32,925 bases of DNA from Roseobacter sp. (GTDB lineage: Bacteria > Pseudomonadota > Alphaproteobacteria > Rhodobacterales > Rhodobacteraceae), in assembly GCF_024639605.1 (NCBI RefSeq), contig NZ_JAHEHZ010000021.1, positions 1 to 32,925 of the forward strand, in the 5' to 3' direction. Numbering within the stretch: position 1 is the stretch's first letter; every line of letters starts with the position of its first letter. This document shows, one piece after another, positions 1 through 32,925 of this stretch. The notes beneath the pieces were generated by a model. It made no database searches. It was not told the origin of the DNA and saw only the letters and a program-made list of their open reading frames with translations. Both the position numbers and the translations under genes were made by a program.

Positions 1-1194
1 TTTGTGCAGATCATGCGGTCCGGTCAGACCGGGCGTAAATCACTCGGGTCTGCGCCGAAGCGGATGGTGGCCACGTGGCTCAATGAGGCATCCGACCGGG
101 CGCTTTTGCAGGCCGGCGTTGGTAACAATCCGTCGCTGGTCGATGTCATCAGGATGGTGCACCCGAAACCTGCATCGGCGGCGCGCGAGGCGCTCTTTGC
201 CTGGATCATCGGCAAGCCCTGTGATGTGGCCCTTCTGCCGTCACTGCTGCAGGACTACCTTCGGTTCAAAGACACCGGCAAAGGGGCCGTGCCGGATGTG
301 CCGTTTCAGATGCTGACGCAACTGCCACTTACCCCGAAACACTGGGCGAAGATCGCGAAAAATGCGTCGTGGCAGATGACCCGGATGAACCTGAACACGT
401 TTCAGCGGCACGGGGTTCTGGAGATGCGCAACATGCGGCGGCTTGTGGCCGCACGGCTGCGGGATCCTGAGCTGATCGCAAAGGCACGGGTGTTCCCGTA
501 CCAGCTGATGACCGCGTATCAGGCGTTGTCTCCGGAGATCCCCGGGGAGATCCGCGAGGCCCTGCACGATGCGATGGAGCTGTCGGTTGCCAGTGTTCCG
601 GTGCTGCCGGGACAGGTGGTTATCTGTCCTGATGTCTCCGGGTCCATGTCGGGTGCTGTGACCGGTTACCGTAAAGGGGCCACCACAGCGACGCGGTTTG
701 TGGATGTCGCAGCCCTTGTCGCTGCTGCTATCCTGCGCCGGAATCCGTCCGCAACTGTGCTGCCGTTCGAGGTAACGGTCCGCGATACGCGCCTCGAGCC
801 ACTCGATACGATCCTGACGAACGCCGCACGGCTGGCGGATGAACGGGGCGGCGGAACGAACTGTGCCGCACCACTCGACTGGCTGCTGGAGCGCGGGCGC
901 AACCCCGATCTGGTGATCATGGTCTCTGATAACCAGTCCTGGGCGCATGCTCAGGCCGGTAACCGGGGCACTGTGATGATGCAGAAATGGGAAGCGTTGA
1001 AGCGACGGAATGCAAAGGCGCGGCTCGTGTGCATCGACATCGCCCCATACGGGACGACGCAGGCATCCGAACGTGAAGACGTGCTGAACATCGGCGGGTT
1101 CTCGGACACCGTCTTCGAGCAGATCGCGGGATTTGCTGCGGGAACACTCGGGGCGGCCCATTGGGTCGGCCGGATCAACGAAATAAAACTGTAA
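1..1194 (+). CDS. rsr: Ro60/Rsr-like TROVE-vWA RNA-binding protein (5' truncated by window edge)
   Basis: The reading frame is open from base 1, so the true start lies upstream; about 397 residues are visible. The N-terminal part has the helical-repeat character of a TROVE domain, the ring that binds misfolded RNA and Y RNA in the Ro60 family. The C-terminal part is a von Willebrand A domain with a metal-ion-dependent adhesion site: D-x-S-x-S at visible residues 210-214, a GGGTN Thr near 285 and a later V-S-D-N Asp. Known bacterial Rsr proteins use a Y RNA to tether an exonuclease or act in RNA repair. The call is supported by the neighbours: Y RNA-like genes begin 13 bases downstream and an rtcB homologue follows on the same strand, which is the known rsr-yrl-rtcB arrangement. 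I see no promoter because the start is missing. Confidence 0.9.
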   Translation, partial: FVQIMRSGQTGRKSLGSAPKRMVATWLNEASDRALLQAGVGNNPSLVDVIRMVHPKPASAAREALFAWIIGKPCDVALLPSLLQDYLRFKDTGKGAVPDVPFQMLTQLPLTPKHWAKIAKNASWQMTRMNLNTFQRHGVLEMRNMRRLVAARLRDPELIAKARVFPYQLMTAYQALSPEIPGEIREALHDAMELSVASVPVLPGQVVICPDVSGSMSGAVTGYRKGATTATRFVDVAALVAAAILRRNPSATVLPFEVTVRDTRLEPLDTILTNAARLADERGGGTNCAAPLDWLLERGRNPDLVIMVSDNQSWAHAQAGNRGTVMMQKWEALKRRNAKARLVCIDIAPYGTTQASEREDVLNIGGFSDTVFEQIAGFAAGTLGAAHWVGRINEIKL

Positions 1195-1207
1195 GAAAGG
1201 ACAACAA

Positions 1208-1347
1208 CCCCGGCGAATGCTGGTGGAACTACATTGTTAATGTTGGTGTCGCAGGTTCGAATCCTGCCGTGGGCTGCGCTTCCTGTTGCACCCCGCGTAG
1301 CTCAGTCAGGGAGAGCACATATGTTTCACCCCACACTTGTCGCCGGG
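1208..1347 (+). ncRNA. yrlA: Y RNA 1, YrlA-like, with circularly permuted tRNA-like domain
   Basis: The terminal Ro-binding stem is CCCGGCGA (1209-1216) paired perfectly with TCGCCGGG (1340-1347). The strands continue as GAATG on the 5' side and CTTGT on the 3' side, matching the CGAnUG/CUUGnC signature of animal Y RNAs. An inner stem is GGTGGAAC (1222-1229) with GTTTCACC (1323-1330). Inside is a tRNA mimic in permuted order: T arm 1251-1267 with TTCGAAT loop, acceptor-like stem 1268-1277/1288-1297 closed by a 10-nt loop at 1278-1287, then a D arm with stems 1300-1303/1313-1316. A small AT-rich hairpin at 1231-1243 holds the remaining arm. Bacterial YrlA RNAs are known to mimic tRNA in this way. 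Exact ends are inferred; there is no clear promoter or terminator of its own, so it may be processed from an rsr-rtcB transcript. Confidence 0.88.
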
Positions 1348-1355
1348 ACACATGA

Positions 1356-1431
1356 TGGAAGGTAGCTCAACCGGCAGAGCACTGGTTTTTGGTATCAGGG
1401 GTTGCAGGTTCGAATCCTGCCCTTCCAGCCA
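1356..1431 (+). tRNA. tRNA-Gln(TTG) embedded between Y RNAs
   Basis: A complete 76-nt cloverleaf can be drawn by hand. The 7-bp acceptor stem is 1356-1362/1421-1427, with the U1-A72 pair usual for tRNA-Gln. The D stem is 1365-1368/1377-1380 with GG in the loop. The anticodon stem is 1382-1386/1394-1398 with one G-T pair, and the loop TTTTGGT carries anticodon TTG. The variable loop is 5 nt, the T arm is 1404-1420 with TTCGAAT, the discriminator is G and CCA is encoded at 1429-1431. Nothing is degenerate, so it should be chargeable. Its position is unusual: 9 bases after Y RNA 1 and 21 bases before Y RNA 2, inside the rsr-rtcB unit. It could be an ordinary tRNA captured in the operon or a component of the RNA-repair locus. 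Confidence 0.88.
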
Positions 1432-1451
1432 GACAAACAGAAAGGAAAATA

Positions 1452-1528
1452 TCCGGGGGAATGCCCGTGGGATTACATCGCTGGACCCGATCGCCGAAAG
1501 GCATCTCACGATCCACTTGTCCCCCGGA
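1452..1528 (+). ncRNA. Y RNA 2, short form without tRNA-like domain
   Basis: The terminal stem is TCCGGGGGA (1452-1460) paired perfectly with TCCCCCGGA (1520-1528). As in Y RNA 1, the 5' strand continues GAATG and the 3' strand is preceded by CTTGT. The segment after GAATG (CCCGTGGGATTACAT, 1464-1478) aligns with the equivalent part of Y RNA 1. An inner stem pairs GTGG (1467-1470) with CCAC (1513-1516). The apex is a GAAA-tetraloop hairpin, GAT-C-GCC/GGC-ATC, at 1489-1505. There is no T arm or D arm, so it resembles the minimal Y RNAs that lack the tRNA mimic. It is called by homology of the module to its neighbours; boundaries are approximate. Confidence 0.75.
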
Positions 1529-1532
1529 CCCG

Positions 1533-1679
1533 GGGCCTGAAATGCCCGTCAGGATTACAAGGTACACGCCCTCTCTGTCACAGGGAGGGGCATCCCGAAA
1601 GGGGTGCCATGCCGGTTCGAATCCGGTCCGGCCGAGGCCGGTGGCGAAAAATCATCCTGACTCCGCCTTGTTCGGGCCC
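1533..1679 (+). ncRNA. Y RNA 3, with T-arm-containing domain
   Basis: The terminal stem is GGGCCTGAA (1533-1541) with TTCGGGCCC (1671-1679), 9 bp with one G-T pair. The 5' strand continues AATGCCCGT and the 3' strand is preceded by CTTG, as in the other two. The inner stem is a perfect 8 bp, GTCAGGAT (1548-1555) with ATCCTGAC (1654-1661). Inside are a 9-bp hairpin at 1569-1589, a GAAA-tetraloop hairpin at about 1590-1608, a tRNA-type T arm with TTCGAAT loop at 1611-1627, and an acceptor-like hairpin CCGGC/GCCGG at 1628-1641. I find no D arm, so the tRNA mimicry is partial. It ends 25 bases before rtcB. Confidence 0.75.
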
Positions 1680-1704
1680 TGTTTTTAAACTGAAGGTAAA
1701 GATT

Positions 1705-3105
1705 ATGACTGAGACACAGATTACATCCGACACACTGAAAGCCTGGGGGCATTTGCCCGGCAAGGCCTTTGGGCAAGCGCTGGAAATGGCACAGGCCGCC
1801 GAAGCGGCGGGCGATAACCTGAATGCGATCCGCGAACGGATTGAGCCGCTGAAACCCGCGCCTGTCACACCCTTGCAAAAGGCGGGCGAAGTGCCGTTTC
1901 ATTTCAATATCGAAGCATCGGACGACCCGGATGAGGTGAAAAACCTCGGGCAGGTGCATGAGACGATGATGGCAGTTATGCGCACGCCGACTGTGGTTTC
2001 GGCAGCCGTGATGCCGGATGCCTGTCCGGCAGGGCCGGTGGGCACGATCCCTGTGGGCGGCGTAGTAGCCGCGCGCAATGCGATTCACCCGGGCATGCAT
2101 TCGGCCGACATCTGCTGTTCGGTGATGATGACCGATATGGGCGATGCTGATCCGAAAGCGGTGCTGGATGCTGCCGAACAGGTCACGCATTTCGGTCCCG
2201 GCGGACGGGCGAACGGGCGGCGTTACACGTTGTCGCAAAAGCTGATGGATGCGTTTCGGGAGAACCCGTTTCTGAACAACCCGAAAATCCTGCGTATGGC
2301 GGTGGAACATCTGGGCACCCAGGGTGACGGCAACCATTTTCTGTTTGTCGGGCGGTCGCGTGCCACAGGGCGCACTGCGATGATCACTCATCACGGCTCA
2401 CGCGGGCCGGGGGCGGTGCTCTATAAGCTGGGGATGCAGGTGGCCGACCGGTTCCGCAGAGAGCTTTCGCCCGACACGCTGAAGCAAAACGCATGGATTC
2501 CGGCGGATACGCAAGAGGGCCGGGATTACTGGGCGGCGTTGCAGCTCATCCGCAAGTGGACCAAAGCCAACCACAATGCGCTGCATCAGGCGACGGTGGA
2601 AGCGTCAAAGGCCCGGCCGGGAGAGCGGTTCTGGAACGAACACAACTTCGTCTTTCGCCGCAATGACCTGTATTTTCACGGCAAGGGCGCGACCCCTGCC
2701 TGGGGCGATTACGCGCAGGATGCGACCGGGCTGACCCTGATCCCGCTCAATATGTCTGAGCCGGTTCTGGTCGTACGGGGCCGGGACGCGGACCACGGGC
2801 TGGGGTTCTCGCCGCACGGGGCAGGGCGCAACTTCTCGCGCTCCGAGCACAAGCGGCGCATGGGAGATGTCACGGCGCAGCAGGCGCTGGAGGCGGAAAC
2901 CGCAGGGCTTGATATCCGCTTTCCTGCCGGTGGTGTCGATGCTTCGGAACTGCCGTCGTCTTACAAGGACGCGGCGTCTGTGGTGGCGCAGATTGAGAAA
3001 TTCGGTCTGGCGGATATCGAGGATTACATCGACCCTTACGGGTGCATGATGGCCGGCGATATCCCGCCATTCTGGATGGAACGAAAGAAAAAGCGCCGCA
3101 GATAA
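1705..3105 (+). CDS. rtcB: RtcB-family RNA-splicing ligase
   Basis: The protein is 466 residues and joins RNA 3'-phosphate or 2',3'-cyclic phosphate ends to 5'-OH ends using GTP and Mn2+. Residues matching the known metal and guanylylation sites are visible: D-x-x-C at 135-138, LGTQGDGNHF with His 211, HHGSRGPG with His 230, a later N-E-H-N-F (His 313), and HGAGR with His 371, the expected guanylylated His. The GSMG-type stretch of E. coli RtcB reads differently here, so this is a divergent member. Start ATG 1705 is chosen because GAAGG at 1692-1696 precedes it; the frame is open further upstream, but that part lies in the Y RNA genes. The role inferred from context is repair of damaged tRNA or other structured RNA together with Rsr. 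No rtcA or rtcR is in the window. Confidence 0.92.
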   Translation: MTETQITSDTLKAWGHLPGKAFGQALEMAQAAEAAGDNLNAIRERIEPLKPAPVTPLQKAGEVPFHFNIEASDDPDEVKNLGQVHETMMAVMRTPTVVSAAVMPDACPAGPVGTIPVGGVVAARNAIHPGMHSADICCSVMMTDMGDADPKAVLDAAEQVTHFGPGGRANGRRYTLSQKLMDAFRENPFLNNPKILRMAVEHLGTQGDGNHFLFVGRSRATGRTAMITHHGSRGPGAVLYKLGMQVADRFRRELSPDTLKQNAWIPADTQEGRDYWAALQLIRKWTKANHNALHQATVEASKARPGERFWNEHNFVFRRNDLYFHGKGATPAWGDYAQDATGLTLIPLNMSEPVLVVRGRDADHGLGFSPHGAGRNFSRSEHKRRMGDVTAQQALEAETAGLDIRFPAGGVDASELPSSYKDAASVVAQIEKFGLADIEDYIDPYGCMMAGDIPPFWMERKKKRRR

Positions 3106-3110
3106 ACGAG

Positions 3111-3141
3111 GGCCCGCAATTTTCAGGTGCGGGCCTTTTTT
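3111..3141 (+). terminator. Rho-independent terminator after rtcB
   Basis: An 8-bp GC-rich stem, GGCCCGCA (3111-3118) with TGCGGGCC (3128-3135), is followed directly by a run of six T. It begins 6 bases after the rtcB stop and ends the rsr-Y RNA-rtcB unit before the convergent peroxidase gene. Confidence 0.92.
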
Positions 3142-3147
3142 ACGGTC

Positions 3148-4740
3148 TCAGAGCAGCGAGAGATACCGCAGGGCAGCCATTCCGGGCAGAAAGAAATACT
3201 CGCCCCCTGCCATCTGCACGAAGGTCTGAACTTCGATGCGCCGGCGCAACGGATCTTCGGGCAGGGTCATCCAGCCATCGGGTCCGACCAGCGGGTCGAC
3301 TTCCTCAAAGAGCGTGTGAAAATCCGAATTCAGCAGCCAGGTCTGTTGCACGAATTCGAACTGACGCGCGATATCCGTGTTCAGGCACATAAAGAGCAAC
3401 CCGCGGTCCGCGCCGTCATCGGTACCGGGGTCTGCAAGATTGCTGCCGTATTTACGCGCGCGGCGCAGGATCCGGTGATTGTTGGCGGCGCTGAGCAGTG
3501 TCTCTTTCATGCTCTCTTCGGGGGCCAGAGAGTCGCGGGGGTTGGCGCGGCGCACATGACTGCCCAGCGGACAGCCGAACCCGTGTCTGTCTTTGTCAAA
3601 AAACAGAAAATCATTGTCCGGCAGATCGTTTCTGCCCGCGGGGGCAGGTCCGCCGGGGCGCAGCAGGTGGCCTTCTTTGTCGCGGCCCACGACGCGGGCG
3701 GCAATCCAGCCGGCTGTGATATGTGTGGCGTCCGGGTCTTTGCTCCGGATGATTTCAGAGGCTTTATTCATGGCTTTCCAGAAAGCAGCAACATCCTGAT
3801 GCAGCTCGCGGACCACCAGATAACTGCCGTTGCGCCCGAAATCATAAAAACCGCGCGCTTCGGCATGTGGCCTGAGGCCTGCGCGTTCGGGCCTTCCGCC
3901 ATCCGGCGCGTCGGGTTCACCCGGAACAACGGGTCCGGGCGGGTGCTCCTGGTGGCCGTTGCTGTACCCCATCAGGAACTCGCCCAGTGGCACGCCGTGC
4001 ACCGGATCAGGCTGCGTTACCGTCTCGCCGCCGCGTTCAACTGCACCACCGGCGTCAAAGGGCAGCGGTTGCGACAACCCGTCGGCAAAGCCGAAATGCT
4101 CCCGGCTGATGCCTGAGCTTTCCACATCCAGCAGCAGGGGCAACTGATGCACAATCTTCACATCAAGCGGTTCGAGTGCCGCGCGGGCCACTTCCACCAG
4201 CGCATCTGCGTCAGCCTCGGTATGCGCATACAGCAGGATCAGTGCGTGTACCGTGAGATCGGTAGTGATGTGCGAGGACACCTTCTCAGGCCCTACGCTA
4301 TAGGCCTCAGGCGCATTAATGGTTTCCGGGGCGGCGACATTGCCGCTCCAGCGCGGACCGCCCTTGATCACGGTATCCATCCATTTGTCTTTGCGCCGGT
4401 CGCCCAGTCTGCGCAGCCGGTCTTCCTGAAACATGCCTTCGCGAAACGCGGGTGCGAAAGATGCCAGTGTGGCCTCCGAAAGCCCGATCCGTTCAAGCCC
4501 TGATGCAGTAAAGGCAATCGCGGCGGCTCGATCCAATACCTTGCCGCGTCCGGTGCGGGCGGCGTCGGTCACGGGAATTTTGTCGTTCAGCGCCTTAAGC
4601 CAGGCACCTCCTGCCTCACTGGGCAGTGCCGCAAAAAGGGAGCGGCCGGTTTCGAGCCGGCCAAATCCGCTTACCACGAGCGCCTGGGTATCGGCGGCGA
4701 CAGGCGGGCTGAGTTTCCATTTCGGGGACGGGTTTTGCAT
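3148..4740 (-). CDS. DyP-type haem peroxidase
   Basis: The protein is 530 residues. Dye-decolourising peroxidases are haem enzymes that use H2O2. The family's GxxDG motif appears as GFADG at residues 216-220, supplying the distal Asp. The proximal side appears as CPLGSHVRRANPR near 390-402, giving His 395 as the likely axial ligand, followed by HRILRRARKYG. There is no evident Tat or Sec signal peptide, so it is probably cytoplasmic or encapsulated. It is somewhat longer than many DyPs. The start ATG at 4740 overlaps the stop of the upstream gene by one base (TGATG), so I expect translational coupling to the membrane protein. An N-terminal extension in the same frame runs into that gene and was rejected. 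Confidence 0.9.
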   Translation of the reverse strand: MQNPSPKWKLSPPVAADTQALVVSGFGRLETGRSLFAALPSEAGGAWLKALNDKIPVTDAARTGRGKVLDRAAAIAFTASGLERIGLSEATLASFAPAFREGMFQEDRLRRLGDRRKDKWMDTVIKGGPRWSGNVAAPETINAPEAYSVGPEKVSSHITTDLTVHALILLYAHTEADADALVEVARAALEPLDVKIVHQLPLLLDVESSGISREHFGFADGLSQPLPFDAGGAVERGGETVTQPDPVHGVPLGEFLMGYSNGHQEHPPGPVVPGEPDAPDGGRPERAGLRPHAEARGFYDFGRNGSYLVVRELHQDVAAFWKAMNKASEIIRSKDPDATHITAGWIAARVVGRDKEGHLLRPGGPAPAGRNDLPDNDFLFFDKDRHGFGCPLGSHVRRANPRDSLAPEESMKETLLSAANNHRILRRARKYGSNLADPGTDDGADRGLLFMCLNTDIARQFEFVQQTWLLNSDFHTLFEEVDPLVGPDGWMTLPEDPLRRRIEVQTFVQMAGGEYFFLPGMAALRYLSLL

Positions 4741-6380
4741 CACAGATCCCTCATCCAGGTGCGGATGTCTCCAGGCGTCATTTCTCTTTTGCGCAGACCC
4801 GTGGCGACGCGGTGGTTGCGCTCGACCTGATCGACCGACAGCCCGGGATAAGCGCTGTACCAGAACCTGCTGACACTGCGCGAAGCCAGCGCCCAGTTTT
4901 TGAAGCGTCGTCCGTGGCTGGCGCCGTCGAAAATCAGATAGCGCGTTGGCGGAAAGCCCACGCCGCACCCCCAGGCGAGGGTCAGGCCCACATGTGCCTT
5001 CTCGATGAAATCGTCGAGATAGGAGCCCCAGCTCTGGTCAAAGTTGCTGACAAACAGCAGCTGGCTGTTGTTGTTAAGAAAGGCCCAGTGGGCGAAGTGA
5101 ACTGTGCGCATGCTGCCCAGATACCCGCGGGTCGCCTTGACCCGCAACAACAGCCCCAGGCCGCGATGACCTGTGCGCACGATCAGAGTGCGCAGCACAC
5201 CCGGGCGAATATTGACGATGGATCCCATGTGGTTCTGTGAAATCCAGTCTTCGCGCCTTGCCATCTGTGCGACCATGTCTGCATCAACCGGTGGCGCGTC
5301 CTGCGAGGTATCCCGTCGTTCCAGATAGCGCAGCCACAGGATGGTCGCCGGCACAGTAAAGAGCATGCCAAGTTGTCCCAGCAGCACGGTGCGTACGACC
5401 GGCCATTTCCAGTCGTCAAAACCACCCTCTGCAAGGCCCAGCCCGGCAAGCAGCCCGACAATGCACAGCGCTAGAATGATCAGTATCACCAGCGGCGGCA
5501 CGACGATCAGCACGATCAGCGGCAGGTTGCGCAGGAAGAAACGCGCAAGGCTGAAGCCCGTCGTGACCTCGGTGCCGGGGAGCGGGTCAAACTTTCTGAC
5601 GATGCCGAAGGCGAGCATGATAAACAGCACGATCACCAGCGTGACGAAGATCTGCGGGTCAAGCCAGGCAGCAATCAGAATCCCCGGCGCCGAAAAGACC
5701 GCAATGACAAAGGTTACAAAGAGGAGCAGGCGGATAATATCGCCGATGCGCTGTGTCACCGGAACCCGGGGCGGTGCCGGATCGTCAAGCCAGGGGTGAT
5801 CGGGCAGCATCGCTTCACGCAGTCTGCGATGCACCTGCTGCAGGCTCGCGTTGCGATAGGGGGTCGGGCCCTGGTTGTCGGGATTGTCGAGTTCTGCCCG
5901 CAGTGCACGAAAGAGGCTGGCATCATTGAGGATACGGTCACGCGCCAGGCCGCGGTTGCCATGATGAAAAACGCTGGGAGCGCCGGCGCGCGCTTCGAGA
6001 TAGCGGGTCGCAGGCACGGTGGAGCCTTCGGCGGTGACCTTGTGATAGAGCGGGCCGTCCTCATCAAGCGGCGCTTTGCAGCATCTTATGATCTCGCGCA
6101 GGGCCTCGCCCATAAGCGCGTCGGTCTGTTTCCAGAAATCCCGGGGCTCCCCGTCGAAGTTTGCTTCAAGGATAAGGGTCGGATCATAGCTGGAATTTGT
6201 GAACACGCTGATCGACATGAAGTGCAGACACGGGATACCCTCTCTGAGCCGCGCAAAGTTATCAACTGTTCCGCCGGACGGGTGGTCTTCGCGGTCTTTG
6301 AGGTCTTCGATAAGTGACGCGACCCGGGCTGCACTTTCGGGGCGCACTTCAAGTGCTACGGAGAATGTGACCTGTTTCAT
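4740..6380 (-). CDS. Membrane protein of unknown function, coupled to DyP peroxidase
   Basis: The protein is 546 residues; I do not recognise a named family. It has a soluble N-terminal domain (about 1-200), hydrophobic segments around 212-260 and 282-350, and a soluble C-terminal domain (about 370-546). The two soluble parts look like copies of one fold. Residues 52-60 and 427-435 share an HF-x3-F-type strand. Residues 69-77 and 441-449 read LILEANFDG and LLFVSNFDQ, each followed by an aromatic-rich helix. I infer a duplicated ferredoxin-like (alpha+beta barrel) module split by a membrane domain, the fold class to which DyP itself belongs. The one-base overlap with the DyP gene suggests the two proteins work together, perhaps placing the peroxidase at the membrane. 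Confidence 0.85.
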   Translation of the reverse strand: MKQVTFSVALEVRPESAARVASLIEDLKDREDHPSGGTVDNFARLREGIPCLHFMSISVFTNSSYDPTLILEANFDGEPRDFWKQTDALMGEALREIIRCCKAPLDEDGPLYHKVTAEGSTVPATRYLEARAGAPSVFHHGNRGLARDRILNDASLFRALRAELDNPDNQGPTPYRNASLQQVHRRLREAMLPDHPWLDDPAPPRVPVTQRIGDIIRLLLFVTFVIAVFSAPGILIAAWLDPQIFVTLVIVLFIMLAFGIVRKFDPLPGTEVTTGFSLARFFLRNLPLIVLIVVPPLVILIILALCIVGLLAGLGLAEGGFDDWKWPVVRTVLLGQLGMLFTVPATILWLRYLERRDTSQDAPPVDADMVAQMARREDWISQNHMGSIVNIRPGVLRTLIVRTGHRGLGLLLRVKATRGYLGSMRTVHFAHWAFLNNNSQLLFVSNFDQSWGSYLDDFIEKAHVGLTLAWGCGVGFPPTRYLIFDGASHGRRFKNWALASRSVSRFWYSAYPGLSVDQVERNHRVATGLRKREMTPGDIRTWMRDL

Positions 6381-6788
6381 GTCAGGCTGATCTCTGGCCC
6401 GGCGCTGGCGTAAAAACCAGAAGTACAGGCGGGACGGGGACCGGATTGCATGGCAAAATCCTTCCGGCGGGTTGCGTGAAGTATATCAATACACGTTATC
6501 AGAGTACTCTTTCCTGTGGAAAAATCAAACCTGTGGGCAGTTCAGGGCCGCGAAACAGTCCGGCGGGTCTCCCAAACCGATGATGGCTGCGGGCGGTCGC
6601 GCGTCTTGCGGCGGGCTCCGTTCAGGCCCGGACTGGACGGCAATACGCCTGTGCGCGGCACGGGTGCGCGGGTCTGTCCGATGGGTGATGCAGGAAAACA
6701 CACAAACCGTGAGGCGTTTTGCGTATTCCAAACATCTGCTTCCCCGGATAGCCTGCGGCCAGTCATTCTCTGAGGTCCGGAGGAAAGT
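6381..6788. other. Intergenic region between divergent units
   Basis: About 400 bases lie between the membrane-protein gene (left, minus) and the short ORF before the phosphodiesterase (right, plus). The stretch 6475-6530 is clearly richer in A/T than its surroundings and is a plausible promoter area for one or both directions. The open frames within it have no ribosome binding site and unconvincing composition, so I annotate no gene. I see no tRNA, terminator or repeat. Confidence 0.5.
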
Positions 6789-6857
6789 ATGACAGATCAG
6801 AGCAGGGTGATACGCCTGTTATCTTGCCGTGCTGACCAGAGGAACCCTGCCCCGTGA
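6789..6857 (+). CDS. Short upstream ORF (22 aa), translationally coupled leader
   Basis: An ATG at 6789 has a strong ribosome binding site, GGAGG at 6779-6783, five bases upstream. It opens a 22-codon frame (MTDQSRVIRLLSCRADQRNPAP) whose TGA stop overlaps the GTG start of the phosphodiesterase as GTGA. The downstream gene has only a weak site of its own (AGAGGA near 6838). The peptide has no recognised domain. The likely role is as a translational leader controlling the next gene, either by coupling or by codon-dependent stalling. It is too short to prove coding from composition; the call rests on the ribosome site and the exact overlap. Confidence 0.55.
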   Translation: MTDQSRVIRLLSCRADQRNPAP

Positions 6858-8689
6858 ATGTCCGGGCAGCTTACGGCCAGGCATGGGCGGGCAGACGGTT
6901 TCTGGTCCCGTTGCTGCTGGGCGTCAGATTGCTGAGCCTCGCGGTGATCGCTCCGCTTCTCGGGCTCGCGGTTCAGTTCGCCACAGAAATCTCCGGCCAG
7001 AAGGCGCTGACAGATCAGGACATTGCATGGTTTATTCTGTCGCCTGCCGGGCTTCCGGTATTCCTGCTGATTGCGGCTCTGATACTGCTGGGCACGGTCA
7101 TCGGTTTTGCTGTGATCACCATCAATCTGCGCAATCCGGACAGTGCAGCAACCACAACGGCACTGGCGCGGGCGCTGCGAAGGACCGGGCGACGTTTTGC
7201 GCATCTGATGCGATATGCCACCGGGCTGATCCTGCGCATCCTGGTTATTTCCGGGCCGTTCGTGATTGCCGGCATGCTTGTCGCCCGGCATCTGATCGGA
7301 GCCTATGACATCAACTATTATCTGACGTTCCGGCCGCCTGAATTCATATGGGCGGTTGTAACCGGCGGGGCTCTGGCGGCTATACTTGTGCCGCTTTTGT
7401 TGTCGCGTTTGCTGAGCTGGGCCGTATCGCTGCATTTTGTATTGCTGGGGCACAGCCACGCGCGCGAGGCGTTCAACCGAAGCCGGGAGGATATGCGCAC
7501 AAAGCGCCGGGGCCTGCTGCGCGATCTTCTGGTGTGGTACGCCATTCGCGCAGGCGCGCATTTCTTTGTCGGGGTCGGTTTTGTGGCCGTGCTGCGACTG
7601 ATGCTCTCCGAGCCGGAGGGGAACTTTGAACTTCGTCTCGGGCTTGCCGTGCTGATCACCTCGCTCTGGGCGGTTACTGCTTTTGTGATAACGGCGATTT
7701 CCCTCGGGGCGCTCGCGCGGATCATTGATGCCCGTTACGAGGGGCCGGTGCAGGCGACGACCGGGGGAGAGGCTCTGACGCCTGCCGGGCTGTCACTGCC
7801 GGCCCTGTGCGCGGTGGGGATCGGAGCGGTTGTGATGATCGGTGGCTTTACCGCTGTGACTCTTTTCGAGGGGGTGAAGAGCGATCAGGACGTGCTGGTC
7901 ATTGCGCACCGGGGGGCTGCCGGGTCGCACCCTGAAAATACCCTTGCCGCTTTGCAGGCGGCGGTCGATGCCGGCGCAGACTGGGTCGAAATCGACGTCC
8001 AGGAGACGGCTGAGGGTGACGTCGTCGTCATGCATGACAGCGATTTTATGAAGCTTGCACAGGTTGATCTGAAAATCTGGAACGCAACAGCGGAAGACCT
8101 TGATGATATCGACATCGGGTCCTGGTTCGATCCTGCCTACTCAGATCAGCGCGTGCCGCGCCTCGCTGACGCACTTGAAGTTACGCGTGATAAAGCGCGG
8201 CTGCTCATCGAGCTGAAATACTACGGTCATGATCAGGCGCTGGAGGAGCGCACAGCGGCCGTGGTCGATGCGGCGGATATGAATGACCAGGTGGCCTTCA
8301 TGTCGCTCAAATATCCTGCCGTCGGCAAAATGGCCGCACTTCGTCCGGACTGGCCTTCGGGTGTTCTGGCGGCAACGGCGGTAGGCAATCTGTCCGGGCT
8401 GGACGCAGATTTCATTGCCGTGAATACCGGGCTGGTCACACCACGACTTGTGCGTAATGCGGCTCAACAGGGCAAAAAGGTTTTTGTCTGGACTGTGAAT
8501 GACCCGCTGGACATGCTGGCGATGGTTTCGCTTGGCGTTGATGGTCTGATAACGGATGAGCCGGCGCTGGCCCGGGCTGCACTGCAACGGCATGCCGGAC
8601 TCGAAACGCACGAACGGGCGTTTTTGGTTTTTCTTGAGCATTTCGGCCTGACCGACAGCCTGCTGGACGACACCGAAATGCGCCCCTGA
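6854..8689 (+). CDS. Membrane-anchored glycerophosphodiester phosphodiesterase
   Basis: The protein is 611 residues. The N-terminal 330 residues contain several hydrophobic segments, roughly at 15-45, 65-92, 122-150, 165-200, 225-252, 262-290 and 312-338, as in the GDPD family with a membrane domain. The C-terminal GDPD domain begins near 345 with the catalytic signature HRG (352-354), E-N-T (361-363), E-I-D (379-381) and H-D (394-395). These enzymes hydrolyse glycerophosphodiesters to glycerol 3-phosphate and an alcohol. The catalytic domain follows the last membrane segment; which side it faces cannot be read from sequence. The start is GTG at 6854, overlapping the preceding short ORF. The gene converges on matB. 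Confidence 0.9.
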   Translation: MNVRAAYGQAWAGRRFLVPLLLGVRLLSLAVIAPLLGLAVQFATEISGQKALTDQDIAWFILSPAGLPVFLLIAALILLGTVIGFAVITINLRNPDSAATTTALARALRRTGRRFAHLMRYATGLILRILVISGPFVIAGMLVARHLIGAYDINYYLTFRPPEFIWAVVTGGALAAILVPLLLSRLLSWAVSLHFVLLGHSHAREAFNRSREDMRTKRRGLLRDLLVWYAIRAGAHFFVGVGFVAVLRLMLSEPEGNFELRLGLAVLITSLWAVTAFVITAISLGALARIIDARYEGPVQATTGGEALTPAGLSLPALCAVGIGAVVMIGGFTAVTLFEGVKSDQDVLVIAHRGAAGSHPENTLAALQAAVDAGADWVEIDVQETAEGDVVVMHDSDFMKLAQVDLKIWNATAEDLDDIDIGSWFDPAYSDQRVPRLADALEVTRDKARLLIELKYYGHDQALEERTAAVVDAADMNDQVAFMSLKYPAVGKMAALRPDWPSGVLAATAVGNLSGLDADFIAVNTGLVTPRLVRNAAQQGKKVFVWTVNDPLDMLAMVSLGVDGLITDEPALARAALQRHAGLETHERAFLVFLEHFGLTDSLLDDTEMRP

Positions 8690-8710
8690 GGGACGACACC
8701 GAAATGCGCC
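8665..8710 (+). repeat. 20-bp direct repeat at the 3' end of the phosphodiesterase gene
   Basis: GGACGACACCGAAATGCGCC occurs at 8665-8684, in the last codons of the gene, and again at 8691-8710, just after the stop. The 26-base period is a recent-looking tandem duplication that includes the stop codon. The second copy lies outside the reading frame and has no evident function. Confidence 0.9.
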
Positions 8711-8804
8711 TTTGAAGTGCGGCCGCTGCAGTGCATGGCTGTAAGGGTCCGGGAAAGGCTGCGCGCTTCATGACGCCACACGGGACCGCCGGCCGGACGG
8801 GCAA

Positions 8805-10322
8805 TCAGGCAGGCCCGAAGAGGCCGCTATAGGTGTCGCGGAGCATGTTTTTCTGAACCTTGCCCATCGTGTTGCGTGGCAATTCATCAATCAGCAAGAT
8901 CGAACGCGGATGCTTGTAGCGCGCGAGCGAATTTCCGACCGCTTCTGCCAGTGCATCCGTGTCGGGTTCGGCACCTTCGCCGGGGACGACGAGCGCCACG
9001 GGCGTTTCACCGAAGTCGGGGTGCGGCACGCCGATCACAGCTGATTCCAGCACGCCAGGCTGCGCGTCGAGCAGCACCTCGATCTCCTTTGGGTAAATAT
9101 TGTAGCCGCCGGAGATGATCAGGTCCTTGCCCCGTCCGACGATCTGCAGATAGCCGTCCGCATCGAAACTGCCCAGATCTCCGGTGATGAAAAAACCGTC
9201 TTCGCGCAGTTCGGCTGCGGTTTTCTCGGGCATCTGCCAGTAGCCTTTGAACACATTCGGGCCGCGCACCTCAATCTGTCCGACTTCTCCGGCGGGTAGC
9301 AGTTTATCCGTGTCGGGGTCGATGATCCGGATTTCGACACCGGGCAGAGCGAACCCCACGGTGCCGGGCCGGCGCTCGCCGTCGTAGGGGTTGGAGCTGT
9401 TCATACTGGTTTCGGTCATGCCATACCGTTCAAGGATCCGGTGGCCTGTGCGCTCTTCAAACCGGGTATGGGTTTCCGCCAGCAGAGGGGCGCTGCCCGA
9501 GATGAAAAGGCGCATGCCTGCCGCGAGTTCGCGCGTCAGACCGCGATCACCAAGCAGCCGGGTATAGAAGGTCGGCACACCCATCATGACCGTTGCCTCT
9601 TTGAGCCGGTCGATTATTGCACCGGTTTCAAATTTTGGCAGAAAGATCATTGAGGCACCCGCCACAAGTGCCGTATTCGTCGCGACGAACAGCCCGTGCG
9701 TGTGAAAGATCGGCAGAGCATGCAGCAGCACGTCCTCCTGAGTAAACCGCCACAGGTCTTTCAGCGTCAGGGCGTTTGAGAGCAGGTTCCCATGGGTGAG
9801 CATCGCGCCCTTGGACCGCCCTGTTGTTCCTGATGTGTACAGAAACGCCGCAAGATCATCCGGTGTACGGGCCACCGTCTTAAAATCACCGCTCTGCTCT
9901 CTGGCGGCAGGCATCAGAGACCCCTGACCGTCCGGACCAAGCGTGTGCAGCATCGCGTCATGCGCACGGGCCAGCGGTGCCAGACGGTCTTCGTCAGAGG
10001 GGTCGCAAACGAGAAGCCGCGCGCCGCTGTTGCTGATAAAGTACTCTAGCTCATCTGTTGTGTAGCCGGTGTTGAGCGGCAGAAACACAACGCCTGCCTG
10101 CACACAGGCCGCATAGAGCGCCAGTGCTTCCGGTGATTTTTTTACCTGAGCGGCGAGACGGTCACCGGGGGCGAGGCCGGCGTCAGTCAGAACCTGCGCG
10201 ATGCGGGCAGCCATGTCGAGAAACGCAGAATAGCTAATTGTGTCCCCGCCGGGCAGGTGCAGAAACGGAGTATCTTTGCCGGCATGCGGGTCGAAAAGGG
10301 CGTCGTAAAGGGTGTTGGTCAT
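8805..10322 (-). CDS. matB: Malonyl-CoA synthetase
   Basis: The protein is 505 residues and an ANL-superfamily acyl-CoA synthetase, activating malonate with ATP and CoA. The P-loop YTSGTTGRSKG is at about 162-172. Y-G-M-T-E-T-S-M-N is followed by SNPYDGERRPGTVG, characteristic of MatB. The hinge region with ISGGYNIYPKEIE and the C-terminal catalytic Lys in PRNTMGKVQ are present. Start ATG 10322 has AGGAG about 9 bases upstream. It lies 9 bases after matA, last in the matPQMAB order. Malonyl-CoA so formed can be decarboxylated by MatA or used in fatty-acid synthesis. Confidence 0.92.
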   Translation of the reverse strand: MTNTLYDALFDPHAGKDTPFLHLPGGDTISYSAFLDMAARIAQVLTDAGLAPGDRLAAQVKKSPEALALYAACVQAGVVFLPLNTGYTTDELEYFISNSGARLLVCDPSDEDRLAPLARAHDAMLHTLGPDGQGSLMPAAREQSGDFKTVARTPDDLAAFLYTSGTTGRSKGAMLTHGNLLSNALTLKDLWRFTQEDVLLHALPIFHTHGLFVATNTALVAGASMIFLPKFETGAIIDRLKEATVMMGVPTFYTRLLGDRGLTRELAAGMRLFISGSAPLLAETHTRFEERTGHRILERYGMTETSMNSSNPYDGERRPGTVGFALPGVEIRIIDPDTDKLLPAGEVGQIEVRGPNVFKGYWQMPEKTAAELREDGFFITGDLGSFDADGYLQIVGRGKDLIISGGYNIYPKEIEVLLDAQPGVLESAVIGVPHPDFGETPVALVVPGEGAEPDTDALAEAVGNSLARYKHPRSILLIDELPRNTMGKVQKNMLRDTYSGLFGPA

Positions 10323-10331
10323 CGGCTGCTC

Positions 10332-11579
10332 CTATGCAATCGCCTTTTCCGCCGCCGAGGCCAGTTTCCGGACATCAGCAGACATCGCGACATCCTGAGA
10401 GGCCGCGAAGCGTTCGTGGTTCTGCGAGACGCGGGACGTATCGTAAAGGTAGTTCACCATTGCCCCGAATGACTGCGCCCGGCCCTTGGGCGATGTGTCT
10501 GCGCCTGCGTGGATCTGATGTACTGAGGCCCCGTTGCCCAGGTGAAAACGGGCGACCGGATCAAGCGGTTGTCCGTCCGGGCGTTTTGCTTCCACCAGAT
10601 ATCGCGCGGCGAGCGCACGCAGCGCGTCGTCCTCTTCGGGAGGACCGGGCAGGTTCAGCGTCTCCGTCCAGCGCGCAAAACCGGGGATGGGCGAGAGCGT
10701 CACAAAGGTCGCAAGGTCCGGCAACTCAATCGACAGATCAGCGACAACCTGTTTGATCAGGGAATTACCGAAAGAGATCGAGGCCAGCCCCGCCTGACAG
10801 TTTGAGATGGAGTAAAAGACGGCCGTATCGGCCTGTTCTTCACTCAGAACCTCACGGTCTTCTGCCAGCAGGGTCTGGACCGAGCCCGGGATGCCGCGGG
10901 TCAGTGCGACCTCGACGAAGATCAGCGGTTCGTCCGGCATCGCGGGGTGAAAGAAGGCAAAACATCTGCGGTCCCGCGGCTCTACCCGGCGCCGCAGGTC
11001 TGCCCATGAGCTGATCGCGTGCACGGCCTCATAGGCGATGATCCGGTCGAGAATAAGTGCCGGGCTTTCCCAGTTAATCGGGCGCAGGACCAGGAACCCA
11101 CGGTTGAACCAGCTGACAAAGAGGTGGCGGAAATCAAGGTCAAGCGCCATGAGTGCATCCTCGTCCCTGCCAAGCCGCAAAAGGTCAGCACGCATCTTTA
11201 CAAGCGCGCCGGTGGCGCCGGGTATCTGGTTGAGGCGCCGTATCAGTTCCTGACGTCCAGGCTCTGCGGCTATCATCACGGCGGCGTAACTCTCCTTTGT
11301 TTCGCCGGCTTCATAGGTGTCGAGGGCGGCCCGCACGCGATCCGGATTCAGGGTCATATCGCTGGCGAGATGCCGGAAAAACCCGAGCTTTTCGTCGTCG
11401 GAAAAGCCTGCGTACCGGTCAAGAACGGCGCGGGCAACGCTCAGCCCGGTGATCTCCCCCTTGGCGCCCATCAGTTCGGCGGTGAGGTCTCTGATCGGTC
11501 CTTCGCTGACATCGCTGACACCTGACCGGCCGTAGCGGCGATCAAACAGTGTGGAGAGCAGGTCAGCGAGCTTTGTCAC
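10332..11579 (-). CDS. matA: Malonyl-CoA decarboxylase
   Basis: The protein is 415 residues and converts malonyl-CoA to acetyl-CoA and CO2. Typical family segments are visible: RGFLVLRPINW in the middle, the run FFHPAMPDEPLIFVEVALT, VFYSISNCQAGL with the conserved Ser-Asn, FVTLSPIPGFARW, and near the C-terminus FHLGNGASVHQIHAGAD with the catalytic-region His. The start is taken as GTG 11579, whose GTGA overlaps the matM stop; the open frame extends further only within matM. It is coupled to the transporter genes upstream and to matB downstream. Confidence 0.92.
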   Translation of the reverse strand: MTKLADLLSTLFDRRYGRSGVSDVSEGPIRDLTAELMGAKGEITGLSVARAVLDRYAGFSDDEKLGFFRHLASDMTLNPDRVRAALDTYEAGETKESYAAVMIAAEPGRQELIRRLNQIPGATGALVKMRADLLRLGRDEDALMALDLDFRHLFVSWFNRGFLVLRPINWESPALILDRIIAYEAVHAISSWADLRRRVEPRDRRCFAFFHPAMPDEPLIFVEVALTRGIPGSVQTLLAEDREVLSEEQADTAVFYSISNCQAGLASISFGNSLIKQVVADLSIELPDLATFVTLSPIPGFARWTETLNLPGPPEEDDALRALAARYLVEAKRPDGQPLDPVARFHLGNGASVHQIHAGADTSPKGRAQSFGAMVNYLYDTSRVSQNHERFAASQDVAMSADVRKLASAAEKAIA

Positions 11580-12892
11580 AGCGCGGTTCCCATCACGAAG
11601 TCGGGCAACCACAATGCGATGCCGGGAAAAAGGCACAACAGCAGGATGGCGACGATCATGCAGCCGACATAAGGCAGCGATCCGACGAGGATCGTCTTGA
11701 GTTTGATGTCAGGGGCGATGCCGTTGATCACATAGAGATTAAGCCCCACAGGCGGCGAGATCAGTCCGATCTCCATGTTGATCGTCAGCACAACAGCGAA
11801 CCAGATCGGATCAAATCCCGCAGTTGTGATGATCGGCAACAGGATGGGGGCGGCCATCAGGATGACCGCAACGGGCGGCAGAAAGAACCCGGCGACCAGC
11901 AGGAAAAGATTGATCGCGGCCATCAGGACCCAGCGGTTGGTATCGAGCCCGCCGATCCATTCCGCGATGGACTGGGTGATAAAGAGCGAAGACAGCATGT
12001 AGCTGAACACGCCTGCCGCTCCGATGATGAAAAGGATCATCACGGATTCGCGCGTGCTGTCGCGCAGCACTGCCCAGAGCTGGCGCGGGTCCCACAGCCG
12101 GTAGATCACCATAGCAATGACCAGACACATCAGAGCGCCCACGGCGGCTGTTTCTGACGGTGTAGCGATCCCGCCGTACATTGCGTAGAGCACGCCGAGA
12201 ATGATGGCGAGAAAGGGCAGGACGCGGGGCAGGATCTCGAGTTTCTGCTTCCAGGTATAGGTGGTGGACCGGAGCACGCGCGCATCACCCGAAGCCCATG
12301 TGGAATAAAGCGACCAGGCCATGAAGAGGCTGACCAGCAAAAGCCCGGGCAGCACGCCCGCCAGGAATAGCCGTCCGATCGATGTCTCGGTTGCGATGCC
12401 GTAGACGATCATCGTAACGGACGGCGGGATCAGGATGCCCAGTGTGCCGCCGGCAGCGATGGATCCGGCCGCAACGCTGTCGGGATAGCCGCGTTTGCGC
12501 ATCTCGGGGATGCCCATTTTGCCGATCGCGGCACAGGTGGCAGGGCTCGACCCACTCATTGCGGAGAAGAGCGCACAGGCGCCGAGGTTCGAGACGACAA
12601 GCCCGCCCGGCACGCGGGTCAGCCAGCGTTCGAGTGCCTCGTAGAGGTCCGCACCTGCCCGGGTGGAGGAAATCGCGGCCCCCATAATAATGAACATCGG
12701 GATCGACAGCAGTGCGAAGTTGTCGAGCTTTCCGAAGAAGACCTCGGGCATAAGGCTCAAAGACGACATTCCGTCAAAGAAAATCAGGAAAGCAGCGGCC
12801 ACAAAGAGCAGCCCTGACGCCACCGATATGCCGGAGAAAAGAACGATGATCGTGGCGCAGGCGACGATCGCGCCAAGAGACAGCGGATCCAT
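11576..12892 (-). CDS. matM: TRAP transporter large permease (DctM family), malonate uptake
   Basis: The protein is 438 residues, very hydrophobic throughout, consistent with about 12 membrane segments. DctM-type signatures are FSAMSGSSPATCAAIGKMG in the first half, GGTLGILIPPS soon after, and a matching region near the C-terminus (GLISPPVGLNLYV). It would form the Na+-driven substrate channel. The start ATG overlaps the matQ stop (TAATG) and the stop overlaps matA. Substrate assignment as malonate comes only from linkage to matA and matB and the known rhizobial matPQMAB order. Confidence 0.9.
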   Translation of the reverse strand: MDPLSLGAIVACATIIVLFSGISVASGLLFVAAAFLIFFDGMSSLSLMPEVFFGKLDNFALLSIPMFIIMGAAISSTRAGADLYEALERWLTRVPGGLVVSNLGACALFSAMSGSSPATCAAIGKMGIPEMRKRGYPDSVAAGSIAAGGTLGILIPPSVTMIVYGIATETSIGRLFLAGVLPGLLLVSLFMAWSLYSTWASGDARVLRSTTYTWKQKLEILPRVLPFLAIILGVLYAMYGGIATPSETAAVGALMCLVIAMVIYRLWDPRQLWAVLRDSTRESVMILFIIGAAGVFSYMLSSLFITQSIAEWIGGLDTNRWVLMAAINLFLLVAGFFLPPVAVILMAAPILLPIITTAGFDPIWFAVVLTINMEIGLISPPVGLNLYVINGIAPDIKLKTILVGSLPYVGCMIVAILLLCLFPGIALWLPDFVMGTAL

Positions 12893-13479
12893 TATTCGGA
12901 CCTTTCTGCAAGGGCATCGGTGAGGCTGGCGTCGGGATCAATGCCAAAGGGTGGTTCGACGTCGCGCGCCATGGCCCAGGTGTCTGCGAGAAGCTGCAGC
13001 GCATAGAGACCGAAGCCCAGCGGCAGTGCGAGATAAGGCACCCAGAGTTTCGGATTCCACGGCGTGTTCGACGTCTCGCCCCAGTCCCAGGCCTCGTGCC
13101 AGAAATGGTAGCCGTTCCAGAGCATGACGCCGCTGACGGCAAGGGTCATCAGCATAACGATGTAAGCCAGCCCTTTGCGCGCACCCACCGGCAGCATCAG
13201 CGGCAGCAGATCAACATTCACATGTCCGCGCAGGTATTGCACATACGGCAGACCGAGCATTGTTGCTGCAATCATCATGTAGGTGACGCCTTCGGTCTGC
13301 CAGACAGTCGAGCCGTTCAGGACAAAGCGGATAAAAATCATCTGGCAGGTCACACCGACGGAGATCACGATCAGTGAGGCGGAGATAACCCCCGACAGGA
13401 CACTCAGAAATCCGACAATGCGCAGAAAGATGTTGCCGCCGTGCTGAGCGGGCGCTGTTCCATGGGACGGTCCGGTCAT
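12892..13479 (-). CDS. matQ: TRAP transporter small permease (DctQ family)
   Basis: The protein is 195 residues with four predicted membrane segments, near 20-45, 62-80, 100-122 and 150-170. The family pattern of Trp-x-Glu in the second segment (VWQTEGVTYMM) and the following AATMLGLPYV are present. DctQ proteins pair with DctM in the membrane. The start ATG 13479 follows the binding-protein gene after 74 bases that hold a hairpin. Confidence 0.88.
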   Translation of the reverse strand: MTGPSHGTAPAQHGGNIFLRIVGFLSVLSGVISASLIVISVGVTCQMIFIRFVLNGSTVWQTEGVTYMMIAATMLGLPYVQYLRGHVNVDLLPLMLPVGARKGLAYIVMLMTLAVSGVMLWNGYHFWHEAWDWGETSNTPWNPKLWVPYLALPLGFGLYALQLLADTWAMARDVEPPFGIDPDASLTDALAERSE

Positions 13480-13516
13480 GCGCGGCGTCTCCCGGTGTTT
13501 GAGGGTTCGGTAAGGT

Positions 13517-13544
13517 CCGGGGGCGGCACGTGGCCGCGCCCCGG
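13517..13544 (-). promoter_or_regulatory. Intercistronic hairpin after matP
   Basis: CCGGGGGCGGC (13517-13527) pairs with GCCGCGCCCCGG (13533-13544): 11 bp with one bulged base and a 5-nt loop. On the minus strand it lies 9 bases after the matP stop and before matQ, with no T run. Such hairpins commonly protect the 3' end of binding-protein mRNA or partly end transcription, giving more binding protein than permease. That role is inferred. Confidence 0.7.
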
Positions 13545-13553
13545 GGTGTCATA

Positions 13554-14534
13554 TCACTCGACGGCGAGTGCCAGATCCAGCAGTTTCTGGCCGTCGGGCG
13601 AGCCTTCCAGGAAGGCTTTATATGCAGTTTCCTGAGCAATCGCGCGCCACGCGTTGAATTGCTCTTCGGTCATGTCGGCAATCTCAACACCATTCTGAGC
13701 GAAAGTGTCGCGGGCGGCGCCGTCTTCTTTCTTGGCTTCTTCAAGATAGAAGGCTTCGGCTTTCTCAGCGGCCGCCATCAGCGCTTCCTGCTGCTCGGCA
13801 CTCAGCCCGTCAAAAACCGATTTGTTCATCAGCATCGGCTGATACATGAACCACAGCGCATACTCGCCCGCGGGCGTGAAGCAGGCGACCTGCTCATAGA
13901 TGCGGTAGGAGACGAAAGACGACGAGGATGTGTTGGCAGCATCCAGAACGCCCGTCTGCATGGCGTTATAGATTTCCGCAGAAGACATCGATGCAATCGA
14001 CGCCCCGGCGCCTGCAAGCATCTGCTCGAACGCCTTGCCGGCGGCCCGCATCTGCTTGCCTGAAACGTCTTCCGGTCCGGTCACGCATTCTTCTTTACCG
14101 GCAAAGCCCCCTGCGAGATATCCGTGGACCAGCACCATCACGTCATCTTCTGCGAGGATCTTTTCGATCTCTTCCATGAATGGCGATTCGTTCAGGCGTG
14201 CAGCGTGATCGTGGTTTTTCACCAGCCCGGGCATCAGTGTCAGGTTATAGGCATTGCGCAGACCACCCGCATAGGAAAGCGGGAATACGATCATATCAAC
14301 CTGGCCGCGGGACAGCGGCTTGTACTGTTCGCGTGCTTTAAAGAGCGACTGGCTCGGGAAAATCTGCAACTCGAGGCCGACGTCAGCGGCGGCGACTTCA
14401 TCTGCTACGATTTGTGCGACCTGGTGGCGGACGTCGCCTTCGGACCACTGATGTGACACCCTGAGTTGCTGGGCCTCTGCGCTCAGTGTGAACGCAACAA
14501 GTGCGGCCGCGGTGGCCGTGGCTTTGAAAAACAT
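13554..14534 (-). CDS. matP: TRAP transporter substrate-binding protein (DctP family), malonate
   Basis: The protein is 326 residues with a Sec signal peptide (MFFKATATAAALVAFTLSAEA, cleavage after about residue 22, before QQLRV). The mature part has DctP features: LRVSHQWSEGD at the start, a region with GRQVDMIVFPLSYAGG-like content, a central GGFAGKE, and SSAEIYNAMQTGVLDAA near the middle. That last stretch is the TRAP motif around the Arg/Met-Gln that contacts the carboxylate. The start ATG 14534 has GGGAGG 6-7 bases upstream on the minus strand; the longer frame upstream was rejected. It is the first gene of the operon, next to the operator. Confidence 0.9.
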   Translation of the reverse strand: MFFKATATAAALVAFTLSAEAQQLRVSHQWSEGDVRHQVAQIVADEVAAADVGLELQIFPSQSLFKAREQYKPLSRGQVDMIVFPLSYAGGLRNAYNLTLMPGLVKNHDHAARLNESPFMEEIEKILAEDDVMVLVHGYLAGGFAGKEECVTGPEDVSGKQMRAAGKAFEQMLAGAGASIASMSSAEIYNAMQTGVLDAANTSSSSFVSYRIYEQVACFTPAGEYALWFMYQPMLMNKSVFDGLSAEQQEALMAAAEKAEAFYLEEAKKEDGAARDTFAQNGVEIADMTEEQFNAWRAIAQETAYKAFLEGSPDGQKLLDLALAVE

Positions 14535-14614
14535 GCTTTTCCTCCCTCTGGTTTGCCCCCCGGAAGGGGCGCAGCATGCCCGACATTTGCAGCGATTGTC
14601 CGTCACGTCAAGTT

Positions 14615-14624
14615 TTGTATACAA
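14615..14624. promoter_or_regulatory. Palindromic operator for MatR (predicted)
   Basis: TTGTATACAA is a perfect palindrome in the divergent space between matP (81 bases away) and matR (47 bases away). Sites of the TTGTATACAA type are typical for FCD-class GntR regulators. Further TTGT-type half-sites follow at 14634-14638 and 14656-14660. It probably serves both matR autoregulation and malonate induction of matPQMAB. Confidence 0.65.
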
Positions 14625-14670
14625 TAACAGCCTTATTGTGTGGGAAGAGTATTCGTTGTATGCAGGGTCT

Positions 14671-15327
14671 ATGGGACAAAAGCGTTCAGACGCCATCGCC
14701 GATACACTGGAAGGGCTGATTCTTGATGGCTCCTTTGAGGACGGGCAGCGTCTGGATGAGGTGCAGCTTGCGGAGCGTTTTGAGGTCTCACGCACGCCGT
14801 TGCGTGAAGCGCTGCAGCGGCTGGCGGTTTCCGGACTGGTCGAACAGATTCCGCGGCGGGGTGTCTTTGTGCGCCAGCCGGGCCCTGTGGAACTGGTTGA
14901 GATGTTTGAGGTCATGGCAGAGCTTGAGGCGGTCTGTGCGCGGCTTGCCGCAGAGCGGATTACCGATGAGGCGCTGGAAGAGATGCGCCGTGCCAACGCA
15001 AGCTGCCGTAAGGCGCTCGAAGCTCAGAACACCGATGGTTATTACCGCGAGAACGAAGGATTTCATGCAATTCTGTACCGGCAGTCCGGCAACTCCTTTC
15101 TTGAACAGGAATGCCGGCGTCTGCACCGTCGTCTGACACCGTTCCGCCGTTTGCAGCTCAGGCTCCGCGGGCGGATCAGGCAGTCGATGGCTGAACACGA
15201 AGCGATCGTGGATGCTCTGGAGCACAGCGATGCGACGCTCGCAGCTGATCGGGTACGGGCACATGTTTCGGTGCAGGGTGAAAAGTTCTTTCACCTGATG
15301 CGCAGCCTGAAGACGGCAGCGGAATAG
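14671..15327 (+). CDS. matR: GntR/FCD-family transcriptional regulator of malonate genes
   Basis: The protein is 218 residues. The N-terminal winged helix (about 1-70) contains LAERFEVSRTPLREALQRL, the typical GntR recognition region. The C-terminal all-helical FCD domain carries the usual metal/ligand residues: His in ENEGFH, His in AEHEAI and His in RAHVSV. It is divergent from matPQMAB with a palindromic site between. In known clusters malonate or malonyl-CoA relieves repression; that is inferred here. ATG 14671 is chosen by alignment to the family start; its ribosome site is weak and alternative upstream TTG/GTG starts exist. Confidence 0.88.
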   Translation: MGQKRSDAIADTLEGLILDGSFEDGQRLDEVQLAERFEVSRTPLREALQRLAVSGLVEQIPRRGVFVRQPGPVELVEMFEVMAELEAVCARLAAERITDEALEEMRRANASCRKALEAQNTDGYYRENEGFHAILYRQSGNSFLEQECRRLHRRLTPFRRLQLRLRGRIRQSMAEHEAIVDALEHSDATLAADRVRAHVSVQGEKFFHLMRSLKTAAE

Positions 15328-15505
15328 ACGTACCGACATACTCTGTCCGGACCTTCATCTGTTCGGACGACCCTGACGAGGCTTCATAAACAGGTTGCGG
15401 GCGCACCGCCCAAATGGCGCGATGCGACTGTGGCGCGCGGCACGCGAACCGCGCCGTGCGATGACCTTTGTTCTTTACCGGAACGGCAGATCAGCAACTG
15501 AGGGG

Positions 15506-16480
15506 TCAGATTTCCAGAACAGTGCTGCCCGTCGTCTGCCGCGCTTCGAGCGCTTCATGGGCTTTCGCCACATCGCTGAGGGCAAAACGCTGTCCGATGT
15601 TTATTTTCACCTCTCCGGCCAGCACCTTGTCTGCAAGATGCTTTGCCATCGCCTGACAGGTTTCATGATCTCCGATATGTGTAAAGAGCGTCGGACGGGT
15701 GATTTTGAGCGATCCCTTTTTGCCCAGGATACCGACATCGAACGGCGGCACCGGTCCGGATGCGTTGCCAAAAGAAATCATCATCCCGAGGGGTCTCAGC
15801 GAATCCAGCGACCCTTCGAAAGTATCTTTGCCGACGGCATCCATGACGACATCCACACCCTTTCCCCCGGTGAGGCTGCGCACCTCAGCCGCCCAGTCGC
15901 CGCTGCGGTAATTCAGGCAATGTGCCGCCCCGTGATCAAGGGCCAGCTGGCATTTTTCGTCGGTCCCCGCAGTGCCGATAAGCGTAATCCCCTCTGACCG
16001 CGCCCACTGGCAGGCCAGCAGCCCGACGCCGCCGGCGGCGGCATGAAAGAGAACAGTATCTCCGGCGCTCAGGGGCGTCGTGCGGTGAAAAAGGTATTCG
16101 ACGGTCATGCCCTTGAGCATCATCGCGGCGCCTTCCTCAAAGGAAATGCCCTCTGGCAGAGGACAGACCTGTGCGGCGGGCATCACCCGTGTTTCGGCGT
16201 ATGCGCCGGGCGGATTGGAGGCATAGGCGGCGCGGTCGCCCGCTTTCAGGTGCGTGACGCCTTCACCCACCGCTTCGATCACGCCGGCGGCTTCCATGCC
16301 CATCGCATGCGGCAGTTGCAGCGGGTACAGGCCGGTGCGCTGATAGACGTCGATGAAGTTCAGGCCGACGGCTTTATGAGCGATGCGAACCTCTCCTTTA
16401 CCCGGCTCGCCGACCTCCTGCTCCACCAGCTTAAATTTTTCTGGCCCGCCGTGTTCTTCGATGATTGCTGTGAGTGCCAT
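15506..16480 (-). CDS. qor: Quinone oxidoreductase (NADPH:quinone reductase, zinc-independent MDR)
   Basis: The protein is 324 residues and of the medium-chain dehydrogenase/reductase family. The N-terminal GroES-like domain has the quinone-reductase signature VGLNFIDVYQRTGLYP and P-x-x-M-G-M-E-A-A-G-V. The Rossmann domain has AAAGGVGLLACQWAR near 150-164. The zinc ligands of alcohol dehydrogenases are absent, as expected. It likely reduces quinones or enals with NADPH. It lies 208 bases after the aldehyde dehydrogenase on the same strand. It has its own ribosome site (GGAGGAACAGCAC before ATG 16480), so it could be an independent unit. No obvious link to either neighbour cluster. Confidence 0.9.
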   Translation of the reverse strand: MALTAIIEEHGGPEKFKLVEQEVGEPGKGEVRIAHKAVGLNFIDVYQRTGLYPLQLPHAMGMEAAGVIEAVGEGVTHLKAGDRAAYASNPPGAYAETRVMPAAQVCPLPEGISFEEGAAMMLKGMTVEYLFHRTTPLSAGDTVLFHAAAGGVGLLACQWARSEGITLIGTAGTDEKCQLALDHGAAHCLNYRSGDWAAEVRSLTGGKGVDVVMDAVGKDTFEGSLDSLRPLGMMISFGNASGPVPPFDVGILGKKGSLKITRPTLFTHIGDHETCQAMAKHLADKVLAGEVKINIGQRFALSDVAKAHEALEARQTTGSTVLEI

Positions 16481-16688
16481 GTGCTGTTCCTCCGGTTTAT
16501 GCCCATGTGAGGCTATTCCGCCGGGGATATCAATCCTCTGCGTGCATACCGGCTCTGGTGTTCAGGCATCTGCTGCGCGCGCAGGAGCGCGTTGCCTGCA
16601 CCGGGGAACTGCGGCAACCGGGGGGCGCGGCGGCACCTTCGCGCAAACTGCTCACGCTGCCGTATCCGAATTCCCCGGAGGGGCGTTT

Positions 16689-18194
16689 TCAGGACATGCT
16701 GCGCCCGCCGGCATCGAGAAACCAGTCATCGGGATAGGGGTACCACCATTCATGACGTACCGGTTTGTGGTCAAGGATCACCATCTTTGAGCGGCGGAAC
16801 GTGTCCAGCCCCATCCGGCTGAGCTCCCTTCCGATCCCGGAGGCTTTCCAGCCGCCAAAGGGGAGCGCGTCGTTGTCGATCATCGGGTTGTTGATCCAGA
16901 CCATCCCCGCCTCAAGCCGGTCATGGGCGTCGTGAGCTTCTTCAAGTGAGGTGGTGAAAACGCAGGCACCGAGGCCGAATTCTGAGGCATTCGCTGCTGT
17001 GATGGCGGCGTCGAAATCCGGCACGCGCATGATTGCTGCAACCGGTCCGAAACATTCCTCGTGCAAAAGGTCCATGTCACCGGTGCAGCCGGTCAGAATG
17101 GTCGGCTCATAAAACCAGCCCGCCGGCTGGTCAGGCGGTCTCCTGCCGCCACAAACGATTGTGGCCCCTTTGGCGACAGCATCTGCGACGAGGCGTTCGA
17201 CCTTGTCGCGTGCGGCCTCACTGACCATCGGGCCTATTTCGGATTTATCCAGTCCGTTGCCGATGCGCAGGCGAAGGGTTTCTGCTCTGAAGGCATCGAC
17301 AAAAGCGTCATGCACGCTTTCCACCACATAAAGCCTTTCAGTCGAGGTGCAGACCTGGCCCGTCATGTGAAAGGCACCGGTGACAGCCCCGGCGGCGGCA
17401 ATATCAAGTGGGGCATGCGCGCTGATGATCATCGGATCCGAGCCGCCCGCTTCGATCACGGCGGGCTTGAGATGCGCCGCGGCGGCGATTGCCACCCGGC
17501 GGGCGGCAGAGACCGATCCGGTGAATGCAACCGCATGGGTGTGTTTGCTTGACACCAGTGCTTCGCCGACAGCGGCCCCGCCGGGCAGGCAGGCGATCAG
17601 ACCGTCCGGCAGTACAGCGAAAACCTTCATGAATTCCAGTGTGCAGAGCGTGGTTGCTTCAGCAGGTTTTATGACACACCCGTTGCCTGCCGCGAGCGAT
17701 GCCGCGACTGTCCAGCACATCAGAAGGACCGGAAAATTAAAGGGCATGATGTGCACTGATGTGCCCAGGGGCTCGTATTTCGCAAACTGCAATGAACCCG
17801 CCTGGGTTGTGCCCGCGATTTTGCCGGCGTCATCCCGGGCCATTTCGGCGAAATACCGGAACACAGGGGCACAGTTTGCAAGCTCACCGATGGCCTCAGG
17901 GTAAGGTTTTCCCATCTCGCGGCTCATCACGATCGCACAGTGGCTCAGGTCGGCGCTTTCGATGTGGCGGGCGAGATCATGAAGATGCTTTGCGCGTGTT
18001 TTTGCATCAAGAGCGGCCCATCCTCTCTGAGCGGTTTTTACGGCACTGAGCGCCGCGTCGATCTCATCCGGGGTCACCACCGCGCGCTGTCCGACCTCCT
18101 CCAGCGTGGCGGGGTCCGTCACCGCTCGGGTTTTACCGGCGCTGACCGGAAAATCAGGCGAGATGAAGTAGCGGCCGTTCAGGATTCCTGTCAT
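16689..18194 (-). CDS. NAD(P)-dependent aldehyde dehydrogenase
   Basis: The protein is 501 residues and of the ALDH superfamily. Catalytic features are PFNFP with Asn 153, the Glu in VIEAGG (Glu 248), the nucleophile Cys 282 in GQVCTSTERL, and the ECFGP and PFGG motifs towards the end. It has a C-terminal extension rich in Trp/Tyr/Pro (HEWWYPYPDDWF). The exact substrate is not readable. It resembles succinate-semialdehyde or amino-aldehyde dehydrogenases in general layout. It is 85 bases downstream of the cupin pair in the polyamine-transporter operon, so I infer it oxidises an aldehyde derived from the imported amine. Confidence 0.9.
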   Translation of the reverse strand: MTGILNGRYFISPDFPVSAGKTRAVTDPATLEEVGQRAVVTPDEIDAALSAVKTAQRGWAALDAKTRAKHLHDLARHIESADLSHCAIVMSREMGKPYPEAIGELANCAPVFRYFAEMARDDAGKIAGTTQAGSLQFAKYEPLGTSVHIMPFNFPVLLMCWTVAASLAAGNGCVIKPAEATTLCTLEFMKVFAVLPDGLIACLPGGAAVGEALVSSKHTHAVAFTGSVSAARRVAIAAAAHLKPAVIEAGGSDPMIISAHAPLDIAAAGAVTGAFHMTGQVCTSTERLYVVESVHDAFVDAFRAETLRLRIGNGLDKSEIGPMVSEAARDKVERLVADAVAKGATIVCGGRRPPDQPAGWFYEPTILTGCTGDMDLLHEECFGPVAAIMRVPDFDAAITAANASEFGLGACVFTTSLEEAHDAHDRLEAGMVWINNPMIDNDALPFGGWKASGIGRELSRMGLDTFRRSKMVILDHKPVRHEWWYPYPDDWFLDAGGRSMS

Positions 18195-18279
18195 CGGTTC
18201 GTCCTTGTGCTCTGCGGGGCCGGTCCGGTGCCACGTCCGTTGATCGCCGCGCGGTTGGCGGGATAACGGGCCGCCCGGC

Positions 18280-18624
18280 TCACCGGATCATATAGACCTT
18301 GCGGATTGTCTCATGCACGGTGCAGACGCCTTTCCAGTTTTTGGGAAAGAAGGCTGCCGTGTCGGGTCGTATTTCGATCACTTCACCGCTCTCGTGAACA
18401 TAGGTGCAGCGCCCTTCGAGAAAGTGGCAGAACTCATCCGAGGTCACGTGACAGTCCCATTTGCCGGGTGTGCAGATCCACATGCCACATTCTGACTGCC
18501 CCTCAGGGCCTTTGTGCATCACGACACCACTGACGCGGGAGGTGCCTTCGATCATCGTGGGAATGACGCCCCAGTCGACTGTTTCGGTGACGGAGCAGGG
18601 GTCGCGCAGAACAGGTGTTTTCAT
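18280..18624 (-). CDS. Cupin protein (DUF861/cupin_3 type), first of a tandem pair
   Basis: The protein is 114 residues and a single small beta-barrel cupin. It shows the cupin_3 pattern: GMWICTPGKW, then DEFCHFLEG, then a Pro/Gly turn with FFPKNWKGV and a closing V-H-E-T-x-R-K-V-Y. These proteins bind metal or small nitrogen compounds. Relatives often accompany amine or amino-acid catabolic genes, but the reaction is usually unknown. It is clearly paralogous to the gene 12 bases upstream. Likely role: handling an intermediate of the pathway encoded by this operon. Confidence 0.85.
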   Translation of the reverse strand: MKTPVLRDPCSVTETVDWGVIPTMIEGTSRVSGVVMHKGPEGQSECGMWICTPGKWDCHVTSDEFCHFLEGRCTYVHESGEVIEIRPDTAAFFPKNWKGVCTVHETIRKVYMIR

Positions 18625-18636
18625 CGGATGCGTGCC

Positions 18637-18996
18637 TCATGTGAGCATATAGCTGTTGCGGGTTGTCTCAAAGATTTCTGCTTCGCCGGTCCAGCCGGCG
18701 CGAAAGGCCACTGCAGTGCCGGCGGACACATCAACGACCTCGCCGTTGTCATGCCGGTACTGCGCGCGGCCCTGCATAAAATAGCAGAACTCATCACGCG
18801 GCACGGCAATGCGCCACCGTCCGGGCGTACAGACCCAGATGCCGCACTCCGGGCTGTTGCCGGGACCTTTGAACAGAAGCCGCCCGCTGGAATGCGAGGC
18901 CCCCGACAGCGCGTCGGGCTGCGGGCCCCAGTCCGCCAGATCATCATAGCGGGCCGCATCATGGATATGTGGCGCTGTGGCGCTCAGCTCTGTCAT
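18637..18996 (-). CDS. Cupin protein (DUF861/cupin_3 type), second of a tandem pair
   Basis: The protein is 119 residues and has the same architecture as its neighbour: CGIWVCTPGRW, RDEFCYFMQG, a turn with AFRAGWTGE and a closing F-E-T-T-R-N-S-Y. Similarity to the adjacent cupin is obvious along the whole length, but the N-termini differ. The start ATG 18996 overlaps the stop of the glycosyltransferase-like gene as ATGA, so the two are translationally coupled. A pair of diverged cupins could form a heteromer or act on successive intermediates. Confidence 0.85.
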   Translation of the reverse strand: MTELSATAPHIHDAARYDDLADWGPQPDALSGASHSSGRLLFKGPGNSPECGIWVCTPGRWRIAVPRDEFCYFMQGRAQYRHDNGEVVDVSAGTAVAFRAGWTGEAEIFETTRNSYMLT

Positions 18997-20270
18997 TCAA
19001 CCAGCGCCGACAAAAGCTTCGCAGCTTTCAGCGGTCCTTCGCAGGCCTGCATATGACCGGAAAGATCTGCGAGTTTACCGGCCATTTCGCTGTCATTCAG
19101 GCAGGCTTCGATTTTTTCGATCAGCTCTTCGTCCGTCCAGTCGTACCGGTCCGAGCGGAAACCATACCCGGTTTCCTGAACGCGCATCGCATTATCATGC
19201 CCGTCCCAGACATAGGGCATGATGATCGCGGGCTTGCCGAAATAGAGGCACTCGGTGAAAGAGTTGTTGCCCCCATGATGAATTACAACGTCGACCTGCG
19301 GAATAACCGAAGGCTGCGGATACCAGCTTTCGATGATCACATTGGGCGGGATGTTGGAGTACTCCTCTTTGTAGTCGCCGACATTGACCAGCGCACGGTA
19401 GCGCGTTTTGCCGATCAGTGTGATCAGACGCTTGAGAAGGTCCGTGTCACCCGCCCCGAGAGAGCCGAAGGAAACGTAAAGCAGCGGGCCGTCATTATTG
19501 GCCGCAAACTCGGGCACCTCCCAGGGTGCATCCTCGCGCACGCAGCCCTCAAGATACTGAAAGCGCTCAGGATCGAGCGGGTTTTCCCGCGTATAAGTCA
19601 GCGGCTGCGGGTAGAGCATCAGATTCAGATAGGGCGAGGGCTCAAAGAACTCCCCGATCTTATATGCGTCTTCCCCGCATTCGGCGAGAAAGGCGTTAAA
19701 ATCCGCGTGGATCGGCGCGATGACCTCTTCAAATTTCGCCCGGAAGGCGGCGTGCCCTTCGGTGTCGTTCTCGGCCATGCCCGACAGATGCGGCGGGATT
19801 GCGGGATCTTCGATTTCATTCTCCGAACATGAGATGATCCGCACCCAGGACACGCCATACTGTTTGATTGCCGGAAAAAGGACAACATTATCCACCGCGA
19901 TCAGATCCGGTTTGATTTTGTCGAGGACGGCGGGCAGATCTTTCTGCGCCCATTTGGCGCTGTCCACGATCGCTTCCCAGCATTCCTTTACATAGTTGTC
20001 GATCTGATCAATCGGCGCTTTGCGGAAATTAGGGATATGGCCGTTGATGAAATCCTCCCAGAACTTTGCCATCTGCTCAGGCGGCATAGGCTCGGAGAGT
20101 GCCACCGGATGGGCCTCAAAACCGTACCCTTCGTAGATTTCAGTAAAACCGGGATCAGAGAGAAAGACGACCTTATGGCCCATCTTGCTGAGCGCCTGGG
20201 CGATGCCCACAGAATTGAGCGCCGGGCCGAAAGCGGCTTCGGGGAAAAGGGCAAATGTTTTCTGTTCCAT
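18993..20270 (-). CDS. GT1-fold glycosyltransferase-like protein, copy A
   Basis: The protein is 425 residues and of the UDP-glucosyltransferase (GT1, GT-B fold) type. The C-terminal donor-binding region is clear: LLYVSFGSLG near 263-272, SWYPQPSVI near 315-323, HHGGNNSFTE at 331-340 and MPYVWDGHDNAMR at 351-363. The N-terminus lacks the catalytic Gly-His of normal GT1 enzymes: residues 14-16 read Phe-Gly-Pro. There is no signal peptide. ATG 20270 is chosen over one 24 bases upstream because AGAGGAG lies 6 bases before it. It sits between the transporter ATPase and the cupins, and has a full-length paralogue at 25250-26515. It may glycosylate the imported substrate by another mechanism or bind it without catalysis. 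Confidence 0.88.
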   Translation of the reverse strand: MEQKTFALFPEAAFGPALNSVGIAQALSKMGHKVVFLSDPGFTEIYEGYGFEAHPVALSEPMPPEQMAKFWEDFINGHIPNFRKAPIDQIDNYVKECWEAIVDSAKWAQKDLPAVLDKIKPDLIAVDNVVLFPAIKQYGVSWVRIISCSENEIEDPAIPPHLSGMAENDTEGHAAFRAKFEEVIAPIHADFNAFLAECGEDAYKIGEFFEPSPYLNLMLYPQPLTYTRENPLDPERFQYLEGCVREDAPWEVPEFAANNDGPLLYVSFGSLGAGDTDLLKRLITLIGKTRYRALVNVGDYKEEYSNIPPNVIIESWYPQPSVIPQVDVVIHHGGNNSFTECLYFGKPAIIMPYVWDGHDNAMRVQETGYGFRSDRYDWTDEELIEKIEACLNDSEMAGKLADLSGHMQACEGPLKAAKLLSALVE

Positions 20271-20290
20271 GGTGTCTCCTCTGACAGGGT

Positions 20291-21349
20291 TCATTCGGGG
20301 AAAATATGTGTGTCTTTCGCCGACCAGCTGGCGGTGACCTGCCGGCCCACCACGGGGGCGTTACCGTCTGCTTCATCTGCTGTCATGCGGGCAATCACCG
20401 GTGCGTCGGCGATCGCGGTGCTGATATGCACCAGCAGATCAAGCCCGTGGTAGGCCAGGGCCGTTATCTCTCCGGTCAGGCTGTTGTCGCCCGTCCCGCC
20501 AACCCGCAGCCGTTCGGGGCGGACGGCCGCAACGAACGGCGTGCCGGCGGGCGCCGCGTTGCCTCGGGACATCATCTGGCTACCGTCACGGGCGGCAAAT
20601 CCGTCGGCCGTCCGGCTGACCGGCAGAAAGTTCATTACTCCGATAAAATCTGCGGCAAAGCGGGTGCCGGGGTTCTCATAGATCTCATGCGGTGTGCCGA
20701 CCTGCAGCAGCGCGCCGTCTTTCATGATCGCAATGCGGTCGGCCATTACGAGCGCTTCTTCCTGATCATGGGTGACCACGATAAAGGTGATGCCGAATTC
20801 ATGCTGAAGCCGTTTGAGTTCCAGCTGCATTTCGCTGCGCAGTTTTTTGTCGAGCGCGCCGAGCGGTTCATCCAGCAAAAGTACCTTTGGCCGTTTGACC
20901 AGTGCGCGGGCCAGTGCCACGCGCTGTCTCTGACCGCCTGAGAGCTGATCAGGTTTACGTTTTGCCAGATGCCCGAGCTGAATCACGTCGAGAATCTCGC
21001 TGACCCTTGCAGCTGTTTCGGCCTTTGGCAGGCGGTCCATCTCGAGCCCGTAGGCGATGTTCTGCGTGACCGTCATATGCGGAAAAAGCGCGTACGACTG
21101 AAACATCAGATTTAACGGTCGCCGGTTGGGTGTGAGTTCCGCAATGGATGAGCCTTCAAGCAGAATGTCGCCGTCGGTCAGGTCTTCGAAGCCGGCAAGC
21201 ATCCGTAAAAGCGTTGTCTTGCCGCTCCCGGAAGCGCCGAGCAGCGCAAAAAACTCGTTCTCCGCGATGTCGAGCGACAGATCCGTAACCGCGCGGACGC
21301 TGCCAAAGGTTTTTGAAACGTTGCGGATGCTGAGAAAGGGGTGTGTCAC
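20291..21349 (-). CDS. ABC transporter ATPase, polyamine type (PotA-like)
   Basis: The protein is 352 residues. The Walker A is GASGSGKTT near 38-46, the Q-loop MFQSYALFPHMT, the signature LSGGQRQRVALARAL, Walker B VLLLDEPLGALD and the switch His VVTHDQEEAL. A C-terminal TOBE domain (about 240-352) is typical of PotA/MalK-class ATPases. The start is GTG 21349, overlapping the permease stop as GTGA. It powers the importer formed with the two permeases and the binding protein upstream. Confidence 0.93.
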   Translation of the reverse strand: MTHPFLSIRNVSKTFGSVRAVTDLSLDIAENEFFALLGASGSGKTTLLRMLAGFEDLTDGDILLEGSSIAELTPNRRPLNLMFQSYALFPHMTVTQNIAYGLEMDRLPKAETAARVSEILDVIQLGHLAKRKPDQLSGGQRQRVALARALVKRPKVLLLDEPLGALDKKLRSEMQLELKRLQHEFGITFIVVTHDQEEALVMADRIAIMKDGALLQVGTPHEIYENPGTRFAADFIGVMNFLPVSRTADGFAARDGSQMMSRGNAAPAGTPFVAAVRPERLRVGGTGDNSLTGEITALAYHGLDLLVHISTAIADAPVIARMTADEADGNAPVVGRQVTASWSAKDTHIFPE

Positions 21350-22137
21350 TGGCCGGGAAGCTCCCCTTTATTCAACCGCTGTGACAGGGCAAGCGCGACC
21401 ACTGAAACGGCCATCACCAGCGTTGCAAGAGCGTTAATTTCGGGCGTCACACCAAAGCGGATCATCGCGAAAATCTGCATCGGCAGGGTGATTGATGAGC
21501 GGCCGGCCCCTGCGGTGAAAAAGGCGATGATGAATTCATCGACCGACAGGGTAAAAGCCAGCAGCGCGCCGGCGATGATCGCAGGCATCAGAACCGGCAC
21601 GACCACGCGACGCAGGGTGGTAAAGGTTGAGGCGCCAAGATCGCCCGAGGCCTCAACGATCGACCAGTCAAAGTTTTTCAGCCTTGCACGCACCACGGCG
21701 CAGACGAATGCAAGATTGAACACCACATGGCTGACAATAATCGTATGCAGCCCCATTTTCACGCCGAGCAGCGAGAAGAACGACAAAAGCGCAATAGCGA
21801 GCACGATGTCGGGGATGATCATCGGTGCGAAGATTATGGTTTCCAGCCATTTGCCGTTGCGACGCCGTATCTCGACGCCAATGGCAAGCAGGGTTCCGAG
21901 AACCGTGGAAAGTGCGGTCGAAAAGAGCGCTACCACCAGGGTATTGCCGGCAGCTTTCAGAATATCATCATTGGTAAGCAGCGCGCCATACCATCTGGTG
22001 GAAAATCCGGTCCAGGCTGTGGGCAGCCCGCCATCGTTGAAGGACAACCCCACCAGCACCGATATCGGAATATAGAGGAAGGCGAAAACCACGCCGAGGA
22101 TCAGCAGCATGAGGCGAAATATATGGCGCTCAGCCAT
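21346..22137 (-). CDS. ABC transporter permease, polyamine type (PotC-like)
   Basis: The protein is 263 residues with six hydrophobic segments. The ATPase-contacting loop of the family is visible as EASGDLGASTFTTLRRVVVP (EAA motif). The N-terminal segment is followed by FSTRWYGALL, a common PotC feature. It overlaps the other permease gene by 8 bases and the ATPase gene by 4. Confidence 0.92.
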   Translation of the reverse strand: MAERHIFRLMLLILGVVFAFLYIPISVLVGLSFNDGGLPTAWTGFSTRWYGALLTNDDILKAAGNTLVVALFSTALSTVLGTLLAIGVEIRRRNGKWLETIIFAPMIIPDIVLAIALLSFFSLLGVKMGLHTIIVSHVVFNLAFVCAVVRARLKNFDWSIVEASGDLGASTFTTLRRVVVPVLMPAIIAGALLAFTLSVDEFIIAFFTAGAGRSSITLPMQIFAMIRFGVTPEINALATLVMAVSVVALALSQRLNKGELPGQ

Positions 22138-22990
22138 CGCGCGCCCCTTTCCCGCCGGAGGCCCGGTCGGCCATCACCGCCTGACCCATCAGAAGGCCCA
22201 GCATCACAGCAATCAGAACCATCGACAGAGCCGCGCCGAAGGGCCAGTCATTGGCGGTCAGGAACTGCGCATAAACAAGGTTGCCGATCATCTGAAACTG
22301 GCCGCCACCGAGCAGGGCGGGTGTCACGAAGTTGCCGATCGACAGCACAAAAACAAAGACAAACCCGGTCGCGATGCCCGGCACTGTCATGGGCAGTGTC
22401 ACTCGGCGAAAGGTGGTCCATGCTGAGGCTCCAAGATCACGCGAGGCTTCATTCACTTCGGGGTTGAGCCGCGACAGCGGCGCATAGCAGCTGAGGATCA
22501 CGAACGGCAGATAATTATAGACAAGGCCGATCACGACCGCTTGCTCGGAGTAGAGCATTTGGGGCAACTCGCCTTCATATCCGACCCAGCGGGCGAGGTT
22601 CACGATAAGCCCCTCGCGGTTCAGCAGAACGATCCAGGCATAGGTGCGCACCAGATAGTTCGACCAGAAAGGCAGCACCGCGAAAAAGAGAAGCATAGGC
22701 TGGTGTCGGCGCGGCATGGCCGCGATGGCATATGCCGCTGCATAACCGAGCACACAGGCGATCGCGGCAGAAAGCCCGGCGATGCCCGCAGATTTAAGGA
22801 AGATCTGAAAATAGAGAGGGTCGAAGACCAGCGCCAGGTTTTCAAGCGTCCAGGTGTATTCAATGCCGCCATAGAGCCCGCGCCGGAAAAACGCGAGCAC
22901 TAGGATCAGCGCACAGGGCACCACCATGAGCCCGAAGAGCCAGATCATGGCGGGCGTCATCAGGAGCAGCGGGCGTCGGTCAGCGGACAT
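22130..22990 (-). CDS. ABC transporter permease, polyamine type (PotB-like)
   Basis: The protein is 286 residues with about six membrane segments and an EAA loop (EASRDLGASAWTTFRRVTLP). SNYLVRTYAWIVLL is typical of PotB proteins. ATG 22990 is chosen because the family starts just before the first membrane segment and AGGGT lies upstream; the longer frame upstream crosses the intercistronic hairpin and was rejected. Confidence 0.92.
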   Translation of the reverse strand: MSADRRPLLLMTPAMIWLFGLMVVPCALILVLAFFRRGLYGGIEYTWTLENLALVFDPLYFQIFLKSAGIAGLSAAIACVLGYAAAYAIAAMPRRHQPMLLFFAVLPFWSNYLVRTYAWIVLLNREGLIVNLARWVGYEGELPQMLYSEQAVVIGLVYNYLPFVILSCYAPLSRLNPEVNEASRDLGASAWTTFRRVTLPMTVPGIATGFVFVFVLSIGNFVTPALLGGGQFQMIGNLVYAQFLTANDWPFGAALSMVLIAVMLGLLMGQAVMADRASGGKGARDG

Positions 22991-23036
22991 TAATAACCCT
23001 GCGCCGGCACGCGCCGGCAGCGATTGAGGGAGGGTC

Positions 23037-23071
23037 GGGCTCCGCCTGCGCCTGTCTGCACAGCGGAGCCC
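23037..23071 (-). promoter_or_regulatory. Intercistronic hairpin after the binding-protein gene
   Basis: GGGCTCCGC (23037-23045) pairs perfectly with GCGGAGCCC (23063-23071), 9 bp with a 17-nt loop, 7 bases after the binding-protein stop. Nearby, GCGCCGGCA is repeated directly at 23001-23009 and 23011-23019, and its GCCGGC cores can also pair. There is no T run. It probably stabilises the upstream mRNA or lowers permease expression. Confidence 0.7.
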
Positions 23072-23078
23072 GGGAGGA

Positions 23079-24122
23079 TCAGTTTGCTTTGATCTCGGAC
23101 ACCAGGCGCGAATAATCACGCTGTGCGCCGCCGACATCGCGCAGCTGTTCGAATTTTAGCATTTCCTCAGGCGACATGCCCATGTTCGGGAACGTCTCTA
23201 TGAGGGAGGCATCAACACCCGACATCGCGGGCTCGTTGGGGACTTTGTAAAGGATGTTCTCTGCCGCCCATCGATGGTTTTCGGCGTCCAGGATGTAGTT
23301 CACAAAGTCATAGGCGGCCTCTTTGTTTCCGGAGGCTTTGAGGATCACCATCGTATCGACCCAGAGATCGGAGCCTTCGGACGGGATCGTGTATTTAATG
23401 TCTGCATTTTCACCGATGCCGTAGTTGCACCAGCCGTCCCAGGCCTGCACCAGTTCCGCTTCGCCGGAGACCAGTTTGGCGTAGAATGTAGTGTCGTCAT
23501 AGGCCAGCAGGGTTCCTTTCGCGTCGATCAGCAGATCGCGTACTTCGGCCATTTTCTCGCTGTCGGTCTCGTTCACGGAATACCCGAGCGCAAGTTGTCC
23601 GGCCGCCAGCAGCCACCGGTCTGTCGCCAGCATCGTGGTTTTGCCGGAGACGTCTTCCGCGGGTTTCAACAGGTCGTTCCAGGACGTCGGCGTGTCGACA
23701 AGGTCGGAGCGGTAGCAGAGCCCGGTCGTGCCCCATGCGTAAGGAACAGAGAATGCGTTGCCCGGATCATGCGGCAGTTCGGTGGCCTCGGCATAAAGGT
23801 TCGCGATGTTGGGGATTTTTTCGTGGTCGAGGTCTTCTGTGAGCCCGAGATTGTGAAGCACTTCGGCAAAGGGCGAGGAGACAAATACAACGTCATAGCC
23901 GACCCCCTTTGACGCGATCAGCTTGCCCATGATTTCTTCGTTCGTGGCATGCAGCACCAGTTCGGCGGTGTGACCGGTTTCGGCATTGAAGCTGTCGATG
24001 GCATCGGCGGCCATATAGCCGTCCCAGTTTGACACGGTCAGCGGCTCTGCGAGGGCGGGCATGCCAAAGGCAGTGAGTGTTGCGGTCATCCAGATACTGC
24101 AATGCAGTTGGTAGCGTTTCAT
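23079..24122 (-). CDS. Periplasmic binding protein, spermidine/putrescine type (PotD-like)
   Basis: The protein is 347 residues with a signal peptide cleaved after ALA at about 25 (mature EPLTVSNWDGY). PotD/PotF features are NWDGYMAADAIDSF at the mature start, YDVVFVSSPFAEVL, PYAWGTTGLCY near the middle, WNDLLKP, and VPSEG/W-like acidic and aromatic residues (ELVQAWDGWCNYG, IPSEGSDLWVD). Acidic and Trp residues at these places bind amine groups in known PotD proteins, so a cationic amine ligand is likely but its identity is not readable. It is the first gene of the operon, with AGGAG upstream of ATG 24122. Confidence 0.92.
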   Translation of the reverse strand: MKRYQLHCSIWMTATLTAFGMPALAEPLTVSNWDGYMAADAIDSFNAETGHTAELVLHATNEEIMGKLIASKGVGYDVVFVSSPFAEVLHNLGLTEDLDHEKIPNIANLYAEATELPHDPGNAFSVPYAWGTTGLCYRSDLVDTPTSWNDLLKPAEDVSGKTTMLATDRWLLAAGQLALGYSVNETDSEKMAEVRDLLIDAKGTLLAYDDTTFYAKLVSGEAELVQAWDGWCNYGIGENADIKYTIPSEGSDLWVDTMVILKASGNKEAAYDFVNYILDAENHRWAAENILYKVPNEPAMSGVDASLIETFPNMGMSPEEMLKFEQLRDVGGAQRDYSRLVSEIKAN

Positions 24123-24221
24123 GGCGGTGATCTCCTTGGAAGGTCTGTTGGACTGTCAGGGATGCAGGCCCTGAAAATTGACTTGCGATTCTATATGACC
24201 GCTCTAGGGTCAGTATTAATG

Positions 24222-24246
24222 ATACAAATTATACGTCAATTTGTAT
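24222..24246. promoter_or_regulatory. 25-bp inverted repeat, predicted operator
   Basis: ATACAAATT (24222-24230) and AATTTGTAT (24238-24246) are perfect inverted copies separated by 7 bases. The site lies in an AT-rich part of the 195-base space between the divergent binding-protein gene (100 bases away) and the GntR gene (72 bases away). Its half-sites contain ATACAA/TTGTAT, the same hexamer as in the malonate operator but in the opposite order. It probably controls both directions. Confidence 0.7.
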
Positions 24247-24317
24247 TTATGGTCTTTTTTCGTCGTCGCGGAATAATCGCCGGTGCGGGCCGCCGGATTT
24301 TTGCAGGGCAGGTTTAA

Positions 24318-25253
24318 ATGATGCCGGTATCGCGCAGTAACACGCGCCAGAACCACTTTAAACTGGCCCGCCAGATTACAGAGATTGTGCTTGAGCGCGG
24401 ATTTGCCGAGGGAGATCACCTGCCGGAAGCCATGCTCTCGCAGGCCTGCGGTGTATCGCGTACACCAGTCAGGTCAGCTTTTAAAATACTGGAAGATAAG
24501 AATATAGTGCGTCGTCGTGAGGAGGGCGGGTATGTTCTCAACCAGCCGCCGGAGAAGGTTGCTGCCGACAGCGCAGCGGTACCCGATGATATGGAGGGAT
24601 CCCTTGCAGAGCGTATTCTTTCTGACAGAGCAGAGCGCCGGATTGCGGATGTACATTCTGTGAGCGCACTTTCGCGACGTTATAGCAGCTCGCGTTCATC
24701 GGTACTAAATGCGCTAAAAATACTGTCCTCAGACGGAATTGTCACTCAGTTGCCAGGGCGGGCATGGGCTTTTCAACCTATGCTGGATACCCCGAACGCG
24801 GTCGATGAGAGCCTTGCCTTCAGGCTGGTACTGGAGCCACAGGCCATTCTTGCGACAGGCTTTCAGGTGGACAGCCAGAAAATCGGTATCATGCGCCAGC
24901 AGACCGAAGAATTTCTTCAGCGCCCTGATGGCAAACTCAGCTCAGCGACGTTTCTGCATCTGGATTGCGCCTTTCACAGCTTTATTGCGGAGAGCTCTGG
25001 CAACCGGTTTGCGCGGGGCGTACTGCTGGCCCACCAGCGGCTGCGGCTGTCAACGCAAAAGGATGTAAGCATCGCCGATTTCCGGCTGCGCCAGTCGCTG
25101 CAGGAACATCTGGGCATCCTGGACAGCCTCGAGAGGATGCAACTGCAGCTTGCAGCCGATCAGATGGTTCTGCATCTGCGGCGCAGTCAGATCCGCAAAC
25201 CTCAGGCGATTAGCCGTGGCTTTCGGCCTCCCGGTCTGGGAGTTGCCCCGTGA
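24318..25253 (+). CDS. GntR/FCD regulator with two tandem winged-helix domains
   Basis: The protein is 311 residues, about 80 longer than a standard FCD regulator. The first winged helix (about 16-77) contains LSQACGVSRTPVRSAFKIL. A second complete one (about 94-154) contains LSRRYSSSRSSVLNALKIL and a wing ending in AWAFQP. The FCD domain follows (about 160-290) with metal-type residues D-x3-H (LDCAFHSF), a His in LQEHLGIL and a His in VLHLRRSQ. The ATG at 24318 is preceded by AGGGCAGG; the second codon is also ATG. The stop overlaps the next gene as GTGA. It is divergent from the transporter operon and probably controls it through the 25-bp inverted repeat. Confidence 0.88.
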   Translation: MMPVSRSNTRQNHFKLARQITEIVLERGFAEGDHLPEAMLSQACGVSRTPVRSAFKILEDKNIVRRREEGGYVLNQPPEKVAADSAAVPDDMEGSLAERILSDRAERRIADVHSVSALSRRYSSSRSSVLNALKILSSDGIVTQLPGRAWAFQPMLDTPNAVDESLAFRLVLEPQAILATGFQVDSQKIGIMRQQTEEFLQRPDGKLSSATFLHLDCAFHSFIAESSGNRFARGVLLAHQRLRLSTQKDVSIADFRLRQSLQEHLGILDSLERMQLQLAADQMVLHLRRSQIRKPQAISRGFRPPGLGVAP

Positions 25254-26515
25254 GCAAACCCGTCATAGCACTTTTTCCCGAAGCAAGTTTTGGCTCTGCG
25301 CTGAACTGTGTGGGCATTGCACAGCAGCTTCTGCGCGAGGGGGCGGTACCGGTTTTTCTCTGTCATCCGGGCTTTAACGGTGTCTTTGCCGAATACGGGT
25401 TCAGAGAATACCAGCTGCCGGCGACCGCTGCGCCGGGCCCGCAAACCGACGAGACCTGGCAGGATTTCGTCACCGCACATGTTGCGCATTTCAACCAGGA
25501 TCCGACGGCACAGCTCTCCACCTATGTTGCGCCCACGTGGGAGGCGATTGTCGATACCGCGATGCAGGCCGAAGAGGGTCTTGAACGGTTGCTGAAACGC
25601 ATAAAACCTGCGGGCATTGTGCTGGACAATGTCATTATGTTTCCCGCCATTGCCAATGCCGGCATGCCCTGGGTGCGGGTCGTGTCCTGTACGGAAACCG
25701 AAATACCGGATGAGAATGTGCCGCCCTATCTTTCCGGCATGGCCGCTGATGATCCCGCGCGCCCGGAATTTGAGGCGGCCTATCTGGCGGCGACGCAGGC
25801 GGCGCACCGGCGGTACAACGCTTTCCGGCGCGACTGTGGTCTCAGCGCTCTGCCGCAGGGTCAGTTTCTGGAAGCGTCACCCCGTCTTAATCTGCTGCTG
25901 GCGCCGTCGGCTATCCGGCATTCGCGACGCACACCGTTGCCGGCTGAGCGTTTCGTCTTTCTCGAAGGGTGTGTCCGCAAAGAAGCGCAGTTCGACCCGC
26001 CGCCCTTGCCGGTCAACGAGGGTCCGCTGATTTATGTGAGTTTCGGCAGTCTCGGCGCAATTGATACGGATCTGATCTCTCGCATGCTCAGAACATTTGC
26101 ACAGTACCCTGCGCGATTTTTTGTCAACGTGGGCGCGTTTCTTGAGAGCTACAGCAAGGTGCCGGATAATGTTTTTCTCGGAAGCTGGTTTCCGCAGCCG
26201 TCGATTGTGTCGCAGGCGGATCTTTTTGTTCATCACGGCGGCAACAACAGTTTCTGCGAAGCAATGTTTTTTGGCGTTCCGTCGCTGATTATGCCCTATT
26301 GCTGGGACGGCCATGACAATGCGACACGCGCAGAGCAGACAGGCACCGGTGCGCATATGCATCGCGATGACTGGAGCCCGCAGGAACTGGCCGGCAGGAT
26401 GACGGCCTTGCTGGCCGATGACGTAATGCTGACCCGTCTGCGGCAGATCTCGGTAAGGATGCAGGCGACGCCGGGCACACAGCAGGCGGCCCGGTCGATT
26501 TTGAAGGTTCTCTGA
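25250..26515 (+). CDS. GT1-fold glycosyltransferase-like protein, copy B
   Basis: The protein is 421 residues and alignable along its whole length with copy A (18993-20270). It shares the starts of both domains (ALFPEASFG, LIYVSFGSLGA), SWFPQPSIV, HHGGNNSFCE and MPYCWDGHDNATR. As in copy A, the Gly-His catalytic position of GT1 enzymes is absent (residues 14-16 Phe-Gly-Ser). The start is GTG 25250, within GTGA at the regulator's stop, so it is made together with the regulator rather than with the transporter operon. It may act on a related acceptor, form a heteromer with copy A, or serve as a ligand sensor for regulation. These options are inference. Confidence 0.87.
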   Translation: MSKPVIALFPEASFGSALNCVGIAQQLLREGAVPVFLCHPGFNGVFAEYGFREYQLPATAAPGPQTDETWQDFVTAHVAHFNQDPTAQLSTYVAPTWEAIVDTAMQAEEGLERLLKRIKPAGIVLDNVIMFPAIANAGMPWVRVVSCTETEIPDENVPPYLSGMAADDPARPEFEAAYLAATQAAHRRYNAFRRDCGLSALPQGQFLEASPRLNLLLAPSAIRHSRRTPLPAERFVFLEGCVRKEAQFDPPPLPVNEGPLIYVSFGSLGAIDTDLISRMLRTFAQYPARFFVNVGAFLESYSKVPDNVFLGSWFPQPSIVSQADLFVHHGGNNSFCEAMFFGVPSLIMPYCWDGHDNATRAEQTGTGAHMHRDDWSPQELAGRMTALLADDVMLTRLRQISVRMQATPGTQQAARSILKVL

Positions 26516-26605
26516 CCGCAGCTTGGCGCCCGGATTTCCGTGCAGAATTCGTGTTGTATGGCGTGAGATTGCGCCACGCACTCTTTCAAGCGGTCAGAAA
26601 GTGGT

Positions 26606-26637
26606 GGCGCTGACAAAATGGCTTTTGTCAGGACGCC
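26606..26637. terminator. Stem-loop between convergent genes, likely bidirectional terminator
   Basis: CTGACAAAA (26610-26618) pairs with TTTTGTCAG (26623-26631) around the loop TGGC. GGCG (26606-26609) with CGCC (26634-26637) extends the stem past a two-base bulge. The A/T tracts are inside the stem, so it reads similarly on both strands. It lies between copy B and the convergent copD gene. The rest of the 192-base gap shows nothing. Confidence 0.6.
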
Positions 26638-26707
26638 GTTACTTCAGGCACTGGCCGCTGAACCCGTGGAAATTTTACAGTAAGATCACAACTCACGACC
26701 GTCTGCG

Positions 26708-27586
26708 TCAGAGGTTTACCGGAGGCGTGGTCACCGAAGTCAGCGTCGCCGTCGCCAGCAGGATCAGGCAGACGGCCACCGCCTCCACTGCGATGGAACG
26801 GCGGAGCCTGTGGGCGGAACCCGGTGCGCCGGATGCAAGATCCGGTACCAGCCGCCACTTATTCCGGGCCGCCAGCAGCATCAGCCCTGCAACAACAGCC
26901 AGTTTGACCAGCAGGGTCCGGCCGTAGGCTGTGGTGAAAAGCGCGCTGGCCGAACCGGTCATCAGCCATGCGAAACCCAGTCCCGCAATACCCAGTGCAG
27001 CCACAGTGAAAACAGCGATCCTGCCGAAGCGGTGCAGAAGCTCTGCCCCGCTCCTGTGACGCGTTGCGACACTCAAAGGCGCCAGCGCCCCGACCCAGAA
27101 GGCCGCAGCAAACAGATGACAGGTGAGCAAAAGCGCGAGGCCCCATCGCGGATCACCCAGAGAATGACCGACAAAGGTAAAAGACGCAGCGACCAGAAGC
27201 GCCCCGACGAGAGCGATATATTTCCCGGCCGAGGTTTTCAGCGCCAGGGCAAGGATCAGAACCTCGCCTCCAGCGCGCCATGTGGCCGCTGTTCCGAGCG
27301 GGCTTTCCCAGACGATCCCAAGCATCACCGGATCGATCGCGCCCGGCACGCCCGCCCCGGATATCCGGGCAGCACGGATGCCGAAGCGCAGAGCGAGAAC
27401 GATCAGACCGGTAAGGGCAGCGGCAAGAGCGACCTGGCGCGCAAGACGCCGGGCATCTGCCGGCGCCGCGGGGAACACGGCCACAAAAAGCGGCCCGCCC
27501 ATGGCCAGCAGAGCAGCGCCGTACCCTGCAGCTTTCGCGGCGATTGCGGTGATGGCCCAGGCGTCGACCGGCGAAAGACCTTCCAC
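26708..27586 (-). CDS. copD: CopD-like copper resistance/uptake membrane protein
   Basis: The protein is 292 residues with about eight hydrophobic segments, as in the CopD family. Residues fitting the family are the His in FTFVGHSLG, the segment LLTCHLFAAAFWVGALAPL (His plus Trp-x-Gly), and a later membrane segment with YGRTLLVKLAVV. It is thought to move copper across the inner membrane with CopC. GTG 27586 is taken as start, 8 bases after the copC stop, because the hydrophobic N-terminus begins there; no good ribosome site is seen, so it is probably coupled to copC. A longer frame overlapping copC was rejected. Confidence 0.85.
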   Translation of the reverse strand: MEGLSPVDAWAITAIAAKAAGYGAALLAMGGPLFVAVFPAAPADARRLARQVALAAALTGLIVLALRFGIRAARISGAGVPGAIDPVMLGIVWESPLGTAATWRAGGEVLILALALKTSAGKYIALVGALLVAASFTFVGHSLGDPRWGLALLLTCHLFAAAFWVGALAPLSVATRHRSGAELLHRFGRIAVFTVAALGIAGLGFAWLMTGSASALFTTAYGRTLLVKLAVVAGLMLLAARNKWRLVPDLASGAPGSAHRLRRSIAVEAVAVCLILLATATLTSVTTPPVNL

Positions 27587-27593
27587 GGCGGGA

Positions 27594-27938
27594 TCAGTCA
27601 GAAAGCGTAAAGCTGAACGTGCCCTGCATCGGATGCCCGTCGGCTGAAAGCCCGCGCCAGTCGACCGTGTAGGTCCCGGCTGGCAAATCACCGGGCGGGC
27701 GCGCGCGGAATTCACTTACCGGCTCCATGCCCGTCTCGCGGTCAATACTGACCGGTCCCTCAGGTCCTGTCATGGACACGGCGGTGACGCGCATCGGATC
27801 GTCAAATGCTATCGCGATAATATCCACCGCGTCGATGCTCGCCGCATCGGCCGGAGTGGTTTTTTCCGCTTTCGAATGCGCGAGTGCCCCGGTCACAGTT
27901 ACAGCTGACATGATTGCGGCGAGGGTGATCTGTCTCAT
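27594..27938 (-). CDS. copC: CopC-like periplasmic copper-binding protein
   Basis: The protein is 114 residues. The signal peptide ends ALA at residue 20, leaving His 21 as the mature N-terminus, the usual Cu(II) ligand. The other expected ligands are Asp 100 and His 102 in SADGHPM. The Met-rich Cu(I) site of some CopC proteins is absent, so it probably binds only Cu(II). The start ATG 27938 overlaps the cytochrome gene stop as ATGA. Confidence 0.9.
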   Translation of the reverse strand: MRQITLAAIMSAVTVTGALAHSKAEKTTPADAASIDAVDIIAIAFDDPMRVTAVSMTGPEGPVSIDRETGMEPVSEFRARPPGDLPAGTYTVDWRGLSADGHPMQGTFSFTLSD

Positions 27939-28426
27939 TGTCTCTTCTCCAGTGCATCGTGCTGTGCCCTTATTTCCCCAGGCCAGGTGGACTTAATGTA
28001 ACTCAGAACGGCAATGATTTCTTCATCGCTCAGCACGTCTTCATAGGCCGGCATACCGGTCGCGAAATCCGGGTCGCCGATGATTTCTGCCAGCCCGTAC
28101 TTGGTCAGCCGGAAAAGAGCGTCGCCGTCATGGTGCCATGTGTGTCCGGTTGCATCATGCGGCGGTGCCGGACGCAACCCGTCGTCTCCGGGCACGCGCC
28201 AGTCGGGCTGGCCCTGCAGGTTATCGCCGTGACATGCGCCGCATTCAGATGCGTAAACCTGCGCGCCCAAGGCCACGACACCGGCATCCCGGTCGCGAAG
28301 CACCACAGCCTGCGACAGGTTTTCGGGGTCAGTGGCGCCGGCGATGCCCGTCCATCTGGTCGTGAGAATTGCAGCGACAAGCGCTGTGGCGGTTAACAAC
28401 GCAAAGGCTGTTGTGGATGTTTTCAT
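27935..28426 (-). CDS. Secreted/anchored mono-haem cytochrome c
   Basis: The protein is 163 residues. The N-terminal hydrophobic stretch (about 6-22) lacks a clear cleavage site and may be an anchor. The haem site is C62-G-A-C-H66 and the likely axial Met is 125 in GMPAYED, followed by the class I helix LSDEEIIAVLSYIKSTWP. The region 75-100 is rich in His and Asp (PPHDATGHTWHHDGD), which could bind metal. Translational coupling to copC suggests a role in redox chemistry linked to copper, for example Cu(I) oxidation or electron transfer to an oxidase. Confidence 0.88.
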   Translation of the reverse strand: MKTSTTAFALLTATALVAAILTTRWTGIAGATDPENLSQAVVLRDRDAGVVALGAQVYASECGACHGDNLQGQPDWRVPGDDGLRPAPPHDATGHTWHHDGDALFRLTKYGLAEIIGDPDFATGMPAYEDVLSDEEIIAVLSYIKSTWPGEIRAQHDALEKRQ

Positions 28427-28520
28427 CGGATTGTCCTCTCAGAGAAAATGCGCAGGGCATCCTGCCCGCTGTGCTTTCGGTGGTGAACTCAGCCACGCCC
28501 GGTGCAGGGCGGGGCATTCA

Positions 28521-28832
28521 TCACACGGAGCGGGGCGGCTGCGGAGGAACTGACAGATTAATGCCTGTAAGCCGGAAATCACGGCAGACCGCCGTGTCAG
28601 CTGCTGTGGCAGAGGGGCTCGCGCCCGAACCCACCGGCGGCAGAAGGGCCGGCGGAATGTGACAGCTGTGTGCACTGTCGGCGGCAGCATCACAGCAGGG
28701 CGGGATATCGTCAGCCATCTCTGCCAGATGAATGTGATCTGTGCCGGTGCCGATCTGGGCCGCGTCGGGCGTGCCGGAGAAGACAGCCGAAACCAAAAGT
28801 GTCAGGGTCAGAAGAAGGCGCAGGAGCATCAT
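28521..28832 (-). CDS. Small secreted Cys-containing protein, unknown
   Basis: The protein is 103 residues; I do not recognise it. It has a signal peptide (MMLLRLLLTLTLLVSAVFS). The mature part has HIH near 33-35, C-C at 46-47, a Cys-His pair at 57-58 and a further Cys at 83, a possible metal-binding arrangement. The rest is Pro/Ala-rich and low in complexity. It sits 94 bases upstream of the cytochrome gene on the same strand. Association with copper handling is inferred from neighbours. The ribosome site is weak, so the start could be either of two adjacent ATG codons. Confidence 0.6.
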   Translation of the reverse strand: MMLLRLLLTLTLLVSAVFSGTPDAAQIGTGTDHIHLAEMADDIPPCCDAAADSAHSCHIPPALLPPVGSGASPSATAADTAVCRDFRLTGINLSVPPQPPRSV

Positions 28833-28900
28833 GGTGCATGTCTACGAATTCTGCAGGCAGCAAGGCAAGCCGGAAAGGTGGCGCATGCCGTCGCAGAGGG

Positions 28901-29500
28901 TCAGTGCTGATGTGCGTCTTTTCCGAGGGCTATCGCCAGGTGATGGGCGCGGTGATGATCCTGGCTGGCCATCAGGCCGAAAAACCCGAGCCCTTTGATC
29001 CGCGCGGTTGTCGCAGGGTCGCCCGAAGTAACGCGCAGTGTCACGCCCTGCGCGGCAGTTGTAACCTCAACAGACCACAATGGGTCGGCCTCAAGCTGCG
29101 CTGCATGCGCCGGCACCATACGCGTGAGGGAGGCCAGTGTTTCAGCGTCACCGGTGGCAAACGCGCTTATCCCGCCAGGCAGATCGGTTTCAGTCACAAC
29201 CGCGCGGGTTACCAGCCGGTCCATATCCACCAGATGATCCCGCAATGCGGCAAGACTGACCGTGGACCAGTCAGTCGCCGGATCGGCTTCAAGCAGGCGT
29301 ACCACTTCTGCGAGGGCGGCAAAAGCACCCTGGCCGGGCTCTGTCAGTGCCGCCCCGCCGGACGTATGATCAGGTGGGGTTTTGCAATGAGCATGATCGC
29401 CCGCCTTGGTGCACCCGTGCCCGGAGTGGGTCATTTCCGCCGAGGCGATCGACGACCCGGCCGTCAGCGCCAGCGCAATAATCAATATCCCTTGTCGCAC
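28901..29500 (-). CDS. His-rich secreted protein, unknown
   Basis: The protein is 199 residues; I do not recognise it. GTG 29500 is chosen because GGGAG lies 8 bases upstream and the frame then starts with a clean signal peptide (RQGILIIALALTAGSSIASA). The mature N-terminus is rich in His and Cys (THSGHGCTKAGDHAHC) and the C-terminus is His-rich (QDHHRAHHLA, then DAHQH). The middle contains a regular amphipathic helix region (LLEADPATDWSTVSLAALRDHLVDMDRL). The ends look metal-binding. It is the first gene of the leftward cluster, facing the Crp-type regulator. Confidence 0.75.
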   Translation of the reverse strand: MRQGILIIALALTAGSSIASAEMTHSGHGCTKAGDHAHCKTPPDHTSGGAALTEPGQGAFAALAEVVRLLEADPATDWSTVSLAALRDHLVDMDRLVTRAVVTETDLPGGISAFATGDAETLASLTRMVPAHAAQLEADPLWSVEVTTAAQGVTLRVTSGDPATTARIKGLGFFGLMASQDHHRAHHLAIALGKDAHQH

Positions 29501-29556
29501 AGCAATTTCTCCCGATATTGTTTGCTGCAGTGTACCGGACACGTGCTTTATCGCGT

Positions 29557-29570
29557 ATGATATATGTCAT
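29557..29570. promoter_or_regulatory. Crp/Fnr-like near-palindrome
   Basis: ATGATATATGTCAT is symmetric at 12 of 14 positions (ATGA/TCAT arms). It lies in the short space between the divergent His-rich protein gene and the Crp-type regulator, overlapping the latter's possible starts, which would fit autoregulation. The match to a TGAT-N4-ATCA box is partial. Confidence 0.4.
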
Positions 29571-30102
29571 GTCGGACTGGCGGATTATTTTCACTGATAC
29601 AAGGGAACATGCTCTGGCCCGCGGCGCAGTTCTGTTCCGGCGGGACGACCCGGTGCGCTTCATGTATCTGGTGCAGTCGGGATCGGTCGCTCTTGAACGG
29701 GCGATGGCCGACGGAACAGCGCTGACACTGCATGTGGCGACGGCGGGCGATGCCCTGGCCGAAGCGTCTCTTTTCGCGGACACCTATCATTGCGATGCCG
29801 TCGCGCGAACAGACGCCCGGGTCGCCAGGCTGACACGTGCGGATTTTCTGACCCGCCTGAAGCGCATGCCTGACGCAGCCCTCAGTCTTATCGGGACACA
29901 TGCAAAGCAAGTGCAGTCACAACGCGCGCGCATCGAAATTCTCCGGCTGCGGCGCGTGTCAGACAGGCTTGACGCGTGGCTGGCGTTGCATGGCGCGCCT
30001 GAAAAAGGACAATGGGTCAGGGTAGCGGACGACATTGGAGTATCGCAGCCGGCGCTGTACCGCGAACTGGCCCGCCGACGCCGAAAGCCGGGCGCCTGCT
30101 GA
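29569..30102 (+). CDS. Crp/Fnr-family transcriptional regulator
   Basis: The protein is 177 residues and short for the family. The cyclic-nucleotide-binding-like beta-barrel (about 10-115) contains RDDPVRFMYLVQSGSVAL and GDALAEASLF, the usual G-D-x-x-G/A-E position. A dimer helix and a compact helix-turn-helix (VADDIGVSQPALYRELARRRR) end the protein. There are no clustered Cys, so it does not look like a FeS-sensing Fnr. ATG 29569 or ATG 29557 could be the start; neither has a clear ribosome site, so translation may be leaderless. It probably controls the divergent metal cluster. Confidence 0.85.
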   Translation: MSDWRIIFTDTREHALARGAVLFRRDDPVRFMYLVQSGSVALERAMADGTALTLHVATAGDALAEASLFADTYHCDAVARTDARVARLTRADFLTRLKRMPDAALSLIGTHAKQVQSQRARIEILRLRRVSDRLDAWLALHGAPEKGQWVRVADDIGVSQPALYRELARRRRKPGAC

Positions 30103-30396
30103 ATGCCTGATCGCTCAGCTGCGCGTGCCGGATGCGCCGGTATGTCAGTCATGTCAGGAATCGCGACAAGGCAGGCGAAACGGTGCGTGGCCCCGCAAGG
30201 TACAATCAGCAGCCGGAGGGCCGAGCAATGCACCTGATCGCTCCAGCGCGCAAAAGGCCCGCGCCCGCCATGACAAAGCTGTGATTGCATGTCGCCGCTT
30301 ACCGGTTCGGAATCCCCGCATGATGCCCTATATTCACAGCAAGCGACGGCCCGACGCAGGGATCGGCCACTCACAGCCACGACAGGAGACAGCTTC

Positions 30397-30885
30397 ATGA
30401 CAGATGTTATTGCCACCCGCCGCACTTTGCTCGCCTCCGCAGGGGCGCTGATGATGACCGGTGCGTCCGGGCTGGTTATGCCCGCCCGCGCTGCGGGATT
30501 TGCCCCGACACCTTCGATGCGGGGCGGGTCCAATAACTACCGCCCTGGCGCGCCGGTCGTGGACAGGATCGGCGGCGGCGGTTTCTGGATGACGGGCAGT
30601 GTTCGGCGCGCAGGTGACGGGGCGCCGCTTGCCGGCCAGCGCATTCAGATATGGGCCCATACAACCGAAGGCCACGAGCGCGATCCGCAAAGCCACGGCG
30701 CCACGCTGACCGATGAAAACGGGATGTTCCGCCTTGAGATGCCACAGATTGTGCCTGCCTTCGGGCAGCCGCACGGGCATCTTGCTTATGACGATGACGC
30801 CTATAAAACCGTGTTCCTGCGTCCGGTGATGGCGAGCGCGAGTGACACCAGCCTCAATGTGGAATTCATCCTGCAGCCGGCCTGA
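30397..30885 (+). CDS. Tat-exported intradiol-dioxygenase-like protein
   Basis: The protein is 162 residues. The twin-Arg signal TRRTLLASAGALMM (Arg 8-9) ends with an A-R-A-A cleavage region near 32. The mature part resembles the beta-sandwich core of intradiol ring-cleavage dioxygenases: GSVRRAGDGAPLAGQRIQIW, TLTDENGMFRLEMP and PHGHL (His 126, His 128). The two Fe-binding Tyr of true dioxygenases are not evident; where WxxxxxGxY is usual I read WAHTTEGHE, with His instead. AGGAGA precedes ATG 30397. It is 5 bases before the ferric-reductase-like gene, with which it likely forms a periplasm-membrane redox pair. It may be a metal-binding protein rather than a dioxygenase. Confidence 0.82.
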   Translation: MTDVIATRRTLLASAGALMMTGASGLVMPARAAGFAPTPSMRGGSNNYRPGAPVVDRIGGGGFWMTGSVRRAGDGAPLAGQRIQIWAHTTEGHERDPQSHGATLTDENGMFRLEMPQIVPAFGQPHGHLAYDDDAYKTVFLRPVMASASDTSLNVEFILQPA

Positions 30886-30890
30886 TCAGC

Positions 30891-31496
30891 ATGGCAGATG
30901 TCCGAACGCCGACGGCCCGCTGTCTTGCTGTCTGGACGTGTCTGTTTCTTGGGGTGAGCGTACCTCTGGCGCTGGCGGCGGCTTCGCCGTTGCTGGCCTG
31001 GCGTGATCCGGTTTATATCCTCGCCGGGTTCGCGGGGATTGTGGCTATGTCACTGCTGCTGGTGCAACCGCTTCTGGCGCGGGCCAGGTTACCCGGGCTG
31101 AACGTTCGGCAGAGCCGGATCGTGCACCGCGCGACAGGCGCAGCCCTTGTCGCCGGTGTTGTGGTCCATGTCACCAGCCTTTGGGTCACCAGCCCGCCGG
31201 ATGTTGTGGATGCGCTCCTGTTCCGCTCGCCAACGCCGTTCTCGGCCTGGGGCGTGATCGCCATGTGGGCTGTTTTCGCTTCTGCAGTGCTGGCAGTTTT
31301 CCGGCGGCGCCTGCGTCCTCGGGTCTGGCGCGCGGCGCATCTGGGTATGGCTCTGGTGATTGTCACGGGAACGGTTGTTCATGCATTACAGATCGAAGGC
31401 ACCATGGAGACGGTTTCCAAGGTGGCTTTATGCGCTCTTGTGATTGCCGCGACCATAAGTGTTTTTGTCGCCCGGACCCGGGCGGCAGCAAGGTAG
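30891..31496 (+). CDS. Ferric-reductase-like haem membrane protein
   Basis: The protein is 201 residues with about six hydrophobic segments, matching the ferric reductase-like transmembrane domain. Paired His that could hold b-type haems appear in QSRIVHRATG, VVVHVTSLW, WRAAHLGMA and GTVVHALQIEG. There is no FAD/NAD domain, so electrons must come from another protein or the quinone pool. It follows the Tat-exported protein directly and is probably co-translated. Confidence 0.85.
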   Translation: MADVRTPTARCLAVWTCLFLGVSVPLALAAASPLLAWRDPVYILAGFAGIVAMSLLLVQPLLARARLPGLNVRQSRIVHRATGAALVAGVVVHVTSLWVTSPPDVVDALLFRSPTPFSAWGVIAMWAVFASAVLAVFRRRLRPRVWRAAHLGMALVIVTGTVVHALQIEGTMETVSKVALCALVIAATISVFVARTRAAAR

Positions 31497-31717
31497 CCCC
31501 TTATATTTTCCAGTCTGCAAGCAACTGATGAAATCTTTGGTACCCGGGACGGTGACGGAATTCGGCGTATTCGTTTTGTCGGTCGCTGCTGCTATGGGAG
31601 AGCCGCCGGCGGGCAAGGGTCTGGGGAACGCTTTGTTGCAAACCCCTGAAAGATGACGGGCACTCGCTGACGCGGGCACATCAGAGTTTACTGTCCGGCG
31701 CTGAGAAAAGTAGAGGT
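31497..31717. other. Intergenic region
   Basis: About 220 bases lie between the ends of convergent genes. I see no terminator with a T run, RNA gene or credible ORF. Confidence 0.4.
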
Positions 31718-32356
31718 TCAGGTTTCATCGTCTTCGAGCGGTGGGCAGGTCAGTCGCAACGTAATTTCAAAAAAGTAATGCAGTGCGACAGGCAGCAACG
31801 AAAGCGTTGCGACCCGCGTGCTCAGCGGCGCATCCAGAACAAGCAGGGTTTCGTTTACCGCGATCACCATGATGGCGACCAGCGCGTACATCATGAGCAG
31901 GTGGCGCCGGAAGCTCATGGGCACGCGGGTGTCGTCGGTAACAGGTGCAAAACGATCAAGAATATCGGTGTCGCCGCGGATGCCAAGCACCATCAGGCCT
32001 GCATATGCCGCGCAGCACGTGCTGATAATTCGCTGGCTCACCGATGGGTCGGCGTACCAGATCTGAAATGCCAGAACTCCCAGTATTATCGTCATCGCCC
32101 GAAAGAACGTCTGACGTGCCTGGCCAAAGACCCTGCGTTGCCGCCGGACCGTTCCCGGTAGTGTGCCCCAGACCTGAGCGGCCTGAGCGAGGACCGCTGC
32201 CCAGACAAATGCGGTCGCCTCAGGCGTGCCTGCTGCCCTCAGGGCTGTCCAGCCGCCAAGGAAAACAGCCGGCATCAGCAAGCGGCCCGTCGATACCGGG
32301 GGAAGATGGCTGAGCAGCAGCCACAGCAGCATTGAAAAGCGTTGCAGCGGGTTCAT
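31718..32356 (-). CDS. Integral membrane protein of unknown function
   Basis: The protein is 212 residues; I do not recognise it. It has about six hydrophobic segments, near 5-18, 27-42, 48-64, 86-102, 108-125, 150-170 and possibly 180-200. A basic loop (VRRQRRVFGQARQTFFR) lies after the third. The C-terminus is acidic (PPLEDDET). ATG 32356 has only a weak ribosome site. It is isolated between the ferric-reductase gene (convergent) and the tRNA-Gly region. Confidence 0.7.
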   Translation of the reverse strand: MNPLQRFSMLLWLLLSHLPPVSTGRLLMPAVFLGGWTALRAAGTPEATAFVWAAVLAQAAQVWGTLPGTVRRQRRVFGQARQTFFRAMTIILGVLAFQIWYADPSVSQRIISTCCAAYAGLMVLGIRGDTDILDRFAPVTDDTRVPMSFRRHLLMMYALVAIMVIAVNETLLVLDAPLSTRVATLSLLPVALHYFFEITLRLTCPPLEDDET

Positions 32357-32660
32357 GCTTAAAAGGCTAAACTGCGGCTGTGGCAGGACTGCGGCACATT
32401 CCGGGACATTCCGCGGCCGCCATTTCGGTGCCGGGCGCGGGTTGACGAGAGACCTTTCTGGTGGCCTTCTCCGGACATTAGGAGAAATCGCGACAGTCTG
32501 ACCGGCGCGCGCTTCCTGCCCGCTGGGATTTCGGCGCTGGTGAGAAACCTCAGCTTGTCCGGGCGCCGTTTCCGGCCGTTTTTCAGAGTTTCGCCCCGTT
32601 GGCGCGCTCCGGATTCACTTGACGCCCACAATGCTATGAAATAAACCCGGAACTCGCTGC
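32357..32660. other. Intergenic region with possible tRNA promoter
   Basis: About 300 bases without a credible gene. Just before the tRNA-Gly remnant, TTGACG (32619-32624) and TAAACC (32642-32647), 17 bases apart, could be a -35/-10 pair ending 13 bases before the tRNA. The -10 match is poor. A T-rich run at 32578-32583 has no clear stem. Nothing else stands out. Confidence 0.35.
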
Positions 32661-32697
32661 GCGGGCGTTGTGTAGTGGTAAGACCTTAGCCTTCCAA
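32661..32697 (+). tRNA. 5' half of tRNA-Gly(TCC), interrupted
   Basis: The 7-nt acceptor strand GCGGGCG, a D arm with AGTGGTA, the anticodon 5' strand TTAGC and the loop CTTCCAA (anticodon TCC) form the 5' half of an alphaproteobacterial tRNA-Gly. The sequence departs right after the loop: the expected GCTAA 3' strand reads ACAAA, and no T arm or acceptor 3' strand follows. The gene is therefore split by an integrated element at its anticodon loop. Confidence 0.85.
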
Positions 32698-32805
32698 ACA
32701 AATGATTGATCTTTCCGCATCATTCATTTTCGTTCCATATCATTATTTTTATTGACTTAAATTGTCTTTGGCTTTCCTGTTGTTTCGTATCTTTTCCGAT
32801 TAATA

Positions 32806-32825
32806 CCGACAAAAAGCCGACAAAA
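32806..32825 (+). repeat. CCGACAAAA direct repeat before the integrase
   Basis: CCGACAAAA occurs at 32806-32814 and 32817-32825, 11 bases apart (one helical turn), directly before and touching the integrase start codon. It could be an arm-type integrase site or an operator for integrase expression. Confidence 0.5.
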
Positions 32826-32925
32826 TGCCAAAGCTCACAGAAACCTATGCAAAGAAGCTTCCGCACTCGTTAGAGGGGACGCAGAAGTACTGGGACAACG
32901 AGATCAAGGGGCTGGTGCTCTTTGT
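32825..32925 (+). CDS. int: Tyrosine-type integrase, N-terminal fragment (cut by window edge)
   Basis: ATG 32825 opens a frame that continues past the window; 33 full codons are visible. The sequence (MPKLTETYAKKLPHSLEG, then YWDNEIKGLVLF) matches the N-terminal region of tRNA-targeting phage/island integrases, where a D-x-E-x-K-G-x-x-L strand is typical. The catalytic domain is not in the window. Its position beside a split tRNA gene supports the call. Confidence 0.8.
   Translation, partial: MPKLTETYAKKLPHSLEGTQKYWDNEIKGLVLF

Follow-up and report, generated by a model that had tools for sequence, protein, structure and literature searches.

The rsr-yrlBA-rtcBA operon of Salmonella, with its regulator RtcR, is described in PMC7790460 and PMC9879122, and the locus studied here resembles it in keeping a divergent RtcR, Rsr, Y RNAs and RtcB together. 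In Salmonella, the circuit that has been described includes a sigma-54 promoter and, within RtcR, a GAFTGA loop. According to its authors, the Salmonella study did not address the role of Y RNA beside RtcB (PMC7790460). A structure of YrlA (6CU1; Rfam RF02553) is cited in PMC8394870, which also presents Deinococcus RYPER, a complex of Rsr, Y RNA and PNPase in which the Y RNA is the tether. In the YrlA RNAs known so far, the tRNA-like part is opened at the anticodon arm. tmRNA, a stable RNA, contains a partial tRNA from which the anticodon arm is absent.

The window, that is, the whole stretch of 32,925 nucleotides of Roseobacter sp. that was analyzed, differs from the Salmonella operon in having three classes of Y RNA and a tRNA. 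Moreover, no member of the RtcA family was found among the 14 window ORFs tested, the search covering the window, and no sigma-54 element was found before rsr (no candidate in 170 nt). Rsr and a Y RNA as putative tether are shared with RYPER, whereas no sign of PNPase binding was seen in the window, which has several different heads in one locus. From its sequence, the locus very probably belongs, as one of the smaller examples, to a family of Rsr-RtcB loci with Y RNA arrays, often interspersed with tRNAs, in which rtcR diverges from rsr and three Y-type RNAs, tRNA-Gln and rtcB follow.

Locus layout and protein genes

The features identified on the window contig, and rtcR on a second contig, were the following:
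1..1194, + strand, rsr (Ro60 homologue), 3' part; Pfam vWA_Ro60, 53.7 bits (cut-off 27.7)
1209..1347, + strand, Y RNA module 1, YrlA class; Rfam RF02553, scan and covariation
1356..1431, + strand, tRNA-Gln(UUG), CCA encoded, array-type paralogue; ARAGORN (anticodon TTG) and Rfam
1452..1528, + strand, Y RNA module 2, short class, GCC-GAAA-GGC hairpin; scan and covariation
1531..1681, + strand, Y RNA module 3, class E; model R1 match at 1535-1676 and covariation
1705..3105, + strand, rtcB, RNA ligase (divergent); Pfam RtcB, 123.1 bits (cut-off 27)
G000:C247:11434-13008, - strand, rtcR; Pfam RtcR, 253 bits

The rsr gene is cut off by the left end of the contig; its 5' part was located on contig C247, the end of which overlaps with the window and matches rsr residues 1-40 at 100%. 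On C247 the rtcR gene adjoins rsr in divergent orientation, as in an RtcR-controlled RNA repair operon, and Pfam likewise identifies an RtcB ligase; the KptA assignment also rests on Pfam. Both domains of a Ro60 protein, TROVE and vWA, were recognized by Pfam in Rsr: TROVE reaches 22.9 bits in the truncated window protein, just under the cut-off of 23, and 31.1 bits in the full-length Rsr of the relative L035, from the culturable Octadecabacter algicola. The divergent Rsr, queried in truncated form, scored far below the NCBIfam Rsr equivalog cut-off (63.1 versus 900 bits).

Three Y-type RNAs between rsr and rtcB

The gap between rsr and rtcB contains three different Y-type RNAs and an intact tRNA-Gln. 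The sequence-only reading had placed a terminal stem around each of three RNA modules, and all of them were recovered where it had put them: 1209-1216 CCCGGCGA with 1340-1347 TCGCCGGG in module 1 (8/8 paired), 1452-1460 TCCGGGGGA with 1520-1528 TCCCCCGGA in module 2 (9/9), and 1533-1541 GGGCCTGAA with 1671-1679 TTCGGGCCC in module 3 (9/9, one pair being G-U). In every module an inner stem and an internal loop AAUGC / CUUGU are also present. A scan of the gap with the pattern outer stem, AAUGC, inner stem, and further on CUUGU and outer stem found exactly three places, 1209-1347, 1452-1528 and 1531-1681, with scores of 43, 45 and 48, and, at a threshold of 20, not a single match when this gap was dinucleotide-shuffled 100 times. 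Because the scanner demands paired stems, pairing among its matches is no evidence by itself, and shuffles and coding stretches served as controls; across 82 loci, 287 modules scored at least 34, against none in 820 shuffled sequences and none in 82 rsr coding stretches. Folding energies of modules 1, 2 and 3 were only moderately below those of shuffles (z = -1.75, -1.47 and -3.12), and 10, 16 and 0 of 200 shuffles, respectively, folded equally well. Compensatory changes in related genomes, which the same reading had made a condition, are present in all three module classes. Scan, shuffles and covariation thus agree on a Y RNA handle in the three modules, which by their sequences are one common handle joined to three different heads; we infer that these Y RNAs could be the "interchangeable subunits" proposed earlier.

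In the covariance-model search that the sequence-only reading had proposed, the YrlA model recognized the first module only. Module 1 reached 70.9 bits with RF02553 at 1210-1349, over the gathering cut-off of 69; of the 12 relatives put to Rfam, 9 were also found to have a YrlA. Its head is tRNA-like and, as in YrlA, opened at the anticodon arm, with a T arm, a closed acceptor-like stem and a D arm set on the Y RNA stem. When the 12 members of its class were aligned, 97.6% of the cells were paired and 11 of 28 pairs had changed on both sides. Modules 2 and 3 (1452-1681) gave no RF02553 match up to an E value of 10. Module 2 belongs to a short class in which the handle occurs without a tRNA-like head and no docking head is visible; in its alignment (21 members) 98.6% of the cells are paired and double-sided changes occur in 6 of 18 pairs, a number that by our count falls to 4 without module 6 of L139, a doubtful row and the source of several double changes.

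No Rfam family matched module 3. Together with its relatives it forms class E, of which 23 RNAs were collected, the window's included; the class was first noticed among modules picked by their handle. Module 3 scored 101.2 bits with model R1, in which the window is one of the 15 training rows, and the model was run on 80 of the 82 loci (all except L066 and L089). To judge from its sequence, module 3 looks like a circularly permuted mimic of a class II (Leu-like) tRNA, opened in the D-loop instead of the anticodon arm and provided with a long variable-arm-like hairpin; it is thus a kind of tRNA mimic other than YrlA, which the sequence-only reading had missed. Its putative parts, all on the + strand, are:
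1561..1569, + strand, second half of the D arm, GGUACACGC; sequence and alignment
1570..1610, + strand, hairpin replacing the anticodon arm, followed by a long hairpin resembling a variable arm
1611..1627, + strand, T arm GCCGG-TTCGAAT-CCGGT
1628-1641, + strand, closed acceptor-like hairpin
1641-1646, + strand, first half of the D arm, GUGGCG

The GG of GGUACACGC would be expected to meet the T-loop. Covariation supports the class E fold, although it is unable to test the D-stem of module 3 because that stem never varies. The region 1570-1610 folds into two hairpins with a stability equaled by none of 200 shuffles; the same test was weak in L035, where 22 of 200 shuffles were equally stable. 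A short-loop hairpin stands at the position of the anticodon arm in 15 of 15 class E rows and in 6 of the 8 later members; these six fold as two hairpins, L071 folds as one and L079 was unscored. After rearrangement, tRNA-Leu was the best match of all 15 rows among 32 home tRNA rows (the 30 tRNA places listed; two rows are duplicates), and 13 rows scored above the highest of 20 shuffles while L047 and L125 only equaled it; this match is not independent because the collecting pattern demanded Leu-like D-arm halves. Like tmRNA, module 3 carries a partial tRNA without anticodon arm, but neither a reading frame nor a free acceptor end was seen in it and it has a Y RNA handle instead. An ARAGORN call of tRNA-SeC at 1547-1635 is most likely module 3 misread rather than a gene, since the gene reading ignores the covarying outer and inner stems. 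An Rfam NLPC-P60 match at 1571-1655 on the minus strand was discarded as well (16.1 bits, cut-off 53.7).

Array tRNAs and related loci

The tRNA-Gln was regarded as complete in the sequence-only reading, and it is: ARAGORN and Rfam (64.3 bits, cut-off 29) agree, and it has the tRNA fold, the UUG anticodon and the CCA expected of a functional tRNA-Gln. It differs from the chromosomal tRNA-Gln L098 and is 86-89% like the array tRNA-Gln of 3 other genomes, a comparison that did not recover the one called by ARAGORN in G166 (L139); the corresponding comparison of array tRNA-Lys did not recover that of G196 (L129). The tRNA-Asn of L035 is 91-96% like array copies (6 genomes) versus 85-86% like chromosomal ones (7 genomes). 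By sequence similarity, the array tRNAs are a set of their own, and CCA is encoded in all 52 array tRNAs of the alphaproteobacterial loci.

The same reading had presented three Y RNAs with an embedded tRNA as unusual. Whereas the three distinct Y-type RNAs and the complete tRNA-Gln stand, the array is not exceptional: within 1.5 kb after rsr and at scores of at least 34, the 45 alphaproteobacterial loci hold 2 (8 loci), 3 (4), 4 (14), 5 (8), 6 (8) or 7 (3) modules, and of the 37 loci outside this class, 28 have at least two modules. Module number and order vary widely from locus to locus. The close relative L035 has more modules than the window, and one strange hairpin copy is found in it. At least one tRNA (Asn, Gln, Pro or Lys) accompanies the modules in 31 of the 45 loci, window included, once SeC and minus-strand calls are dropped; none was detected in the other 14, and spare tRNAs are therefore not obligatory. 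Believable tRNAs occur in 5 of the 37 non-alphaproteobacterial loci (L073, L076, L080, L081 and L090). The ARAGORN tRNA-Leu of L058 and tRNA-Arg of L064, also from that set, were rejected because of Y motifs within them or overlap with a Y module. A Y RNA array with tRNAs was undescribed in the titles and abstract openings among the matches listed, which does not prove novelty.

Regulation, function and competing readings

A sigma-54 promoter scoring at least 9 of 11 within 350 nt was found in none of 44 alphaproteobacterial loci versus 25 of 36 other loci, and neither this promoter nor the GAFTGA loop of RtcR was found in most of the alphaproteobacterial clade; therefore, induction there probably proceeds by a route other than the known one. 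A search of 1100-3200 gave no sigma-70-like promoter, where shuffles would yield 0.5, and a single terminator-like site, located inside tRNA-Gln, where chance would yield 1.9.

The identity of the locus and of its RNAs is well supported; function and expression we infer. Together with the longer arrays of relatives, the locus suggests a response to RNA damage that is equipped with its own tRNA look-alikes and with spare tRNAs. By analogy with its Salmonella relative, RtcR would sense RNA fragments with cyclic-phosphate ends and switch the locus on. Rsr loaded with different Y RNAs would acquire different docking heads, whose targets might be a nuclease, proteins that bind tRNA bodies, or damaging nucleases that are kept busy. 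The array tRNA would replace one class of cleaved tRNA and RtcB would reseal whatever is resealable. As a whole, this course of RtcR induction, Y RNA-loaded Rsr, tRNA replacement and RtcB resealing has, in our estimate, somewhat less than an even chance of being right. A more specific proposal, held with a little more reserve, is that Rhodobacteraceae and their relatives possess a one-locus kit against tRNA damage. Its Rsr-bound Y RNA heads would imitate different tRNA bodies by two circular permutations, one with the opening at the anticodon arm and the other with the opening in the D-loop of class I and class II Leu-type tRNAs, and many of the heads would be uncuttable at an anticodon loop. 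The kit would further comprise a separate lineage of replacement tRNAs (Asn, Gln, Lys, Pro), RtcB, and an RtcR freed from sigma-54 control. The D-loop opening appears to be a newly seen permutation and, if true, would be a second natural way to graft a tRNA body onto another RNA. One handle with many heads, several of them tRNA-shaped, beside spare tRNAs makes the ideas of adaptor, decoy and replacement separately testable.

Other readings were considered. Both the tRNA-like Y RNAs and the tRNAs might act purely as decoys that absorb tRNA-cleaving nucleases, without serving Rsr as adaptors; the idea was raised for YrlA by the authors of PMC7790460, and with a short-loop hairpin in place of the anticodon loop, class E RNAs could be bound yet escape cleavage at that position. 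However, every counted module has the Y RNA handle, by which the modules were picked, and the short class has it with no tRNA-like head at all, so that we consider a pure decoy unlikely. Slightly more unlikely is that the array tRNAs are mainly punctuation, at which RNase P and 3' processing cut a long transcript into Y RNAs. The position of tRNAs between Y modules, the short spacers, the missing sigma-70-like promoter and the location of the sole terminator-like site would suit it, but many Y modules adjoin without a tRNA between them, the 14 loci lacking a detected tRNA speak against it, and punctuation has no need of the same four amino-acid types that recur across loci.

That the modules are cis-acting mRNA elements, attenuators or processing sites, and not free RNAs, is very improbable: they do lie between two same-strand genes and one terminator-like pattern exists, though below chance expectation, but module 1 reaches the YrlA cut-off, the Y RNA anatomy is kept with covariation, and the modules differ widely in number and order across loci. 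Scarcely credible is an array of decaying debris from tRNA and Y RNA duplications, to which the smaller number of modules than in L035 and the odd hairpin of that locus might be ascribed; the stems are intact in the window's three modules, and the changes in relatives are compensatory.

Y RNA modules of the window

The three RNA modules proposed between rsr and rtcB stand up well. Their terminal stems are all formed, with 8/8, 9/9 and 9/9 pairs (one G-U in the third), and a motif scan based on the Y RNA handle (outer stem, AAUGC/CUUGU internal loop and inner stem) found exactly three modules, compared with none in 100 shuffles. Covariance models bore out the first as YrlA by Rfam; modules 2 and 3 matched no Rfam family at gathering score. 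The features are:

1209-1347: module 1, YrlA
1452-1528: module 2, short Y RNA
1531-1681: module 3, class E
G000:C247:11434-13008 (L121), opposite strand to rsr: rtcR (Pfam RtcR, 253 bits)

The window is contig C44 of a draft assembly in 260 contigs. Its left edge cuts rsr; the 40 residues nearest the cut recur, 100% identical, where contig C247 ends, and there rtcR lies upstream of rsr. On the 3' side, rsr is followed by the three Y-type RNAs and a tRNA-Gln and then by a divergent rtcB. As far as sampled, the rest of the window is ordinary chromosome, with ORFs for a Dyp-peroxidase-like protein, glycerophosphodiester phosphodiesterase, malonyl-CoA decarboxylase, dehydrogenases and parts of TRAP and ABC transporters.

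Distribution and control of rsr loci

Rsr relatives were sought in 394 genomes of the family, and 26, home included, gave matches with E no higher than 0.001 (short and weak in G258 and G329); G266, the sole same-genus genome listed, had none at that threshold. A species collection (61 loci) and viral contigs (one) supplied further Rsr sources. In the resulting 82 loci with different rsr, the scan counted 287 modules scoring at least 34 in the 1.5 kb that follow rsr, and none in 10 shuffles per locus or in rsr coding stretches. An array of three Y RNAs with an embedded tRNA had been thought unusual; that view did not hold, since the 45 alphaproteobacterial loci carry two to seven modules each and 31 of them have tRNAs (Asn 19, Gln 14, Pro 12, Lys 7). 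Among 37 other loci, four had no module, five had one and 28 had two to five. Eight relatives (L031-L035, L037, L041, L047) share with the window an arrangement in which tRNA-Gln, a short Y RNA and class E precede rtcB in that order. Rfam, whose model is independent of the scan, was run on 12 relatives: nine yielded YrlA reaching the cut-off, 11 in total, and L032, L033 and L034 yielded none. In Octadecabacter algicola (L035) the scan found seven modules and the covariance model an eighth, of class E, together with tRNA-Pro, tRNA-Asn and tRNA-Gln.

A maximum-likelihood Rsr tree of 80 of the 82 rows (L087 and L089 were too short), midpoint-rooted and with bootstrap not settled, joined 44 of 45 alphaproteobacterial rows at 100/99 and placed the window Rsr inside a set of 16 (100/94); L140 fell on a long branch among other groups. 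A sigma-54 element (9 or more of 11) preceded rsr in 25/36 non-alphaproteobacterial loci and in 0/44 alphaproteobacterial ones. The GAFTGA-type loop of RtcR was read in 24/25 of the former; among 44 of the latter it was read in two (L051, L140), different in 21, two of which have GAFAGA and GAFSGA, and not readable by pattern in 21. Home RtcR has QAGAGG there. The alphaproteobacterial circuit has probably left sigma-54 control.

Two further Y-like forms were seen: a unit at L035:6645-6770, absent from the scan output, whose arms make one long near-perfect hairpin (GCGTTGAATGC ... GCATTCAACGC), and a class of about 145-155 nt (GAATGCCGAAGGAACTACA ... GGGTTCAACTCCCC), as in L126 module 4, L128 module 5 and L138 module 3. 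Rsr relatives also occur in 99 phage records, 76 of them Streptomyces phages, all below 60% identity.

Class E as a probable opened tRNA body

Class E looks like a tRNA body with its ends in the D-loop. After the inner stem comes GGUAGACGC (in the window GGUACACGC), corresponding to the 3' half of a D arm of leucine type. Two hairpins follow: one, with a 3-6-base loop, takes the place of the anticodon arm, and the other resembles a long variable arm; the pair is found in 15/15 rows and in 6/8 later members. The 3' part holds the T arm, a loop-closed acceptor-like stem and GUGGCG, which supplies the 5' half of the D arm, before the strand returns to the inner stem. Both GTGGCGG and GGTAGACGC occur in three of the five tRNA-Leu genes seen in the home genome. 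In tRNA, the GG of the D-loop meets the T-loop; class E keeps GG, and TTC at the T-loop start, in 22/23 members each, L079 having GA and TTT. The T-loop of L048 reads TTCAAAC.

A covariance model from 15 class E rows, run on 80 of the 82 loci, set 23 members, all scoring at least 87 bits, apart from the next match at 57 bits; it also picks up many other modules at lower scores (206 matches up to E 1 in all). Class I-type mimics opened in the D-loop, picked by pattern, occur in other modules, including those of L032, L041, L125, L126, L139 and planctomycete L070.

Compensatory stem changes, on which the sequence-only reading had staked its modules, are present as both-sided pair changes in all three classes.

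Covariation in Y RNA alignments (cells paired; pairs changed on both sides; score; score with partners slid)
Class E, 15 rows: 98.3%; 11/24; 0.378; <=0.120
Class E, 23 rows, eight later members added, alignment fitted to the model: 99.3%; 17/24; 0.445; <=0.143
Short class, 21 rows: 98.6%; 6/18; 0.137; <=0.043
YrlA class, 12 rows: 97.6%; 11/28; 0.318; <=0.110

For the 15 rows, 0/500 shuffles scored as high; further pair types were not above shuffles (180/500 as high). RNAalifold, with no structure supplied, predicted the same five helices. The D-stem did not vary in class E or in the YrlA class.

Array tRNAs and proposed working

All 52 array tRNAs of alphaproteobacterial loci encode CCA, and their sequences suggest separate lineages. 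The L035 tRNA-Asn is 91-96% identical to an array copy in six genomes versus 85-86% to a chromosomal copy in seven (eight searched); the home genome yielded no more than a 23-base match. Array copies of the window tRNA-Gln stand at 86-89% in 3/5 other genomes, and a distinct tRNA-Gln(UUG) of the home genome lies on a different contig. For the L131 tRNA-Lys, 3/4 other genomes have array copies aligning over 66-72 of its 75 bases at 90-98%; matches elsewhere are partial only (75-80%). Believable tRNAs occur in 5/37 non-alphaproteobacterial loci (two Planctomycetota, Calditrichota, Myxococcota, one viral contig), and stand among Y modules in L073, L076 and L081. L090 (the viral contig) and L080 showed no Y module at score 30; both have tRNA-Thr and tRNA-Gln close behind rsr, and L090 also tRNA-Glu.

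The m1G37 modification is the rule in tRNA-Pro. Position 37 is A in 12/12 array tRNA-Pro, versus G in both home chromosomal copies compared:

Array tRNA-Pro with A37: L029, L032, L033, L034, L035, L037, L038, L041, L044, L045, L047, L136

After RNA damage, the window locus would equip Rsr with Y RNAs of three kinds and provide a spare tRNA-Gln and RtcB. A Salmonella study reports that RtcR binds cyclic-phosphate tRNA fragments, and raises the possibility that YrlA acts as a decoy (PMC7790460). In class E, the hairpin with its short loop would favour decoys. Another account describes YrlA as a mimic of D, T and acceptor arms, modified by tRNA enzymes, that tethers Rsr to PNPase (PMC8394870). 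One common handle with differing heads would favour an adaptor, and the separate, conserved array tRNA lineages would speak for replacement.

L035 carries further genes of note: KptA/Tpt1 (RNA 2'-phosphotransferase) and RtcB in a single open frame (8606-10669), preceded by an ORF without Pfam match (7650-8666), and, upstream, a second RtcB and a PrfH-like protein with an RF-1 domain.
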